From Thermosediminibacter oceani DSM 16646 (GTDB taxonomy: Bacteria; Bacillota; Thermosediminibacteria; Thermosediminibacterales; Thermosediminibacteraceae): a stretch of DNA of 64,000 bases. Positions within the stretch are counted from its first letter, which is position 1. Each line of letters begins with the position of its first letter. The notes beneath the pieces were generated by a model that worked only from the letters and a program-made list of their open reading frames with translations, made no database searches and had not been told where the DNA came from. Shown here piece by piece: positions 1 to 64,000 of the stretch. Location of the stretch: the NCBI RefSeq assembly GCF_000144645.1, contig NC_014377.1, positions 1,798,001 through 1,862,000 on the forward strand, given 5' to 3'. The position numbers and the translations under genes are program-made.

Positions 1-216
1 ACTATTCGAAACATAAGAAGGCACTATGGTATACGTTGCCGTAAATACGGACAGTTAACGGTTCCCGCCACTTTGCAGCAGATTTCTCTACTTTTGCAGT
101 TCTGGCAGATCGATGTAAAGTATATCACCGATCAGTCGGCTCTGCCTCCAGAAGCTTATGCCTCTATTTTTAAAAATAAATTACCTCTTTATCAGTTCAC
201 TGCTATTGGTATTTAA
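1..216 (+). pseudogene. DDE transposase fragment, truncated
   Basis: The frame is open from the window edge to a TAA at 214-216. It reads like the junction between a helix-turn-helix region and an integrase-type catalytic core: a WQIDVKYI stretch carrying the first catalytic Asp, followed by LYQFTAIGI, which resembles the YQFTAI(D) stretch of IS3/IS481-like transposases. The frame stops just there, so the rest of the DDE core is absent. The left end lies outside the window, so the 5' state is unknown. Most likely a decayed insertion sequence; the family assignment is tentative. Confidence 0.6.
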
Positions 217-309
217 AATAAGGTTGCGCTTTAAAAACATGAATGGAATGACTGACTCCTGTTGAGGCGTTAAGGTTTTATCGCTGCTTATCATGCTGCA
301 ATTGGTTCT

Positions 310-483
310 ATGCCTGTAGTTGTTTTGGATCAGCTTTCTAATTACGCTTCTTTGCTTTTTGATATCTCTTCTTTGCCTTGGGGTAACCTACCCAGAAATA
401 AAAAACTATTGAACGAAACTATGGCATATCACACTCGGGTAGAATATAAAGGGAGTGATGACTCATATGAATTTAATAGTTAA
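310..483 (+). CDS. unrecognised short ORF (57 codons), possibly relic
   Basis: An ATG-initiated frame of 57 codons ends at TAA 481-483. It is in the same frame as the transposase remnant at 1-216 but separated by several stops, and the frame stays open upstream of the ATG to 274. I see no Shine-Dalgarno sequence before the ATG and do not recognise the product (it begins MPVVVLDQLSNYASLLFD). It may be another piece of the decayed mobile element or chance. Apart from it, 217-518 holds only the ribosome binding site of the next gene. Confidence 0.2.
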   Translation: MPVVVLDQLSNYASLLFDISSLPWGNLPRNKKLLNETMAYHTRVEYKGSDDSYEFNS

Positions 484-518
484 CACTTGGCAACTATAAA
501 TTTAAAGGAGGTATAAAA

Positions 519-1073
519 ATGCCCGTAAAAAATGCAATGACTGCGGATTTTCTACGTTCCGCCTACGGCGGAGAAAGCATGGCTCACATGAGGTACCTGC
601 TGTGGGGGGAGATAGCAGAAAAGGAAGGATTCAAAAACATCGCGAGACTCTTTGAAGCTATATCCTATGCCGAAAGAGTGCATGCCAACAATCATTTCCG
701 TGAGCTCGACGGAGGAATAAGCGATGCCACGGTTGCTGCCGGTGCCGTTTTCGGCGTCGGGAAAACTGTTGATAACCTGCAGGGCGCGATTAACGGCGAA
801 CTACACAAAGTAGAGCAGATGTATCCCGTCTACCTAAATACTGCCCGGTTCCAGAATGAAACGGGGGCAGAAAAATCTTTCCATTACGCGCTGGAAGCAG
901 AGAAAATCCACGCTAAACTATTCAAAGATGCCCAGAATGCCGCAAAACAGGGCAAGGATATAGAATTAAAAGCTGTTTATATCTGTCCGGTGTGCGGCTA
1001 TACGGTCCTGAATGAGGCCCCGGACAAATGTCCGATATGCGGAACAAGTAAGCAAATGTTTAAAGCGTTTTAA
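519..1073 (+). CDS. rbr: rubrerythrin
   Basis: Non-heme diiron peroxidase that reduces hydrogen peroxide in the cytoplasm of anaerobes. The 184 residues hold an N-terminal ferritin-like four-helix domain with Glu19 in GGES and an ExxH at Glu52/His55, then a rubredoxin-like domain with paired cysteines Cys156/Cys159 and Cys171/Cys174 (CPVCG, CPICG). A strong Shine-Dalgarno (aaaggaggt, 503-511) fixes the start. It stands alone and ends at a bidirectional terminator shared with lepB. A second, clearly different rubrerythrin lies at 30185-30721. Confidence 0.95.
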   Translation: MPVKNAMTADFLRSAYGGESMAHMRYLLWGEIAEKEGFKNIARLFEAISYAERVHANNHFRELDGGISDATVAAGAVFGVGKTVDNLQGAINGELHKVEQMYPVYLNTARFQNETGAEKSFHYALEAEKIHAKLFKDAQNAAKQGKDIELKAVYICPVCGYTVLNEAPDKCPICGTSKQMFKAF

Positions 1074-1078
1074 AAAAT

Positions 1079-1113
1079 AACAGCCGTGCGAATGAATTCG
1101 CACGGCTGTTATT
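1079..1113. terminator. bidirectional Rho-independent terminator
   Basis: A perfect 14-bp stem (aacagccgtgcgaa with its complement) closed by a tgaa loop lies between the convergent rubrerythrin and signal peptidase genes. U-rich tracts follow on both strands (attttaat on +, attttttaaaa on -), so it can stop transcription from both sides. The lepB stop codon sits in its right flank. Confidence 0.9.
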
Positions 1114-1633
1114 TTAATCTACCTATCCTGCCGGGAGGCCATATACGGTATACGGCCTTCCCGATCACCAGCTTTCTGGGTAGGTATTTGTTTTCCCAGA
1201 ACCTGCTGTCTTTAGAATTATTCCTGTTATCCCCCATCATGAAATAGTGCCCCTCCGGCACCTTATAAGGCCCGTAACTGCCTATCATGGGCTCGTTTAT
1301 ATATGGCTCATCTACGGGGCTGTCGTTTATGTACAGCTTCCCGTCCCTTATCTCCACTACATCGCCGCCCAATCCTATCACACGTTTGACATAGGGCTGC
1401 CTGGGATCATCCGGGTACTTGAAGACTACGATGTCTCCCCTCTTTATAGGTTCGAACCTATAAATATATTTATTAACCAGAATTCTGTCGCCGATATTGA
1501 TAGTTGGTATCATAGAACCCGTCGGCACTATCATGGGCTCAAAAATGTATGCTCTTATGGCAAGGGCTATGACCAGCGCAAAGGCTATAGATTTTATCCA
1601 ATCCACGATCTCTTTTTTCAGTTTGTCGTTCAT
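1109..1633 (-). CDS. lepB: signal peptidase I
   Basis: Membrane serine protease that removes signal peptides from secreted proteins. With the start at 1633 it has 174 residues: a short cytoplasmic N-terminus, one membrane helix (about residues 12-30), then the catalytic domain with the Ser in GSMIPT (residue 40), the general-base Lys in YVKRVIG (about residue 83) and the conserved GDNRNNSKDSR box near the C-terminus. The ATG at 1633 is preferred because gggtgat lies just upstream; an in-frame ATG at 1651 has no recognisable ribosome binding site. Length is typical of Gram-positive SipS-type enzymes. Confidence 0.93.
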   Translation of the reverse strand: MNDKLKKEIVDWIKSIAFALVIALAIRAYIFEPMIVPTGSMIPTINIGDRILVNKYIYRFEPIKRGDIVVFKYPDDPRQPYVKRVIGLGGDVVEIRDGKLYINDSPVDEPYINEPMIGSYGPYKVPEGHYFMMGDNRNNSKDSRFWENKYLPRKLVIGKAVYRIWPPGRIGRLK

Positions 1634-1713
1634 TCGATCACCCGCGTACATAATGCTTTTTTTTTTATTATAACGCTTTATTTATTATAACACAAAAAAA
1701 TAAAAAAAGAACA

Positions 1714-2442
1714 TCAAAAATATTCCCTTAGCGCCCGTTCGATGGCGCTAGATAGTTTATACTGAAAATCTGCGTTTTGCAAAAGCCGCCGGTCAGCAGC
1801 GTTTGTCATAAATCCCAGTTCTACTATAACCCCCGGAACTCTGGCATTGCACAGCAAAAAAAGCGAAGAGTTGGCGAAAGGTCTTCTCTTCCTGACTTCC
1901 TGTCCCGCCGATTTATATGCTTCTTCCAGTTGAGCTTGTATTAACTCGGCGAGCCTCTTACTTTCTTCATCTTCTATGTAATAAAAGACCATCGGGCCCC
2001 GCGTTGCCGGCGAACCCCTTTCAGCATTTACGTGGAGGCTGAGGTAAATGTCCGGTTTAACTTCGTTGATTATGTCCACCCTTGCGATGAGATCCCTTTT
2101 GTGGCGGGAATTACTCTTATTGTTCCTGTGATCCAGGGATTCGTCTTTCGTGCGCGTCATTACCACCTTCGCCCCGCTCTTTTCCAGAACGCCTTTCAGT
2201 TTGGTGGCCACCGCAAGGTTTATGTGCTTTTCAAGAGTGCCGTCTTTGTGATATGTCCCCCCGTCTATGCCCCCGTGACCCGGGTCGATCACCACGGTTT
2301 TACCGGCCAGTGGGGATCGCGCCCAAAAAACCGGCAGTACCCGGTTCGCTCTCCCAAAGATTAAAAAGGTTACCGCCGTAAGAACAACAAATATAACTGC
2401 AGAACCCTTAATCCGGAAAATTTTCCACCAGGATGCACTCAT
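1714..2442 (-). CDS. cwlD: N-acetylmuramoyl-L-alanine amidase, CwlD type
   Basis: Zinc amidase (Amidase_3) that strips peptide side chains from muramic acid; in B. subtilis CwlD makes the muramic-delta-lactam of spore cortex. Visible motifs are the first zinc ligand in VVIDPGHGGIDGG, a second region around LSLHVNA and the C-terminal VIVELGFMTNAAD. A hydrophobic N-terminal segment (about residues 13-32) looks like a signal anchor. Start at 2442 is chosen because aaggggg lies at the right distance; the open frame extends 23 codons further without an RBS. About 242 residues, close to CwlD. Supports a spore-forming host. Confidence 0.88.
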   Translation of the reverse strand: MSASWWKIFRIKGSAVIFVVLTAVTFLIFGRANRVLPVFWARSPLAGKTVVIDPGHGGIDGGTYHKDGTLEKHINLAVATKLKGVLEKSGAKVVMTRTKDESLDHRNNKSNSRHKRDLIARVDIINEVKPDIYLSLHVNAERGSPATRGPMVFYYIEDEESKRLAELIQAQLEEAYKSAGQEVRKRRPFANSSLFLLCNARVPGVIVELGFMTNAADRRLLQNADFQYKLSSAIERALREYF

Positions 2443-2551
2443 AACTATCCCCCTTTTTGCGCTCGTTACTAAAATATTTACAAAAAGGGAGTTATATGAG
2501 TTCTCTTTCAAAAATTTTTACGCATATCTTTGCGGCAACGGCACTCCGAAT

Positions 2552-2592
2552 TAAAAAAAATATGGGCCGTAATAGGCCGTATTTTTTAATTA
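2552..2592 (-). terminator. terminator of the DHA2 transporter gene
   Basis: A G+C-rich, slightly bulged hairpin (ggcc arms around tatta) lies just past the transporter stop codon. On the minus strand it is followed by a run of eight T residues. Confidence 0.65.
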
Positions 2593-2608
2593 GAGGGTTC
2601 TGCGCTGC

Positions 2609-4042
2609 TTAGCGGCTTTTTTCAGTTTTTCGATTTTCATCGCTATAAGTCGATTTTCCCCTTACCGAGGAAGCCAGCATGCATAAGAGGTCGATAAACG
2701 CCGCCAGAAAATACGCATCTCTTAAAGCCCTTATAAAAGCAGCGTCCAGCAACGCCTGGCCCGAATAGGGAAGAATCGTCATGTAGTAACTGTTACGAGC
2801 CGAAAAAAAGCCGCTTGCAACGGCCACTCCCACTACCATACCCACGTTTCTCATGGTGGCCAGCACACCTGACGCCACTCCCTGGCGGTTCATGGGCGCA
2901 CTGCCCATAACGGAACTGTTGTTAGGCGTCTGAAAAAGCCCGTTACCTATTCCGAAGAGCATCAGCCTCCAGACCACATCCGGTGTACCGGAGTCAAGTC
3001 CAAGACCGCCCATTAAAAAAAGTGCTGCCGCGCATGTAAAAGCACCCATGGTGCTGAGGAGCAAGGAACCCAACCTATCGGACAGCATGCCGCTCAGGGG
3101 AGCTACAAAAAGCACCGTCAAAGGAAAAGCAGTCATTATACCGCCTACCTGGCTGGGTGAAAAACCCGCACGGTCAAGGTAAAAGGGCGTCAGGAAAACC
3201 ATTATGTACTGGGCTGTAAAATTGAGAAGACAGCTCAAATTCCCGGCGGTAAACGTGCGGTTGGAGAAGAGCTTCAGGTCCAGCATCGGATCTTCTGCTC
3301 TTTTTTCGTGCATTACGAAAGCCGCTAAAGACACGAGCGATATCACAACCAGCGAACGCGCATATAACGATGACCAGCTCAGTTCCTGGCCTTTGCTGAT
3401 GTAAAGGAGCAGCGCCGTCAAAAAGGAAAGGCCCAAGACAGCTCCAGGGACGTCAAATTTTGCATGCTTAAGGCTCTGACCGGCGGGAAGAACCTTTTTC
3501 GCCCACAGGTATCCCCCGATTCCTATAGGTATGTTTATTAAAAATATTGACCTCCAGCCCAGTGCATTAAGCAGAAATCCCCCTACAGAAGGACCTATTG
3601 ACATCCCGGTTGCTACTGCGACGGCATTAAACCCCAGAGCCTTTCCCCTCTCCCGCCGGGGAAAGGTGGTGGTAATGATAGCGGGGGCCACGGCCATCAT
3701 CATTCCCGCTCCGGCTGCCTGAAGAGCCCTCGCCAGTATCAAAAACCCTATAAAGGGCGACAGCCCACAGAGTGCGGATGCCGCCGTAAATACCAGTATT
3801 CCCCGGAGAAAAAGTTTCTTGTATCCTATAACATCCCCGAGCCTACCATAGGTGAGGAGAAGTCCGCTCAAAACCAAGAGGTATGCCATGGATACCCAGC
3901 TAACGGTCGTCATACCCGCATTAAAAAACGTGGAAAGCGTGGGCATGGCCACATTCACGGCGCTACCGTCAAGGGGGCCCATGATACTGCCTATCAGCAC
4001 CGCAAATAGAATCTTGTACTTTTCTTCTACGTTAAATCGCAT
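2609..4042 (-). CDS. MFS transporter, DHA2 (EmrB/QacA) family, 14-TM
   Basis: Proton-coupled multidrug efflux pump of the DHA2 family by sequence features: 477 residues with about 14 hydrophobic segments, a conserved Asp in the first helix (MGPLDGSAVNVAMP), motif A between helices 2 and 3 (GRLGDVIGYKKLF) and motif C near helix 5 (GPSVGGFLL). The C-terminal tail is short and charged. The substrate cannot be read from sequence, and no TetR/MarR-type regulator lies next to it. It is monocistronic, with its own terminator downstream; the gene further upstream in the same direction is the broken capA. Confidence 0.88.
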   Translation of the reverse strand: MRFNVEEKYKILFAVLIGSIMGPLDGSAVNVAMPTLSTFFNAGMTTVSWVSMAYLLVLSGLLLTYGRLGDVIGYKKLFLRGILVFTAASALCGLSPFIGFLILARALQAAGAGMMMAVAPAIITTTFPRRERGKALGFNAVAVATGMSIGPSVGGFLLNALGWRSIFLINIPIGIGGYLWAKKVLPAGQSLKHAKFDVPGAVLGLSFLTALLLYISKGQELSWSSLYARSLVVISLVSLAAFVMHEKRAEDPMLDLKLFSNRTFTAGNLSCLLNFTAQYIMVFLTPFYLDRAGFSPSQVGGIMTAFPLTVLFVAPLSGMLSDRLGSLLLSTMGAFTCAAALFLMGGLGLDSGTPDVVWRLMLFGIGNGLFQTPNNSSVMGSAPMNRQGVASGVLATMRNVGMVVGVAVASGFFSARNSYYMTILPYSGQALLDAAFIRALRDAYFLAAFIDLLCMLASSVRGKSTYSDENRKTEKSR

Positions 4043-4132
4043 TTTTCACACCTTCCCGAAGGAACTGTATTTATTTTAATTCTCTTTATACTTTTAACAA
4101 ACAGAACCTACAACTTTAAGCAAGGGGATAAT

Positions 4133-5229
4133 TCACTTCTCTTTTTTGCCCAGTTTAACCGAATACTTCATCCTGCCTTTTTCCCTGTATTTATGAATCC
4201 AGGTTGGAATTTCTTCGACGCGTACCACGGATACCAGGTTTTCCTCCAAGTCCTTTTCCAGGGTTACCTTAAGTATGACGCCTTCGTCGGTATGAGGAAA
4301 ATTTTGCGCCGAAATGAAATTTCCCAGGGAATAGGCTATGTATTTTTTCGAAATCTTTCCCGACGCATCTTCCACTTCAACCCATTCGCCCGGTTGGATT
4401 ACGTGAGGATGACTTGCTGCTATCAGATCGGCTCCTGCGATTATGAGTTGGTGAGCCAATTTTTTTGTTCTGTTGAAGGCTGCCGGTGGTACTCCTGCCC
4501 GAAATGAAGGTACACCACCACTGCATCGGCCCCGCTTCTGGCGGACTTTATGTCCTCAACCATTATTTCCGGATTTATGAGGTTAACCAGGTAAGGTTTA
4601 TCCTTCGGAAGTGAGATGCCGTTTGTGCCGTAAGTATAGGTAAGGAAGGCGATTCTGACGTCGTTGACTTCTTTGAGAACGGTTCTTTTGGTCTTCCCGG
4701 GATTTATTTATGCCGACGGGAGTGAGACCCTTTTCCTCGACCACCTTTAAAGTTCTCGGGACTCCTTCTTCCCCCCTGTCCAGCGAATGGTTGTTGGCGG
4801 TCATGATAACGTCAAAACCCGCGTCTTTTAATGCGTCGGCAATTTCATCGGGGCTATTGAACCGGGGATACCCGGTAAATTTACGCGCTGCCCCGCCAGC
4901 GTCGTCTCGAGATTAGCCATAGAAAGGTCGGCCGATGATATAACGTGTTTTGCCTCGTTGAAAAACTCCGAATAATCAAAACGCTTGGTTTTCGCATCAT
5001 AGCCGGACCATATCTGGCCTATATGCATCATGACATCGCCCACCGCTATAAGGGTAATGGTGGGGTTCTCGACGGCACCCTTATGGGCTTCCCCTATACC
5101 GTCTGCTTTCGCAGCATCCGAGGAGCCCGCCGGCGCGACCGCATCCCGCCAGGATACGCCGAATTTTAATCTGGCAATCACAATAAGTGCTAAAACCACC
5201 ACGGCGGCAACCTTAACGAGATTTCTCAT
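4133..5229 (-). pseudogene. CapA-family protein, disrupted by three frameshifts
   Basis: CapA/PgsA-like metallophosphatase-fold protein, normally membrane-anchored and linked to poly-gamma-glutamate or capsule synthesis. The family signatures are all present but in different frames: signal anchor plus VGDVMMH and NLETTLAG (5229 to about 4885), then FTGYPRFNSPDEIADAL, TANNHSLDRGEEGV (to about 4705), then YLHFGQEY (to about 4466), then SHPHVIQPGEW and YSLGNFISAQ (to 4133). The breaks are a missing base near 4884, an extra 4 bases (tandem ATTT, 4702-4709) and a 7-base instead of 8-base T run at 4460-4466. Rejoined length is normal (about 365 residues). Real decay or assembly errors are both possible. 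Confidence 0.85.
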
Positions 5230-5279
5230 CGGTACAATTCCCCGCATATTATTTGGGCCCCGGGAAAGGGCCCTTTGTT

Positions 5280-6362
5280 TTAAAGCAGGTCTTCTCTTCC
5301 CATTTTTTTGAGCTGCTCCACGACTTTTTTAACTTCCTGGGCTTTTTTCTTGGGGCATACCAGAATAGCGTCGCAGGTCTCGACTACTATCATATCCTCC
5401 AGTCCGACGGTGGCGATGAGCCTGCCGCTGGAGTATATAATGCTGTTCCTGGTCCCTATGTCGACGTAATCCCCCCGCGTAATATTTCCGTTTTCATCGG
5501 GCGGAATTACGGTGCCTAGCGAATCCCAGCTTCCTACATCGCTCCAGCCGAAATCCCCCGGGATAACGGCAACATCCACGGCTCTTTCCATTATGCCGTA
5601 ATCTATGGAGATGTCGGGCAGGGTGGGATACACCTTCTCGATGACTTCTTTTTCTTTGGGGGTATCTATGTATTCTTCCACTTCAGCCAGTTTGTTATAA
5701 AGCCTCGGAAGGAAACGCTCGAAACTTGACAAAATTACCGAAGTCTTCCAGACGAACATACCGCTGTTCCATAGATAGTTTCCGCTCTCTATATAGGCCT
5801 TTGCCTTAGGCACGTCGGGTTTTTCTACGAATTCTATTACTTCATAGGCGGTCTTATTTTCCGCCTGTATGCTTTTTTCCCTGTCGAAATTAATATAACC
5901 GTAGCCGGTAGAGGGGAAGGTAGGCGTTATGCCCATGGTTATCATTTTTTCAGAGTTCTCTGCAAGGCTAAAAGCAGCATTTAAAACTCTCTGAAATTCA
6001 TGGGTGTTTTTTATGTAATGATCGGAAGGGAAAACGCCCATCACCGCGTCACCGCTTCTTTTTTTTATTACGAGAGAAGCATAAGCGATACAGGCTGCGG
6101 TATTTCTGCTTACGGGTTCCAGCAGGATGTTTTCCTGCGGAATCTCGTCCGAAACCACCTGTTTTAACATTTTTTCCTGAGCTTTATTGGTAACGATCAG
6201 AATCCGCTCGGGCGGAATGAGGTCCTTTATTCTCTTTATGGTATCGTTTATCATCGTGTCTTCGCCGGTTATGTTAAGAAACTGTTTGGGAGTAGACGTA
6301 CGGCTTAAGGGCCAGAAACGGGTTCCACCGCCTCCCGCCATTATAACCCCGTATCTTTCCAT
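5280..6362 (-). CDS. manC: mannose-1-phosphate guanylyltransferase
   Basis: Makes GDP-mannose from mannose 1-phosphate and GTP for surface polysaccharides. The 360 residues cover the nucleotidyltransferase domain: the N-terminal pyrophosphorylase signature GGGGTRFWPLSR with TPKQFL, FPSDHYI, FVEKPD and GWSDVGSWDSL. There is no C-terminal phosphomannose isomerase domain, so it is the short, monofunctional form. It is followed after 50 bp by the disrupted capA gene in the same direction, which fits a former cell-surface polymer cluster. The intervening gap holds a ggccc/gggcc hairpin. Confidence 0.93.
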   Translation of the reverse strand: MERYGVIMAGGGGTRFWPLSRTSTPKQFLNITGEDTMINDTIKRIKDLIPPERILIVTNKAQEKMLKQVVSDEIPQENILLEPVSRNTAACIAYASLVIKKRSGDAVMGVFPSDHYIKNTHEFQRVLNAAFSLAENSEKMITMGITPTFPSTGYGYINFDREKSIQAENKTAYEVIEFVEKPDVPKAKAYIESGNYLWNSGMFVWKTSVILSSFERFLPRLYNKLAEVEEYIDTPKEKEVIEKVYPTLPDISIDYGIMERAVDVAVIPGDFGWSDVGSWDSLGTVIPPDENGNITRGDYVDIGTRNSIIYSSGRLIATVGLEDMIVVETCDAILVCPKKKAQEVKKVVEQLKKMGREDLL

Positions 6363-6462
6363 AACGTACCCCCCCTATAAACGTCGTAAATATAATAAAT
6401 ATATTCTACCCAGAAATTACCGGCATATCGCCCCTTATTATTAATATATCATAGAAAAAGCA

Positions 6463-6490
6463 GGAAAAAAAAGACCTCCGTGAGGTCTTT
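6463..6490 (-). terminator. terminator of mtnA
   Basis: Stem aaagacctc / gaggtcttt with a cgt loop just past the mtnA stop codon. On the minus strand it runs into a tract of eight T. Confidence 0.88.
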
Positions 6491-6493
6491 GTG

Positions 6494-7549
6494 CTACTTT
6501 TTCTGATTAAACAAATTTTTAATATTTTCCTCATAGGGCGGGTATATGATACCCTTTTCGGTTATAAAGGCCGTAATATTCTCGGCCGGCGTGACGTCAA
6601 AAGCCGGATTGTAGACCTTAATACCTTCAGGAGCAGTCCTCTTACCGAAACTGCACGTTACTTCATCGGGATCCCTCTCCTCGATCGGTATGTGCTCACC
6701 GCTCTTCGTATCGAGGTCGATAGTCGGAGTCGGAGCCGCCACGTAAAAGGGTATTCCGTAGTATTTTGCCAGTATCGAAAGGCCGAGGGTACCTATCTTG
6801 TTGGCGGTATCACCGTTGGCCGCAACCCTGTCGCACCCCACGATGACCGCATCAACCCAGCCCTTAGACATAACCATCGCCGCCATGTTATCGCATATAA
6901 GCGTCACGTCTATGCCCGCTTCCTTCAGCTCGAGGGCTGTTAGGCGGGAGCCCTGATTTACCGGCCTGGTCTCATCAGCAAATACCCTGATTTTCCAACC
7001 TTTTTCATGAGCCAGATATATCGGGGCAGTAGCCGTTCCGTAACGGGCTGTGGCGAGCTGTCCCGCATTGCAGTGGGTAAGAACGCCGGCACCGTCCCGA
7101 AGCAGGGTCAAACCGTATTCTCCGATTTTACGGCAGATCTCCTCGTCCTCCCTGTGGATCGCCTCGGCTTCCTCTCTTACAAGTCTTCTTATTTCAGAAA
7201 CCGGAAGGTGTCTTGAATCCAGAACCTTTTTCTCCATCCGGGAAAGCGCCCAGAACAGGTTAACCGCTGTTGGCCTTGAGGATGCCAGGTAATCCGATTT
7301 CTCCTTGACGTATTTCCAGAAGGATTCAAAATCGGTATCCGGAGCCTCTCTGGCGGCAAAATAAAACCCGTAGGCCGCCGCGACTCCAATAGCGGGAGCG
7401 CCCCTGACTTCCAGGGTCTTTATGCTATCCCAGATCTCTTCCACGGTGGTCTTTTTGCTATATTTTATTTTGCCGGGCAAAAGCCTCTGATCGAGCATAA
7501 GCAAGTTTTCTCCATCCCATATCAATGACAAAAGTCCCGTCTTTGACAT
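6494..7549 (-). CDS. mtnA: S-methyl-5-thioribose-1-phosphate isomerase
   Basis: Converts methylthioribose 1-phosphate to methylthioribulose 1-phosphate in methionine salvage; homologues in eIF2B-like families share the fold. The 351 residues carry the [13 protein letters not shown] phosphate-binding stretch, the catalytic-Cys region LTHCNAG and the [17 protein letters not shown] signature. No other methionine-salvage gene is nearby, so the following steps must be elsewhere or use another route (for example the fucose-aldolase shunt). Its ribosome binding site (ggggggt) is part of the terminator hairpin of the upstream symporter gene. Confidence 0.93.
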
Positions 7550-7552
7550 AAT

Positions 7553-7588
7553 AAAAACCCCCCGGCACCTATTTTAGCATGCCGGGGA
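7553..7588 (-). terminator. terminator of the DAACS symporter operon
   Basis: Stem ccccggca/tgccgggg with an A+T-rich loop; on the minus strand it continues into gtttttatt. The 3' arm doubles as the Shine-Dalgarno of mtnA, so termination and mtnA translation may compete. Confidence 0.8.
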
Positions 7589-7623
7589 GCCGGTAACAAG
7601 GGCAATACGTTATATGATTTTAA

Positions 7624-8802
7624 TTAAGCCGCCTTTAACTTCATGCGCTGGGCTATCTTATCCACAATAATTGCGATGGCGTTGTCGCCGGATACGTTGC
7701 ACGCTGTTCCAAAGCTGTCCTGGGTCAGATAGAGCGCGATCATGAGTGCCAGCTGCGCTTCGTTAAAGCCCAGCATGCTCTGGAGAATACCCAGGGCCGC
7801 CATTACCGCACCGCCGGGTACGCCCGGAGCGGCTACCATGGTGACACCGAGCATTAATATGAATCCTGCCATCTTGGCCAGCGTGACCGGCATACCGTTC
7901 AGCATCATTACCGCAATTGCGCAGGTAGTCAGCGTTATGGTGCTGCCGGAAAGATGAATGGTGGCGCATAGAGGTACGACGAATTCCCTTATACCCTCCG
8001 ATACTCCATTGTTTCTCGCGCACTCCAGATTTACCGGAATGGTCGCTGCCGAGGACTGGGTTCCTATGGCTGTCAGGTAACCGGGAATCTGGTTTTTGAG
8101 TGCCTTTATCAAGCTCTTCCCGCTGTAGAGGCAGGCCACCGTGAACTGGAATAGTATTATGATCAGGTGTGATGCTATAACTATTACGAACACCTTGCCG
8201 AACACCGACAGAATTCTTGCAACTTCTCCCGCATGGGTCATATTGGCGAATATACCTGCTATATGAACAGGTAAAAGCGGAATTATAACCTTAGTAATGA
8301 CCATCTGGACGATCTTTTGGAATTCGGACATAAAATTATACATGGTCTTTTCTTTTAATGCTGCCATTCCTATACCCAGAATAAAGGCTATGACCAGGGC
8401 TGACATAACTCCAAAGAGGGGCGGCATGTCTATGGTGAAGAAGGGCTTTAAAAGGGCTTCTTCCGGATTGGTAGCCGCAAACTGGCTGTTTACCTGAATG
8501 ATTCTGGGCAGCAGGGTTGTGGAAACCCCAAAGGCGAAAAACCCGCTTATCAGAGTTGAAAGATAAGCTATGGCTGTCGTTATACCCAGCAGTTTACCGG
8601 CACCGGTGCCGAGTTCTGCGATACCGGGCGCTACGAATCCGACTATTATCAGGGGTATTACGAATCCCAGGAAATTTCCGAATATGGAGTTAAAAGTTGC
8701 TAGTATTCTAACAACCGGGGCTGGCATAAATGAACCGATGAGTATACCTAGAATAATTGCGATAATAAGCCTTGGCAGCAACCCCAAAGTAAAACTTTTC
8801 AT
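7624..8802 (-). CDS. dicarboxylate/amino acid:cation symporter (SstT/GltP-like)
   Basis: Member of the DAACS family, secondary carriers that bring amino acids or C4-dicarboxylates in with Na+ or H+. The 392 residues have several long hydrophobic helices, the serine-rich re-entrant loop typical of the family (IGTQSSAATIPV, about residues 245-256) and the GVPGGAVMAALG and QDSFGTACNVSGDN stretches of the C-terminal core. It follows sdaAA by 21 bp and closes the serine/threonine operon, so serine or threonine uptake is the likely job (inference from context). The substrate is not proven by motifs. Confidence 0.85.
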   Translation of the reverse strand: MKSFTLGLLPRLIIAIILGILIGSFMPAPVVRILATFNSIFGNFLGFVIPLIIVGFVAPGIAELGTGAGKLLGITTAIAYLSTLISGFFAFGVSTTLLPRIIQVNSQFAATNPEEALLKPFFTIDMPPLFGVMSALVIAFILGIGMAALKEKTMYNFMSEFQKIVQMVITKVIIPLLPVHIAGIFANMTHAGEVARILSVFGKVFVIVIASHLIIILFQFTVACLYSGKSLIKALKNQIPGYLTAIGTQSSAATIPVNLECARNNGVSEGIREFVVPLCATIHLSGSTITLTTCAIAVMMLNGMPVTLAKMAGFILMLGVTMVAAPGVPGGAVMAALGILQSMLGFNEAQLALMIALYLTQDSFGTACNVSGDNAIAIIVDKIAQRMKLKAA

Positions 8803-8823
8803 AGCTGTACCTCCTTTAAAGAT

Positions 8824-9681
8824 TTAAATTTTTTCACTCAAATTTTTGCCCGTCGGTGTTACGGCGAGCCCGCCCATAGCGGTTTCCTTTAACCTGTCGG
8901 ACATCATGCGCCCGACTTCCTTCATGGCTGTTATCACTTCATCGGCGGGAATAACGCTTTCAATGCCCGCCATAGCCATATCTGCAGCCAGAATGGCTTG
9001 AGCAGCCCCCATGGCGTTGCGCTTTATGCAGGGCACCTCCACCAGGCCTGCCACGGGATCGCATACAAGTCCCATCACTGCCTTCAACGCCATGGCAACC
9101 GCATGAGCAGCCTGTCTTGGGCTTCCCCCCGCCAGCTCAACGACGGCGGCAGCGGCCATGGCGGAAGCGGCACCGCACTCCGCCTGGCAGCCTCCTTCGG
9201 CACCGGCGATGGTGGCATTTAGGGCTATTATCCTTCCCACTGCGGCGGCGGTGAAAAGGCTGTCCACAATTTCGTCATCGCTTTTTCCCAGCTTTTCTCC
9301 TACCGTCAAAACAGATCCGGGCAGTATACCGCAGGAACCAGCCGTAGGAGCGGCCACGATCTTCCCCATGGAAGCGTTCACGTTGGATACCGCCATGGCC
9401 CTTGCGGCAGCCTTCGCCACGGTACTGCCCGCGAGAGCCGAACCTGCGGCATTCCACATTTTCCTGCCTTCTCCGCCCGTGATGCCGCTTATTGAGCGGA
9501 TTTCAGCGGCCACCCCCCGATTTGCGGCTTCCTTCATAACATCAAAATAAGACCTCATCTTCTTAAAGAGTTCCTCTTCGGTACTGCCAGTATATTTTGC
9601 CTCCAGTTCTCTGACTACGGTGGATATCTTACAGCCTCTTTTTTCCGCCGATTTTACCAGTTCCTCTATAGATCTTATCAT
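8824..9681 (-). CDS. sdaAA: L-serine dehydratase, Fe-S, alpha subunit
   Basis: With the beta subunit it deaminates L-serine to pyruvate and ammonia using an oxygen-labile [4Fe-4S] cluster, as in Gram-positive anaerobes. The 285 residues contain the conserved cysteines in GSCGILPG, GGCQAECG, GLVCDPVAG and EVPC, which include the cluster ligands. It lies 12 bp after sdaAB in the same operon as ilvA and ridA. Length is normal for the separate alpha subunit. Confidence 0.95.
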   Translation of the reverse strand: MIRSIEELVKSAEKRGCKISTVVRELEAKYTGSTEEELFKKMRSYFDVMKEAANRGVAAEIRSISGITGGEGRKMWNAAGSALAGSTVAKAAARAMAVSNVNASMGKIVAAPTAGSCGILPGSVLTVGEKLGKSDDEIVDSLFTAAAVGRIIALNATIAGAEGGCQAECGAASAMAAAAVVELAGGSPRQAAHAVAMALKAVMGLVCDPVAGLVEVPCIKRNAMGAAQAILAADMAMAGIESVIPADEVITAMKEVGRMMSDRLKETAMGGLAVTPTGKNLSEKI

Positions 9682-9693
9682 ACTTTTCCACCT

Positions 9694-10353
9694 TTACGCT
9701 GGTAATATTATCAATATCCGGTATATGTCTTCAATGCTTTCAAGAACCTCTTTTATTCCTTCGGGTAACGGCTCGTCGGTTTCTATGATCATCAGTGCTT
9801 GTTCACCCTTTGTCTTTCTCGAAACCCTCATCTGGGCGATATTGAACCCCTTTTCCGCCAGGTGTGTCGTAACTCGGGCTACTATGCCGGGCCTGTCCCT
9901 GTGAACGGTAATAATGGTTGGATATTCTCCCGAAAAATCCACTTCAAACCCGTCGATAGCCGTAATCTTGACCCGGCCGCCGCCGATGGAACAGCCGGCC
10001 ACCTCGGTTTTTCGGGTATTGCCTTCCAGCACGAACAGGGCCGTATTGGGATGCAGGCTATCATCGTCTTCGCCGGCTACCAGTTCGTAAACCAATCCCC
10101 TTTTTCCTGCCTCCTCGAAGGAGGTTCTTATCCGCTCGTCATCGGGAGCAAACCCTAAAAGGCCCGCGATCAGGGCTTTGTCTGTGCCGTGACCGCGGCC
10201 CGTTTTTGCGAAGGAATTATAAACTACTATCCGGGCCCTTCTCGGTTCTTCTCCCAGAATATTCCTTGCCATATTCCCCAGTCTCACGGCTCCGGCCGTG
10301 TGGGAGCTGGAAGGGCCTATCATCACAGGTCCTATGATGTCAAACAGATTCAA
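9694..10353 (-). CDS. sdaAB: L-serine dehydratase, Fe-S, beta subunit
   Basis: Beta subunit of the two-piece L-serine dehydratase. Residues 1 to about 140 form the family core (GPSSSHTAGAVRLG near the start, GRGHGTDKAL, SIGGGRV), followed by a C-terminal ACT domain (about 145-219, starting TIITVHRDRPG) that may sense serine. It is placed between ilvA and sdaAA with short spacers, consistent with one transcript. Confidence 0.95.
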   Translation of the reverse strand: MNLFDIIGPVMIGPSSSHTAGAVRLGNMARNILGEEPRRARIVVYNSFAKTGRGHGTDKALIAGLLGFAPDDERIRTSFEEAGKRGLVYELVAGEDDDSLHPNTALFVLEGNTRKTEVAGCSIGGGRVKITAIDGFEVDFSGEYPTIITVHRDRPGIVARVTTHLAEKGFNIAQMRVSRKTKGEQALMIIETDEPLPEGIKEVLESIEDIYRILIILPA

Positions 10354-10403
10354 ACTTTATCACCCCTTAAATCCCCCCGATATCCCTCCTTTGCGGCAAT
10401 ATT

Positions 10404-11612
10404 TTATAGGATATTTATGCTATAATTGTGCTTTTCAAGCACATCTTTTATCCTCTGAACGTGCTCTTCGTCCGCCGTCTCCAGTTCCAGCTCCACCTTT
10501 GCATAACCTATGGGCACGTCTTTGTCAGATCTGCTGTGGGTAACTGAAAGCACGTTAGCACCAGTTCCGGCTACAAGGTTTAAAAGTGTACATAAGGTTC
10601 CGGGCTTATCAGGCAGGAAAGTGTCGACAAATATTTTCCGCCCACTCTTCACGAGTCCCTTATCAATGACCCTTGCCAGGATATTTACGTCGATGTTGCC
10701 ACCGCTTACCACAGCCACTATCCTCTTATCCTTTATATTGTTCAGGCGGTTCAGTATAGCCGCTACTGCTACCGCTCCTGCCCCTTCGGAAACCACCTTG
10801 GCCCTTTCCAGCAGGAGAAGTATGGCGTTGGCGATTTCGTCTTCATCCACCGTAACTATGTCGTCGACGTACTCTTTTACGATTTCGAAGGTCAGGTCTC
10901 CCGGCGTTTTAACCGCTATACCGTCGGCGATGGTAGGCACTCCCTCTACCGTAGTTATGGCCTTTTTTGAAATCGATACGGCCATGGACGGCATATTGCT
11001 GGTCTGGACCCCTATCACCTTGACATCTGGTTTCAAGCTTTTTGCCGCGATGGCAACACCCGATATTAAGCCCCCACCTCCGATGGGCACTACAATTACA
11101 TCGGTCTCGGGCAGGTCTTCAATTATCTCAAGCCCGATGGTACCCTGGCCGGCTATTACAAGCGGGTCGTTAAACGGGTGGATGAAAGTCGCTCCGGTTT
11201 CCTCCTGGATCTTTTTGGCCATGGCGTAGGCCTCGTCGTACACACTGCCGTGCAGCACCACTCCAGCGCCATACTTTCTCGTGGCGGAAACTTTGGACAA
11301 GGGGGCGTGTTTGGGCATAACTATCGTGGATTTTATGCCGTATGACGTAGCCCCTAAGGCAACCCCCTGGGCGTGGTTGCCAGCCGATGAGGCGATAACA
11401 CCTCTTTTCTTTTCCTCCTCGGTCAGGTGGGCTATCTTGTTGTAAGCACCCCTCAGTTTAAAGGAACCGGTCTTCTGAAGGTTTTCCATCTTCAGGTATA
11501 CATGGTTGCCGGTCATCTCACTCAAAGTGGTGTTGTGTACCAAACCTGTCTTGTATGCCACGTTTTTCAGAACTTCCCTGGCTTCCCTTATATCTTCCAG
11601 AGTTACTTTCAA
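10404..11612 (-). CDS. ilvA: threonine ammonia-lyase (threonine dehydratase) with ACT domain
   Basis: PLP enzyme that turns threonine into 2-oxobutyrate and ammonia (and serine into pyruvate). The 402 residues show the PLP lysine in GSFKLRGAYNKI, the phosphate-binding GGGGLISG loop and a single C-terminal ACT domain (from about residue 325). This short, one-ACT form is common for catabolic enzymes (TdcB-like), and the operon with serine dehydratase and RidA supports catabolism rather than isoleucine synthesis. The symbol ilvA is used broadly; tdcB is an alternative. Confidence 0.92.
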   Translation of the reverse strand: MKVTLEDIREAREVLKNVAYKTGLVHNTTLSEMTGNHVYLKMENLQKTGSFKLRGAYNKIAHLTEEEKKRGVIASSAGNHAQGVALGATSYGIKSTIVMPKHAPLSKVSATRKYGAGVVLHGSVYDEAYAMAKKIQEETGATFIHPFNDPLVIAGQGTIGLEIIEDLPETDVIVVPIGGGGLISGVAIAAKSLKPDVKVIGVQTSNMPSMAVSISKKAITTVEGVPTIADGIAVKTPGDLTFEIVKEYVDDIVTVDEDEIANAILLLLERAKVVSEGAGAVAVAAILNRLNNIKDKRIVAVVSGGNIDVNILARVIDKGLVKSGRKIFVDTFLPDKPGTLCTLLNLVAGTGANVLSVTHSRSDKDVPIGYAKVELELETADEEHVQRIKDVLEKHNYSINIL

Positions 11613-11636
11613 TTTTATTTACCTCCTCATATTAAA

Positions 11637-11660
11637 CGCACAGGCTCGGTTACCTGTGCG
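11637..11660 (-). terminator. intra-operon hairpin at the 3' end of ridA
   Basis: An 8-bp stem (cgcacagg/cctgtgcg) with an 8-base loop spans the ridA stop codon, followed on the minus strand by only a short T-rich tract. It may be a weak terminator or attenuator, or an mRNA stabiliser, lowering ilvA-sda expression relative to ridA. Confidence 0.45.
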
Positions 11661-12027
11661 CTATTACCTCAACCTCTATGAGTACCCCTTTCGGCAGTCT
11701 GCTCACCTCGACGCAGGACCGGGCTGGTGGGTTTTCGCTAAAGTATTCGGCGTAAATTTCGTTTACTTTAGCAAAATCGTCCATATTGGTGATGAATACC
11801 GTGGTCTTGACCACATTGCTGAAATCCATGTTGGCCGCCTTGAGTATGTTTTTCACGTTTTCCATTACCTGCCGGGTCTGGGCTTCGATGCCGCCCTCAA
11901 CTATTTCTCCGGTGGCAGGGTTTATGGCAATCTGACCGGAGGCAAATAAGAAATCTCCGACCATGACGGCCTGTGAATAGGGTCCTATGGCTTTCGGAGC
12001 CATGTCGGTTTTGATCACTTTTTTCAT
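11650..12027 (-). CDS. ridA: RidA family enamine/imine deaminase
   Basis: Hydrolyses reactive 2-aminoacrylate and 2-aminocrotonate released by PLP serine/threonine dehydratases. The 125-residue protein has the YjgF/RidA signatures [15 protein letters not shown], the ridge MENVKNIL and the catalytic Arg in PPARSCVEV. The ATG at 12027 is preferred over 12048 because aaggag lies 8 bases before it. Being next to threonine dehydratase, it is well placed to clean up that enzyme's enamine product. Confidence 0.95.
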
Positions 12028-12066
12028 TTTATCTTCTCCTTCCTTCATAAATTTATTAATATATGA

Positions 12067-12750
12067 TTAGAGATCGCTGTTCTTCCTGCTAAGGTAGCGG
12101 TAAATGGTGTTTTCCGATGTCTTTAGGTGCCTTGCCACCTCGGCGATTGCACCTTTAAGCAAAAATACTCCCTTTTCGCTCAACTTATGGACAACCCCCA
12201 TCTTTTCTTCGGGGGACATACGCTCCGGGGGTACGTTGACTTCTGCCACCGTATTTTCAATTATCGAGCGCATTAACTCTTCCAGGGAAAGAGTCAGGTT
12301 TTCCGGTACCTCTTTCCTGTCTTCTTTATATGTGCTTTGATCCTGGGGCTCCCCGTTTATATTCATTATGAAATCTTCTATAAAGCGCTTTGCCGCATAG
12401 GCGGCGCTCAGGTCCATGTTGACGCACAACATTCCGGCTATATCGCCATCTTCGTCTTTTATGAAAAAGGTGGAGGAGCGCAGGACCTTTCCATCCTTCG
12501 TCTTTCCCGGGTAATTTAAGAGGTAGTCTTTCTCCACATAAGCCTTTTCCTTTAAGAGTTTCAACCCCAGGTCAGTAAGGGGCCCGCCGACTTGCCGGCC
12601 GCTTATATGGTTGTTTTTAATGGCTACTATGGATGACTCCACATTGCTTACATCGTGCAGCACCACTTCGCAGAAGGGGCCGACAATGCCGGCGATGAAA
12701 TCCACCAGGGGGATGTAGGTTTTTAAAAGATCTCTTTTCTTCTTTTCCAT
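12067..12750 (-). CDS. YheO-like PAS/HTH transcriptional regulator
   Basis: DNA-binding protein of the YheO/DauR type. The first about 120 residues match the PAS_6 domain (LVDFIAGIVGPFCEVVLHD, NHISGRQVGGPLTDL), a charged linker follows, and residues about 170-227 form the HTH_22 domain ending in HLKTSENTIYRYLSRK. It is the first gene of the serine/threonine operon, 39 bp before ridA, so autoregulation plus control of amino-acid catabolism is likely (inference). Relatives such as DauR control D-amino-acid catabolism. The ligand is unknown. Confidence 0.85.
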   Translation of the reverse strand: MEKKKRDLLKTYIPLVDFIAGIVGPFCEVVLHDVSNVESSIVAIKNNHISGRQVGGPLTDLGLKLLKEKAYVEKDYLLNYPGKTKDGKVLRSSTFFIKDEDGDIAGMLCVNMDLSAAYAAKRFIEDFIMNINGEPQDQSTYKEDRKEVPENLTLSLEELMRSIIENTVAEVNVPPERMSPEEKMGVVHKLSEKGVFLLKGAIAEVARHLKTSENTIYRYLSRKNSDL

Positions 12751-12828
12751 ATTATAAACATCCTTCCCGATATAATATTCTACATCATATAAAAAAATCC
12801 TCCTTATGATAAAAAAATTTTTATTATG

Positions 12829-12936
12829 GTGTAATATTTATTTTTGCAAAAAAATTTTTTGGTTAAAATGTAAATATTTTCACCTACATTTTCGTACGAC
12901 CTGTCAATTTATGCAGGCCCCTCAAAGGTGTAATAT
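12829..12936. promoter_or_regulatory. divergent control region with repeated GGTGTAATAT
   Basis: Between the divergent regulator and ABC ATPase genes (12751-12967) the 10-mer GGTGTAATAT occurs at 12829-12838 and again at 12927-12936. The second copy overlaps a possible -10 (TAATAT) for the plus-strand gene; a TTGACA lies on the minus strand at 12902-12907 but has no -10 at the usual distance. The repeats are candidate operators for the adjacent regulator. The rest is very A+T rich. Confidence 0.35.
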
Positions 12937-12967
12937 ATTATTGATAAAAAGGTAGGGAGGGGAGATA

Positions 12968-14077
12968 ATGGCCAGCGTAGTCTTTAAAAATGTAAATAAG
13001 GTTTACCCCGGTGGATTCAAGGCGGTAACCGATTTCAATCTGGAAATAGCCGATAAGGAGTTCGTGGTGCTGGTAGGTCCTTCGGGGTGCGGTAAATCAA
13101 CAACCCTCAGGATGGTGGCGGGCCTTGAGGAAATTTCTTCCGGAGAACTTTACATAGGAGACCGTCTGGTGAACGACGTGCCTCCGAAGGACCGGGATAT
13201 CGCCATGGTTTTCCAGAACTATGCCCTCTATCCCCACATGAGCGTGTACGATAATATGGCGTTCGGGCTGAAGCTCAGAAAGGTGCCGAAGGCCGAAATC
13301 GACAGGAAGGTAAGGGAGGCCGCGATGATCCTCGGAATTGAGGAACTGCTCAATAGGAAACCCAAAGCTCTGTCGGGGGGTCAGAGGCAGCGCGTAGCCT
13401 TAGGAAGAGCCATTGTGCGTGAACCCAAGGTATTTCTCATGGACGAACCGCTGTCCAACCTCGACGCCAAGCTCAGGGTTCAGATGAGGACTGAACTACA
13501 AAAACTGCACCAGAGGCTGCAGACCACTTTTATATACGTCACCCACGACCAGACGGAGGCCATGACCATGGGGGACAGGATAGTGGTCATGAAAGACGGG
13601 CTCATCCAGCAGGTGGATACACCCAAGAGGATTTACGACCATCCGGCCAATATCTTTGTTGCCGGTTTCATCGGAAGCCCCCAGATGAACTTTTTGGAAG
13701 GACATCTTTCCGGCGAAGGGGATAAGGTCTATATAAACTTTGGCAATACGAAACTTTTGATACCCGAAGGTGTGAAAAAGAAAATAGACCCCTCTTACAT
13801 CGGCAAAGAGGTCGTGATGGGCATCAGACCCGAAGACATCCACGACGAACCGGCTTTCCTCGATTACTTTCCGGAATACTGCTTTGAGGTGAACGTTGAC
13901 GTGGTCGAGCTCATGGGCTCAGAAACTTACCTTTACCTGAACTTCCAAGACAAGTCCCTGACGGCCAGAGTCGATCCTAGGAGCAACGCCCGGCCCGGCG
14001 ATAGGATAAAAATAGGGTTCGATATGAATAAACTTCACCTTTTCGACAGGGTGACGACAAAAAGGATAATGGAGTGA
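12968..14077 (+). CDS. sugar ABC transporter ATPase (MsmK/UgpC type)
   Basis: ATP-binding subunit of the MalK/MsmK/UgpC class that energises sugar importers. The 369 residues show Walker A (GPSGCGKST, about 37-45), Q-loop, signature LSGGQRQRVALGRA, Walker B (VFLMDEPLSNLDA), the switch His (THDQTEA) and a C-terminal OB-fold regulatory domain (TOBE, about 240-369). No permease or binding-protein gene is adjacent, so it probably serves several importers in trans, as MsmK does in other Firmicutes. The Shine-Dalgarno agggagg precedes the ATG; a strong terminator follows. Confidence 0.93.
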   Translation: MASVVFKNVNKVYPGGFKAVTDFNLEIADKEFVVLVGPSGCGKSTTLRMVAGLEEISSGELYIGDRLVNDVPPKDRDIAMVFQNYALYPHMSVYDNMAFGLKLRKVPKAEIDRKVREAAMILGIEELLNRKPKALSGGQRQRVALGRAIVREPKVFLMDEPLSNLDAKLRVQMRTELQKLHQRLQTTFIYVTHDQTEAMTMGDRIVVMKDGLIQQVDTPKRIYDHPANIFVAGFIGSPQMNFLEGHLSGEGDKVYINFGNTKLLIPEGVKKKIDPSYIGKEVVMGIRPEDIHDEPAFLDYFPEYCFEVNVDVVELMGSETYLYLNFQDKSLTARVDPRSNARPGDRIKIGFDMNKLHLFDRVTTKRIME

Positions 14078-14085
14078 TGAAAAAG

Positions 14086-14127
14086 CCCCTGGCATTTCTT
14101 ATGCTCAGGGGCTGCTTACTTTTTTCC
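14086..14127 (+). terminator. terminator of the ABC ATPase gene
   Basis: Stem agcccctg-gcat / atgc-t-caggggct with one bulge and a ttctt loop, followed by a T-rich tract with six consecutive T. Confidence 0.85.
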
Positions 14128-14160
14128 AATGTTATGATATGATTATCACTGGTGGTATAT

Positions 14161-15060
14161 ATGCAAAAGGCAATTGCGGAAATCCTTTTGGAACTAAAAA
14201 AGCGGCTGAAAACACCCTTTGCAATCCTGGATAAGAAGGGGCGTTGCGTGCTGCAGGAAAAACTCGTGGAAAAACCGGCAAGATGCACAGTAAAACTGTG
14301 CGGCTCGGAATACGTGCTGGTAGCCGAACTTGCACGGGAGCAGCTTGTCGATTTTTCTCTGCTGCTGGAAGAGCTCGTAAACCGCAGGTTTTCGGAAAAG
14401 CTGATGGCTTTTCTTGATGGAAAAGGGGATATCATCGAAGACCTGCCCTGTCCCTGCGGCCTTATACTTATAAAATCGTCGGGTTCCTTTGAACCGGAGC
14501 CCTTTATCGAAAGCCTTTTTGACGAAGCGCTGCTTGCTAAAACCGGCGAAGCTTTTATCTTCATCATACCGGCAGCGGATCTGGACGAGCTCAAGGAAAC
14601 CTCCCGGGCCCTGTACCAGACTCTGGCCGAAGAGGTTTCTTCAAAGACTCTGATATGCATAGGAGGCATTGCCCGGGTGCCCCAAGAGCTTCCGGCGCTC
14701 TACCGGGACGCTGTTAAAGCCCTTAAATTCGCTCCCTTCATCAAAACCGGTGTGCTCTATTACCCGGAGATGGCCCTGGAAAGGCTGCTGGCGTCGCTGC
14801 CCGACGAAAGCCGCCGGGAGTTCATGATGGAAATGAGAAGAAAAATCCAATTTCTCGACGAAGAGGCCATTAAAACCATAAGGACCGTGATCGACTGCAA
14901 CCTAAACCTGGCAATGGCCGCCCGAAAGCTCTACATCCACCGAAATACGCTGATGTACAGGCTGGATAAAATCTCCTCCCAGACCGGCCTCGACATAAGA
15001 AAATTCAAGGATGCCGTAAAAATGGAGATTTTCCTCGCGCTGAACGAGTTTCAGCAATAA
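14161..15060 (+). CDS. PucR/CdaR-like helix-turn-helix regulator
   Basis: Putative transcription factor. The C-terminal about 60 residues match the PucR-type HTH_30: an Asn-rich turn (DCNLNLAMAARKLYIHRNTLMYRLDKI) followed by GLDIRKFKDAV. The region before it (about 150-230) resembles the GGDEF-like CdaR middle domain; the N-terminal 130 residues are not recognised. Start at the ATG 14161, with ggtggt upstream, rather than the GTG three codons earlier. It sits just after the sugar ATPase gene but behind a terminator. Family members control sugar-diacid or purine use; the target here is unknown. Confidence 0.8.
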   Translation: MQKAIAEILLELKKRLKTPFAILDKKGRCVLQEKLVEKPARCTVKLCGSEYVLVAELAREQLVDFSLLLEELVNRRFSEKLMAFLDGKGDIIEDLPCPCGLILIKSSGSFEPEPFIESLFDEALLAKTGEAFIFIIPAADLDELKETSRALYQTLAEEVSSKTLICIGGIARVPQELPALYRDAVKALKFAPFIKTGVLYYPEMALERLLASLPDESRREFMMEMRRKIQFLDEEAIKTIRTVIDCNLNLAMAARKLYIHRNTLMYRLDKISSQTGLDIRKFKDAVKMEIFLALNEFQQ

Positions 15061-15065
15061 ATCCC

Positions 15066-16631
15066 CTATCTTTTAAACCTTGCTGTAATAAAAGCCTTTG
15101 CTGCCCATACCACATCGTCCATCCTCAGGATCAGAACTATGGTCAAGTAAACTAAGACTCCGGCCAATACGGAAACCCCCAGGTCCAGGGCCTGATACAC
15201 CAGGGCTCGTGGAACGAACACATTACTCATCATGCCGTATACGTTGTGTACCGCGGCGCTCATGACGGCACATGCCGCTATGGATTTTACAAAACTCATC
15301 AGAATCCTTCGGCCACCCAAAGGGCCGATTTTTCTCCGCAAGCTGTAAAAGAGCATGGCGGTACCCGCCAGCGCGGAAATACTGGTAGCCAGGGCAAGAC
15401 CTCCCAGACCCATAAATTTTACCAGTATGAGGTTCAATACTACGTTTATCCCCACAGCTACGGCCCCGTTGACCATGGGAGTGGCCGTATCCCTGAGGGA
15501 ATAAAAGGCCCTGCTCAAAACGTCCCTGAGCCCGAAACCCACCATGCCTGCGGAGAAATAAAGCAGCGCTGTAGCCGTCATGAAGGTGGCTCTAGAGTCG
15601 AAGGCTCCCCTTTCAAACAGGAACCTGACTATCGGTACCCTTAGAACCATGGCGCCGGCACTCAATGGCATGACTATGGCGATCACAAAACCCAGAGCCC
15701 GCCCCAGAGTCCTCTTGAATCCCTCCATATCGCCCTCGGCCGAGAGGCGCGAGAGCGAAGGATAAATGACGGTGGCCACCGAAAGGGTGAATATGCCGTA
15801 GACGAAACCGTTCAGGCGGCTGGCAAAGTTCAGCGCCGCTATGGTTCCCTCCTCCAAGCTCGATGCCAGCATCCTGTCCACCAGCACGTTCAACTGACTC
15901 ACCCCCGTCCCAAGGACGACGGGTATGATCAGAATGCCCATGCGCTTCAGGTCTTCGTCGGCAAAATCGATCCCGGGGGTGAATTTAAACCCTTTTTTCA
16001 CGGCGGCCGGCAACTGAATCAGCACCTGGAAAGCAGCTGCAACCACCGTAGCGACCACGAGACCCCAAATACCCAGAACCTCGCTGAAAAGCAGCGCCGA
16101 AATTATTATAACGTTATAAGGTATTCCTATAACGGCTGGAACGGTAAACTCGCGGTTGGACTGAAGGTAGCCGGTCAATACGTTGGCCAGAGCCACGAAG
16201 GCACTCATAAACATAGTAATCCGGGTGAAGGCCGCCGCCATTTCCAGAGTCTCCCCGGAAAACCCCATGGCCACCAGCTTTACCAGCAATCTTGAGAAAA
16301 CAGCGCCGAAAAGGCTGAACATAAGGGAAACGATCAGTATGACGTTGAAAAGATTTCCAGCAAAGCCTACGGCCCTCTCCCTGCCCTTTTTCGCTTCGAT
16401 CTCCGAATATACCGGGATAAAAGAAGTTGAAAGGGCTCCGGCCACCGTGGCAAAAAGAACCGCTGGAACCGTGAGAGAGACCAGATATGCGTCCGTGACG
16501 CTGGTTGCACCGAATTTAGAACCTATTAAGAGTTCCCGAAAAAATCCCAGTATCTTGCTCAAAAGTGTAGCAATCATTATTACGGCGGCGGCTCGAGCCG
16601 CCGCCGTAGAACTCCTGCCCGCTTCAGTCAA
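15066..16631 (-). CDS. murJ: lipid II flippase MurJ
   Basis: Flips undecaprenyl-linked peptidoglycan precursor (lipid II) across the membrane. The 521-residue protein is hydrophobic throughout with about 14 predicted helices and the MviN/MurJ features: N-terminal ATLLSKILGFFRELLIGSKFG, a conserved stretch SVATVIYPSLSRLSAEG in the middle, and RAFYSLRDTATPM. It ends convergent with the PucR-like gene (6 bp apart) and follows the glucokinase gene by 6 bp, suggesting cotranscription. Confidence 0.93.
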   Translation of the reverse strand: MTEAGRSSTAAARAAAVIMIATLLSKILGFFRELLIGSKFGATSVTDAYLVSLTVPAVLFATVAGALSTSFIPVYSEIEAKKGRERAVGFAGNLFNVILIVSLMFSLFGAVFSRLLVKLVAMGFSGETLEMAAAFTRITMFMSAFVALANVLTGYLQSNREFTVPAVIGIPYNVIIISALLFSEVLGIWGLVVATVVAAAFQVLIQLPAAVKKGFKFTPGIDFADEDLKRMGILIIPVVLGTGVSQLNVLVDRMLASSLEEGTIAALNFASRLNGFVYGIFTLSVATVIYPSLSRLSAEGDMEGFKRTLGRALGFVIAIVMPLSAGAMVLRVPIVRFLFERGAFDSRATFMTATALLYFSAGMVGFGLRDVLSRAFYSLRDTATPMVNGAVAVGINVVLNLILVKFMGLGGLALATSISALAGTAMLFYSLRRKIGPLGGRRILMSFVKSIAACAVMSAAVHNVYGMMSNVFVPRALVYQALDLGVSVLAGVLVYLTIVLILRMDDVVWAAKAFITARFKR

Positions 16632-16637
16632 CTACAT

Positions 16638-17594
16638 CTACTCCTTATGGAAAACCAGCGATGCAGCACCTATTGTGCCCACATCCGTTCCCAGCTTTGC
16701 CTTCATCACCTCAAGATTCTCTACATTAGCCGGGAGAGCCCTGGTTTTCATAACTTCGACCATCGTAGAATAAAACATGTCCCAGGCGTGGGTAAGTCCG
16801 CCGCCGATTGCGATGCGCTCGGGATTATAGGCGTTTACCACATTTGCCAGCCCCACCCCCAGGTAAAAGCCCTCTTTTTCCACCAGTTCCCTGGCAAACT
16901 CGTCCCCTTCTTTGGCAGCAGCGAAAACGTGCTCGGCTCTTACCTCATCCTGTCCGGCAAGATCAGTTATCCTGGTCTTTCTGCCCGATAAAATGCCTTC
17001 CCTGGCGAACCTCGCCAGTGCGGTGCCGGAAGCATACGCTTCCCAGCAGCCCGAGTTCCCGCAGCCGCATACAGGACCTTCGAAATTTATCGTCACATGG
17101 CCCACTTCCGCGGCGTTTCCATCGCCACCCTTAAAAATCCTGCCGCCGGTGATGACGCCCCCTCCTATACCGGTGCTGATGGTTATGTAAATAAAGTTTT
17201 TTACGCCTTTCCCGGCACCGAAGAGGTTTTCCGCAATCGCCGCTGCGTTGGCGTCGTTTTCCATGATGACGGGAATATTGAACTCCTCTTTCATGATCGA
17301 AAGCAGCGGTATATCCTTCCACCCCGGAAGGTTGGGCGGGTTTTTGACGAGCCCCCTTTTGGCGTCCATCGGGCCGGGCACTCCTATGCCTATGCCCGCT
17401 ATGTCGGACAAAGACAAATCAATCCTTTTGAGGATCTCGTAAACGCTCTGCTTCATCCGCATGATAATCTTTTGCGGACCCTCCTTTGCAAGGGTGGGAA
17501 GCTCGATCTTCTCAAGGAGGTTTCCGTCATCGTCCATGGCACAGGTGGCGATTTTAGTGCCGCCCAGGTCAATACCCACTGCTATTTTTTTCAT
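16638..17594 (-). CDS. glcK: ROK family glucokinase
   Basis: Phosphorylates glucose with ATP at entry to glycolysis. The 318 residues show the phosphate-1 motif GIDLGGTKIATC, the ENDANAAAIAE stretch, the catalytic region STGIGGGVITGGRIFKG and the ROK zinc/fold signature CGCGNSGCWEAYASG. There is no N-terminal winged helix, so it is a kinase rather than a ROK repressor. It lies 32 bp behind the aldolase gene in the same direction. Confidence 0.92.
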   Translation of the reverse strand: MKKIAVGIDLGGTKIATCAMDDDGNLLEKIELPTLAKEGPQKIIMRMKQSVYEILKRIDLSLSDIAGIGIGVPGPMDAKRGLVKNPPNLPGWKDIPLLSIMKEEFNIPVIMENDANAAAIAENLFGAGKGVKNFIYITISTGIGGGVITGGRIFKGGDGNAAEVGHVTINFEGPVCGCGNSGCWEAYASGTALARFAREGILSGRKTRITDLAGQDEVRAEHVFAAAKEGDEFARELVEKEGFYLGVGLANVVNAYNPERIAIGGGLTHAWDMFYSTMVEVMKTRALPANVENLEVMKAKLGTDVGTIGAASLVFHKE

Positions 17595-17626
17595 TTAATT
17601 CTCCTCCCGTTCAACCGGTGTTTTTA

Positions 17627-18556
17627 TCATATTTTTCCGCTGCAGCCCAGAACGTTTCTCATCTTGTGCCTTACGATTTTCTTGATTGCTTCCCGGGCTT
17701 CGCCCAGGTATTTTCTCGGGTCGAATTCCGACGGGTTTTCAGAAAAATACCTGCGAATAGTGGCGGTCATGGCCAGCCTCAAGTCGGTGTCTATGTTTAT
17801 CTTGCAAACCCCCATGGAAGCGGCCTTCCTCAACATGTCTTCCGGCACACCCTGGGCTCCGGGAATATTTCCTCCGTACCTGTTACATATTTCTACGTAC
17901 TCGGGCAGCACTGATGAAGCACCGTGGAGCACCAATGGGAACCCGGGCAGTTTCTCCGTTATCTTTTTGAGCCTTTCAAAATCCAGATACGCTTCACCCT
18001 TGAATTTATAAGCCCCGTGACTGGTTCCGATGGCTACAGCCAGGGAATCGACCCCGGTCCTCTCGACGAATTCCAGGGCCTGGTCAGGATCCGTAAAAGT
18101 AGCTTCCCGGTCGCTCACCTTTACATTGTCCTCTACTCCCGCCAGCCTGCCCAGCTCGCCTTCCACCACCACACCTCTCTCGTGGGCGTATTCGACCACT
18201 CTCCTGGTGAGGGCGATATTCTCCTCAAAGGGCAGCCTGGAACCGTCAATCATTACAGAAGTAAAGCCGTCGTCTATACAGGCTTTACATATTTCAAAAT
18301 CCTCGCCGTGGTCCAGGTGAAGCACTATCGGAATACCCGTATCCTCCACGGCCGCTTCCACCAGCTTTTTAAGATAAATGGGCCTCGCATACTTCCTTGC
18401 CCCGGCGGAAACCTGAAGGATGAGCGGCGCCTTTTCTTCCCTGGCGGCCTCAACTATCCCCTGAATGATCTCCATGTTGTTTACATTGAAAGCACCTATT
18501 GCATACCCGCCTTCGTAAGCTTTTTTGAACATTTCCCTGGATGTTACAAGCGGCAT
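17627..18556 (-). CDS. fba: class II fructose-bisphosphate aldolase
   Basis: Zinc aldolase that cleaves fructose 1,6-bisphosphate. With the ATG at 18556 (ggagggg just upstream; the frame is open 6 codons further) it has 309 residues. Visible are the zinc ligands in LHLDHGEDFE, the SVMIDGS and VEGELG stretches of the active site, AIGTSHGAYKF and HGASS near the phosphate site. Close paralogues act on tagatose bisphosphate, so the exact sugar is inferred from the glucokinase next door. Confidence 0.92.
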   Translation of the reverse strand: MPLVTSREMFKKAYEGGYAIGAFNVNNMEIIQGIVEAAREEKAPLILQVSAGARKYARPIYLKKLVEAAVEDTGIPIVLHLDHGEDFEICKACIDDGFTSVMIDGSRLPFEENIALTRRVVEYAHERGVVVEGELGRLAGVEDNVKVSDREATFTDPDQALEFVERTGVDSLAVAIGTSHGAYKFKGEAYLDFERLKKITEKLPGFPLVLHGASSVLPEYVEICNRYGGNIPGAQGVPEDMLRKAASMGVCKINIDTDLRLAMTATIRRYFSENPSEFDPRKYLGEAREAIKKIVRHKMRNVLGCSGKI

Positions 18557-18681
18557 GTAGTTCCCCTCCAGCAAAAATTTTCTATAAAATTATATAACAA
18601 AATTCAAAAAAAGTATATCCGCCCGGGCGTTTGAAAGTGATATAATTTAAATCACAGAGCATTTCGGGAGGTCGTCTTATA

Positions 18682-19935
18682 ATGCCATCCCATGAAAACA
18701 TAAAACCGAAGACGGAGGCCATTTTGGCCGGTTTAATCGATGATAAATCCTGCGATGAAACCCTCGAAGAACTGGCGCTGCTTTCAGAAACGGCCGGAGC
18801 AAAAGTCTTAGCAAAGGTGACCCAGAAGCGCGCAAGCAAAGACCCCGCCTATTACCTGGGTATGGGCAAAGCTCGGGAAATAGCGGAATTGGTAGAGGGC
18901 CTGGGAGCCAATGCGGTTATTTTCGATGACGACCTGACACCGGTTCAGATTCGAAACCTGGAAAACCTTATCGGAGTTCAGATAATAGACAGAACCACTC
19001 TGGTGCTGGATATTTTTGCTCAGAGGGCTAGATCCTTAGAAGGCAAGATCCAGGTGGAACTGGCCCAGCTCCAGCACATGCTGCCCAGGCTCACAGGCAA
19101 AGGCGTCGAGCTTTCCAGAGAAGGCGGAGGTATCGGCACGAGGGGCCCCGGCGAGACAAAGTTGGAAACGGACCGGAGGCACATCAGGCGCAGAATCACC
19201 CATTTAAAAAAAGAATTGGAAAGAATTAGGAAAAATAGAAAGCTGCTGAGAAGTTCCAGAAAATACCCGGTCATAAGTCTTGTCGGCTATACCAATGCAG
19301 GAAAATCCACACTGATGAATGCCCTTACGGGAGCCGGGGTTTCCAGCAATGACAGGCTTTTTGACACCCTGGACCCGACCACGAGGGCGCTCCTACTTCC
19401 CGACGGTCGAAGGGTGCTTTTATCGGATACAGTTGGATTCATACGAAAACTCCCCCACGAAATAGTGGAAGCCTTCAAAGCCACCCTGGAAGAAGTGAAG
19501 GAAGCAGACCTGCTGATACACGTGGTCGATGCTTCCAGCCCAAAGGCGGACGAGGAAATATCAACCGTAAAGTCGGTGCTGAAGGAAATAGGAGCCGAAA
19601 ACATTCCGACCATACTGGCTCTGAATAAAATAGACAGGGTAAACCACCGTGAACTCATAACCGGTGAAGAGAACGTGGTGGAGATTTCAGCCCTCTGCGG
19701 AACCAACCTCGACATATTGCGGGAAAAAATATGCCAATTGCTTCCCCAGACCCGCGAGCACGCATTGCTGTGCATCCCTTACGAATACGGATTCCTGCTC
19801 GATGAAATTCATGAAACGAGTCTCGTGGAAAGGGAGGAATTTAAACAGGATGGAATAGAAATCGAAGGCAAGATCGATACTATATTATTGAGGAGAATAA
19901 AAAAGTACCTGTCGGAAAAAAACGCCTGCAGTTAA
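18682..19935 (+). CDS. hflX: GTPase HflX
   Basis: Ribosome-associated GTPase that splits stalled 70S ribosomes under stress. The 417 residues have the N-terminal HflX domain (about 1-110), a coiled-coil linker with the signature SREGGGIGTRGPGETKLE, then the G domain: G1 GYTNAGKS, G2/G3 DTVGFIRKLP, G4 NKID, G5 SALCG. The Shine-Dalgarno gggagg lies 9 bases before the ATG. A TATAAT at 18641-18646 could be the -10, though I see no clear -35. Confidence 0.94.
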   Translation: MPSHENIKPKTEAILAGLIDDKSCDETLEELALLSETAGAKVLAKVTQKRASKDPAYYLGMGKAREIAELVEGLGANAVIFDDDLTPVQIRNLENLIGVQIIDRTTLVLDIFAQRARSLEGKIQVELAQLQHMLPRLTGKGVELSREGGGIGTRGPGETKLETDRRHIRRRITHLKKELERIRKNRKLLRSSRKYPVISLVGYTNAGKSTLMNALTGAGVSSNDRLFDTLDPTTRALLLPDGRRVLLSDTVGFIRKLPHEIVEAFKATLEEVKEADLLIHVVDASSPKADEEISTVKSVLKEIGAENIPTILALNKIDRVNHRELITGEENVVEISALCGTNLDILREKICQLLPQTREHALLCIPYEYGFLLDEIHETSLVEREEFKQDGIEIEGKIDTILLRRIKKYLSEKNACS

Positions 19936-19942
19936 AATGGTC

Positions 19943-19971
19943 TTGACTTATACACACAAATGTGCTAAAAT
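19943..19971 (+). promoter_or_regulatory. sigma-A promoter of the tRNA-Gln/tRNA-Glu unit
   Basis: TTGACT (19943-19948) and TAAAAT (19966-19971) separated by exactly 17 bp, 16 bp before the first tRNA. Confidence 0.85.
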
Positions 19972-19987
19972 ATGTTTTGCGAGTTGT

Positions 19988-20061
19988 TGCGGGATGGTGT
20001 AACGGTAGCACTCATGACTCTGGATCATGCTGTCCAGGTTCGAATCCTGGTCCCGCAGCCA
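19988..20061 (+). tRNA. tRNA-Gln (CTG anticodon)
   Basis: Cloverleaf read by eye: acceptor TGCGGGA/TCCCGCA, D arm gtgt/gcac, anticodon stem catga/tcatg with loop CTCTGGA giving anticodon CTG, T arm ccagg-ttcgaat-cctgg, discriminator G and an encoded CCA end. Confidence 0.95.
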
Positions 20062-20062
20062 T

Positions 20063-20138
20063 GGCCCTATCGTCTAGTGGTCCAGGACGCCGCCCTCTCA
20101 CGGCGGAAACCGGGGTTCGAGTCCCCGTAGGGCTACCA
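20063..20138 (+). tRNA. tRNA-Glu (CTC anticodon)
   Basis: Acceptor ggcccta/tagggct (one G-U pair), anticodon stem ccgcc/ggcgg with loop CTCTCAC giving anticodon CTC, T arm cgggg-ttcgagt-ccccg, discriminator A and encoded CCA. One base separates it from tRNA-Gln. Confidence 0.95.
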
Positions 20139-20152
20139 TAGAAAAGAAAACT

Positions 20153-20190
20153 ATCCAGACTCTACAGATAGAGTCTGGATTATTTTTTAT
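20153..20190 (+). terminator. terminator of the tRNA operon
   Basis: Perfect 12-bp stem (atccagactcta/tagagtctggat) with a caga loop, followed by tattttttat. Confidence 0.92.
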
Positions 20191-20270
20191 ATCCCACTAG
20201 AACTGGAGAATAGCCGACATCAAAGTGCGGGAGTAAATTTACTCAAGAATAAAGAAAAGGGAGCGACAAA

Positions 20271-20444
20271 TTGGGAAAAAAGAATTTTTTTAATCCCAAG
20301 CGTAAGGATAAAGTTAAGTTCTTCTATGAAGAGGAAGAAGAACTTAACCAACGAGATTTCCCATTAGTAAGGCAAAGGCTCCTAGAACACAGCTTGAGTA
20401 AGAATTACGATGATGCAAGAAAAGAATGGGACCTATCGATATAA
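20271..20444 (+). CDS. small charged protein of unknown function (57 aa, TTG start)
   Basis: A TTG-initiated frame of 57 codons preceded by aaagggagc at good spacing. The product is unrecognised: a basic N-terminus (GKKNFFNPKRKDK), an acidic run of five Glu and a C-terminal half that could be helical (RQRLLEHSLSKNY). It begins 80 bp behind the tRNA terminator in an A+T-rich patch that differs from the flanks, and overlaps the start of the next small ORF by 19 bases, suggesting coupled translation. Function cannot be assigned. Confidence 0.5.
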   Translation: MGKKNFFNPKRKDKVKFFYEEEEELNQRDFPLVRQRLLEHSLSKNYDDARKEWDLSI

Positions 20445-20545
20445 TAGGCGAAGATGTAGAAGATTTTACAGACCGGTGTGAGCTATGTAATCAAATGGAA
20501 ACTGGGAAAAAAGCCGGTCACTGGAGCAGTATCTTTATTGTCTAA
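20426..20545 (+). CDS. small protein with CxxC (39 aa), overlapping the previous ORF
   Basis: ATG-initiated frame of 39 codons starting inside the end of the 57-codon ORF in another frame; aagaaaag before the ATG is a weak ribosome binding site. The product has an acidic segment and a single CELC motif, so it could bind a metal only as part of a multimer. I do not recognise it. The following 278 bp (20546-20823) hold no convincing gene, only the upstream region of the next gene. Confidence 0.4.
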   Translation: MGPIDIIGEDVEDFTDRCELCNQMETGKKAGHWSSIFIV

Positions 20546-20823
20546 AAAAAATAATTTTTGCATCGGTTTTTACCCTAGACAGACTAAAAATATTACCAAC
20601 ATAACCTAAAATCCATACTTCATTGCAATGTAGGTACCTATGAGGCGCACTCCCGCAACTTTTTTTGACAGACCATATAAAGTCTTTTCCACAAACATAT
20701 GTTATTTTAACAACTTCTAAGTAATATAACAAATCTGTATGTCCTTCCATGAATTGCAAAGGCAAAAAGAAAAACAAAAAGCTGAAAAATGATATAATTA
20801 TAATGAAAGGGGGTAGCGGCGTC

Positions 20824-21981
20824 ATGACCAAAACAGCCAAAGTAGCTATAAGCACATCTGTTCTTCTCTGGGCTCTAGAGAGATCGGGTAGAGCTTCTGT
20901 AGTAAAGCGGAAGTTTCCTAAATTATCCCAGTGGCTACGCGGGGAAAGTATGCCTACTTTGAAACAGTTAGAAGACTTAGCAAAGGCGACATATACTCCG
21001 CTTGGTTATTTCTTTCTTCCAGAGCCACCAGTGGAGCAACTTCCCGTCCCCTATTTTCGCACCATCAATAATCAACCTATGCGCCCATTTAGCCCCGAAC
21101 TCATTGATACTGTTCAGATGATGAAACTGCGCCAATATTGGATGCGTGATTATCTTATCGAAGAAGGACAAGAACCTCTATCTTTTGTCAACTCTGCAAA
21201 ACTTGAAGATGATCCTCGTCAAGTGGCTCGAAATATAAGAAACACATTAGGACTTGAAGAAGAATGGGCAGCAAGCCAGCGTAATTGGACTGAAGCATTA
21301 CGAAAATTGCAAATCAAGATGGAAGATATAGGTATAATTGTGGTTGTTAATAGTATTGTAGGAAATAATACACGTCGTAAACTTAATCCGACTGAATTTC
21401 GAGGTTTTGTTCTGATAGATGAATATGCGCCCTTAGTATTTGTAAATGGTGCTGACGGTAAAGCTGCTCAGATGTTTACTCTAGCACATGAATTGGCTCA
21501 CGTATGGTTCGGTATTAGTGCAGCATTTGATCTAAGGGATCTTCAACCTGCTGATGATGAAACTGAAAAAATTTGTAATATTGTTGCAGCAGAGTTTTTG
21601 GTTCCCGAGCATAAATTTCATGAAGTTTGGATTCACGTTTCTGATGAATCTGAACCTTTTCAGTTACTTGCTCGCCATTTTAAGGTTAGTGAACTGGTTG
21701 TTGCCCGTAGAGCCCTTGACTTAGGATATATTACAAAAGAAGAATTTATCGAATTTTATAAGGACTATCAAGCTAAAGAGCGCCTTGTCACTCAAGACAG
21801 TGAAGGGGGTAACTTCTACGCAATCCAAAATATGCGCGTTGGCCGGCGTTTTGCAAAAGCTGTGGTATGTGCTGTTAGAGAGGGCAAACTTCTCTATAAC
21901 GATGCCTATCGACTTACAGGGCTTTATGGGAAAGCTTTTGAACGATATGCAGAGATACTTGGATTTGGAGGTTTATTATGA
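20824..21981 (+). CDS. HTH + ImmA/IrrE metallopeptidase (antitoxin-type)
   Basis: Two-part protein of about 385 residues. An N-terminal XRE-like region (KLSQWLRGESMPTLKQLEDLAKAT) precedes an ImmA/IrrE-type (COG2856, DUF955) domain with the zinc motif HELAH and the downstream Glu in AAEFLVP. The ATG at 20824 is chosen: aaaggggg lies before it and A+T-rich -10-like sequences (20793-20804) lie upstream, making an earlier ATG at 20749 unlikely. Its stop overlaps the ATG of the DUF4411 gene (ATGA). This gene pair is a known toxin-antitoxin-type arrangement, here expected to be antitoxin/regulator first. Low G+C relative to neighbours points to transfer. Confidence 0.85.
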   Translation: MTKTAKVAISTSVLLWALERSGRASVVKRKFPKLSQWLRGESMPTLKQLEDLAKATYTPLGYFFLPEPPVEQLPVPYFRTINNQPMRPFSPELIDTVQMMKLRQYWMRDYLIEEGQEPLSFVNSAKLEDDPRQVARNIRNTLGLEEEWAASQRNWTEALRKLQIKMEDIGIIVVVNSIVGNNTRRKLNPTEFRGFVLIDEYAPLVFVNGADGKAAQMFTLAHELAHVWFGISAAFDLRDLQPADDETEKICNIVAAEFLVPEHKFHEVWIHVSDESEPFQLLARHFKVSELVVARRALDLGYITKEEFIEFYKDYQAKERLVTQDSEGGNFYAIQNMRVGRRFAKAVVCAVREGKLLYNDAYRLTGLYGKAFERYAEILGFGGLL

Positions 21982-22478
21982 CCAATAACTCTGTATACGT
22001 TTTGGATGCTAATATTTTTATACATGCAGCACGATTCTACTATGCTTTTGACATTGCGCCGGCCTTTTGGAATGCTTTGGTTACACATGCTCAGAGCGGA
22101 CGTGTGATTACTATTGATCAAGTAATGAAAGAAATAGAACGAGGAAAAGATGATCTAGCGAAATGGATAAAGAATACGTTTCAAACTTGGTGTAAACCGA
22201 CCACAGAAACTGACGTCATTGAAGCCTATAGGGATATTATCAAATGGGTATCCAATCAGAACCAGTTTTATGAAGAGGCTAAAAAAGAATTTGCCAACGT
22301 TGCAGATGGTTGGTTGATTGCGTATGCAAAGGCCAAGGGATTCGTGGTAGTTACACATGAACAATTAAAATCAGAAAAAAAGAATAAAGTTCAAATTCCG
22401 AATGTTTGTAATGCATTCAATGTTCCTTATACAAATACATTTGAAATGCTCCGTAGATTAGGTGTTCAGTTTCGTTGA
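21978..22478 (+). CDS. DUF4411 family protein, PIN-like nuclease (putative toxin)
   Basis: The 166 residues match DUF4411, a PIN-fold family. Acidic residues sit where PIN nucleases hold metal: YVLDANIF near the N-terminus, MKEIERGKDDL in the middle and NVADGWLIAYA toward the C-terminus, followed by VVTHE. It overlaps the stop of the HTH-ImmA/IrrE gene by 4 bases, so the two are cotranslated. RNA cleavage as a toxin is inferred from the PIN fold and the pairing; no activity can be read directly. No gene follows for 216 bp. Confidence 0.82.
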   Translation: MTNNSVYVLDANIFIHAARFYYAFDIAPAFWNALVTHAQSGRVITIDQVMKEIERGKDDLAKWIKNTFQTWCKPTTETDVIEAYRDIIKWVSNQNQFYEEAKKEFANVADGWLIAYAKAKGFVVVTHEQLKSEKKNKVQIPNVCNAFNVPYTNTFEMLRRLGVQFR

Positions 22479-22694
22479 AATTTCGTTAAAAATGTAAATA
22501 TTTATAAGTACTCATTAATATGAATATTATCAATATCTATCAATTAAAGGTGGTTTTCTTGCATCTGCTTATTACCGAAAAGCTAATAGATTTTTACATA
22601 AGTATCAAGTAAAAGATTTTCCATCGAAGAATTAATTAATTTCCCCCATGCTCTCCACCTTGCGTGAGATGTTTCTTTCTTCGCAGTTGTTTTT

Positions 22695-23876
22695 TCAGCA
22701 GGAATTCCCGCCTTTCAATCCATCTTTTACATGAGATGACTTCCCGGCTGGAAAGTTAAAATATGCGTTGATCAAGAAAAACGCCGTCGCGGCAGCAATA
22801 CCGCAGACGATAAAGGCTGTCTCAATGGAAACGTCCGCAGCCCGGCCCACGATGAGGTTTATGACAGCGCATATTACGTTGATTATCATAGAGTAGATCG
22901 ATAAAAAGGTAGCCCTGTCGGTGGTGGTTATGGATCTATTTTGTATATCCAGCAATATCGGCCGGGACAGTGAATAACTTGCTCCTATAACTGCGATGAA
23001 AACAACGCTGACAGCAGGATGACTCGTGCGGGAAAGGATAAAACAACTGGCGGCAATGGCGCCGAACAGCAGCTTCATAGCCATCCCCTGGCCCAACTTC
23101 CCGGTAATGGTGTATGTTTTTGCCGAAAACACCGGCGAAAGCTGCATCCCTGCCATGATTATGCCGAAGTACTTTGGGTCAATGCCGCTTTTCATATATT
23201 GAACCTGATTTAAAAAGACCGTCGCGGAGTGGTTGACCTGGGTAACCAGCGCCGCGGCTATGACGAGCAGCAACATCCGCAAGTCTCTAAACGCACTTTT
23301 GAGGCTGGATAAAAGGACCGGTTTATTTCCGGTTCTGCGCCCGGTCTCCTGAAGGAACAACGTCAATACCCATGCAATCGCGTAAGGAAAAATAGTAAGT
23401 AGAGCGGCCATGTCCATCGATACCCCGACTACGGCGGTGGATACCATCGATGCCAGGAAAAATCCCAGCGTAGCAGCCGTCTCGTATCTCCCGAAATATT
23501 TTTCCGACTGCTCTTTATCGATAGAATCATAAAGCAATGCAATATCGCACCCCGAAATGCCGGAGATCGAAAGGGCGAGGATTATCCTCTCCAGCAAGAA
23601 TAACTCGAAAGAGCCTGCCTTGTAGAAAATTATCTTGGACAAGAAAAACAAAAAGTTGGAAATTACCAGGGTCAGCTTGTAACCAAACCTATCAGCAAAC
23701 CATCCCCAGGGAATTTCCAACATTATCATCAATACCAGTGAAACCGATTCGATTAAAAATATATCATACATTGAAAGTCCCCTAGCCTGCCTGTACACGG
23801 TGGCTATGGGCCCGTAAAATACGAATCCCTGGAGAAATACGATGGCGCACATTAAAAAGTAATTTCGCCTATTCAT
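22695..23876 (-). CDS. MFS transporter, leader-controlled, putative efflux pump
   Basis: A 393-residue major facilitator protein with about 12 hydrophobic segments and motif A-like WGWFADRFGYKLTL between helices 2 and 3. The start at 23876 is supported by aggaggtg upstream; the longer frame (to 23903) has no such site. The substrate is unknown. Its most striking feature is the mRNA leader, which can pair a 14-base segment with the ribosome binding site and start codon and encodes a 4-codon leader peptide, an arrangement known from antibiotic-inducible resistance genes. That context favours a drug efflux role (inference). Confidence 0.85.
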   Translation of the reverse strand: MNRRNYFLMCAIVFLQGFVFYGPIATVYRQARGLSMYDIFLIESVSLVLMIMLEIPWGWFADRFGYKLTLVISNFLFFLSKIIFYKAGSFELFLLERIILALSISGISGCDIALLYDSIDKEQSEKYFGRYETAATLGFFLASMVSTAVVGVSMDMAALLTIFPYAIAWVLTLFLQETGRRTGNKPVLLSSLKSAFRDLRMLLLVIAAALVTQVNHSATVFLNQVQYMKSGIDPKYFGIIMAGMQLSPVFSAKTYTITGKLGQGMAMKLLFGAIAASCFILSRTSHPAVSVVFIAVIGASYSLSRPILLDIQNRSITTTDRATFLSIYSMIINVICAVINLIVGRAADVSIETAFIVCGIAAATAFFLINAYFNFPAGKSSHVKDGLKGGNSC

Positions 23877-24010
23877 TTGATGTACACCTCCTGAAAATTG
23901 CATGCCGAAAAGACCTCCCGCAGGAGGCCTTTAGAACCTGCAAAATTGTGGTGTACATCAAATCAGCGCCATGGTACCTCTCCTTAAAAAAGCTTATCGA
24001 TTAAATTATA
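23875..24010 (-). promoter_or_regulatory. attenuator-like leader with sequestered ribosome binding site
   Basis: In transcript order: a TATAAT -10 (24010-24005, -35 poor), a leader-peptide RBS (aaggagagg), a 4-codon ORF, a 14-base arm (23963-23950, atttgatgtacacc), a 9-bp hairpin with a short U run (about 23932-23908), then the exact complement of the arm (23888-23875) covering the distal RBS and the first two bases of the pump's start codon. The hairpin's cctcctg can also pair with the caggagg of the RBS, offering an alternative fold. This is the logic of erm/cat-type translational attenuation. Confidence 0.75.
23958..23972 (-). CDS. leader peptide MALI
   Basis: ATG-GCG-CTG-ATT-TGA, preceded by aaggagagg at a 4-base spacing. 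Codon 4 and the stop codon lie inside the upstream arm of the 14-bp stem that hides the pump's ribosome binding site, so a ribosome paused here would disrupt that stem. The coding assignment rests on position and RBS only. Confidence 0.55.
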   Translation of the reverse strand: MALI

Positions 24011-24059
24011 TAACAACAAAATTTTTTAAGCTATACTTTTTATATAATAAATTCCTTTT

Positions 24060-25010
24060 TCACTGCTCCAGGTTCTCATCTTTCTGCGGCTGCGAATCTG
24101 CCTTCATTTTTTTCTTTTCCGCCATCTGCCTCAGCCGGCAGAAGGAACAGACTTCGGCGGTGGTCACCTGGCCGCAGATGCTGCACTCGCGCAGGTCCGG
24201 AGTTTCGGAGCAGGCTTCAAAATTTTTTCTTCCTTTCTTCAAAAAGTTGGTAAGAAACCGCTGCTTGGTACCGGGACTCGCCTCTTCCAGTTTATTCAGC
24301 ACTTCCTTATACAGTATGGAACTGGCGCCCAGCGCATGAGGGCATTCTTCATGGATGAAACTGATGCCGTTGAATAATACATACGCCAGGTTTTCCCTTT
24401 CCGTCAGGGTAAACAGGGGTTTTACCTTCTTTACCAGTTTGGGGTGGGTACTGGGAAGCACCGGCGATTGCCGGGCCAGGTACCCTTCCTGCCAGCTCAG
24501 CACGTTTCCGAGAAGAGTAGCTGCCTCGTCGTCCAGGTTGTGTCCGGTGGCCACCACGTCGAATCCTTCGTCCAGAGCCACTTTGTTGAAAAGGTACCTT
24601 TTTATCGTGCCGCATAGGGAACAGGTGCTGCGGCGGATTTCCCGGGCTAACCATGGGATGTTTAAGCCGTACTCTTTTTCGATGTTCTTTACTATCAGGG
24701 GAGCCTCATGTTCTTCAGAAAACCGCTCGACGACCTCCTGGGACCTTTCCGAATAGTCGCCTATTCCCAGGTTAATATACATGGCAGTGACGTCGTAACC
24801 CTCTTTTAGCAATATGTGCCATAGGGCCATGCTGTCCTTCCCGCCGGATACTACGACCAGCACCCGATCTTTGGGGCCGAACATCTTTTCCCGCCTTATA
24901 TTCCGGCGCACCTGTTCCGAGTAGTAAACCTGAAAGCAATCGCTGCAGAAAGCCGCGTTGTGTCTTTTCAGGTATATTTCCGCCTTATCACCGCAGCGGC
25001 GGCAGCGCAT
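24060..25010 (-). CDS. ttuA: TtuA-like tRNA 2-thiouridine synthetase
   Basis: TtuA/TtcA-family enzyme that thiolates tRNA; TtuA makes 5-methyl-2-thiouridine at position 54, which stabilises tRNA in thermophiles. The 316 residues have an N-terminal zinc site (CRRCG...CSDC), the PP-loop VVSGGKDS, the Fe-S cysteines in CSLCG and HEECPHA, and a C-terminal zinc site (CSICG...CSFC). The ubiquitin-like sulfur carrier needed by TtuA is encoded immediately upstream (15 bp), which separates it from TtcA. Assignment of the U54 target is by family and neighbour. Confidence 0.88.
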   Translation of the reverse strand: MRCRRCGDKAEIYLKRHNAAFCSDCFQVYYSEQVRRNIRREKMFGPKDRVLVVVSGGKDSMALWHILLKEGYDVTAMYINLGIGDYSERSQEVVERFSEEHEAPLIVKNIEKEYGLNIPWLAREIRRSTCSLCGTIKRYLFNKVALDEGFDVVATGHNLDDEAATLLGNVLSWQEGYLARQSPVLPSTHPKLVKKVKPLFTLTERENLAYVLFNGISFIHEECPHALGASSILYKEVLNKLEEASPGTKQRFLTNFLKKGRKNFEACSETPDLRECSICGQVTTAEVCSFCRLRQMAEKKKMKADSQPQKDENLEQ

Positions 25011-25025
25011 ACAACATCCCCTCCT

Positions 25026-25223
25026 TTATCCTCCGGATATCGCAGAGAGCACTTCAACCACGTCGTCCTCCTTGAGCGCTTCGTCGGGCGTGAGCATTTT
25101 CCCGTCCCTGAGCACCAGGTGGGATTCCAGGCTGAATTTGAGCTCTTCGGCCAGCTGTCTTACCGTCTTTATACCCTTAACTTCTACTTCTCTCTTGAAA
25201 GGCATTCGAAAAATAACCTTCAT
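25026..25223 (-). CDS. ttuB: ThiS/MoaD-like sulfur carrier, TtuB type
   Basis: A 65-residue ubiquitin-like protein ending in SGG, the C-terminal Gly-Gly that becomes a thiocarboxylate. The order of short segments (RQLAEELKF, HLVLRDGKMLTPDEALKEDDVVEVL) matches the beta-grasp fold. Being directly upstream of ttuA, it most likely donates sulfur for tRNA thiolation; thiamine or molybdopterin genes are absent nearby. A hydrolase or activating E1-like enzyme must lie elsewhere. Confidence 0.85.
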   Translation of the reverse strand: MKVIFRMPFKREVEVKGIKTVRQLAEELKFSLESHLVLRDGKMLTPDEALKEDDVVEVLSAISGG

Positions 25224-25330
25224 GGTAATTTCCTCCCGTCAGGTTACATTTTCCGTCTTTTTAATAGGTGCCGTCGAGGGCACCCATTAATAAGTTAATA
25301 TTAGACAACCGCCATGTCAAGCGAGAACTT

Positions 25331-25355
25331 AAAAAAGCACCTTAGCCGGTGCTTT
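25331..25355 (-). terminator. terminator of smpB
   Basis: Stem aaagcacc/ggtgcttt with a ttagcc loop just past smpB; on the minus strand it runs into six T. Confidence 0.88.
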
Positions 25356-25359
25356 GTAG

Positions 25360-25827
25360 TCATCTATTGTACTCCTTGAAGGCCTTTTCCATTTCCCGCT
25401 CGGCGTCCCTGCGCTTGATATCCTCCCTTTTATCGTATAGGGTCTTACCCTTGGCCACTGCCAGCTCAACCTTTACCAGGCCCCTTTCGTTCAAATACAC
25501 CCTCAGGGGCACCAGGGTAACACCTTTCTCCTTCACCAGTCCGTAGAGCCGGTCTATCTCCCGGCGGTGCATGAGCAGCTTTCGGGGCCTCAGCGGGTCC
25601 TTGTTGAATATATTTCCCTTCTCGTAAGGGCTTATGTGCATATTGTAAAGGTACAGTTCTCCTTTTTCAACCCGGGCGAAACTGTCCTTTAAATTGGCCT
25701 TACCTTCCCTTAAGGACTTTACCTCGGTGCCGGCCAGCACTATACCCGCCTCATAAGTCTCTATTATGTGGTAGTCGTGGCGGGCTTTCCGGTTGGTAAC
25801 CAGGTCCCGGGATTTTTTTTCCCGCAT
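25360..25827 (-). CDS. smpB: SsrA-binding protein SmpB
   Basis: Partner of tmRNA in rescuing stalled ribosomes. The 155 residues (start at ATG 25827 with ggggggg upstream; the frame extends 12 codons further) carry the OB-fold signatures [31 protein letters not shown] and the basic C-terminal tail ([18 protein letters not shown]). It follows rnr directly, a usual Firmicute arrangement, since RNase R degrades tmRNA-tagged messages. No tmRNA gene is seen in the window. Confidence 0.96.
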
Positions 25828-25837
25828 AATACCCCCC

Positions 25838-27955
25838 CTAATCCAGTTTCTCCTCAAGGGCAAAGTCTATTTGCCTGTCATTTTTATTCACCTTGATGAC
25901 CTTTACCTTTACCCTATTGCCTATCCTGAAAACTTTGTTCGTCCGCTCCCCCCTAAGGGTGATGGTTTTATCGTCAAAGTGGTAGAAATCGTCTTCCAGG
26001 GTGCTTACGTGAACCAGGCCTTCCACGGTATTTTCCAGCTCCACAAAAAACCCGAAGGGGGTCACGCTGGAAATGATTCCAGGATAAACCTTGCCTATTC
26101 TCCCGGCCATATACTCGGCCATTTTCAGCTCTACCGTTTCCCTTTCGGCTTCTTCGGCAATGCGCTCCCTTTCGGAAGAATGTTTTGCAATCCTGCCCAG
26201 CACTTCGTTCAACTGTTCCTGGCGCTTTTCGTCCAGCTTTCCCACCAGCTGATCCCTGAGAATACGGTGTATTATCAGGTCGGGATAGCGGCGGATGGGT
26301 GACGTGAAATGGGTGTAATAGTGGGCGGCAAGGCCGAAGTGCCCCAGGTTTTCCTCGCTGTAGCGCGCCCTTTTCAGGGACCTCAGGAGAACCGTGTTCA
26401 CCACCCGCTCTTCCGGTTTTCCCTTGACTGCCTCAATGATCTGCTGTAATGCCTTGGGCTTGATGTTTTTCACGCCCTTTATGGAATACCCCAGGTTGTA
26501 AAGAAATTCCTGCAGGGCGTATATCTTTTCCCTATCGGGCAGTTCGTGTACCCTGTAGACAAATGGAACTTTTAGCCAGTACATATGCTCGGCTATGACC
26601 TCATTGGCCGCCAGCATGAATTCCTCAATGATCCTTTCTCCAACGCCCCTTCTCTCTCTCACTATGTCCAAAGGCCGTCCGTCTTCGTCGAGTATCACCT
26701 TTGCCTCCTCGAAATTGAAATCCAGGCTGCCCCGCTCAAAACGCTTCCTGGTCAATTTTGCCGCCAGTTCCGCCATGAGCTTGAAGTCATCTACCAAATA
26801 TTCGTACCGCTTTATGGTCTCTTTGTCGTTATCCTCAAGTATTTTGTTCACGGCCGTATAGGTCATCCGTTCGCAGGTCTTTATGATGCTGGGAGTTATT
26901 TGATAGCTTTTTACATGGGCCTTATCGTCGAAATCGATTATTACGCTCATGGTGAGGCGGGGCACCCTGGGGTTGAGGCTACAGATGCCGTTGGAGAGCT
27001 TGGGAGGCAGCATCGGTATTACCCTGTCCACCAGGTACACGCTGCATCCTCTCTTCATGGCCTCTATATCAAGGGGCGTCTTCTCCTTTACGTAGTAACT
27101 CACATCGGCGATGTGCACACCCAGCCTGTAGCCGCCGGGGATGCGCCGGACCGATACCGCGTCATCCAGGTCCTTGGCGTCCTCTCCGTCTATGGTTACT
27201 ATTTTCTCGTCTCTGAGGTCAAGCCTCCCTGCCAGGTCCTCATCGGTGATTTCATCTGGTATTTGTTCGGCCTGCCGGAGCACTTTTTCAGGGAATTCCA
27301 GGGGTAGGTTGTACTTTTTTATAACTGACAGTATGTCTACACCCGGCTCGTCCTCGTAACCCAGTATCTCGATAACGCGGCCTTCGGGGTTGCGCCGGCC
27401 CTCGGGCCATTTCGTTATACCGACCACGACCTTCTGTCCCGATTTTGCCCCGGCCATTTCATCTTTGGGTATGAAGATATCGTAATAAAACCTTTTATCA
27501 TCGGGGGTTACGAAGGCAAAGTGTTTCCCGCGTTCCAGGGTCCCTACGATCCGGGTGGATGCCCTCTTGAGTATCCGGACAACTTCACCTTCGACTCTGC
27601 CGCCCGTGGGCTTAAATATAGAGCGCACTATGACCCTGTCCCCGTGGACCGCGCCATTGAGGTTTTCAAGCCCGATGTATATATCCTCGATGTCGGGGTT
27701 GTCAGGGATCAAGAAAGCGTATCCCTTCGGGTTGCCCTCCAGCCGCCCCACCACCAGGTTCATCCGTTCGGGCACCCCGTACCTTCCCTTCCGGTTTTTA
27801 ACGACAAGGCCTTCCTTTTCCATGAACTGGAGGGTTTTCAGCAGCTGGTCCGCATCCCTCAGCTCCAGGTCCAGAGCCGTAAAGATCTCTGCCTCGGTCA
27901 TGGGCCTGTACCCTTCGCTTTTCATCAGGTCAAGGATTCTTTCTTTTAGATCCAT
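25838..27955 (-). CDS. rnr: ribonuclease R
   Basis: Processive 3'-5' exoribonuclease able to unwind structured RNA. The 705 residues run in the usual order: an N-terminal winged-helix part (about 1-60), two cold-shock domains, the catalytic RNB domain with [11 protein letters not shown] and PRLTMSV, then a C-terminal S1 domain (about 625-705). It ends 11 bp before the smpB start codon and starts 21 bp after the HD-domain gene. Confidence 0.96.
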
Positions 27956-27975
27956 AATCTCCTCCCTGAATCAAA

Positions 27976-28527
27976 TTATAGCCCCAGTTCTTCGTGAATC
28001 TCCTGCATGGCTTCCAGAGCCATCGAAATGAACTCCTCCAGGCTAAGTTTCAGCTCCGAACAGGTAGCTATTTTTTCGCGGCTTGCACCCCTTGCAAAAG
28101 ATTTTTCGTAAAAGCGGTTTATTACAAACTGGGTATCTATGGCCGAAAGCTTTTTTTCCGGATGAATCAGGGCGGAGGCAACGATGAGCCCGGTTAAAGG
28201 GTCGACGGCAAACATGGCCTTTGAAAGAAGGGTGTTTCGCTCTATGCCGTGCGCTTCGTTGTGCGCTTCTATGGCGTGGGCCACTTCTTCGTCGAGCCCC
28301 CATTCCCTAGCCATCTGCCCGCCCACCAGGCTGTGCTTTGAAAGGTCGTCCTTTACCCGGTCAAAGTCCACATCGTGCAAGAGGCCCGTGAGGCCCCACT
28401 TTTCCTCATCCTCGCCGAAGTGCCTGGCAAGCCTCCTCATTACCGCCTCGGCGGCGATCATGTGCTTTACCAGGTTTTTGTTGGAGACGTTTTTCTTTAC
28501 CAGTTCCAGAGCTTCATCTCTGGTCAA
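27976..28527 (-). CDS. HD-domain (HDIG) phosphohydrolase-like protein
   Basis: A 183-residue HD-superfamily protein: a helical start (EALELVKKNVSNKNLVKHM) with the first His, then GLLHDVDFDRV holding the HD pair, and a later His in SHSLVGG/AIEAHNEA. Such stand-alone HDIG proteins hydrolyse phosphate esters or nucleotides, but the substrate is unknown. A TTG at 28527, with aaggag at good spacing, is preferred to the GTG at 28536 that sits directly against it. It is the first gene before rnr-smpB and may be cotranscribed. Confidence 0.75.
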   Translation of the reverse strand: MTRDEALELVKKNVSNKNLVKHMIAAEAVMRRLARHFGEDEEKWGLTGLLHDVDFDRVKDDLSKHSLVGGQMAREWGLDEEVAHAIEAHNEAHGIERNTLLSKAMFAVDPLTGLIVASALIHPEKKLSAIDTQFVINRFYEKSFARGASREKIATCSELKLSLEEFISMALEAMQEIHEELGL

Positions 28528-28627
28528 AAAAACCACTCCTTCATAGTTTTTCCCAGTCTTTTTGCATTTATTGTACCCCTTAATATAAATTTTGGCAAGT
28601 TTCCGGGGTACTGCCTTCCGCTGAGTC

Positions 28628-29758
28628 CTATATCAAAAGCCATATACCAACTGCGGCAAGAATCCCCATGAATCCTCCAAAGTAAAAGGGCGCCGATGCT
28701 CCAAAAGCATTCCACAGGGCTCCCGCTATGAGCGAGGCGGGTAAAAGGCCGATGCCCACTAAAGTGGCATGAAGCCCTATCATAGTACCCCTTACGTTTT
28801 CCGGGGCTATATCGGATATAAAGGCCTTCTCCACGCCTTCTGTAAAAGCCGTGTAAAGTCCGTAAGCGGCAAAAAGCACCCATATGGAAACGGGCGTGCT
28901 TGCCAGGGCGAATCCGAAGTATACAAAACCGTAAATCAGATATCCCGCCACTATCATGACCTTCCTGCCTATGCGGTCGGATATAGCTCCCGCTGGATAG
29001 GATACGATGTTATACACCAGGTTGTATGTAAGGTAAAGCAGCAGTATTGTTTTTGCGTCGAATCCCACGTTTTTGGCTTTAAGGAGCAGGAACTGGTTTG
29101 ATGAATTGCCAAGGTTGAATACGAACATCAGGATCAGGAAGGATTTCAACCGGCGGTCCAGAGCGTTCCAGTTGAGGGATGGCCATTCTTTCCTCTCTTC
29201 GACCACCCCCTTTTCCCGCACGAAAAATAAAGCAAGGACGCCTATAAACGCTGGAACCAGGGAATAGAGGAATATCTGGCGGAAATCAACATGTGCCCTG
29301 GTTAAGAAGTAATAGGCCAGCAGCACTCCTATCGCCGCTCCAAGGGTATCCATAGTCCTGTGAAGCCCAAAAGCCCTGCCTCGGGCACCCTCGGAAGACG
29401 ATTCGGATATTAGGGCGTCGCGAGGGGCGGTTCTGATGCCCTTGCCGAACCTGTCGACCACCCGCCCTGCCAGTACCACCGGCCAGGAAGCGGCTGTATA
29501 AAGGAAAATCTTTCCCAAGGTGGAAGCGGCGTACCCTGCTATAGCAAAGGGCTTGCGGAGGCTTGCCCTGTCGGAAAAATACCCCGAAAACACTTTAAGC
29601 AAACACGCCAGGCTCTCGGCAATTCCCTCGATGGTGCCGACGACCAGCGGGGTGGCTCCCAGCCTGGTGGTGAGGAAGATGGGCAGCAATGGATAAACCA
29701 TTTCGCTGCTGATGTCGGTGAGAAGGCTCGTGATGCCGAGCAGGATTATATTAAACAT
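28628..29758 (-). CDS. MFS transporter
   Basis: A 12-TM major facilitator (about 376 residues with the start at 29758, preceded by ggaggg; the frame is open 18 codons further). It shows the family's cytoplasmic loop GYFSDRASLRKPF, RVVDRFGKGIRTAPRDALI near helix 4, and a repeated motif GAISDRIGRKVMI in the second half. Proteins with the GKGIRTAPRDALI stretch form a recognisable but poorly characterised MFS group. The substrate is unknown; the adjacent HD-domain gene in the same direction gives no hint. Confidence 0.85.
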   Translation of the reverse strand: MFNIILLGITSLLTDISSEMVYPLLPIFLTTRLGATPLVVGTIEGIAESLACLLKVFSGYFSDRASLRKPFAIAGYAASTLGKIFLYTAASWPVVLAGRVVDRFGKGIRTAPRDALISESSSEGARGRAFGLHRTMDTLGAAIGVLLAYYFLTRAHVDFRQIFLYSLVPAFIGVLALFFVREKGVVEERKEWPSLNWNALDRRLKSFLILMFVFNLGNSSNQFLLLKAKNVGFDAKTILLLYLTYNLVYNIVSYPAGAISDRIGRKVMIVAGYLIYGFVYFGFALASTPVSIWVLFAAYGLYTAFTEGVEKAFISDIAPENVRGTMIGLHATLVGIGLLPASLIAGALWNAFGASAPFYFGGFMGILAAVGIWLLI

Positions 29759-29870
29759 ACCTCGATCCCTCCATCCTGTAGTCAAACTTTCTCCGCACTC
29801 TTCCCGCATCAAGGGGTTAAGGCAATCTCAAATACATTGTAGCATATTTATTTCTTATTAAAGCAGTACC

Positions 29871-29900
29871 TTGATTTATCAAACATAACGGGATTAAAAT
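29871..29900 (+). promoter_or_regulatory. promoter of the DUF6485 gene
   Basis: TTGATT (29871-29876) and TAAAAT (29895-29900) with an 18-bp spacer, 23 bp before the small Cys-rich gene. Confidence 0.6.
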
Positions 29901-29922
29901 TTTTAAGTGGAGGTGATCAGTT

Positions 29923-30123
29923 TTGGAATGCACTCTAACAAAAAATAAAATCATCTGTACGTGCACCTATGAGCCCTGTTCCCGCAAGGGCCGCTGCTGT
30001 GAGTGCCTGCACTACCACAGGAGAAACGGTGAACTCCCGGCCTGTTATTTTTCCAGCGAAACCGAAAAGACTTACGACAGGTCTATCGAGAGATTTATAA
30101 GAGATTATGAGGGCAAATTCTGA
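29923..30123 (+). CDS. DUF6485 small Cys-rich protein
   Basis: A 66-residue protein with eight cysteines in paired spacing ([14 protein letters not shown], then CYF), which suggests a zinc- or Fe-S-binding micro-domain; it matches DUF6485, common in anaerobic Firmicutes and without known function. The TTG start at 29923 is supported by ggaggtga seven bases upstream, and the ATG five bases later is in another frame. It has its own promoter and terminator, and lies back-to-back with a rubrerythrin gene. Confidence 0.8.
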
Positions 30124-30154
30124 TGCTGGGCTTGAACCCGGCATCTATCTTTTT
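30122..30154 (+). terminator. terminator of the DUF6485 gene
   Basis: Stem gatgctggg/cccggcatc (one G-U) with a cttgaa loop, followed by tatcttttt. Confidence 0.82.
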
Positions 30155-30160
30155 ACATGA

Positions 30161-30186
30161 AAAAACCGGGGTTCTAATCCCCGGTT
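30161..30186 (-). terminator. terminator of the second rubrerythrin gene
   Basis: Stem aaccgggg/ccccggtt spanning the rubrerythrin stop codon; on the minus strand it continues into six T. Confidence 0.85.
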
Positions 30187-30721
30187 AGTTTAAATCATCA
30201 ACAAGCGGCTCGTAGAATCCTTTCGGATGGTCGCAGGCCGGACACTTTTCGGGAGCCTCGGTGCCGTCGTATATATATCCGCAATTCCGGCAACGCCACT
30301 TTATGGGCGTCGGTCGTTTGAAAAGCGTACCTTCCTGCAGTCTGGCAAGCAGCTTGCGGTACCTGGCTTCGTGGGCAGCTTCCACCTCCGCCACCCTCTC
30401 AAAGTGCTCGGCGATTTCGATGAATCCTTCTTCTCTTGCGACTTTTGCGAATTCCTTGTACATTGTAGTCCACTCGTAGTTCTCACCGCTGGCAGCCTCT
30501 TCCAGGTTTTTCGCCGTATCACCGATCAAGCCCAGGTATTTAGCCCAAACTTTCGCATGTTCCTTTTCATTTTCCGCCGTTTCCAGGAAAATGGCGGCAA
30601 TCTGATCATATCCTTCCTTCTTTGCTACTGATGCGAAGTAAGTATACTTATTGCGTGCCTGAGATTCACCGGCAAATGCTTCCATCAGATTTTTTTCCGT
30701 TCTGGTGCCTTTTAAGTTCAT
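30185..30721 (-). CDS. rubrerythrin (second copy)
   Basis: Classical rubrerythrin of 178 residues: an N-terminal diiron domain ([29 protein letters not shown]) and a C-terminal rubredoxin-like domain (CRNCGY...[14 protein letters not shown]). It differs clearly from the protein at 519-1073 in spacing and sequence, so the two are not a recent duplicate. Peroxide reduction is the expected role. An A+T-rich palindrome-like stretch near the promoter (30757-30775) is only weakly PerR-like. Confidence 0.95.
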
Positions 30722-30851
30722 TATCGTATGACCCCCTTATTAGTAATAATTGCTATTTACATTATATTATTATACTACATTTTCTCATATTTTCCTGCGA
30801 GTGATAAAAAAAAATTTCAGCAATAGTTGTTGAATACGGCATTGGGGTTGT

Positions 30852-31820
30852 TTAACCTATATTCTCGGAATTACCCGAACTCCCTTTTATTTCGCTGTTT
30901 GTAACGAAAAATTTCATTATCTCCAGCGGGAGGGGGAATATTATAGTGGAATTTCTCTCCACCGCTATTTCGGTCAGGGTTTGAAGCTGCCTCAGTTGCA
31001 AAGCGCCGGCGTTTCGCGAGATTATGCTGGCCGCTTCCGAAAGTTTTTCCGCAGCCTGAAGTTCACCTTCGGCTCTTATTATCTTAGCCCGACGTTCCCT
31101 CTCCGCCTCAGCCTGTTTGGCCATAGCCCTCTTCATCTCTTCCGGCAGCTCTATGGACTTTATCTCCGTGGCGGTAACTTTCACGCCCCACGGATCTGTC
31201 GCCCTGTCCAGTTCCTCCCTCAGCATCTCGTTTAGTTCCTGCCTCTTCGCCAGAATATCATCCAGGTCATACTTCCCGAGGATTGCCCTTAAAATAGTCT
31301 GTGCGAGCAGGCTGGTGGCGTTAAAGTAGTTCTGCACCTTCAGCACTGCAAGCTCCGGCTGGAATACGTTGAAGTAGACCACCGCGTCGATCATCACCGG
31401 TATGTTGTCTTTTGTGATTATCTCCTGCCTCGGCACGTCTATCGTAGCGGTCCTCAGATCGACCACCAGCAGGCGGTCTATCCCGAAAGGCATGATTACG
31501 TTAATTCCCGGGCCTACCACGTATGCAAATTTACCGAACCTGAGCAGCACCCCCCTCTGGTACTCGTTGACGACCCTTATCGTATTTGCCATCAGCGATA
31601 CCAGAACAATTAGGAGCACCAAAGATATTACGGGATTTCCTCCCAGAACCGAAGCAAGGAGAATTATGGCCGATATAGCCGAGACAAAAGCGATCACCGA
31701 CGTCCTCTTTGAATTTACAGCAAAACCTATCCAGAGCACTACGAGCAGCACTTCGAGCAGCACTATTACAAAATTGGCGGTTCTAAAAAGATTTTCAACC
31801 CGATAAAAACCGAAATCCAT
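30852..31820 (-). CDS. slipin (SPFH/band 7 membrane protein)
   Basis: Stomatin-like scaffold of membrane microdomains. The 322 residues have two or three hydrophobic helices at the N-terminus (about 12-85), then the SPFH domain: EYQRGVLLRFGKF, PGINVIMPFGID, VDLRTATIDVPRQEIITKDNIPVMIDAVVYF, followed by the Ala/Glu-rich coiled coil (EAERERRAKIIRAEGELQAAEKL). The NfeD protease-like partner often found beside slipins is not seen. The 276 bp upstream is A+T rich and holds only the fumarase terminator. Confidence 0.9.
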   Translation of the reverse strand: MDFGFYRVENLFRTANFVIVLLEVLLVVLWIGFAVNSKRTSVIAFVSAISAIILLASVLGGNPVISLVLLIVLVSLMANTIRVVNEYQRGVLLRFGKFAYVVGPGINVIMPFGIDRLLVVDLRTATIDVPRQEIITKDNIPVMIDAVVYFNVFQPELAVLKVQNYFNATSLLAQTILRAILGKYDLDDILAKRQELNEMLREELDRATDPWGVKVTATEIKSIELPEEMKRAMAKQAEAERERRAKIIRAEGELQAAEKLSEAASIISRNAGALQLRQLQTLTEIAVERNSTIIFPLPLEIMKFFVTNSEIKGSSGNSENIG

Positions 31821-32048
31821 AAAAAAGCCTCCCCTTAGATATTCATTTTTTATTATATATTCTTTTTTTAATTCATGCTATATTTTATATTCTATATTTT
31901 ATATTTACCTCTTTACTATATCATCTTTCCCCAGCATATTAAAAACACAACCTTATTTTTCAAAGCGCCCTATCCAAGTAACATTTATTTTTTCTATATT
32001 AGTATATCCGATTTTACGCCATAATTTATCGCTAGGAGGGGCTTTTTT

Positions 32049-32083
32049 ACGAAAAGCCCGCCAAAAGCAGCAAAAATCGGCGG
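32049..32083 (-). terminator. probable terminator of the malic enzyme-fumarase operon
   Basis: Stem ccgcc/ggcgg closing a long A+T-rich loop, with gcttttcg after it on the minus strand. A second gggctttt/aaaagccc hairpin overlaps it. Not a textbook terminator. Confidence 0.45.
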
Positions 32084-32096
32084 TATTATACTGCTT

Positions 32097-32651
32097 TCAG
32101 CGCCTGTATTTGGGAGGCTCGATTTCATATAAATTATTGCCTTCGGAATCGATTATCACGATCGCCGGAAAATCTTCCACGTAAAAGCGGTGGATGGCTT
32201 CCGTGCCCAGGTCCTCAAAGGCCACTACTTCAACTTTTTTTATACTTCGCGATATCAAAGCTGCGGCTCCGCCCACGGCGCCGAAGTAAACGGCGCCGTA
32301 TTTCTTCATGGCTTCTATAACTTCCGCCGATCTGATGCCCTTCCCTATCATACCTTTTAGGCCCCTTTCCAGCAGCGGTACCGTATAGGGATCCATCCTG
32401 CCGCTGGTAGTGGGTCCTGCAGGCCCCGCCGCATAACCGGGCTTTGCAGGGGCCGGCCCGACGTAGTAAATTATCTGGCCGTTTAAATTCACCGGGAGGT
32501 CCTTGCCCTCTTTCATCAGTTGGACCAGCCTCTTGTGGGCTGCATCCCTGGCAGTATAGATCACCCCGCTTATAAGCACGCTGTCACCCGCCTTCAGTAT
32601 CTTCAACTGTTCAGAAGTAACAGGAGTATTGATTCTAATAGCATCACCCAT
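32097..32651 (-). CDS. fumB: fumarate hydratase class I, beta subunit
   Basis: The C-terminal piece of the two-subunit, oxygen-sensitive class I fumarase (related L(+)-tartrate dehydratase beta subunits look alike). The 184 residues include LISGVIYTARDAAHKRL, GPTTSGRMDPYTVPLLERGLKGMIGKG and FGAVGGAAALIS, the substrate-binding swivelling domain. It follows the alpha subunit by 13 bp. The malic enzyme upstream makes malate/fumarate interconversion the natural substrate. Symbol used for the subunit, not the E. coli FumB isozyme. Confidence 0.92.
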   Translation of the reverse strand: MGDAIRINTPVTSEQLKILKAGDSVLISGVIYTARDAAHKRLVQLMKEGKDLPVNLNGQIIYYVGPAPAKPGYAAGPAGPTTSGRMDPYTVPLLERGLKGMIGKGIRSAEVIEAMKKYGAVYFGAVGGAAALISRSIKKVEVVAFEDLGTEAIHRFYVEDFPAIVIIDSEGNNLYEIEPPKYRR

Positions 32652-32664
32652 GCTTTATTCCCCC

Positions 32665-33510
32665 TTAAATCGTGGCTTGCGCGTGGCGATAGGCATGGCA
32701 GCTTATATTTACAGCCACGGGCAGGCCTGCTATATGGGTCGGGAAATACTCAATGTTCACGGCCAACGCTGTCGTCCTTCCACCAAGACCACCGGGACCT
32801 ATACCTGACGAGTTTATCAGGTTGAGGATTTCACTTTCAAGCTGGGCATACCTTTCGTCCGGGTGGCGCCGGTCCAAAGGCCTTGTTAGAGCTTTTTTCG
32901 CAAGCAAGGCGGCTTTTTCCATGGTGCCTCCGATCCCCACTCCCACTACTACCGGCGGGCAGGGATTTGGACCTGCTTTCAGCACGCTGCCCACCACGAA
33001 ATCCTTTACGCCTTTTACTCCTTCAGCGGGAGTCAGCATCTTTATAGAGCTCATGTTTTCGCTGCCGAACCCCTTGGGAACGGCGATGAATTTTATTCTG
33101 TCCCCCTTCACAATCTCCAGGTGTACGACGGCCGGCGTGTTGTCCCCGGTGTTTTTCCTATCGAAGAGGGGATCATCCACCACCGACTTTCTGAGGTAGC
33201 CCTGCTCGTAAGCTTCCCTTACTCCGGCGTTCACAGCTTCATTGAAGTCGTCGCCGGCTATGCGCACGTCCTGCCCCAGCTCCACGAATAGCACCGCCAT
33301 CCCGGTGTCCTGGCATAGGGCTATTCGTTCCCTAGCCGCAATCTCGGCGTTTTGGATGATCTGGTCCAGCACGGATTTTCCGATCGGCGACTCCTCTTTT
33401 TTCTTTGCCTCTTTAAATTTACACACTAGATCTTCGCCGGCAAAGTAATTGGCCTTCATAAAGAGGTCTTTCACGGTTTCCTTAATTAATTCGGCTCTAA
33501 TCTCCCTCAT
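32665..33510 (-). CDS. fumA: fumarate hydratase class I, alpha subunit
   Basis: The Fe-S subunit of the two-part fumarase. The 281 residues contain the cluster cysteines in ALCQDTGMAV, GPNPCPPVVVG and the C-terminal SCHAY, together with GSENMSSIKML and GIGPGGLGGRTTALAV. The ATG at 33510 shares one base with the TGA of the malic enzyme frame (TGATG), pointing to coupled translation and hence to a once-intact malic enzyme gene. Confidence 0.94.
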   Translation of the reverse strand: MREIRAELIKETVKDLFMKANYFAGEDLVCKFKEAKKKEESPIGKSVLDQIIQNAEIAARERIALCQDTGMAVLFVELGQDVRIAGDDFNEAVNAGVREAYEQGYLRKSVVDDPLFDRKNTGDNTPAVVHLEIVKGDRIKFIAVPKGFGSENMSSIKMLTPAEGVKGVKDFVVGSVLKAGPNPCPPVVVGVGIGGTMEKAALLAKKALTRPLDRRHPDERYAQLESEILNLINSSGIGPGGLGGRTTALAVNIEYFPTHIAGLPVAVNISCHAYRHAQATI

Positions 33511-34736
33511 CAAAGATTTCGCACCTCACTAAGCATCGATTCTCTCAGCTGCTCCGCGTCAACGGCAATCCGGGCTATCCCGGAATTCATCGCGGCTTTC
33601 GCCACCTCGCAGGCAACATAAGCGGCCACCCTCCTGTCTAAGGCCGAAGGTATGCAGCAATCGGGTGACAGTTATTCAGGAGCCACCAGCGATGCAATGG
33701 CGTGGGCGGCTGCCAGCTTCATCTCTTCGTTTATGTCTTTAGCCCTCACCTCAAGGGCTCCCCTGAAAATCCCCGGGAAGGCCAGAACGTTGTTTATCTG
33801 GTTGGGAAAGTCGGACCTGCCCGTTCCCACCACCTTGGCTCCACCGGCCTTAGCCTCATCGGGGAAAATTTCCGGCACCGGGTTGGCCATGGCAAACACC
33901 ACCGGGTCCTTCGCCATACTTGCCACCATATCCCGCGTCACCACACCCGCGGCGGACACGCCTATGAATACATCGCTGCCCTCCATTGCCTCCTTCAAAT
34001 CCCCTTTAATACCGCTTCTGTTGGTGATCCGGGCCAGCTCTTCCTTGCTCCAGTCCATACCTTCTCTGCCCAGGTAAATCACGCCCCTGCGGTCGCATAC
34101 AACCACATCGCCAGCTCCGGCCCTCAAAAGCAGCTTCGCTATAGCTACCCCCGCCGCTCCGGCACCATTTATAACAAAACGCACTTTCGCCATATCCTTG
34201 CCCACTATCTTCAGGGCGTTGAGCACACCCGCCAGCACTACGATGGCCGTGCCGTGCTGGTCATCGTGAAAAACCGGTATGTCCAGTTCCTGTTTAAGCC
34301 GCCTTTCGATCTCGAAACAGCGGGGCGCTGAAATATCTTCCAGATTTATGCCGCCGAAGGTTGGGGCAATGTTTTTAACGGCACCCACGATCTCGTCCAC
34401 ATCCTGGGTGGCAAGGCATATGGGGAAGGCGTCTACTCCGGCAAAGGTCTTAAATAAAAGAGCTTTCCCTTCCATTACCGGCATACCGGCTTCGGGGCCG
34501 ATGTTGCCAAGGCCGAGCACGGCGGAGCCATCGGTCACGACGGCCACAACACGTCCCTTGCACGTATACCTGTAAACCAGTTCCCGATTCTGCTTTATCT
34601 CTTTACACGGTTCGGCAACTCCCGGGGTGTACGCCAGGCTTAAATGCCTGAAATCCCTCAGCGGAACCTTCGATACAACCTCGATCTTCCCGCGGTTTTC
34701 CTCATGGAGCTTGAGGGCTTCTTCTCTTAAATTCAC
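33510..34736 (-). pseudogene. NAD-dependent malic enzyme with in-frame TAA near the C-terminus
   Basis: Oxidative decarboxylation of malate to pyruvate. The frame from GTG 34736 (with tgaggtg upstream) runs 354 codons through YTPGVAEPCKEI, VVTDGSAVLGLGNIGPEAGMPVMEGKA, FHDDQHGTAIV and GAGAAGVAIAKLLL (NAD site) to VAPE, then meets TAA at 33674-33672. The same frame stays open for 53 further codons that clearly belong to the family (LSPDCCIPSALDRRVA) and ends at the TGA overlapping fumA. A single G-to-T change (GAA to TAA) explains it. The C-terminus may be dispensable, or the base may be an error. Confidence 0.85.
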
Positions 34737-34794
34737 GTTACACACCTCACAGTAAGTCTAAAGTTCATCCTTTTTCGGTTTCTCTTATACTTTC

Positions 34795-34823
34795 ATATTA
34801 CCATTTTGAACCCGCCATGTCAT
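34795..34823 (-). promoter_or_regulatory. promoter of the malic enzyme-fumarase operon
   Basis: On the minus strand ATGACA (34823-34818), 17 bp, TAATAT (34800-34795). The spacer and flanks resemble those of the promoter at 45529-45557 (TCAAAATG before the -10, GA after it). Confidence 0.6.
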
Positions 34824-34832
34824 GCTCATCGT

Positions 34833-34866
34833 AAAAAAGCCGCCCCAAAATGGAGCGGCTTTTATT
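34833..34866 (-). terminator. terminator of the methylmalonyl-CoA operon
   Basis: Stem aaaagccgc/gcggctttt with a short second helix and an A-rich loop directly past the decarboxylase beta gene; the minus strand continues into six T. Confidence 0.85.
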
Positions 34867-35980
34867 AACCCCCGTACAGCGAAAGCAACACGCCTGCTGC
34901 TATGGCAGACCCTATGACGCCAGCTACATTGGGACCCATGGCGTGCATCAGTATAAAGTTGCCGGGCATCTCTTCCTGGGCCACTTTCTGAGACACTCGG
35001 GCAGCCATGGGTACCGCCGACACTCCGGCAGAGCCTATTAAGGGGTTTACCTTGCCGCCGGTCAAAAGATACATCAGCTTGCCGAAAAGCACTCCGCCCG
35101 CAGTGCCAAACGCAAAGGCTATCATACCGAGAATTATAATTTGTATAGTCTGGATCCTTAAGAATTTATCGGCGCTGGCGGTGGCTCCTACGGTAAGTCC
35201 TATAAATATGGTTATTATGTTTATCAATTCGTTCTGGGCGGTCTTGGTGAGCCTATCTACTACGCCGCATTCTCTGAAGAGGTTGCCCAGCATGAGGCAG
35301 CCGATGAGCGCCGTGGCGGGGGGCACTAAAAAGCTTGCAAGAACCGTTACTATTATCGGGAATATTATTTTTTCGGTCTTTGATACGGGCCTTAATTGTT
35401 CCATCACTACGGTGCGCTCTTTTTTGGTGGTCAGAAGGCGCATTATGGGGGGCTGTATTACGGGCACCAGGGCCATGTAGGAGTATGCGGCTATCGCCAC
35501 GGCACCGAGAAGGTGAGGGGCGAGTTTGCTTGTCAGGAATATGGCCGTGGGGCCGTCGGCTCCGCCTATTATGCCTATGGAAGCGGCTTCTTTTACGTCA
35601 AACCCCAAAAGTGTTGCCCCCAGGAATGTAGCGAAAATACCTAGCTGGGCTGCGGCTCCCAAAAGGAGACTTTTCGGGTTTGCTATTAAGGGGCCGAAGT
35701 CGGTCATGGCGCCAACCCCCAGGAATATGAGGGGCGGGAATACGCCGAGTTTCACTCCCTGGTATATCCAGTATAAAAATCCGCCCGGTTCCATGAGGCC
35801 CGCCACGGGTATGTTGGCAAGAAGCACGCCAAAGCTTATGGGCACTAAAAGCAGCGGCTCGTATTTTTTTACTATTGCAAGATACATGAGCACAAAGGCT
35901 ATGATTATCATTATGAGCTGGGGCAGCGTGACGTTAAAGTAGCCGGTGGATTCAATAAAGTTTATTATCTGGTCGAGCAA
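34865..35980 (-). CDS. mmdB: Na+-translocating methylmalonyl-CoA decarboxylase, beta subunit
   Basis: Membrane subunit that decarboxylates carboxybiotin and pumps Na+ out. The 371 residues hold about ten hydrophobic segments and the conserved OadB/MmdB/GcdB motifs: [29 protein letters not shown] (with the Asp essential for Na+ in the family), and the C-terminal [21 protein letters not shown] and [14 protein letters not shown]. It is the last gene of the operon. Specificity for methylmalonyl-CoA comes from the neighbouring alpha subunit and mutase. Confidence 0.93.
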
Positions 35981-36007
35981 TTTGTTTCTCCTCCCTGCTT
36001 TTTGGTT

Positions 36008-36400
36008 TTATTCCATTACAGCCAAAATATCACCGGTATTGACGGAAGCCCCTTCGCTTACTTCTATGGAAAGAACGGTGCCGTCCTGGGGTGCGAGGAT
36101 TTCGTTTTCCATTTTCATGGCTTCAAGGATCATTATTACCTGGCCTTTTTTGACACTCGAGCCCGGTTTTGCCTTTATCGAAAGAATTGTGCCGGGCATT
36201 GGGGCGTTTACGGTGAGTTTTCCGGCAGCAGCGGCTTTTTTAGGTGCCTTTGCAGGGGTTGGTGCCGCTTTGGGGGCTTCGGCTTTGGGCGCCGGAGCCG
36301 CTTCTTTCTTGGGAGCAGGGGCCTTTATTTCTTCACCTCCTATTTCTTCCACTTCAACTTCGTAGACTTTTTCGTTTACCGTGATCCTGTATTTTTTCAT
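36008..36400 (-). CDS. mmdC: biotin carrier (gamma) subunit of the decarboxylase
   Basis: A 130-residue biotin carrier. A short N-terminal region is joined by an Ala/Pro/Lys-rich flexible linker (about residues 27-60) to a biotinyl domain whose EAMKMENEI motif puts the biotin on Lys96. It carries CO2 from the carboxyltransferase to MmdB. It lies between the delta and beta genes, as in Veillonella- and Propionigenium-type decarboxylases. Confidence 0.93.
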   Translation of the reverse strand: MKKYRITVNEKVYEVEVEEIGGEEIKAPAPKKEAAPAPKAEAPKAAPTPAKAPKKAAAAGKLTVNAPMPGTILSIKAKPGSSVKKGQVIMILEAMKMENEILAPQDGTVLSIEVSEGASVNTGDILAVME

Positions 36401-36424
36401 GGTATTTCCCCTTTCTTTTGATTT

Positions 36425-36784
36425 TTACTCCATTGGATTCAGCCTTGATTCCATACCCCAGATTGGGGTCGTTTGATGGATTCTCCTAATTAACCCTATT
36501 TTTATCCGGTCAGCGGGTTTTTGAAGGTATGCCGAAAGAGCGGCCGTTATGACGGCCACAAGTTCCTCTTCGCCTTCTTCTGTTTCTTCCTTAATCACCA
36601 TTTCTTCCTGTGCCGGGCCTGACAGGTTTTCGGGTTCATTTTTGTCAGGCCTGTTAAATACGATCCGCATGAGGTCCAATAGAAGAGACAGCACGTATAG
36701 TGAGACGAGGGTTATTCCCATACCGAGCACGCCGGTCCTCAGGGATTCCACAAGGTCTTTTGCAAGTTCGCTCATTTTTTTCAT
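36425..36784 (-). CDS. mmdD: decarboxylase delta (OadG-like) subunit
   Basis: A 119-residue protein with one N-terminal membrane helix (LGMGITLVSLYVLSLLLDLM, about 20-39), an acidic Glu-rich middle and a tail with WGMESRLNPME. This is the plan of OadG/MmdD subunits, which hold the alpha and beta subunits together. Sequence similarity in this family is low, so position in the operon is the main support. Confidence 0.85.
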   Translation of the reverse strand: MKKMSELAKDLVESLRTGVLGMGITLVSLYVLSLLLDLMRIVFNRPDKNEPENLSGPAQEEMVIKEETEEGEEELVAVITAALSAYLQKPADRIKIGLIRRIHQTTPIWGMESRLNPME

Positions 36785-36795
36785 CCCCCTTTCTT

Positions 36796-38349
36796 TTAGA
36801 CGGGCATGTTGCCGTGTTTCTTGGCGGGCCGCTTTTCTCTTTTTGTCGCCAGCATTTCAAGAGCGCTTATTAGCTTTACTCTGGTTGTGGAGGGTTCTAT
36901 TACGTCGTCGATGTAGCCTCTTTTGGCGGCTTGATACGGTGTTGCGAATTTATTCCGGTATTCTTCGATCTTCTCTTTCCTGGTGGCAGCAGGATCTTTA
37001 GACTGTTCGATTTCTTTTCTGAATATGATGTTGGCCGCTCCTTCAGGGCCCATTACGGCTATTTCGGCGGTAGGCCAGGCAAATACCTGGTCGGCTCCCA
37101 GGTGTTTGGAGCACATGGCTATATACGCTCCGCCGTAGGCCTTCCTCACTATCACCGTTATCTTGGGCACGGTTGCTTCGGAGTAGGCGTAAAGGAGTTT
37201 TGCGCCGTGCCTTATGATGCCGTTGTGCTCCTGCGTTACACCGGGCAGATAACCCGGAGTGTCGGTGAAGGTTATTATGGGGACGTTGAAGGCATCGCAA
37301 AAGCGCACGAATCTTGCGGCTTTGTCGGAGGCGTTTATGTCGAGGCAGCCTGCAAGGACTTTGGGCTGGTTGGCCAGGATACCCACGCTTCTGCCGTTAA
37401 TTCTCGCAAAGCCGGTTATCATGTTCTGAGCAAAGTGAGGCTGCACTTCGAAGAAGTCGCCGCCGTCCACTATCTTTTTGATGACTTCTTTCATGTCGTA
37501 GGGTCTGTTGGGGTCTGCTGGCACAAGACTGTTCAATTCTTCTATTATTTTAAAGGCTTCGTCTTTGGGTTCGACATACGGTGGGTCTTCCAGGTTGTTC
37601 GACGGTATATATGAGAGCAGTTTCTTTATGCTCTCGATGCACTCTTCTTCGTTTGCCGCTAAAAAGTGGGCAACGCCGCTTTTTGTGTTGTGAGCAAGGC
37701 CGCCACCCAGTTCTTCGGGGCTCACTTCTTCGCCAGTTACGGCTTTTATTACCTGGGGGCCGGTTATGAACATTTTGCTTATGCCGTCCACCATGAATAT
37801 GAAGTCGGTGAGGGCCGGAGAATATACGGCGCCGCCGGCGCAGGGCCCAAGAATTACCGATATCTGGGGTATGACGCCGGATGCTATGGTGTTCCTGTAG
37901 AATATGTCGCCGTAGCCTTTTAAGGCGTCGACGCCTTCCTGGATCCTGGCTCCCCCTGAGTCGTTGAGGCCTATGACGGGAGCACCCATTTTCATGGCCA
38001 TGTCCATTATTTTGCATATTTTTGCGGCATGCATTTCTCCTAAGGAACCGCCTATTACGGTGAAGTCCTGGGCAAAGACAAATACGAGTCTTCCGTTTAC
38101 GGTGCCGTAGCCGGTGACGACTCCCTCGCCCGGTGCTTTCGTATCTGCCATGTCAAACTCTATGCAGCGGTGTTCTACAAAAGCGTCGATTTCTACAAAG
38201 CTTCCTTCATCCAGGAGTTTTTCGATCCTCTCCCGGGCGGTGAGTTTACCGCTCTCGTGCTGTTTTTTTATCTTACCCTCGCCGCCACCGAGCTGGACTT
38301 CATTTCTCTTTTTCCTCAGTATCTCGAGTTTTTGCTCCATGGTCTCCAT
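36796..38349 (-). CDS. mmdA: methylmalonyl-CoA decarboxylase, alpha subunit (carboxyltransferase)
   Basis: Transfers CO2 from methylmalonyl-CoA to biotin, giving propionyl-CoA. About 517 residues with the two crotonase-like halves of acyl-CoA carboxyltransferases: KLTARERIEKLLDEGSF, GGSLGEMHAAKI, NDSGGARIQEGV, GPCAGGAVYSPAL, then DTPGYLPG, RKAYGGAYIAMCSK, AEIAVMGPEGA. Homologous to PccB; the adjacent Na+ pump subunits argue for decarboxylation. The start is uncertain: the ATG at 38349 sits 13 bases after aaggag, a GTG at 38361 touches it. Confidence 0.92.
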   Translation of the reverse strand: METMEQKLEILRKKRNEVQLGGGEGKIKKQHESGKLTARERIEKLLDEGSFVEIDAFVEHRCIEFDMADTKAPGEGVVTGYGTVNGRLVFVFAQDFTVIGGSLGEMHAAKICKIMDMAMKMGAPVIGLNDSGGARIQEGVDALKGYGDIFYRNTIASGVIPQISVILGPCAGGAVYSPALTDFIFMVDGISKMFITGPQVIKAVTGEEVSPEELGGGLAHNTKSGVAHFLAANEEECIESIKKLLSYIPSNNLEDPPYVEPKDEAFKIIEELNSLVPADPNRPYDMKEVIKKIVDGGDFFEVQPHFAQNMITGFARINGRSVGILANQPKVLAGCLDINASDKAARFVRFCDAFNVPIITFTDTPGYLPGVTQEHNGIIRHGAKLLYAYSEATVPKITVIVRKAYGGAYIAMCSKHLGADQVFAWPTAEIAVMGPEGAANIIFRKEIEQSKDPAATRKEKIEEYRNKFATPYQAAKRGYIDDVIEPSTTRVKLISALEMLATKREKRPAKKHGNMPV

Positions 38350-38367
38350 TTGCCCTTTCACTCTCCT

Positions 38368-38769
38368 TTATCTCTCGCAAAGTTCTATGAGCACGCCTTT
38401 CGTAGCTTTGGGATGGATGAAGGCGATTTTCGCTCCCCCTGCACCGTATCTGGGTTTTTCATCGATTAGCCTTACACCCTTTTGCTTGAGCTCTTCCAGA
38501 GCTTTTTCAATATCGTCCACCCGGAAGGCTATGTGCTGTATCCCCTCGCCGTTTTTCTCTATGAACCGTGCGATAGGGCCTTCGGGGTCGGTGGATTCAA
38601 GAAGTTCCACTTCGCTTTCTCCTACCGGTATGAAGGCTACTTTTACTTTCTGCTCCGCCACCTCTTCCACGCCGTGCATTTCAAGCCCTAAAAGTTCGGT
38701 GTATATTTTCGACGCCTCTTCTATGCTCTTTACGGCTACACCTATGTGGTCTATTTTCAGGGTCTTCAT
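38368..38769 (-). CDS. mce: methylmalonyl-CoA epimerase
   Basis: Interconverts (R)- and (S)-methylmalonyl-CoA, joining mutase and decarboxylase. The 133 residues form two vicinal-oxygen-chelate repeats with metal ligands His in KIDHIGVAV, Gln/His in GIQHIAFRV and Glu in GVLIELCE. It overlaps the preceding small mutase subunit gene by 4 bases. Confidence 0.95.
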
Positions 38770-39191
38770 TGCTTTTTACCTCCCGCGCTCAGTTTGTTTT
38801 TTATAAACTCCACTATTTGAGAAATAGGTGTGCCCGGGGTAAATATCTCTGCTATGCCGCACTCCTTCAGGTAAGGAATGTCATCGTGGGGTATTACACC
38901 TCCGCCAACTACCAGGATATCATCGGCTCCCTTTTCCCTCAAAAGTTCTATTACCCTGGGGAAGAGCACGTTGTGGGCTCCGGACAGTATCGAAAGCCCT
39001 ATTACGTCTACGTCTTCCTGGATGGCGGCTTCTACTATCTGTTCAGGAGTCTGGCGAAGTCCGGTGTAGATTACTTCCATCCCCGCGTCTCTCAAAGCCC
39101 TGGCTATTACTTTTGCTCCACGGTCATGGCCGTCAAGGCCCGGTTTTGCTATCAATACTCTTATCGTCTTTGTTTCCTGCATTTTTTTCAC
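38766..39191 (-). CDS. methylmalonyl-CoA mutase, small B12-binding subunit
   Basis: A 141-residue cobalamin-binding protein with the base-off/His-on signature: GLDGHDRG (His22 ligates cobalt), then GLSILSGAH and [11 protein letters not shown]. It is the separate C-terminal piece of a two-polypeptide mutase, as in archaea and many Clostridia. It follows the large subunit by 6 bp and overlaps the epimerase gene. Confidence 0.94.
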
Positions 39192-39197
39192 CCCTCG

Positions 39198-40877
39198 TTA
39201 AAAGGTTACGGTAGCCTTGTATTCGCCGAATACCCGGCGCAGGGTGTCGCATATTTCACCCAGAGTGGCATACGCCTTTACGCAGTTTATTATGCTCGGC
39301 ATGAGGTTTTCATCGGTGGCAGCTTTTTTGGAGAGTTCCTCCAGTGCGTTTTGGACGGCTATGTTGTCCCTGGTTGCCCTCAGTGTTTCGAGTTTCTTTT
39401 TCTGTATTTTTTCGACTTCCGGATTTACTTTTAGGAGGTTCTTCGGCGGTTCTTCTTCTATCTGGAATTTGTTTACTCCCACTACTATCCTGCGGCCCGA
39501 TTCGATTTCCTGCTGGTATCTGTAGGCGCTGTCTTGGATTTCCTGCTGGATGTAGCCTTTTTCTATGGCCTTCGGGGCGCCTCCAAGTTCGTCGATTTTT
39601 TGTATATATTCCATGGCTTTTTGTTCTATGAGGTTTGTGAGGTGTTCTACATAGTAGGAACCAGCAAGCGGATCTATTGTCTCCGTTACTCCGCTTTCGT
39701 AAGCTATTATCTGCTGGGTCCTCAGAGCTATTCTCACGGATTCTTCGGTCGGTAAAGCCAGTGCTTCGTCTCTTGAGTTGGTGTGCAGCGATTGGGTGCC
39801 TCCCAGCACTGCTGCCAGAGCCTGGATGGTTACCCTTACTATGTTGTTGTCCGGCTGCTGAGCGGTAAGGGTGGACCCACCGGTCTGGGTGTGGAAGCGC
39901 AGCATCATTGATTTCGGGTTTTTGGCTTTGAAACGTTCTTTCATTATACGGGCCCACAGTCTCCTCGCTGCTCTGAATTTGGCCACTTCTTCCAGCAGGT
40001 CGTTGTGGGCGTTGAAGAAGAAGGAAAGTCTCGGAGCAAATTCGTCGACGTCAAGGCCAGCTTTTATTGCGGCTTCTACGTAGGCTATACCGTTGGCCAA
40101 GGTGAAGGCCACTTCCTGTACCGCCGTGGCTCCCGCTTCCCTTATGTGGTAGCCGCTTATGCTTATGGTGTTCCATTTTGGCACGTGCTTGGAGCAGAAT
40201 TCAAAGATGTTGGTGATGAGCCTCATGGATGGCTCCGGCGGGAATATATAGGTGCCCCGCGCCACGTATTCTTTCAGTATGTCGTTCTGGATGGTCCCCG
40301 ATAGTTTGTCGGCGCTCACTCCCTGTTTTTCCGCCACAGCTATATACATGGCAAGAAGTACCGAAGCAGGAGCGTTTATGGTCATGGATGTGCTGACCTG
40401 ATCCAGGGGTATGCCGTCAAACAGTATCTCCATGTCTTTCAGCGAGTCGATGGCTACGCCTACTTTGCCCACTTCACCTTGAGCTAGGGGATGGTCAGAG
40501 TCGTAGCCTATCTGGGTGGGCAGGTCGAAAGCCACACTCAAGCCTGTCTGTCCCTGGGACAGGAGATATTTATATCTTTCGTTGGATTCTTCAGCGGTGC
40601 CAAAGCCCGCATACTGCCTCATGGTCCAGAAGCGGCCTCTATACATTGTGGGCTGAATTCCCCTGGTGTAAGGGTATTCACCGGGAAAACCCAGGTCTTT
40701 CATATAGTCTAGTTCTTGTACATCTAATGGTGTATACAGGCGGTCCACTTCTAAGTTGGAGCCGGTGTAGAATTTTTCATGCCTCTCTGGAGTCTTTTTT
40801 ATGACTTTGTCTACTGTTGTACTTTCCCATCTTGTCTTTTCTTGTTCAAGTTTTTTGAGGGATTCCTGGTTAAACAT
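39198..40877 (-). CDS. methylmalonyl-CoA mutase, large (substrate-binding) subunit
   Basis: Adenosylcobalamin-dependent conversion of succinyl-CoA and methylmalonyl-CoA. The 559 residues form the TIM-barrel substrate domain: [79 protein letters not shown] and [10 protein letters not shown]. The motif set favours methylmalonyl-CoA over isobutyryl-CoA mutase. It heads the seven-gene operon, 45 bp behind a structured leader element, with ggaggt before the ATG. Confidence 0.94.
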
Positions 40878-40921
40878 CTGCCAATACCTCCATATTTATA
40901 AATATAAAGATTTAGAAAAAT

Positions 40922-41023
40922 CCCCGGCACCCCGTAACGACCGACGCGAATTTGTCCGGAGCGGGAGGGATGGGTCATAGAAAACTGCCGGAAGTCTCCA
41001 GTAGTGCAATCGGGATGCCGGGA
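40922..41023 (-). ncRNA. structured leader element of the methylmalonyl-CoA operon
   Basis: On the minus strand a 12-bp closing stem (cccggcatcccg at 41022-41011 with cggggtgccggg at 40934-40923) encloses a hairpin ctgga-GACT-tccgg extended by ACT/AGT, and a second arm gacc/ggtc containing a bulged ccggac/gtcgg helix. A T5 run follows the closing stem. Pairs that are U-G wobbles in the minus-strand RNA would be C-A mismatches in the plus-strand RNA, so the functional strand is probably the operon's. Not a recognised riboswitch to me; it could also be a repeat or terminator. Confidence 0.5.
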
Positions 41024-41054
41024 AAAACTAAGTTAACCGCCGAAATTCACGGCG
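41023..41054 (-). terminator. possible terminator of the AspT-like carrier gene
   Basis: Stem cgccg/cggcg with a tgaattt loop; on the minus strand it is followed by gttaacttagttttt. It abuts the structured leader of the mutase operon. Confidence 0.45.
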
Positions 41055-41090
41055 TGGGCTGAAACGGCTCAGCGAGGAATTCTGACCAAA

Positions 41091-42251
41091 TTAACCGAGT
41101 ATCGTGTGGAGCAGTATGGTCCATATTACCATGAAGAGAAGCGCTATCGGATAGGTCGCGCCGTAACCGGTGGCAACCTCATCGGTACCGGTGGCGTCGA
41201 TGGCCGCTCCGAGACCCGGCGTACTGGTCATACCACCGCATATAGCACCGGCCAGGAGTATCCAGTTTATCTTCCAGATATACCTGCCGATCAGGAATCC
41301 GACCAGTGCGGCGAAAACCCCCGCTAAAAACCCGATTACCATCAAGCTGACGCCGGACTGCTTTACCACTTCCATAACGCCTGCTCCGCTCTCGATACCT
41401 ACGATAGCAAGGAAGAAGGCAAGGCCCAGTTCTCTAAAAGAGGCCAGCACTTCCTTGGGCATACGGGTGCTCAACGGCCCTATCTTTCTAAAATAGCCCA
41501 GCAAAAGTGCGGATATAAGGACGCCACCCGTGGTCTCCAGTTTTACGGGTGTTGCGATGCCCGGTAATTTAATCGGAATGCTGCCTATGATAATACCGAT
41601 GGCAAGAATGATGCAGTAACTCAGCAGATTAAACTTTTCCTTCGCTTCTTGACCTTCGGACTTATCGGCGGACTCACCCCGCCCCATTTCAATCCTATAC
41701 CTTTCAAGCTCCTTCTTTACATCTATCCTGAAGATTATCGGAGCCAGATGTACGAAAAGTATTACAACTAGTACGCCGAAGGGGTATGCCACGGCATGCC
41801 CAATGGTTATATTCGGGTTGTTGTTGGTGGCCTCCAGCGCCGCGGCAAGGCCCGGCGAACTGGTTAGGGCACCGGTATAGGTCCCGGATACCAGGTAGGG
41901 ATCCAGACTTCCCTGGTACATTAAAGTGAGAATATAAGTAGCGAAGGCTCCGGCAAAGGTGATTATTATCCCCAGCATGACGAACTTCAGTCCGTAAAGC
42001 TTTATTACCTTTCCTATGTCCTTTGCCGCCAGCAGACCTACGGCCGAAACGAACAGCACAAGGCTGAAGGTGAAGAGCACATTGTCGACCTTGTAGCCTA
42101 AAGCCCCAAAGACGAGACCCACGAAAAGCGCACCGGAAGTCTCCAGGCTAATACCTTTGATCTTTATTCTTCCAATCATCAGGCCGAGAGCGGTAGCCAC
42201 GAACAGGATGAAGAATTTATTCCCTGTTACACTCTTGATAAATGCGTCCAG
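41091..42251 (-). CDS. AspT/YidE-type aspartate:alanine exchanger-like carrier
   Basis: Membrane carrier of the AspT/YidE/YbjL class (AAEx), built from two repeated hydrophobic domains (GTYTGALTSSPGLAAALEAT in the first, GAICGGMTSTPGLGAAID in the second). There is no TrkA-C (RCK) insert, and at about 386 residues it is shorter than AspT. The family motif-bearing frame continues upstream of the GTG at 42200 for 17 hydrophobic codons; a CTG at 42251 lies right behind gggagg and is the best start, though non-standard. A C4-dicarboxylate or amino-acid exchanger would fit the neighbouring succinate/propionate genes (inference). Confidence 0.75.
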   Translation of the reverse strand: MDAFIKSVTGNKFFILFVATALGLMIGRIKIKGISLETSGALFVGLVFGALGYKVDNVLFTFSLVLFVSAVGLLAAKDIGKVIKLYGLKFVMLGIIITFAGAFATYILTLMYQGSLDPYLVSGTYTGALTSSPGLAAALEATNNNPNITIGHAVAYPFGVLVVILFVHLAPIIFRIDVKKELERYRIEMGRGESADKSEGQEAKEKFNLLSYCIILAIGIIIGSIPIKLPGIATPVKLETTGGVLISALLLGYFRKIGPLSTRMPKEVLASFRELGLAFFLAIVGIESGAGVMEVVKQSGVSLMVIGFLAGVFAALVGFLIGRYIWKINWILLAGAICGGMTSTPGLGAAIDATGTDEVATGYGATYPIALLFMVIWTILLHTILG

Positions 42252-42290
42252 AAATATCCCTCCCGAAATTTTTAGTGGAATAAAGGTCTT

Positions 42291-43790
42291 TTATATCATC
42301 CTCCCTTTTTGCAAAAAGTTTATGTGCCAGGATAATGCTTCCTCGAGGATATGCGGCGTATGGGCGGAACCCGATAGATCCACCGCTTTTTTGTAATATT
42401 CCATAAGGGCGTCCCTGTAGTCAGGATGGGCACATTTTTGTATGATTTCCCTGGCCCTTTCCCTGGGGCTCAGTCCCCTGAGGTCGGCCAAGCCTTGTTC
42501 GGTAACCACTACCATTACGTCGTGCTCGGTGTGGTCCACGTGGGATACTTTCGGAACTATACAGGAGATTGCACCGTCTTTGGCGGTGGACGGGGTTGCG
42601 AAAATTGATAAATAGGCGTTCCTGGCGAAATCGCCGGAACCTCCTATACCGTTCATCATTTTGGTGCCCATTATATGGGTTGAATTAACGTGGCCGTATA
42701 TGTCAACCTCAATAGCTGTATTCATGGCTATGATCCCCAGGCGGCGGATCACTTCGGGATTGTTGCTTATCTCCTGAGGTCTGAGTATGATCTTATCCCT
42801 GTAGAAATTAATATTTTTATAGAATCTTTCAAGCCCTTCTTCCGAAGGAGTAACAGATGTGCCGGAAGCTATGGTCATCTTGCCGCTGTCCAGCAGGTCG
42901 AACACCGCATCCTGGATAACCTCCGAATAAAACTCGAGCCCTTCAAATGGAGAATCCACAAGGCCTTTCAGCACGGCGTTGGCAATATTCCCGACACCCG
43001 ACTGCAGCGGCAGCAGCTTTTTGGGAAGCCTGCCCCTTTTGACTTCATGGTCTAAGAATTCGATGAGGTGCTCGGAAATTTTTCGGGAACACTCGTTAAC
43101 AGGAGCAAGGGGTCTTACACTGTCCTTCCTGCTGGTCAGGACAATCGCGGCAATTTTTTCGGGATTGCAGGGTATATAAGTGGTGCCTATCCTGTCGGCA
43201 GTCTTAGTAATGGGTATCGGTTTGCGGTGAGGTGGATTCTCCGGCGTATAGATATCGTGCATTCCTTCCAATTCTAGGGGTTGGCTTTCGTTCAGCTCAA
43301 CTATTACTTTTTCTGCCATCTCTATGAAAACGGGGGTATTGCCCACCGAGGTAGCCGGTACTATGCCTCCATCTTCCCGAATAGCTACGGCCTCAACTAT
43401 GGCTACGTCGAGCTTGCCCAGAAAGCCGTACCTAATCATTTGGGGCATATGGCTCAGGTGAAGGTCCACAAACTCGATCTGGCCCGAATTAATACCTTTC
43501 CTAATACTGTCATTGGTCTGGTAGGGTATTCTCTTGGTTATGGCACCAGCCCTGGCAAGGGTCCCGTCCAGCTCATCACCCACCGAGGCACCGGTATATA
43601 GAGTTATCCTTAGGTTTTCCTTCTCAGCCCGTTTCGCCAGGGCCATCGGAACCTCCTTGGGGTACCCGGCCGGCGTAAAACCGCTGGTGCCGACGATCAT
43701 CCCGTCTTTGATGAGGGATGCAGCCTCTTCGGCCGTCATGATTTTGGCCTCAAGGCTTCTTGACCGAAGTCTTTCACTGGAGGCCTTCAT
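42291..43790 (-). CDS. acetyl-CoA hydrolase/transferase family CoA-transferase
   Basis: About 499 residues of the Cat1/AarC (succinyl-CoA:acetate or propionyl-CoA:succinate CoA-transferase) family. Visible are the N-terminal IKDGMIVGTSGFTPAGYPKEVP, the central SGVGNIANAVLKGL, the catalytic-Glu region EFYSEVIQD and MNGIGGSGDFARNAYLS. Start at 43790 with ggggtgat upstream; the longer frame has no RBS. Beside a propionate-forming operon, CoA exchange between propionyl-CoA and succinate or acetate is the likely role. A strong terminator-like hairpin lies in its upstream region. Confidence 0.88.
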   Translation of the reverse strand: MKASSERLRSRSLEAKIMTAEEAASLIKDGMIVGTSGFTPAGYPKEVPMALAKRAEKENLRITLYTGASVGDELDGTLARAGAITKRIPYQTNDSIRKGINSGQIEFVDLHLSHMPQMIRYGFLGKLDVAIVEAVAIREDGGIVPATSVGNTPVFIEMAEKVIVELNESQPLELEGMHDIYTPENPPHRKPIPITKTADRIGTTYIPCNPEKIAAIVLTSRKDSVRPLAPVNECSRKISEHLIEFLDHEVKRGRLPKKLLPLQSGVGNIANAVLKGLVDSPFEGLEFYSEVIQDAVFDLLDSGKMTIASGTSVTPSEEGLERFYKNINFYRDKIILRPQEISNNPEVIRRLGIIAMNTAIEVDIYGHVNSTHIMGTKMMNGIGGSGDFARNAYLSIFATPSTAKDGAISCIVPKVSHVDHTEHDVMVVVTEQGLADLRGLSPRERAREIIQKCAHPDYRDALMEYYKKAVDLSGSAHTPHILEEALSWHINFLQKGRMI

Positions 43791-43829
43791 CTTTATCACC
43801 CCGTAAAAGTTATTCATTATTTTCCAAAA

Positions 43830-43909
43830 ATAAAAATGCGGCCGCGGTGGCATGAAATGCCACCTACGGCCGCACATTATCCGCTTTTCCGGCGAAAGGT
43901 CTTTTCACC
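43830..43909 (-). repeat. two-hairpin element, copy A
   Basis: On the minus strand: a small hairpin ggtgaaa-AGACC-tttcgcc, a spacer, then a 17-bp hairpin (tgcggccg... and cggccgca at its base) running into TTTTTATTTTT. The same order and length recur at 45593-45673. Copy A can terminate the DUF3870 transcript or attenuate the CoA-transferase gene. Confidence 0.6.
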
Positions 43910-43936
43910 GTTACAGATAAATGGCCTTATCAGTAT

Positions 43937-44263
43937 TTATTTTTTTTTCAGATATTCCTTATACTTCATCAGGCATATCTTAAGAGCTGTAATAATTGAT
44001 TTTTTAGCTGTTCCCCAGTACTGGTTTTCAAATACTTTCAATATGCTATCGAAGTTTTCCATATTCCCCCCAACCACCGCCCTTTTGAAAAAGTCCCTAG
44101 CCACGTTTGTCGCCAGCGTAATATCCGCATCCATTATGTTCGAAGTCTTGGTATCGACCAATAGGGTGACTCCTACTACGGTATACAGCCTCTGCGCGGT
44201 GGTTTCACCGGGGAGCTTCGCGTATCCCGTTACGATGATTTCATGTTCGGGTACGTTTCCCAT
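43937..44263 (-). CDS. DUF3870 family protein
   Basis: A 108-residue soluble protein that matches DUF3870 (VTGYAKLPGETTAQRLYTVVGVTLLVD, DADITLATNVARDFF). Function unknown. It lies between a CoA-transferase and a DSD1-type PLP enzyme, all in one direction. The Shine-Dalgarno aaaggggg is 5 bases before the ATG. In other Firmicutes members of the family often sit beside amino-acid or acyl-CoA catabolic genes; that is the only hint. Confidence 0.75.
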   Translation of the reverse strand: MGNVPEHEIIVTGYAKLPGETTAQRLYTVVGVTLLVDTKTSNIMDADITLATNVARDFFKRAVVGGNMENFDSILKVFENQYWGTAKKSIITALKICLMKYKEYLKKK

Positions 44264-44339
44264 CGCAGCCCCCTTTATGTGATTAATTGCACTAGTGTTT
44301 TTATTTAATAATTCGACGAAAAATCTCTCAATCCTTCTT

Positions 44340-45458
44340 TTAGATAAAAATTTTTGGTTTCCGCGTGCCGTTTCTCATGTCAACCTCGATTACCCTCTCC
44401 ACTTCTTCACCCCTGCAGCCCACCAGGTAACCGGCCATATTGCAGGCTGCGCACGCGTGGTTAGGAATTATCCTAACCCGATCCCCTACCTTCAATGACG
44501 TTTCCCCTTCGACCTCCACCTTGGCCACTTCCTCCGACAGGCTGACTAAAGTCAGTTCGGGATGGCCTGCAACGGCGCCGAAACCCTTCATCAGGGAAAT
44601 TCCGTGAGCTCCCCGGTCAAGGCCTAAACACTTGCTGCCCACGTCAAGGATCATGTTACCCGGCCTGGGGCGCGAGATCACGGTTCCCATGACGGTGAGG
44701 GAACACTTTTCGAGGGGGACAACCCCCAGCGAGGCCTGGATGACGTCGTAAAACACGTAGTTTCCGGGCCTGAGCACGTTTATCCTCTCGTCCTTTACGG
44801 CATAGCGGAAGGTGGGGGTGCTGCCCGTCGCGACGATTTCCACTTTAAAGCCTTCCTTTTCTAGAATGCCGGCGGCAGTCCTCAGAGCATCCACTTCCTG
44901 GCGAGCTATTTCATCTACCTTTTCGGGCCCGCTTGCGCCGTAAACGTGGCCGGGGTGGGTGGCAATTCCGACCAGCTTCAGGGTTTTCAAGGCGGCCAAT
45001 TCCCGCGCAAGCCCGGCCGCGTCTTCCGGCAGGACTCCAAACCTCCTGAGGCCGCTGTCTATTATAATGAGGTATTCAAGCTCTACACCGTTTTCCTCAA
45101 GGGCTGAGTTGATCTCCCTCGCAACTTCCACGCAGTCTATGCTCAGGATGATACGCGCCTTTTGGGCCAACCGGATAACCCTCTTCAGGTTTTGCCTTCC
45201 CGCCACCGGGTATGCCAGCATGATATCGTTGAAGCCTTTTTCTACCAGCCTTTCCGCCTCCAGCAGGGTACCCACCAGGAAACCTTCTGCACCGGCCGCC
45301 TTCTGCATCGCGGCTATTTCGGTGCTCTTATGGGTCTTAACCATCGGCCACAGTCGCTTGCCGTAAGTTTTGACAATGTCGGCCGTCTCTTTGATATTTT
45401 GTTCCAGAACATCCAGGTCCACCAGGAATACCGGGGTGGGCAGGTCGTAAATTTTCAT
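44340..45458 (-). CDS. D-threonine aldolase / D-serine dehydratase-like PLP enzyme
   Basis: Fold-type III PLP enzyme of the DSD1/DTA family (alanine racemase N-domain). The 372 residues show the PLP lysine in MVKTHKS, the glycine-rich phosphate site near ATGSTPTF, and the C-terminal DSD1 domain with the metal ligands in PNHACAACNM. Members cleave D-3-hydroxy amino acids or dehydrate D-serine with a metal ion; the exact substrate is not certain. It has its own promoter (45529-45557). Confidence 0.85.
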   Translation of the reverse strand: MKIYDLPTPVFLVDLDVLEQNIKETADIVKTYGKRLWPMVKTHKSTEIAAMQKAAGAEGFLVGTLLEAERLVEKGFNDIMLAYPVAGRQNLKRVIRLAQKARIILSIDCVEVAREINSALEENGVELEYLIIIDSGLRRFGVLPEDAAGLARELAALKTLKLVGIATHPGHVYGASGPEKVDEIARQEVDALRTAAGILEKEGFKVEIVATGSTPTFRYAVKDERINVLRPGNYVFYDVIQASLGVVPLEKCSLTVMGTVISRPRPGNMILDVGSKCLGLDRGAHGISLMKGFGAVAGHPELTLVSLSEEVAKVEVEGETSLKVGDRVRIIPNHACAACNMAGYLVGCRGEEVERVIEVDMRNGTRKPKIFI

Positions 45459-45528
45459 ACCGGAAACCTCCTAAGCATTTTAATAATTAGAGGTTAATGG
45501 CTCTAATCTTTTTTCCAGTTCCTTTATC

Positions 45529-45557
45529 ATATTATCATTTTGACGCTGCTAAGTCAT
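45529..45557 (-). promoter_or_regulatory. promoter of the DSD1-type gene
   Basis: On the minus strand ATGACT (45557-45552), 17 bp, TAATAT (45534-45529). The spacer shares 12 of 17 positions with that of the malic enzyme promoter. Confidence 0.6.
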
Positions 45558-45592
45558 GTACATTGCCGTTAATCTTTAGCAGGAGACCGGGT

Positions 45593-45673
45593 AACAAATA
45601 TGCGGTCGCTAGTGACATACAAACCACACACGGCCGCACATTTTTCGTCCCGCCAATGAAAGGTCTTTCAACC
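45593..45673 (-). repeat. two-hairpin element, copy B
   Basis: Counterpart of the element at 43830-43909: tgaaa-GACC-tttca hairpin, spacer, atgtgcggccgt, then a hairpin whose base is tgcggccg paired with cgaccgca, then tatttgtt. It lies just behind the DUF1445 remnant and ahead of the promoter of the DSD1-type gene, so here it most likely acts as a terminator. Confidence 0.55.
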
Positions 45674-45694
45674 AAGACCATATCACACAAATTA

Positions 45695-45880
45695 TTATAC
45701 AGCCAGCTGTTCGTCTCTAATGTCGGTTATAAACATATGACCCGGTGAATGAGTTATCATAATCTCCGGCTTCGATTCTAGGGCTACCGCCTGAGGCGTT
45801 ACTCCACAAGCCCAGAAGACTGGCACCTCATCGTCTCTTATTTCCATCATCCTGGCCTCCCGGGCCGTCATTTTTTCCAT
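45695..45880 (-). pseudogene. C-terminal remnant of a DUF1445 (YcsI-type) hydro-lyase
   Basis: A 61-codon ORF equal to the last part of DUF1445 proteins ([32 protein letters not shown]). Full members have about 260 residues; the preceding 200 are missing, since the pxpC stop is only 24 bp upstream. In B. subtilis ycsI lies in the same cluster as pxpABC, which explains its presence. The short ORF has its own gggagg RBS and ATG, so it might still be translated. Deletion remnant is the simplest view. Confidence 0.75.
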
Positions 45881-45904
45881 TATATCCCCGCCTCCCGTAA
45901 ACTA

Positions 45905-46912
45905 TCACTCCAAATCCTCCATGATGACGTCATATGTTCTGCCGCTGACCTTCACATCGAAATATTTTATAGTTTTCAATGAAGCCTTAATCTCCTTAAT
46001 AAGCCTTTCCCTCTCTCTTAGCGCCTCGTGGGCCTGCTTTAAATCCACTGCCTTGAACTGAAGTCTGTCCCCCGGTTTCAGCTGGGCGAGTTTTGATAGA
46101 TCCACCCATATACAGGTCGCAATTTTGGTATACCCTCCTGTGGTCTGGGCATCCTTCAGCATCACTATGGGCTTGCCGTTTCCAGGCACCTGGACGGCTC
46201 CGGGTAAAATGCCGTCGGTGATTATGTCGTGCTTTAATTTTGCTCTTATTTCCGGACCTTCAAGCCTATAACCCATTCTGTCCGAGTCTTTTGTAACGGT
46301 ATAAGTTGAATTCAAAAACAGCTCGAAAGCCTCCCGGTCAAAACAATCGTCCTGAGGGCCAGGGATAACCCTTATTTCGGCTTCAGCTCCGTAAGAGGGA
46401 ATGTACTTATCCGCCACCCTGTAGAATTTGTTTATTAATCCACCCCTGGCTCTGGAGAGCACGTCCCCCCTTTTTAAAGGTCTGCCTTCCAGTCCGCCCA
46501 GCTTTCCCCTGGTATAGGTGGATGCACTGCCCATTACTGTATCGGCCGAAAAACCTCCGCAAACAGCAAGGTATGCGCGGCACCCCGAACTTACCGGACC
46601 AAGGGATAATATGTCCCCCCTCCTCACCGGAAAGGACGACCATACCGTTCTCCTTTTCCCGTTGACTTCGACGTTCAAGTCGGCCCCGGTTACCGCCACA
46701 ACCGTGTCTTCCAGTACTTCCAGCGTAGGGCCTATTATCGTGATCTCAAGGGCGGGCGCATTTTCTTCATTTCCGAGCAGAATATTGCCTACTCTAAAAG
46801 CGAATTCATCCATGGCCCCCGATGTGGGAACACCCTGGCTTTCATATCCATACCTTCCCAGATCCTGTATTGTAGTAAAAAGTCCGGGTTGCAATACTCT
46901 GAAAGTTGCCAT
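45905..46912 (-). CDS. pxpC: 5-oxoprolinase subunit PxpC (KipA)
   Basis: Biotin-dependent-carboxylase-like subunit of the prokaryotic ATP-dependent 5-oxoprolinase PxpABC, which opens pyroglutamate to glutamate. The 335 residues hold the family start (VLQPGLFTTIQDLGRYGYESQGVPTSGAMD), NPALEITIIGPTL-like ENAPALEITIIGPTL, GYTKIATCIWVDLSKLAQLKPGD. It lies 17 bp behind pxpB in the order A-B-C. Confidence 0.93.
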   Translation of the reverse strand: MATFRVLQPGLFTTIQDLGRYGYESQGVPTSGAMDEFAFRVGNILLGNEENAPALEITIIGPTLEVLEDTVVAVTGADLNVEVNGKRRTVWSSFPVRRGDILSLGPVSSGCRAYLAVCGGFSADTVMGSASTYTRGKLGGLEGRPLKRGDVLSRARGGLINKFYRVADKYIPSYGAEAEIRVIPGPQDDCFDREAFELFLNSTYTVTKDSDRMGYRLEGPEIRAKLKHDIITDGILPGAVQVPGNGKPIVMLKDAQTTGGYTKIATCIWVDLSKLAQLKPGDRLQFKAVDLKQAHEALRERERLIKEIKASLKTIKYFDVKVSGRTYDVIMEDLE

Positions 46913-46929
46913 TTTTATTCTCCTCCTGT

Positions 46930-47676
46930 TCAGGAGTTTTTGCCAGCGTAAGTCTCATATTCGTAAGTTTTAATATTATAAGTCCCTCTCTCAACTTCTT
47001 CCCCGATTTTGTGGTATTCTTCTGGACTTATTCTGACGAATTTTATGTAGTTGCCGGCTTCCAGCAAAATGGGGTTTTCCCTCCTCGGGTCGTAAAGTTT
47101 TACCGGTGTTCTTCCTATCAACCTCCACCCGCCCGGGCTATCCAGCGGATAGATACCCGTCTGGCCGCCGGCGATGCCAACCGAACCAGCCTCAATCTTT
47201 TCGCGGGGTGTCTCGAGCCTGGGAGTGGCTATTTTCTCAGACATGCCGCCCAGGTAAGCAAAACCCATGGTAAACCCCAGCATGTATATGCGATAGAGGG
47301 GCTCCATGTGAATTTCTATTATTTCCTCCGGAGTCATATTATGATATTCCGCCACGAAATCCAGGTCTGGTCCAAATTCCCCACCATAGGCCACAGGAAT
47401 CTCAATCACCCTCGGTTTAAATAAACTCCCGCTTTCTTCCATATCGGCCTTTTTTACGCATTCCACCAGTTCTTCGAAACCGATTTTTAGAGGGTTGTAC
47501 TTAATGAGGAGCGACCGGTAGGTGGGGATCATTGAAACTACCCCGTCAACATTGCACCTTTTTAGAAAATTGTATATATTAAGCACCATGCTGTTGCACT
47601 CTTCAGATATCTCATCCCCGTATTCAACAACGATGGCCGTATCTCCGGCGAGTAAGATTCTGGGTTTATCGTACAT
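46930..47676 (-). CDS. pxpB: 5-oxoprolinase subunit PxpB (KipI)
   Basis: Second subunit of the PxpABC 5-oxoprolinase; in B. subtilis the same protein (KipI) was first known as an inhibitor of KinA. The 248 residues include GDTAIVVEYGD, SMIPTYRSLLIKYNP, IPVAYGGEFGPDLDFVAEYHN, YMLGFTMGFAYLGGM and PRLETPREKIEAGSVGIAG. ggagat precedes the ATG, and pxpA ends 13 bp upstream. Confidence 0.94.
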   Translation of the reverse strand: MYDKPRILLAGDTAIVVEYGDEISEECNSMVLNIYNFLKRCNVDGVVSMIPTYRSLLIKYNPLKIGFEELVECVKKADMEESGSLFKPRVIEIPVAYGGEFGPDLDFVAEYHNMTPEEIIEIHMEPLYRIYMLGFTMGFAYLGGMSEKIATPRLETPREKIEAGSVGIAGGQTGIYPLDSPGGWRLIGRTPVKLYDPRRENPILLEAGNYIKFVRISPEEYHKIGEEVERGTYNIKTYEYETYAGKNS

Positions 47677-47689
47677 CTATCCCATCTCC

Positions 47690-48460
47690 TTATAGGAATC
47701 TACCCATGGGCAAGACTTCTACGCTGTTTTCTTCCAGGGTCATTTTAAGCTTTTTAGCAAACTCTACAGCCTTTGGGTTGTCGCCGTGCACGCATATCGT
47801 ATCGACCCTGACCTTCAGCAACGTGCCGTCCACTGCTTCTACCACGCCCTCTTTTATCATCTTCAGTACCCTAGCACACGCAACCTCTTCATCGTGTATC
47901 ATGGCACCGGGCAGTTTTCTCGAAACCAGGGTACCATCGGGGTTCAAGTTTCGGTCTGCGAACACCTCGCAGGCAAACTTAAGTCCAACTTTCTCTGCGG
48001 CCCTTTCCATAGCCGTACCGGCCATACCGACGCATATCAAGCGACTGTCCACAGCAGCTATGGCTTCCGCGATCGCCAGCGCTATTTTTTCATCAACGGC
48101 TGCCATATTGTAAAGGGCACCGTGAGCCTTGACATGCTGCAACCTGAGCCCCCGGGCTTCTGCGAAGGCCTTGAGTGCCCCTATTTGGTAAATGACGTAA
48201 GCCTTCACCTCGTCGAAGGATGCATCCAGATTTCTCCTGCCAAAACCGATTAGATCGGGAAATCCCGGATGGGCACCTACCGCAACGCCATTATTGCTGC
48301 AATGCATTACGGTTCTGTCCATTACGAGAGGGTCTCCTGCGTGAAAACCACAAGCAATGTTAGCCGAAGATATGTATTTTACAATTTCCTCATCCATACC
48401 CAATTTGTAGGCTCCGAAGCTCTCACCAATGTCGCTATTGAGATCAACCTTGAAACTCAC
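47690..48460 (-). CDS. pxpA: 5-oxoprolinase subunit PxpA (LamB/YcsF)
   Basis: LamB/YcsF-family subunit that heads the 5-oxoprolinase operon. The 256 residues have the N-terminal [41 protein letters not shown] and VHGDNPKA. The GTG at 48460 is chosen because gggaggtg lies 6 bases before it; an earlier GTG overlaps that site. Directly upstream is a sigma-54 promoter (48500-48518), which makes this operon a likely target of the NtrC-type regulator at 51633. Confidence 0.93.
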
Positions 48461-48499
48461 AAAAAGCACCTCCCTAAAAATTATCTAGCATAAAAAACA

Positions 48500-48518
48500 A
48501 TGCAAATTTTATACCAAT
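48500..48518 (-). promoter_or_regulatory. sigma-54 promoter of the pxpABC operon
   Basis: Minus strand TTGGTAT-AAAAT-TTGCAT: the GG (-24) and GC (-12) elements are separated by 10 bases, as required, and lie about 40 bp before the pxpA start. TGGCAC-N5-TTGC is the family consensus. Confidence 0.75.
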
Positions 48519-48557
48519 TCCGATCCGATAGATAAATCTAGGATATAGCTATGCAGT

Positions 48558-48571
48558 GTGCGATTCCGCAC
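48558..48571. promoter_or_regulatory. palindrome upstream of the sigma-54 promoter, candidate activator site
   Basis: Perfect inverted repeat GTGCG-N4-CGCAC about 45 bp upstream of the -24 element, between the divergent pxpA and symporter genes. It shares TCGCACA with the sites at 51512 and 54333. Confidence 0.5.
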
Positions 48572-48652
48572 CCAAAAAAAGTTACTTTTTTTATTTTTTT
48601 AAATGAGCTATTATTTAGTTATAGATTCTGCAGAATCCCGGGGGTATAAAAA

Positions 48653-50116
48653 TTGAATGGTCCTTTTTTGTCCATGATATTTTTCTTCATTTACACCATA
48701 TTGATGATATACTCGGCAAGGAGCGGTTTTTATGACACCTACAGCGTGGAAGACTTTTTTGTGGCGGGACGCTCCCTCAATACCTTTTTCTCTACCGCCA
48801 CTTTCTTAGCTACATGGTTCAGTGCCGCTTCCATTTTAGGCCTTGGTGGTTACATTTACATTTACGGGCTATCTGGGGTCATATACAGCATTTTTCCATG
48901 GTTTTCCGGTGCCATTCTCCTGGTATTGCTTTCCCGGCGGTTGAGAAAAGAGTACAGCCTATTTACTTATCCTGAATTCTTCAGCCTCAGATACAACTCG
49001 AAAATAATGCAGATCTGCGTTGCCCTGATAATGATATTTTCCTACATATTCTATATCACCATGCAGATTAAAGGATTCGGCCTGGTTATGAGCATGCTGC
49101 TCAACATACCTTATACCGCAGCTATCTTTTTAGTATACCTTTACATTCTTTATACAACTTTCGGAGGGCTCTTCTCCGTAGTTAAAACTGACACTGTCAA
49201 CGCTTTCATAATATTTGCCTCCTTTCTCGCCTTCGGTACATATATAATCCTGCAGAACGGCGGTATTTCCAATATAATTCACCAAGCGGATTTGTTGGAT
49301 GCCCCTCCCATTTTTGGGTCGGAAATAAAGACGCCACCTGGAGGGTTATTAGATATATTCTGTAAAGGCCTTCAACCTCCGGCCTACCTTCTTACTTCTT
49401 TCTTTGGCTGGGGCCTCGGTCTGGCGGCAAATCCCCAATACGTTATTAGGATAGTATCAGCAAAGGATACAGCCACAGCGAAGAAAATGATAATTTTTGC
49501 CGTTTTTTTGCTTTCTATTATCTACACCTTTATCGTGTTTGGAGCCCTGGGGCTCAGAGTGCTGATCCCTACCTCCCCGCCTGTAAACAACGTAGATGAG
49601 ATAATTCCCACGCTGCTCAACCGTATATCTCCGGCTTACCTTAACGGCATAATACTCGTAAGCATCATAGCAGCTTCGGTCTCTACTGCAAATTCCCAGC
49701 TTCTACTGATAGCCACCAGCTTTACCTATGACATATTAAAGAACCTTAGGAAAGAAATTCGAGAAGAAGAGATGCTCAACCTGAACCGCATAACAATTGC
49801 AGTTGCCGGCACTTTATCCCTGCTTTTGTCGTTTAATCCACCGAAAAGTTTGATAGAATTCGGCGGGAATATCTGGGGAATATTCTCTTCGTCCACTTTT
49901 ATTCCACTTTACGCAGGTGTTTTTTTGAAAAATTCCACTCGGGCGGCGGAAGCATCATTCACATCTGGCCTGATTACTTATTTGGTCTTCTTGCTCCTAC
50001 AGACACTTACCAAAATTACAATTCTGTCCAACATCCATCCAGGCCTGCTCGGCTTCACCGCATCTTTAGCCGCATTCTGGGCTGTAGAATGGAGGTCAAA
50101 ACGTGCGAAGCATTGA
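48653..50116 (+). CDS. sodium:solute symporter (SSS family)
   Basis: Na+-coupled carrier of the SSS family (PutP, PanF and relatives). The 487 residues contain about 13 hydrophobic segments, an N-terminal YSVEDFFVAGRSLNTF loop and ATWFSAASILGLGGYIYIYG of helix 2. A TTG start with gggggt upstream is used. It is translationally coupled to the histidine kinase gene behind it (14-bp overlap), and divergent from pxpA, so uptake of pyroglutamate or a related compound, or a sensing role, is likely (inference). Confidence 0.88.
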   Translation: MNGPFLSMIFFFIYTILMIYSARSGFYDTYSVEDFFVAGRSLNTFFSTATFLATWFSAASILGLGGYIYIYGLSGVIYSIFPWFSGAILLVLLSRRLRKEYSLFTYPEFFSLRYNSKIMQICVALIMIFSYIFYITMQIKGFGLVMSMLLNIPYTAAIFLVYLYILYTTFGGLFSVVKTDTVNAFIIFASFLAFGTYIILQNGGISNIIHQADLLDAPPIFGSEIKTPPGGLLDIFCKGLQPPAYLLTSFFGWGLGLAANPQYVIRIVSAKDTATAKKMIIFAVFLLSIIYTFIVFGALGLRVLIPTSPPVNNVDEIIPTLLNRISPAYLNGIILVSIIAASVSTANSQLLLIATSFTYDILKNLRKEIREEEMLNLNRITIAVAGTLSLLLSFNPPKSLIEFGGNIWGIFSSSTFIPLYAGVFLKNSTRAAEASFTSGLITYLVFLLLQTLTKITILSNIHPGLLGFTASLAAFWAVEWRSKRAKH

Positions 50117-51539
50117 GCTCAGGATACTCATACCCATCCTCATTATAATCGTGTTTTCCCTGACCGTAGTCGGATTTACATCATATTACGGTTCTTACCG
50201 CATAATCCAGGACCTAGTATCCAGGTTTCCTGAAAGTTCCGCATACATAGACGATGAATTCATTACTAACCGACTTTTCGATTTGCAAAAGTACACCATT
50301 CTGGTAGCGATAATAGCCATACTTGCATCATCCCAGCTCACCATTTTTTTCGCCTACAGTCTGGTGCTGCCCATAAAAAAATTCGCCGCAGCCTGTGATG
50401 AGCTGGCCAAGGGAAATTTCAATGCCAAAGTAGATTACAGGCGCAACGACGAAATCGGGATTTTAAAAAATGCCTTCAACGCCATGGCAGAAAAGTTAAA
50501 AAAATATATAGATGATGTTCTCAGGTTAACGGAACTAAATCAGAAAATACTAAATGGTATAAATTACGGCATACTTCTTTTTTCCAAAGACCATAAAATA
50601 CTCCTGTCCAATAAAGCCGCTAATAACATTTTTGAGACAAGCCCCTCTCTTTCAGAATGGGCAAAGGATTTTATAAGAGAATACCCGGAAGGCACAATTC
50701 CGTCAAAAGGCATGGCTAAGTGGCCTTCCAGCGGTGGCATGACGAAGTTTATACAATACGAAGTAACACCTACCGGTGAAAATTTCATACTTTGTTTTTC
50801 CGACGTCACTGAGGAAGAGAAATTGAAACATAAAATGGAACATATAAATCGTCTGGCTTCCATAGGCGAGATGTCAGCAGCTCTCGCCCACGAGATCAGA
50901 AACCCTCTTCAGGGTATACAATCGTGTTTTCAGGTGCTGGAATCCCTTAATTTACCGGGAACCAACGAAACCTCAGTAGAACTCTTCTCAGCAATTTATA
51001 GGGAAATTGACAGGATAAACAGGATTATCACCAGCTTACTTCACTACGCGCGTCCCTCAGAACCCATGCCGGCCAGAGTATCCTTGAAAAGAACCGTTGA
51101 AGAAATTAGGCCTTTTATAGTTCCCCTTCTTAAAGAAAAGGCCCTAGATTTGAGGTGCTCTTTGCCGGAAGGGAGCGATGAAGTGTATATAGATCCCAAT
51201 CATCTAAAGCAGATCCTCATGAACTTAATTACCAACGCCATAAGGGCCAGCAGGCAGGGGGGCTTCATAAATGTGTCCTTACATCAAACTTTTGACGAGA
51301 CGGTAATATGTGTGAGGGATAAGGGCATTGGCATACCAAAACAGCACCTCTCTAGAATCTTCACACCGTTTTTTACTACTTTCCCGGGAGGTACCGGCCT
51401 GGGTCTGTGCGTTGTCCAGAGCCTCACTATAAAAAACCGAGGCCGTATATGGATAGAAAGCACTGAAGATTCCGGCACATCTGTTTACCTGGCATTCCCT
51501 AGCTCATTTTCGCACAAAATGAGCGAAAACGTTGATTGA
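50103..51539 (+). CDS. sensor histidine kinase
   Basis: Membrane sensor of 478 residues: TM1 (about 8-26), a short extracytoplasmic loop of some 30-35 residues, TM2 (about 62-86), a HAMP domain (PIKKFAAACDELAKGNF onward), a PAS-like region, then HisKA with the phospho-His in AALAHEIRNPLQG, and HATPase_c with NLITNAIRAS (N box), DKGIGIP (G1) and GTGLGLCVV (G2). GTG start inside the end of the symporter gene with ggaggt upstream. Its partner is the sigma-54 regulator 93 bp downstream. The small sensor loop suggests that it may read the symporter. Confidence 0.9.
   Translation: MRSIELRILIPILIIIVFSLTVVGFTSYYGSYRIIQDLVSRFPESSAYIDDEFITNRLFDLQKYTILVAIIAILASSQLTIFFAYSLVLPIKKFAAACDELAKGNFNAKVDYRRNDEIGILKNAFNAMAEKLKKYIDDVLRLTELNQKILNGINYGILLFSKDHKILLSNKAANNIFETSPSLSEWAKDFIREYPEGTIPSKGMAKWPSSGGMTKFIQYEVTPTGENFILCFSDVTEEEKLKHKMEHINRLASIGEMSAALAHEIRNPLQGIQSCFQVLESLNLPGTNETSVELFSAIYREIDRINRIITSLLHYARPSEPMPARVSLKRTVEEIRPFIVPLLKEKALDLRCSLPEGSDEVYIDPNHLKQILMNLITNAIRASRQGGFINVSLHQTFDETVICVRDKGIGIPKQHLSRIFTPFFTTFPGGTGLGLCVVQSLTIKNRGRIWIESTEDSGTSVYLAFPSSFSHKMSENVD
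51512..51528. promoter_or_regulatory. candidate activator site inside the 3' end of the kinase gene
   Basis: GCACAAAATGAGCGAAA, preceded by TTTTC, so that TTTTCGC and GCGAAAA form an inverted repeat. The related GCACAAAATGTGCGAAA lies upstream of the ycsG-like gene. It sits about 105 bp before the regulator's ATG, an expected position for an enhancer site. Confidence 0.4.
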
Positions 51540-51632
51540 ACTAAAAAGAACATCCTTTCCAAAAAATCGATCAGTTGTTTTGGTATTTGCGGCCTTATTT
51601 TTTTTGCAGTAAAATAGTTTTGGTGGTAATTA

Positions 51633-52988
51633 ATGAACAAATTAAAAATACTGATAATAGATGACGAGCCCTCTATAAGCAGGGCTTTAAAAATAGCATT
51701 ACAGGCCGATGGCCATTCAGTGGAAACCGCCCTCAGCGGCAGGGTTGGGTTAAATATGCTAAAAAACTGCTCTCCCGATGCGGTTATCCTGGACCTTCGC
51801 CTGCCCGATATCGACGGGATGCAAATTATAGACAAGATAAAGGAGTTTTCCGACGGCATCATAACCATTGTCATTACTGCTTTTGGAGATACGAAAACAG
51901 CCGTAGAGGCTATAAAAAGAGGAGCTTACGATTTTATAACAAAACCCTTCGACCTAAACGAGATTAAATTGTCTTTAGAAAGGGCTGTGAGAGAGAGAGC
52001 CCTTGAAGCCGAAAACGAACTACTGAAATTAAATCAAGATAAGACGGTATTTATCACCCGCGACAAAAAGGTACTCGACATTTTATCCCAGCTAGATGCT
52101 ATCGCTCAATCCGATTCCAACGTGCTGATCGAAGGGGAAACAGGCACGGGCAAGGAGCTCGTCGCCCGGATGATCCACGAAAAAAGCAGGCGATCGTCCG
52201 GCCCTCTAGTCACAATAAATTGCAGTGCAATCCCCGGCAACCTTTTTGAGAGCGAACTTTTCGGCCACGAGAAAAACGCGTTTACGGGAGCAGGCGAGCG
52301 AAAAAAGGGGCTTTTTGAATTAGCCAACGGCGGAAGCCTTTTTCTGGACGAGATGGGAGAGCTGCCGCTGGAGCTTCAGTCCAAACTTCTCCGGGTGCTG
52401 GAAGATAGGAAGATAAGGAGGGTCGGGGGATTATCAAATCTCCCCGTTAATGTGCGCATAATTTCCGCCACAAACAAAGACCTCAAAGCTGAAGTAGAGC
52501 GGGGAAACTTCAGGCGGGATCTTTTTTACCGTATATGCGTTTTCCATATAAAAATCCCGCCACTTCGGAAAAGAAGGTGTGATATAATTCCTTTACTGGA
52601 ATACTACCGCACCTTTTTTAACAGGCAATTCAAGAAAAACATCACCGGCTTCTCAGAAGGTGCCCTTCGAATCCTCCAAAATTACTACTGGCCCGGAAAT
52701 GTAAGGGAACTTAAAAATATATTAGAAAGGGCATTTATTCTTGCCAGAAAAAACTTGATAACCGAATACGAACTTCCCATGGAATTGAAAAGCGGCCGGA
52801 CGGAATCCACGGAAATCTCGGAAAGTTCGACCTTTCTTTCACTGGAAGATATGGAAAAGCGACATATAAAAGACGCCCTCGAAAGGACTCACTGGAACAT
52901 AACAAAAGCTGCAGAGCTTTTGGGCATTAGCCGTTTTGCTCTGCAGCGCAGAATGAAAAAATACTTCCCAAACGAAAGTGAAAAATAA
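51633..52988 (+). CDS. sigma-54-dependent response regulator (NtrC/AtoC type)
   Basis: Activator of sigma-54 promoters, 451 residues: receiver domain with phospho-Asp54 (VILDLRLPD), AAA+ domain with Walker A (GETGTGKE), the sigma-54 loop NAFTGA (usual GAFTGA, so the first Gly is Asn), Walker B (GGSLFLDEMGELP) and R-finger region, then a Fis-type HTH (ITKAAELLGISRFALQRRMKKY). It forms a two-component system with the kinase gene before it. rpoN is present at the window edge, and two sigma-54 promoters in this block are its probable targets. Confidence 0.92.
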   Translation: MNKLKILIIDDEPSISRALKIALQADGHSVETALSGRVGLNMLKNCSPDAVILDLRLPDIDGMQIIDKIKEFSDGIITIVITAFGDTKTAVEAIKRGAYDFITKPFDLNEIKLSLERAVRERALEAENELLKLNQDKTVFITRDKKVLDILSQLDAIAQSDSNVLIEGETGTGKELVARMIHEKSRRSSGPLVTINCSAIPGNLFESELFGHEKNAFTGAGERKKGLFELANGGSLFLDEMGELPLELQSKLLRVLEDRKIRRVGGLSNLPVNVRIISATNKDLKAEVERGNFRRDLFYRICVFHIKIPPLRKRRCDIIPLLEYYRTFFNRQFKKNITGFSEGALRILQNYYWPGNVRELKNILERAFILARKNLITEYELPMELKSGRTESTEISESSTFLSLEDMEKRHIKDALERTHWNITKAAELLGISRFALQRRMKKYFPNESEK

Positions 52989-53007
52989 ACTCTGCGCTAT
53001 GAAGATA

Positions 53008-54198
53008 TTATTTGAATAACTCTTTTATTCCTGATAGCGCATTGATTCCGCCGTAGACTTCTAAAATAAAGACTAAAATTCCAAGTACGATCAATATGGT
53101 CGGATGACGGTACTCACCAACTATCTTTTTATTCCTGCAAGCTAAGAGCATGCAGCCCAGGGTGATAGGTAGGATTAAGCCGTTTATGGCTCCCGCAAAT
53201 ATAAGAAGGGTAACAGGTTTTCCAATCAGTATAAAGAACAATGTGCAGAAGACTATAAAGCCTATGATGAATTTAGAAAAGTGCTCTTCTACTGGCTTGA
53301 AATACGTTTTTATAAAAGAAAGGGTTGTAAAAGAGCAACCGACGACAGAAGTAGCGGCGGCTGACCAAAGTACCAGTCCGAACATCTTATAACCCGCTAT
53401 GCCTGCCACGGTTAAAAATGGTGTTGCAGCTGGATTCACCGCGTCAAACTTAATACCCTTCACAGCTACTCCCAGATTTGCTAAAAATAGAGCGTATCTC
53501 ATTATGCCAGCAACTACTATTCCGAGCACAGCACTCTTGGTAGCTTCACTCACTGCTTTAATGCCTTTCATATTTCCTTCAATAAGACGATGTCCTCCTG
53601 CAAAGGTAATATAACCGCCTACTGTTCCACCTATTAGTGTAATCATTGGTAAAAAGTCAAATTGAGTTGGAGCAAAGGTACGTACTGCAACTTCTCCTAT
53701 TGGGGGATTCGCAGCCACTGAAACATAGGCGGCCAGCAAGACCATAAAAATGCCTAGAATTTGGGCAAACCTGTCCATTGCATTTCCAATTTCTTTTGAG
53801 GTAAATATGAGTATACACATAATAGCGGATATGACCGCTCCCCAACGGGCATCAATTCCAAATATGGTATTTAAGCTCATCCCAGTGCCAGCTATATTTC
53901 CGATATTGAAAGCTATGCCGCCAATCACGACAATTAGAGACACGAAATAACCAAGTCCCGGCAGTACTTCATTCGCTATTTCCTGGCCTCGCTTGCCCGC
54001 GGCTACTATAATGCGCCAGACATTTACCTGGACTATTATATCGACTATTATTGTCACTAGAATTATTGCGCTAAAACTGGCCAAGTATTGTTGAGTAAAT
54101 ACTGCGGTCTGCGTCAGAAAACCAGGACCTATGGCAGAGGTAGCCATCAAGAAAGCTGCACCAACCAGCATGCTTAACGAATATGGTCTTTTCTCCAA
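53008..54198 (-). CDS. YcsG-like Nramp-family transporter
   Basis: A membrane protein of about 396 residues with 11 hydrophobic segments, a distant Nramp relative (GPGFLTQTAVFTQQYLA near the start in place of the metal-binding DPGN). In B. subtilis ycsG lies beside ycsF (pxpA), so an organic substrate such as pyroglutamate is more likely than a metal (inference). A TTG at 54198, 8 bases after aaggagg, is preferred to the TTG at 54204. A sigma-54 promoter and a TTTCGCACA palindrome lie upstream. Confidence 0.82.
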   Translation of the reverse strand: MEKRPYSLSMLVGAAFLMATSAIGPGFLTQTAVFTQQYLASFSAIILVTIIVDIIVQVNVWRIIVAAGKRGQEIANEVLPGLGYFVSLIVVIGGIAFNIGNIAGTGMSLNTIFGIDARWGAVISAIMCILIFTSKEIGNAMDRFAQILGIFMVLLAAYVSVAANPPIGEVAVRTFAPTQFDFLPMITLIGGTVGGYITFAGGHRLIEGNMKGIKAVSEATKSAVLGIVVAGIMRYALFLANLGVAVKGIKFDAVNPAATPFLTVAGIAGYKMFGLVLWSAAATSVVGCSFTTLSFIKTYFKPVEEHFSKFIIGFIVFCTLFFILIGKPVTLLIFAGAINGLILPITLGCMLLACRNKKIVGEYRHPTILIVLGILVFILEVYGGINALSGIKELFK

Positions 54199-54243
54199 AT
54201 GCAATTCCTCCTTTTTTTAAAATTGTTTGATTGTTACTACCAA

Positions 54244-54262
54244 TATGCAAATTTTGTTCCAC
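54244..54262 (-). promoter_or_regulatory. sigma-54 promoter of the ycsG-like gene
   Basis: Minus strand TGGAAC-AAAAT-TTGCAT with GG and GC 10 bases apart; AAAATTTGCAT is identical to the pxpA promoter. About 50 bp before the start codon. Confidence 0.75.
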
Positions 54263-54332
54263 GCAAAAGGCTCTTCATATGAGTGTTTTTCCTTATTAAA
54301 ACCGATCAATAAGCCGCCTCAATTCCGATATT

Positions 54333-54345
54333 GCACAAAATGTGC
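54333..54345. promoter_or_regulatory. palindrome GCACAAAATGTGC, candidate activator site
   Basis: Perfect inverted repeat GCAC-N5-GTGC about 70 bp upstream of the -24 element of the ycsG-like promoter, within the normal range for NtrC-type enhancers. On the minus strand it reads TTTCGCACATTTTGTGCAA. Confidence 0.55.
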
Positions 54346-54433
54346 GAAATCGAACAGAAAAAGAATCGTCTAAATTTGCTTTAATATATTTTTAGAATAC
54401 TACCGGTGAGCAAAAGGGAATTTAATTTTACAT

Positions 54434-54462
54434 TTGTATCACCGAAATAAATAACGTATTAT
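54434..54462 (+). promoter_or_regulatory. sigma-A promoter of corA
   Basis: TTGTAT (54434-54439), 17 bp, TATTAT (54457-54462), 37 bp before the corA start. Confidence 0.55.
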
Positions 54463-54499
54463 ATAATTGAAAAACACATAGATTAACTGGAGGTATGTC

Positions 54500-55462
54500 A
54501 TGCTCACTCTCCTGTCATACAGCATGTCTAAAGGCTTATCGGTGCTCCGAGATCTTAATGAAATAAAAGCAAGAATATGCAGTACAAAAGACGACCTTTT
54601 CTGGTTGGATATGACCTCCCCAGACAAAGAGGAGATTTCCGTGCTGACAGATTGCTTTCATTTTCATCCCCTTACCATCGAAGACTGTCTTTATAGGTTG
54701 CAGAGGCCCAAAATTGAGGAATACGAAGGATATTATTTCATCGTGCTCCATGCACTTTCGGGAGATATTAAGAAGGAACCTATGGAATTCAACGTTTATA
54801 TGTCCCACAATTACCTAGTAACCTTTCACTGGAAGCCGCTGTCATGTGTCGATAACCTCATAGAGCATTTCATAAAAAATCCTGCGGTCTTCCAAAAAGG
54901 TGTTGATTTTCTGCTGTACAGCATCTCTGATACCCTGGTCGATGAATACTTCCCTCTGCTTGATGACCTGGATGAGCGCCTTTCCATCATAGAGGATTCG
55001 ATATTCGGCCGTCCCGAGAAAAATCTGCCATCCAGGATTTTCGATATCAAGCAGGAAATCTTGCGAATCAGGAAGATACTCTCTGCCCAGCGCGAAGTTT
55101 TCAACATGGTGCTGCGCCACGATTTTCCTTACATACGCAGTGAAAGCCGCCTCTTTCTTATGGACGTGTACGATCACCTGTTAAGGCTGTTCGATACCGT
55201 GGATCTTTATTCCGAAAGGGTTTCAGGAGCCCTGGAGTCCTATCTTACAATAGTATCTAATCTAACTAACGAGATCATGAAGGTGCTGACAATATTTACG
55301 GCTATAATGATGCCCCTCACTTTAATAGCAGGTATATACGGCATGAATTTCAAGTACATGCCGGAGCTGAACTGGCGGTGGGGCTACCCATTTACATTAC
55401 TGCTCATGGGATTAACCGCCATCGGTTTGATCTGGTTTTTCAAGAGAAAGAGATGGTTGTAA
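54500..55462 (+). CDS. corA: CorA family magnesium transporter
   Basis: Pentameric Mg2+/Co2+ channel. The 320 residues comprise a large cytoplasmic N-terminal domain (FWLDMTSPDKEE, HPLTIEDCL, VDEYFPLLDDLDERLSIIED), a long helix, then two C-terminal membrane helices with the signature YGMNFKYMPE between them and a basic tail (FKRKRWL). ggaggt precedes the ATG. It is monocistronic with its own promoter and terminator. Confidence 0.93.
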   Translation: MLTLLSYSMSKGLSVLRDLNEIKARICSTKDDLFWLDMTSPDKEEISVLTDCFHFHPLTIEDCLYRLQRPKIEEYEGYYFIVLHALSGDIKKEPMEFNVYMSHNYLVTFHWKPLSCVDNLIEHFIKNPAVFQKGVDFLLYSISDTLVDEYFPLLDDLDERLSIIEDSIFGRPEKNLPSRIFDIKQEILRIRKILSAQREVFNMVLRHDFPYIRSESRLFLMDVYDHLLRLFDTVDLYSERVSGALESYLTIVSNLTNEIMKVLTIFTAIMMPLTLIAGIYGMNFKYMPELNWRWGYPFTLLLMGLTAIGLIWFFKRKRWL

Positions 55463-55467
55463 TCATA

Positions 55468-55506
55468 AAAAAAGCTTCCTGACCTGCAAAAGGTCGGAAG
55501 CTTTTA
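55468..55506 (+). terminator. terminator of corA
   Basis: Stem aaaagcttcc-t-gacct / aggtc-ggaagctttt with one bulged base and a gcaa loop, followed by a U-rich end. Confidence 0.85.
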
Positions 55507-55585
55507 TCATCTCATGAATATCGGTGCGAACACCAAGCCCATGATGGTATGAGCTTTATCCGCATGTTAAGGGACGAACCTGCGG

Positions 55586-55822
55586 TTATTTTAATACTAT
55601 CATCATTAAGATGGACAACGCCAGGAAAGCGACGGCAAATATTTCGGTAATTTTGGCCAATTTATCGTCAATACCCTTTTTCTTACCGAAAAAAGTCTCA
55701 GCACCGCCGGCGATTGTCCCGGAAAGTCCGGCGCTCTTACCCGATTGCAAAAGGACCGTAGCTATGAGTCCAATACACACGAGGATGTATACCACAGTGA
55801 GCACTATGTGCAGACCCTGCAT
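55586..55822 (-). CDS. secG: preprotein translocase subunit SecG
   Basis: Small SecYEG subunit of 78 residues: two membrane helices (about 4-24 and 57-77) joined by a loop with the family stretch LLQSGKSAGLSGTIAGGAETFFGKKKG. The 3' side (55507-55585) has no gene. Confidence 0.95.
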   Translation of the reverse strand: MQGLHIVLTVVYILVCIGLIATVLLQSGKSAGLSGTIAGGAETFFGKKKGIDDKLAKITEIFAVAFLALSILMMIVLK

Positions 55823-55904
55823 CCAATGTACCCCCTTTATTAATTAACGAATGTTATTTTATCATAATATGCTAAAAAACTCAATATTTTCGAGCACACT
55901 CAGG

Positions 55905-55950
55905 CAATAAAACAAAAACGAAGCTCTTCTCCAAAAGAGAAGGGCCTCGG
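55905..55950 (-). terminator. terminator of the DUF4342 gene
   Basis: Stem built on cttctct/agaag with outer pairs, followed on the minus strand by tttttgtttt. Confidence 0.75.
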
Positions 55951-55956
55951 AATAAC

Positions 55957-56382
55957 CTAGGAATCTTTATCGGATTGCCTGTTTTCGAAAACTATCTCTT
56001 CTTTCTCGCCGTTTTCCTTCTCTATCTGTATCGTGCAGCGTGTTACCAGTGCGGCGATTACCCCTATAGCGGCAAGATACGGCGCCAGTATGGCTCCTAT
56101 GGCTCCGACGGTAACCGGAATTTCCAGGAGCACGCGGTCACCTTGTTTTATGCGCAGGCGGGTTACATTACCCTTGCGGATGAGTTCTTTTATTTTCTCC
56201 AGGAGCATGCTGCCTTTTGTTCCGAGGTCCTCGAGTTTAAATCCCTCTTTTTGCTCCTCTTCAAGAATGATGAGCGCTTTTACCACGTCGCCTCCTGCGG
56301 CTTCCAGCGCTTCTTTAGCCTTGCGGTAGGTACAGCCGGTCCTTTCCCGGAGGATATCGATTTTTTGAAGGTCTATTTCCAT
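55957..56382 (-). CDS. DUF4342 protein with UBA-like domain
   Basis: A 141-residue protein. Residues 1 to about 45 form a UBA/TS-N-like three-helix unit (LRERTGCTYRKAKEALEAAGGDVVKALIIL), as in EF-Ts and NAC; the rest matches DUF4342, with a basic segment (RKGNVTRLRIKQGDRVLLEIP) and a hydrophobic stretch (TVGAIGAILAPYLAAIGVIAALV) that may be membrane-inserted. Function unknown. It is a single gene between secG and enolase, with a terminator on each side. Confidence 0.85.
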   Translation of the reverse strand: MEIDLQKIDILRERTGCTYRKAKEALEAAGGDVVKALIILEEEQKEGFKLEDLGTKGSMLLEKIKELIRKGNVTRLRIKQGDRVLLEIPVTVGAIGAILAPYLAAIGVIAALVTRCTIQIEKENGEKEEIVFENRQSDKDS

Positions 56383-56432
56383 ATTTTTTAACCTCCCTTC
56401 ACAGTTTATTCTACCTCACAAAATCGCGTTTA

Positions 56433-56474
56433 TGCAACGGCAAAAACGGGCTCCCCGAAGTGCGAGGAGCCCTA
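56433..56474 (-). terminator. terminator of the glycolytic operon
   Basis: Stem gggctcc/ggagccc with a further cg pair set around the loop, just past the enolase stop; the minus strand continues into gtttttg. Confidence 0.82.
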
Positions 56475-56477
56475 TTC

Positions 56478-57767
<1,290 letters not shown>

Positions 57768-57789
57768 TTATACCACCCCTTACAATTTT

Positions 57790-59343
57790 CTAAAGCCTTT
57801 CTTCTATCAGCGAACACCCAGTCATTTCCGCGGGCTTTTCAATGCCGAGAAGTTCCAGCATGGTGGGTGCCACATCCGCCAGGATTCCCGGGCGGAGCCT
57901 GCAGCTTCGGTCGCTCACCAGGATAAAGGGTACCGGGTCGCTTGTATGGGCAGTATGGGCTTCCCCCGTCTCGAAATCCACCATCTTCTCGGCATTGCCG
58001 TGGTCTGCGGTTATAATTACTGTGCCGTTCTTTTTCTGTACGGCTTCCACCACCCGGCCGATGCATTCGTCAACGGTTTCTATGGCTTTCACGGCGGCTT
58101 CAAATACCCCGGTGTGCCCGACCATGTCCGGGTTGGCGTAGTTCATGATTATCACATCGTATTTGTCTTCGTCAATCTTTTTTATCACTTCTTCGGTCAC
58201 TTCGTACGCGCTCATCTCCGGCTTCATATCGTAGGTGGGCACTTTGGGCGATGGGACAAGCAGCCGGTCCTCGCCGGGGAAGGGTTTTTCCTCACCGCCG
58301 TTGAAGAAAAACGTGACGTGGGCGTACTTTTCTGTTTCCGCTATGCGCAGCTGCTTTAGCCCGATGTTGGATATAACCTCAGCAAAGATGTTCTTGAGCA
58401 ACTGGGGTTTATAAGCTATTTTGGCGTTTTTCACTTTCTCGTCGTACTGGGTCATGCAGACGTAGTGGACCGGGATGAACCCCTTTTGCCGGGTAAATCC
58501 TTTGAAATCCTCTTCACAGAAAGCGTACGTCAGCTGCCTTGCCCTGTCGGGTCTGAAGTTGAAAAATATTATGGAATCCCCAGCTTCTACGACACCCGTG
58601 GGTTTTCCTTCAGCGTCCGTTATCACGGTGGGGATGACGAACTCGTCGGTCTCACCCCTCTTATAGGCCTCCTCCAGAGCTTTCATGGCACTTTCAGCCC
58701 GGAGGCCTTCTCCCAGAACCATGGCGTTGTATGCCTTTTCCGTCCGCTCCCAACGCTTGTCCCTGTCCATGGCATAATATCTCCCGGAGATGGTCGCTAT
58801 GCGTCCTACGCCGAGTTGGGCCATCTCCTTTTCGAGCTTTTCGATGTATACTGTGGCATTTGCGGGGGGGACATCCCTGCCGTCGAGAAAGGCGTGGACG
58901 TAAACCCTATCCAGTCCCTCTTTGCGGCTGAGCTTTAAAAGGGCTATCAGGTGATCTATGTGGCTGTGGACTCCGCCGTCGGACAAAAGGCCCATGAGAT
59001 GGAGGGCTTTCCCACCCTCGCGGGCGCGCCTTACGGCTTCAACGAGTTCCTCGTTTTCAAAAAACCTCCCGCTTTTTATGTCTTCGCTGATGCGGGTAAA
59101 TTCCTGATAGACAATGCGACCCGCTCCTAAGTTTAGATGTCCGACTTCGGAGTTCCCCATCTGCCCCTCGGGAAGTCCCACGGCTAGCCCGCTGGATTCC
59201 AGAACCGTATTGGGATAATGCCTTAAAAGCCGGTCGTAATTGGGAGTCCTAGCGCTCAGTATAGCATTGCCTTCGCGCCTTTCGTCAATTCCCCAACCAT
59301 CGAGAACCATTAGCAAAAGCGGTTTTTTCGACACTTCCTTCAA
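57790..59343 (-). CDS. gpmI: 2,3-bisphosphoglycerate-independent phosphoglycerate mutase
   Basis: Mn-dependent mutase of the alkaline phosphatase superfamily, 517 residues: MVLDGWGI, the phospho-Ser region QMGNSEVGHLNLGAGR, HLMGLLSDGGVHSH, then the second metal site in NYANPDMVGHTG and TADHGNAE. Sporeformers use this Mn-dependent form, which is pH-sensitive and helps store 3-phosphoglycerate in spores. 3 bp after tpiA. Confidence 0.97.
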   Translation of the reverse strand: MKEVSKKPLLLMVLDGWGIDERREGNAILSARTPNYDRLLRHYPNTVLESSGLAVGLPEGQMGNSEVGHLNLGAGRIVYQEFTRISEDIKSGRFFENEELVEAVRRAREGGKALHLMGLLSDGGVHSHIDHLIALLKLSRKEGLDRVYVHAFLDGRDVPPANATVYIEKLEKEMAQLGVGRIATISGRYYAMDRDKRWERTEKAYNAMVLGEGLRAESAMKALEEAYKRGETDEFVIPTVITDAEGKPTGVVEAGDSIIFFNFRPDRARQLTYAFCEEDFKGFTRQKGFIPVHYVCMTQYDEKVKNAKIAYKPQLLKNIFAEVISNIGLKQLRIAETEKYAHVTFFFNGGEEKPFPGEDRLLVPSPKVPTYDMKPEMSAYEVTEEVIKKIDEDKYDVIIMNYANPDMVGHTGVFEAAVKAIETVDECIGRVVEAVQKKNGTVIITADHGNAEKMVDFETGEAHTAHTSDPVPFILVSDRSCRLRPGILADVAPTMLELLGIEKPAEMTGCSLIEERL

Positions 59344-59346
59344 CTC

Positions 59347-60105
59347 CTAACCCTGATCGTATGCAGCTATCCTGTAAAAAGTATCAGCATCGAGGCTGGC
59401 GCCGCCTACAAGGGCGCCGTCAATGTCAGGTTCAGCCATGAGGTCCCTTACATTTTCCGGCTTGACACTGCCGCCGTACAAAATCCTGATGTTCTGAGAC
59501 ACCCGAGCACCGTAAAGTTCGGAAAGCTTATTCCTGATGGCTCCTATAACCTCCTGGGCATCAGAAGGCAGGGCCACCTTTCCGGTACCTATTGCCCAAA
59601 CGGGTTCGTAGGCAAAAACCAGCTCTTTCCCGTCGCGAATATCAACCCCTTCCAGTGCTCTTTCCACCTGGCTTAAGACAACGGAAAGCGTCTTTCCCTT
59701 TTCCCTCTGCTCCAGACTCTCACCCACGCAGATGATCGGTTTGATGGCGTACTTCAGCGCCGCCTTTACCTTCCTGTTGACGGTCTCATCGGTCTCGTTA
59801 AAATACTGGCGGCGCTCCGAGTGGCCTATTATCACGTAATCGCAGGGTATTTCCTTGAGCATCGCCGGGGAAATTTCCCCGGTAAAGGCGCCTTTATCCT
59901 CCCAGTGCATATTCTGAGCGCCGATTTTTACGCCGGAACCCTTCAGCCTTTCAGCCGCGGCCCAGAGGCTGGTGAAGGGAGGGCAAAAAGCTATTTCCCC
60001 GTGAACGTCCTTCGCCTTTCGGAGAAAGGCTTCCAGGAATTCCAGGGTCTCTACGACGTTCTTATGCATCTTCCAGTTGCCTGCGAAAAGCGGCGTCCTG
60101 GGCAT
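59347..60105 (-). CDS. tpiA: triosephosphate isomerase
   Basis: Interconverts dihydroxyacetone phosphate and glyceraldehyde 3-phosphate. With the ATG at 60105 (ggaggtg 8 bases upstream; an in-frame TTG at 60120 overlaps it) it has 252 residues: FAGNWKMHK (Lys), IGHSERR (His), FAYEPVWAIGTG (Glu), and the phosphate loop YGGSVKPEN. About 100 bp separate it from pgk, with no gene. Confidence 0.97.
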   Translation of the reverse strand: MPRTPLFAGNWKMHKNVVETLEFLEAFLRKAKDVHGEIAFCPPFTSLWAAAERLKGSGVKIGAQNMHWEDKGAFTGEISPAMLKEIPCDYVIIGHSERRQYFNETDETVNRKVKAALKYAIKPIICVGESLEQREKGKTLSVVLSQVERALEGVDIRDGKELVFAYEPVWAIGTGKVALPSDAQEVIGAIRNKLSELYGARVSQNIRILYGGSVKPENVRDLMAEPDIDGALVGGASLDADTFYRIAAYDQG

Positions 60106-60222
60106 GGACTTCACCTCCAATTTTTACTAAACTATTTCACTGTCGAATTATTCTTATAGCAGAGCGAGCCTTAGAGCGGCAGGCCGCACGGTAGGTGCCA
60201 GGCTGTTACCTGCCAAATAACA

Positions 60223-61407
60223 TTACTTGTCATTTAATACCGCTACACCGGGAAGTTCCTTGCCTTCCAGGAATTCCAGGGAAGCGCCTCCGCCGGTGGA
60301 AATATGGGTCATGGAATCGGCAAAGCCCAGCTGTTCCACCGCAGCTGCCGAATCTCCGCCGCCCACTATGGTTACGGCTCCGGACTCGGCCATGGCACGG
60401 GCCACGGCAAGCGTCCCTTCAGCAAAAGCCCTTATTTCGAATACCCCCATGGGGCCGTTCCACACCACCGTACCGGCCTTCTTTATTACTTCGGCGAACC
60501 TTTCGCGGGTGGCTTCCCCGATATCGACGCCTATCATGTCGTCCGGGATTTCACTTACCGGCACCGTCCTGTACCCGACCCCTTCTTTAATCTCAGGAGC
60601 AACGACCACGTCTACGGGCAGCAGCACTTCGACGCCCTTTTTGCGGGCTTCTTCTAAAAGGGATGCGGCCAGTTCTACCTTGTCCTCCTCAAGGAGGGAC
60701 ATGCCGATATTATACCCCATACTCTTCAGGAAGGTGAAGGCCATTCCGCCGCCTATCAACAGGTGGTCGACCTTGCCCAGCAGGTTTTTGATTACCCCTA
60801 TTTTATCGCTCACCTTGGCCCCTCCGAGGATGGCTACAAAAGGCCTATCGGGGTTTTCCAGAGCTCTGCCCATCGTCTCGATTTCCTTTTTCATGAGGAA
60901 TCCGGCACCGGCGGGCAAAAATTCCGCCACTCCCGCCGTAGAGGCATGGGCTCTGTGGGCGGTGCCGAAGGCGTCGTTTATATATATGTCAGCAAGCTTT
61001 GCAAGCTTTTCAGCGAATCCCCTGTCGTTGGCCTCTTCCTCTGCATAGAAACGGACGTTTTCGAGCAGCATCACGTCGCCGGGTTTCATCGACGCTACGG
61101 CCTTTTCCACTTTTCCCCCTATACAGTCTTCCGCCATTATTACCTCTCTGCCGAGCAGCTCCGAGAGCCTCCTGGCTACCGGCGCAAGGCTGTACTTGGG
61201 ATTGAACTTACCCTTGGGCCTTCCCAGGTGAGAGGCCAGAATTACTTTGGCTTCACGGTTTACGAGGTATTCGATGGTGGGCAGAGCGGCCCTAATGCGG
61301 GTATCATCGGTTATTGTTCCCCGGTCGTCCATGGGAACGTTGAAGTCCACCCGGACCAGTACCCTCCTACCCTTCACATCAAAATCCTCTACGGTCTTCT
61401 TATTCAT
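60223..61407 (-). CDS. pgk: phosphoglycerate kinase
   Basis: ATP-forming step of lower glycolysis. The 394 residues show [60 protein letters not shown] and [13 protein letters not shown]. Its ATG overlaps the cggR stop by 4 bases. Confidence 0.97.
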
Positions 61408-62441
61408 GCATTCTTTCCTCCCTCTATTTCGAGAAGTTTTTTTGCCGCACCCTCATCGGTTATTAGAATCGTAGGCCGGTGGTACTTTAAAAAGGCCCTT
61501 ATGGCCGGCGCCTTGCCGCTGCCCCCGGCTATCGCGATCACCTTCCGGATGTTTTTCAGGTCCTTTACACTGAGCCCCGCGCTGGTGGTGCTGTATACTA
61601 TCCGGCCTTCATGGTCGAAGTAAAAGCCGAAAGCCTCGGCCACCGCACCGTTTTCCAGTATCCTGCGGATTTCGCTTTCGGAGAGGCCCCGCCGGCGGGC
61701 CATTTCCTCCGCACCACCTATGCCGTGAACCACTATATCGGCTCTGCGTATGAGGGCGATGACCTCTTTTATCCCCGGCTCGTTAACGATGGACTCCATT
61801 GCCTCCGGCCCTAAATTGTCGGGCACGTAGAGCAACCTGTACTGGGCTCCCAGCCTGCCGGCCAGTTCCGCTGCTATGGTGTTGGCCTGAAGTTCCACTC
61901 TTTCGCCCAAACCTCCTCTGGCAGGGACCACCACCACGTCCTCATATCCCGTGAGGTTGGGCATTCCCTTGGGAACCTGGGCCATAGTTGTGCCGCCGGT
62001 TACTGCGATAACGTCGCCGTTCTTCAGGCACGACCTCAAATAGGAAGCAGCTTCCCTGCCCAGTTGCTTTTTTACGGTCTCGTCCCTGTCGGAATTTCCG
62101 GGAATAATAAGTACGTCCTCGCATTCAAACTTTTCCTTAATTCTTTCAGCTATAAAGCTCAGGCCTTTCAGGAAATACACGAAATTTTCCAGCCGGGCGA
62201 TGAGCTCTTCTCCTTCACGAGAAACCCTCATGCCCTTAGGGTCGATCTCCAGCAGCCCCAGTTCCTCCAGGCGTTTTACTTCGGTCCTCAGAGGCCTTTC
62301 CGAAAGGGCAAGCACCGCCGACAGGGCCCGACGGCCTATCGGTTGGTTGTAATAAATATTTCTGAGGATGTCAAATCTCTGTTCAACGATCTCGGCCATT
62401 TCGGGCGCAATTTTTTTTAAAAGACTTGCGATTTCTTCCAT
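61404..62441 (-). CDS. cggR: central glycolytic genes regulator CggR
   Basis: SorC/DeoR-family repressor of the gap operon, released by fructose 1,6-bisphosphate in B. subtilis. With ATG 62441 (agggag upstream) it has 345 residues: an N-terminal winged helix ([32 protein letters not shown]) and a sugar-binding domain with [41 protein letters not shown] and [14 protein letters not shown]. Unlike B. subtilis, where cggR precedes gapA, here it follows gap. Confidence 0.95.
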
Positions 62442-62458
62442 GGAATTTCTCCCTTTTA

Positions 62459-62488
62459 GCAAAATAGCCCGAAAACGGGCTATTTTGC
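62459..62488. other. 13-bp hairpin between gap and cggR
   Basis: Perfect stem gcaaaatagcccg/cgggctattttgc with an aaaa loop (tttt in the transcript), just past the gap stop and before the cggR RBS. No long U run follows, so it is probably an RNA stability or processing element that lets gap mRNA accumulate above the downstream genes. Confidence 0.7.
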
Positions 62489-62489
62489 A

Positions 62490-63524
<1,035 letters not shown>

Positions 63525-63539
63525 TTAATCTATTCTACA

Positions 63540-63560
63540 GCGGGAAAAAGACTTTCCCGC
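63540..63560 (-). other. 5'-UTR hairpin of gap mRNA
   Basis: Stem gcgggaaa/tttcccgc around a 5-base loop, about 40 bp before the gap start. It has no U run on the minus strand. It may shield the 5' end of the mRNA. Confidence 0.5.
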
Positions 63561-63658
63561 CGTTTTTGCGGCTCGTTATAACTTTTACACACCACAGTTT
63601 AAGTTTCTGCAATGAAGTCTTATTTGATTCAATGCCGGCCCAGGAATCTGAACTCTAC

Positions 63659-63697
63659 CGGGATAATTTCTGTCCCTCTATTATTCATTTTGTCCCG
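63659..63697 (-). promoter_or_regulatory. CggR-like operator
   Basis: On the minus strand CGGGAC (63697-63692) and AGGGAC begin exactly 20 bases apart, and the second half ends in TATC; on the plus strand CGGGAT-N6-TGTC matches the half-site. The B. subtilis operator is CGGGAC-N6-TGTC-N4 repeated. It lies just downstream of the predicted start of transcription, as in B. subtilis. Confidence 0.7.
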
Positions 63698-63735
63698 ATT
63701 GGAGTAAAAAAACAAAGATAACCAGATTCTATTTT

Positions 63736-63764
63736 TATATATATAATACCACAAATCCAGCCAA
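63736..63764 (-). promoter_or_regulatory. candidate promoter of the gap operon
   Basis: Minus strand TTGGCT (63764-63759), 17 bp, TATATA (63741-63736). Confidence 0.5.
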
Positions 63765-63787
63765 ATTCCTGCCTCAAGCGGTAAATC

Positions 63788-64000
63788 TTAGTACCTTTTT
63801 CTTTTGGCGGAAGAGGGTATTCCCAGTTCTTCCCTGTATTTGGCCACCGTCCTCCTCGAGATGATTATTCCATTTTTCTTAAAGTTGTCGGATATCTTCT
63901 GATCGCTGAGGGGGTTATATGGGTCTTCCCGAGATATCATTTCCTTCAACATCTTTTTGATGGTTTCCGAGGACGTGGCCGATCCGTTGAGATTTTCAAG
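63788..64000 (-). CDS. rpoN: RNA polymerase sigma-54 factor, C-terminal part (cut by window edge)
   Basis: The frame from the window edge to TAA at 63788 encodes the last 70 residues of sigma-54. It contains SRRTVAKYREELGIPSS, the RpoN box (usual ARRTVAKYRE) that binds the -24 element, and the family's EDPYNPLSDQKIS stretch. The gene's start lies outside the window. rpoN upstream of the cggR/gap region is a known Firmicute arrangement. Its presence supports the sigma-54 promoters found at 48.5 and 54.25 kb. Confidence 0.93.
   Translation of the reverse strand, partial: LENLNGSATSSETIKKMLKEMISREDPYNPLSDQKISDNFKKNGIIISRRTVAKYREELGIPSSAKRKRY

Follow-up and report, generated by a model that had tools for sequence, protein, structure and literature searches.

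The 64,000-nucleotide window analysed here is part of the single-contig, 2.28 Mb genome of Thermosediminibacter oceani and carries, on the minus strand, a gene for a 393-aa transporter of the MFS_1 family (positions 22695–23876; Pfam MFS_1, E = 1.2e-23). Upstream of this gene lies a four-codon leader ORF on the same strand, and directly upstream of the leader follows a gene for a TtuA-like PP-loop tRNA thiolation protein (24060–25010, minus strand), a neighbour that is kept at the homologous loci L003 and L005 and absent from L006. On the plus strand and convergent with the pump gene, positions 20749–22478 encode an IrrE/ImmA-type peptidase-domain protein overlapping a DUF4411 protein, a pair that looks like a two-gene accessory module.

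The pump weakly resembles multidrug and Tet(42) models, far below their cut-offs, and reaches the cut-off of none of the NCBIfam resistance models. Its nearest solved structure by sequence is NorA, a match too weak (E = 7e-4) for a substrate to be deduced from it. Since no antiporter motif C was recognisable when the protein was read by eye, drug export may be called plausible, and not more than that. The subfamily is marked by the signatures LQG..FYGPIAT.YR, E.PWG..AD..GYK, SGcD, LNQ and RAT.LS and has a patchy distribution, being present in 4 of 9 genomes of its own family, 34 of 207 in the Clostridiaceae and 8 of 295 in the order of G390 (the labels Clostridiaceae for family f138 and Oscillospirales for this order are inferred). 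Homologues are also found on plasmids of Paraclostridium and Roseburia.

A four-codon leader and the helix P1

The leader ORF ATGGCGCTGATTTGA (23958–23972, minus strand) reads ATG GCG CTG ATT TGA, i.e. MALI-stop. Its Shine–Dalgarno (SD) sequence AAGGAGAGG (23977–23985, minus strand) matches the anti-SD over 7 nt, and an SD precedes the leader in the homologues as well. A short leader ORF with its own SD, as claimed by the original prediction for this locus, is thus present closely upstream of the pump gene (ORF at 23972–23958, SD at 23985–23977), which is the arrangement seen in translational attenuators. The same prediction had called a leader of four codons unusually short; this remark fails because leader ORFs of three to four codons are known for ABC-F genes (MRI, MIN, MK[L/Q], MAGN), including cplR with MR[I/M], vmlR with MIN and lsaA with MAGN (PMC10201436, PMC9226507).

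A candidate −10 element, TATAAT, is located upstream of the leader (24005–24010, minus strand) and precedes the leader in close relatives, too; no good −35 element was found upstream of it in T. oceani. At L013, L015 and L016, the leader is preceded by TTGACA-17-TACAGT/TACATT, and, taken over the whole set of homologues, promoter scores exceed those of shuffled sequences by a small margin only.

The end of the leader is complementary to the translation start of the pump, and the predicted helix between the two is here termed P1. Its 5′ strand, arm 1 (ATTTGATGTACACC; 23950–23963, minus strand), consists of the last sense codon, the stop codon and 8 nt beyond, and therefore overlaps the leader ORF from codon 4 (ATT) onwards. 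The 3′ strand, arm 2 (GGTGTACATCAAAT; 23875–23888, minus strand), takes in the end of the pump SD, the spacer and the AT of the start codon; of the SD itself (AGGAGG; 23887–23892, minus strand), the last two G lie inside P1. The two arms form a perfect inverted repeat (14 nt, 100% complementary), and both this exact match to the distal ribosome-binding site (RBS) plus AT and the start of arm 1 at the fourth leader codon had been predicted correctly. Among 79 SD-preceded candidate starts in the window, for each of which the segment from −20 to +3 was searched within −150 to −30, the longest exact complement to the RBS–start region measured 14 nt at the pump, and the runner-up reached 8 nt; the complementarity of the arms is far beyond chance. 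Folding of the minus-strand leader–pump region points the same way, yielding an RBS-hiding hairpin of −52.1 kcal/mol (z = −5.35) that none of 200 shuffles equalled.

Two further stems are predicted between the arms. P2 joins TTGCA (23939–23943) to TGCAA (23898–23902), and P3 is a terminator-like hairpin of 10 pairs, AAAGGCCTCC-TGCG-GGAGGTCTTT followed by T (23908–23932; all on the minus strand), with four T in a row that span the stem end, at the end of the 3′ strand.

Conservation of the leader among homologous pumps

Fifty related MFS pumps, non-redundant and with a readable upstream region, were compared from the Thermosediminibacteraceae, Clostridiaceae, Oscillospirales and other families. 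Leaders of 3–12 codons are recognisable at 46 of them; the four loci of this set at which none was recognisable are L034, L040, L052 and L054. The leader-bearing pumps are homologous at 35–91% identity, and most of the 46 leaders have five (25) or four (10) codons. In the closest relatives, the leader, the arms and the hairpin are kept while the region upstream diverges, and L006 retains all three despite a different upstream gene.

The peptide MALI recurs in L003 and L006, and L005 has MAPI. Overall, the commonest form is M-x-R-P-I-stop, and distant leaders in the same place include MRKPI, MYRPI, MFRPI, MNRPI, MNNPI, MNCPI, MRSPI and MSPI, in addition to MVDI, MADI, MRSNPT, MCRPV, MNNVLH, MHLQD, MRH and MRRP. 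A lack of conserved arms upstream of orthologous pumps would have spoken against the original prediction; instead, both the leader and the arms are kept across Clostridia, with covariation. Judged by such comparisons, the leader switch before related pumps in dozens of Clostridia is real.

A sequence-only model of the leader region (R1) was applied to 207 Clostridiaceae genomes. The model proved specific: the strong matches that could be placed were all situated before this pump or before a broken copy of it (L070), and hence there was no hint of a drug by way of other resistance genes.

Covariation of the arms and selection on the peptide

The comparison of homologues indicates that the arms are conserved as a duplex and not as a sequence. 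With all 46 leaders included and no selection for pairing, the summed duplex energy of each leader's own arms was −551.7 kcal/mol, versus −335.2 ± 17.6 kcal/mol for swapped arms (20,000 permutations, p ≤ 5e-5). Covariation in homologous leaders, an anticipated hallmark of such a helix, was then seen in a set of 23 distinct arm pairs, required to have 10 or more of the 12 pairs and thus selected towards pairing: double changes affect 9 of the 12 P1 pairs, amounting to 29 cells versus 6.9 ± 2.2 in shuffled data, and 90% of cells pair in the true register versus 27–46% in slid registers. The stop codon and its partner triplet mostly match each other, as TAA/TTA (22 leaders), TGA/TCA (9), TAG/CTA (2) and, with a G-U pair, TGA/TTA (6), and in L050 (MRRP-stop, CCT TGA TACGCC) the arm partner is GGTGTATCAAGG. 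Compared with L020 (ATTTGAtgTACACC / GGTGTAcaTCAAAT), Thermosediminibacter has arms extended by 2 nt on either side, and the P1 duplex as defined here is weak in the distant homologues L009, L026, L055, L015 and L018. RNAalifold returned no pairs for an alignment of 26 sequences because indels in the arms were misaligned.

The pattern of covariation bears on a reading at the level of DNA, in which the inverted repeat would be an operator bound by a repressor dimer and the leader ORF an accident. While the palindrome TGTACA within the Thermosediminibacter arms is in keeping with an operator, no fixed motif survives in the arms of the homologues, which covary as base pairs; the leader shows an SD, a fixed position and codon-degenerate conservation, and no such regulator gene directly adjoins, making this reading extremely improbable. 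A plain riboswitch or RNA thermometer with a dispensable leader ORF would account for the strong RBS-hiding hairpin, but scarcely for the fact that the conserved parts are the leader SD, the start codon, Pro, the last codon and the stop; moreover, no conserved aptamer-like loop is present and Rfam contained nothing relevant at the gathering threshold or at E ≤ 1, so that there is little to commend such an element either.

Conservation of the penultimate Pro is of special importance in this regard. All four of its codons (CCA, CCG, CCC and CCT) are used, the information content at codon positions 1, 2 and 3 amounts to 1.10, 0.92 and 0.20 bits (reduced set), and the bases of the codon lie mostly outside P1. 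Because Pro is kept through four synonymous codons that are mostly outside the helix, the pattern is best explained by selection at the level of the leader peptide itself, which lends indirect support to a drug-dependent arrest of the ribosome there. The last codon, which is ATT in 30 and ATC in 2 of the 46 leaders, is weaker evidence when Ile is taken alone because it is also constrained by pairing in P1. The ending P-I-stop is present in both lineages separated by the deepest split in the pump tree, and the MALI of Thermosediminibacter is probably a derived form, MAPI occurring in its neighbours.

The common ending Pro-Ile also invites comparison with amino-acid attenuators, in which uncharged tRNA-Ile or tRNA-Pro would stall the leader and induce a transporter that exports or balances amino acids; a shortage of Ile-tRNA would indeed stall the ribosome at the right place. 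However, the leader contains a single Ile and a single Pro codon and no run of either, Ile is replaced by Val, Thr, His or Asp or is absent altogether (P-stop), Pro gives way to Leu, Asp or Gln, and the transporter is found patchily, in 34 of the 207 Clostridiaceae species. Starvation for an amino acid is accordingly an unlikely signal for this switch.

The inner hairpin and a claimed second fold

In most homologues, P3 looks like an intrinsic terminator placed between leader and gene, as in transcription attenuators: 29 of 48 leaders have a hairpin of this type with a run of at least four T between their arms, versus 3.5% of shuffled inner regions. In the T. oceani window, the U run is weak. 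The inner hairpin and its short T run had been noted in the original prediction, albeit with 9 bp where 10 pairs are now counted.

The switch could consequently be mainly a transcription attenuator, P3 serving as the terminator, stalling on the leader allowing readthrough and P1 playing a secondary part. The frequency of hairpins with T runs favours such a reading, as does the fact that the mef/msr, vmlR and msrD leaders work in this way (PMC4335068, PMC9226507, PMC10314930). Yet, in 11 of 12 folded leaders P3 forms with high probability whether or not a ribosome occupies codon 4, and no alternative, ribosome-dependent antiterminator that would let stalling control P3 was seen in the folds of these 12 leaders. 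The strongest covariation, furthermore, belongs to P1, whose 3′ arm lies beyond the terminator and holds the RBS and start codon, and the Paraclostridium plasmid homologues, which lack a terminator hairpin, nevertheless keep the leader and an RBS-hiding hairpin. Control exerted mainly through termination is therefore rather improbable. Given that P3 is weak or absent in some members and that no antiterminator is apparent, translation is ranked first and termination second, and the cplR leader of Clostridioides difficile, where attenuation of translation is sufficient and termination has an additional effect (PMC10201436), is a likewise ordered case.

The original prediction additionally proposed a second, mutually exclusive fold between CCTCCTG of the inner hairpin and CAGGAGG of the pump RBS. 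The complementarity does exist in T. oceani. The nearest relatives, however, retain just CCTCC/GGAGG or CCTCCG/CGGAGG, and most Clostridiaceae, with CCTTT in the hairpin, lack it. For this reason, a functional second fold is unsupported.

Proposed mechanism

Comparison among homologues establishes the leader ORF, conservation at the peptide level, the covarying helix P1 and the hairpin P3. On these grounds, the element is very probably a ribosome-sensing attenuator of the MFS transporter gene that acts chiefly at the level of translation. With the switch idle, ribosomes would pass quickly over the four-codon leader, and its last codon, its stop codon and the next 8 nt would then pair with the region from the RBS to the start codon of the pump. 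The resulting P1, closed further by P2 and P3, would keep the pump from being translated, and P3 probably also terminates part of the transcripts. A ribosome slowed or arrested at the stop codon or the sense codon before it, on the other hand, would cover arm 1, so that P1 could not form and the pump RBS would be exposed. We infer from this scheme a translated leader, an opening of P1 on stalling and a stall at the Ile codon or the stop; the inducer would be a ribosome-targeting compound, which the pump possibly exports.

Folding with the footprint of a ribosome masked is compatible with this scheme. When codon 4 was placed in the P site, the mean unpaired probability of RBS and start codon in T. 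oceani rose from 0.14 to 0.62; in several other leaders the RBS was clearly freed as well, and in L028, L011 and L012 little so. A ribosome stalled there is thus predicted to be in a position compatible with opening the hidden RBS. Arm 1, counted from the P-site codon, measures 14 nt, roughly as far as a ribosome commonly extends in the downstream direction from the P site. Because the masked folds and the start and length of arm 1 fit together, a stall at the stop codon or the sense codon before it is favoured, with earlier leader codons as less likely positions. Arrest at a stop codon has a precedent in MsrDL (PMC10314930).

A candidate outer helix in Thermosediminibacteraceae

In T. oceani and other members of its family, a candidate outer helix, P0, might enclose the entire switch. 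Its 5′ strand (23961–23983, minus strand) would comprise the leader RBS, the start codon and codons 2–4, and is 78% complementary to the 3′ strand (23831–23853, minus strand), which lies within pump codons 8–16. A fold that includes P0 reaches −72 kcal/mol (z −7.13). The z values for P0 itself are −5.0, −4.1, −6.0 and −3.9 in four Thermosediminibacteraceae members, and P0 is absent in six Clostridiaceae (L020, L028, L031, L037, L042 and L048) and in L019, with z from 1.3 to −1.9. If formed, P0 would hide the leader's own RBS once the 5′ end of the pump gene has been transcribed. The leader would then be readable only before this point or during translation of the pump, i.e. the switch would carry a double lock with a latch. 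Given the common ancestry of the four sequences and the constraint that the encoded protein places on the coding strand, P0 as a second lock is a lead only.

A bolder reading would combine these features, with P-I-stop being a new arrest motif that has been under selection throughout the depth of Clostridia and senses a particular inhibitor or metabolite, either at the final codon or during termination, and with the Thermosediminibacteraceae version double-locked by the outer helix. We consider this possible, yet tentative.

Relation to known attenuators

The original prediction likened the locus to the translational attenuators of erm and cat genes, a view that gains support from the conserved and covarying leader and arms; the closest known design, however, would seem to be the dual attenuation of the cplR type rather than ermC. 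With the cplR leader of C. difficile (uORF MR[I/M]; PMC10201436), the element shares an ultra-short leader, a hidden SD, a terminator-like hairpin and its occurrence in Clostridia. In contrast to cplR, which controls an ABC-F ribosome protection protein, the present leader precedes an MFS_1 transporter and encodes a different peptide, and whereas the terminator stem itself hides the SD of cplR, here RBS and start would be hidden by a separate helix, P1, apart from P3. P1 is built with the leader's own last codon and stop.

As in ermC and cat, a stalled ribosome on the leader is proposed to free a hidden RBS, and the arm overlaps the end of the leader. Unlike in these systems, the leaders mostly have four to five codons and mostly end in P-I-stop, no rRNA methylase or acetyltransferase is involved, and a terminator-like hairpin is found inside the loop. 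MFS drug pumps of the cmlA and tet(L) type are under leader-peptide control, too, with longer leaders and in other pump subfamilies. Short leaders are further shared with msrD, whose MsrDL (MYLIFM; PMC10314930) arrests at the site suggested here, and with mef(E) (PMC4335068), mef likewise encoding an MFS pump; these two, though, are cases of transcription attenuation in macrolide resistance, and no relation between the peptide sequences was seen.

The best reading of the comparisons is that the switch would resemble in its working the erm, cat and cplR attenuators, whose defining traits are drug-dependent arrest and resistance, and that it differs in its pump subfamily and in its peptide motif, which would be new. 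A search of the open-licence literature found neither these peptides (MYRPI etc.) nor any clostridial MFS pump preceded by a leader of this type, which constitutes a weak form of absence; a widespread leader-peptide switch with a signature of its own (mostly M-x-R-P-I-stop), tied to one MFS subfamily in Clostridia, is apparently undescribed. Members of the switch include gut and plasmid-borne clostridial ones. Because most arrest motifs are inhibitor-specific, the leader could serve as bait for whatever the transporter gives protection from; it also provides a minimal model of four to five residues for drug-dependent arrest at or near termination.

Degenerate and divergent copies

Several loci depart from the common layout. 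L007 (G002:C15, 1390–1800) is a truncated second copy of the pump in a relative, in which the arms ATTTGATACACA / TTTGTATCAAAT are kept and ATT stands where the leader ATG should be. At L070 (G1187:C12), a leader encoding MYRPI and a hairpin precede a pump gene with a large internal deletion. L008 and L025, both on plasmids of Paraclostridium bifermentans, combine a homologous pump with a different, compact attenuator: right after the leader MHLQD follows a hairpin, GCCCCTA.../...TAGGGGGC, that would hide the pump RBS.
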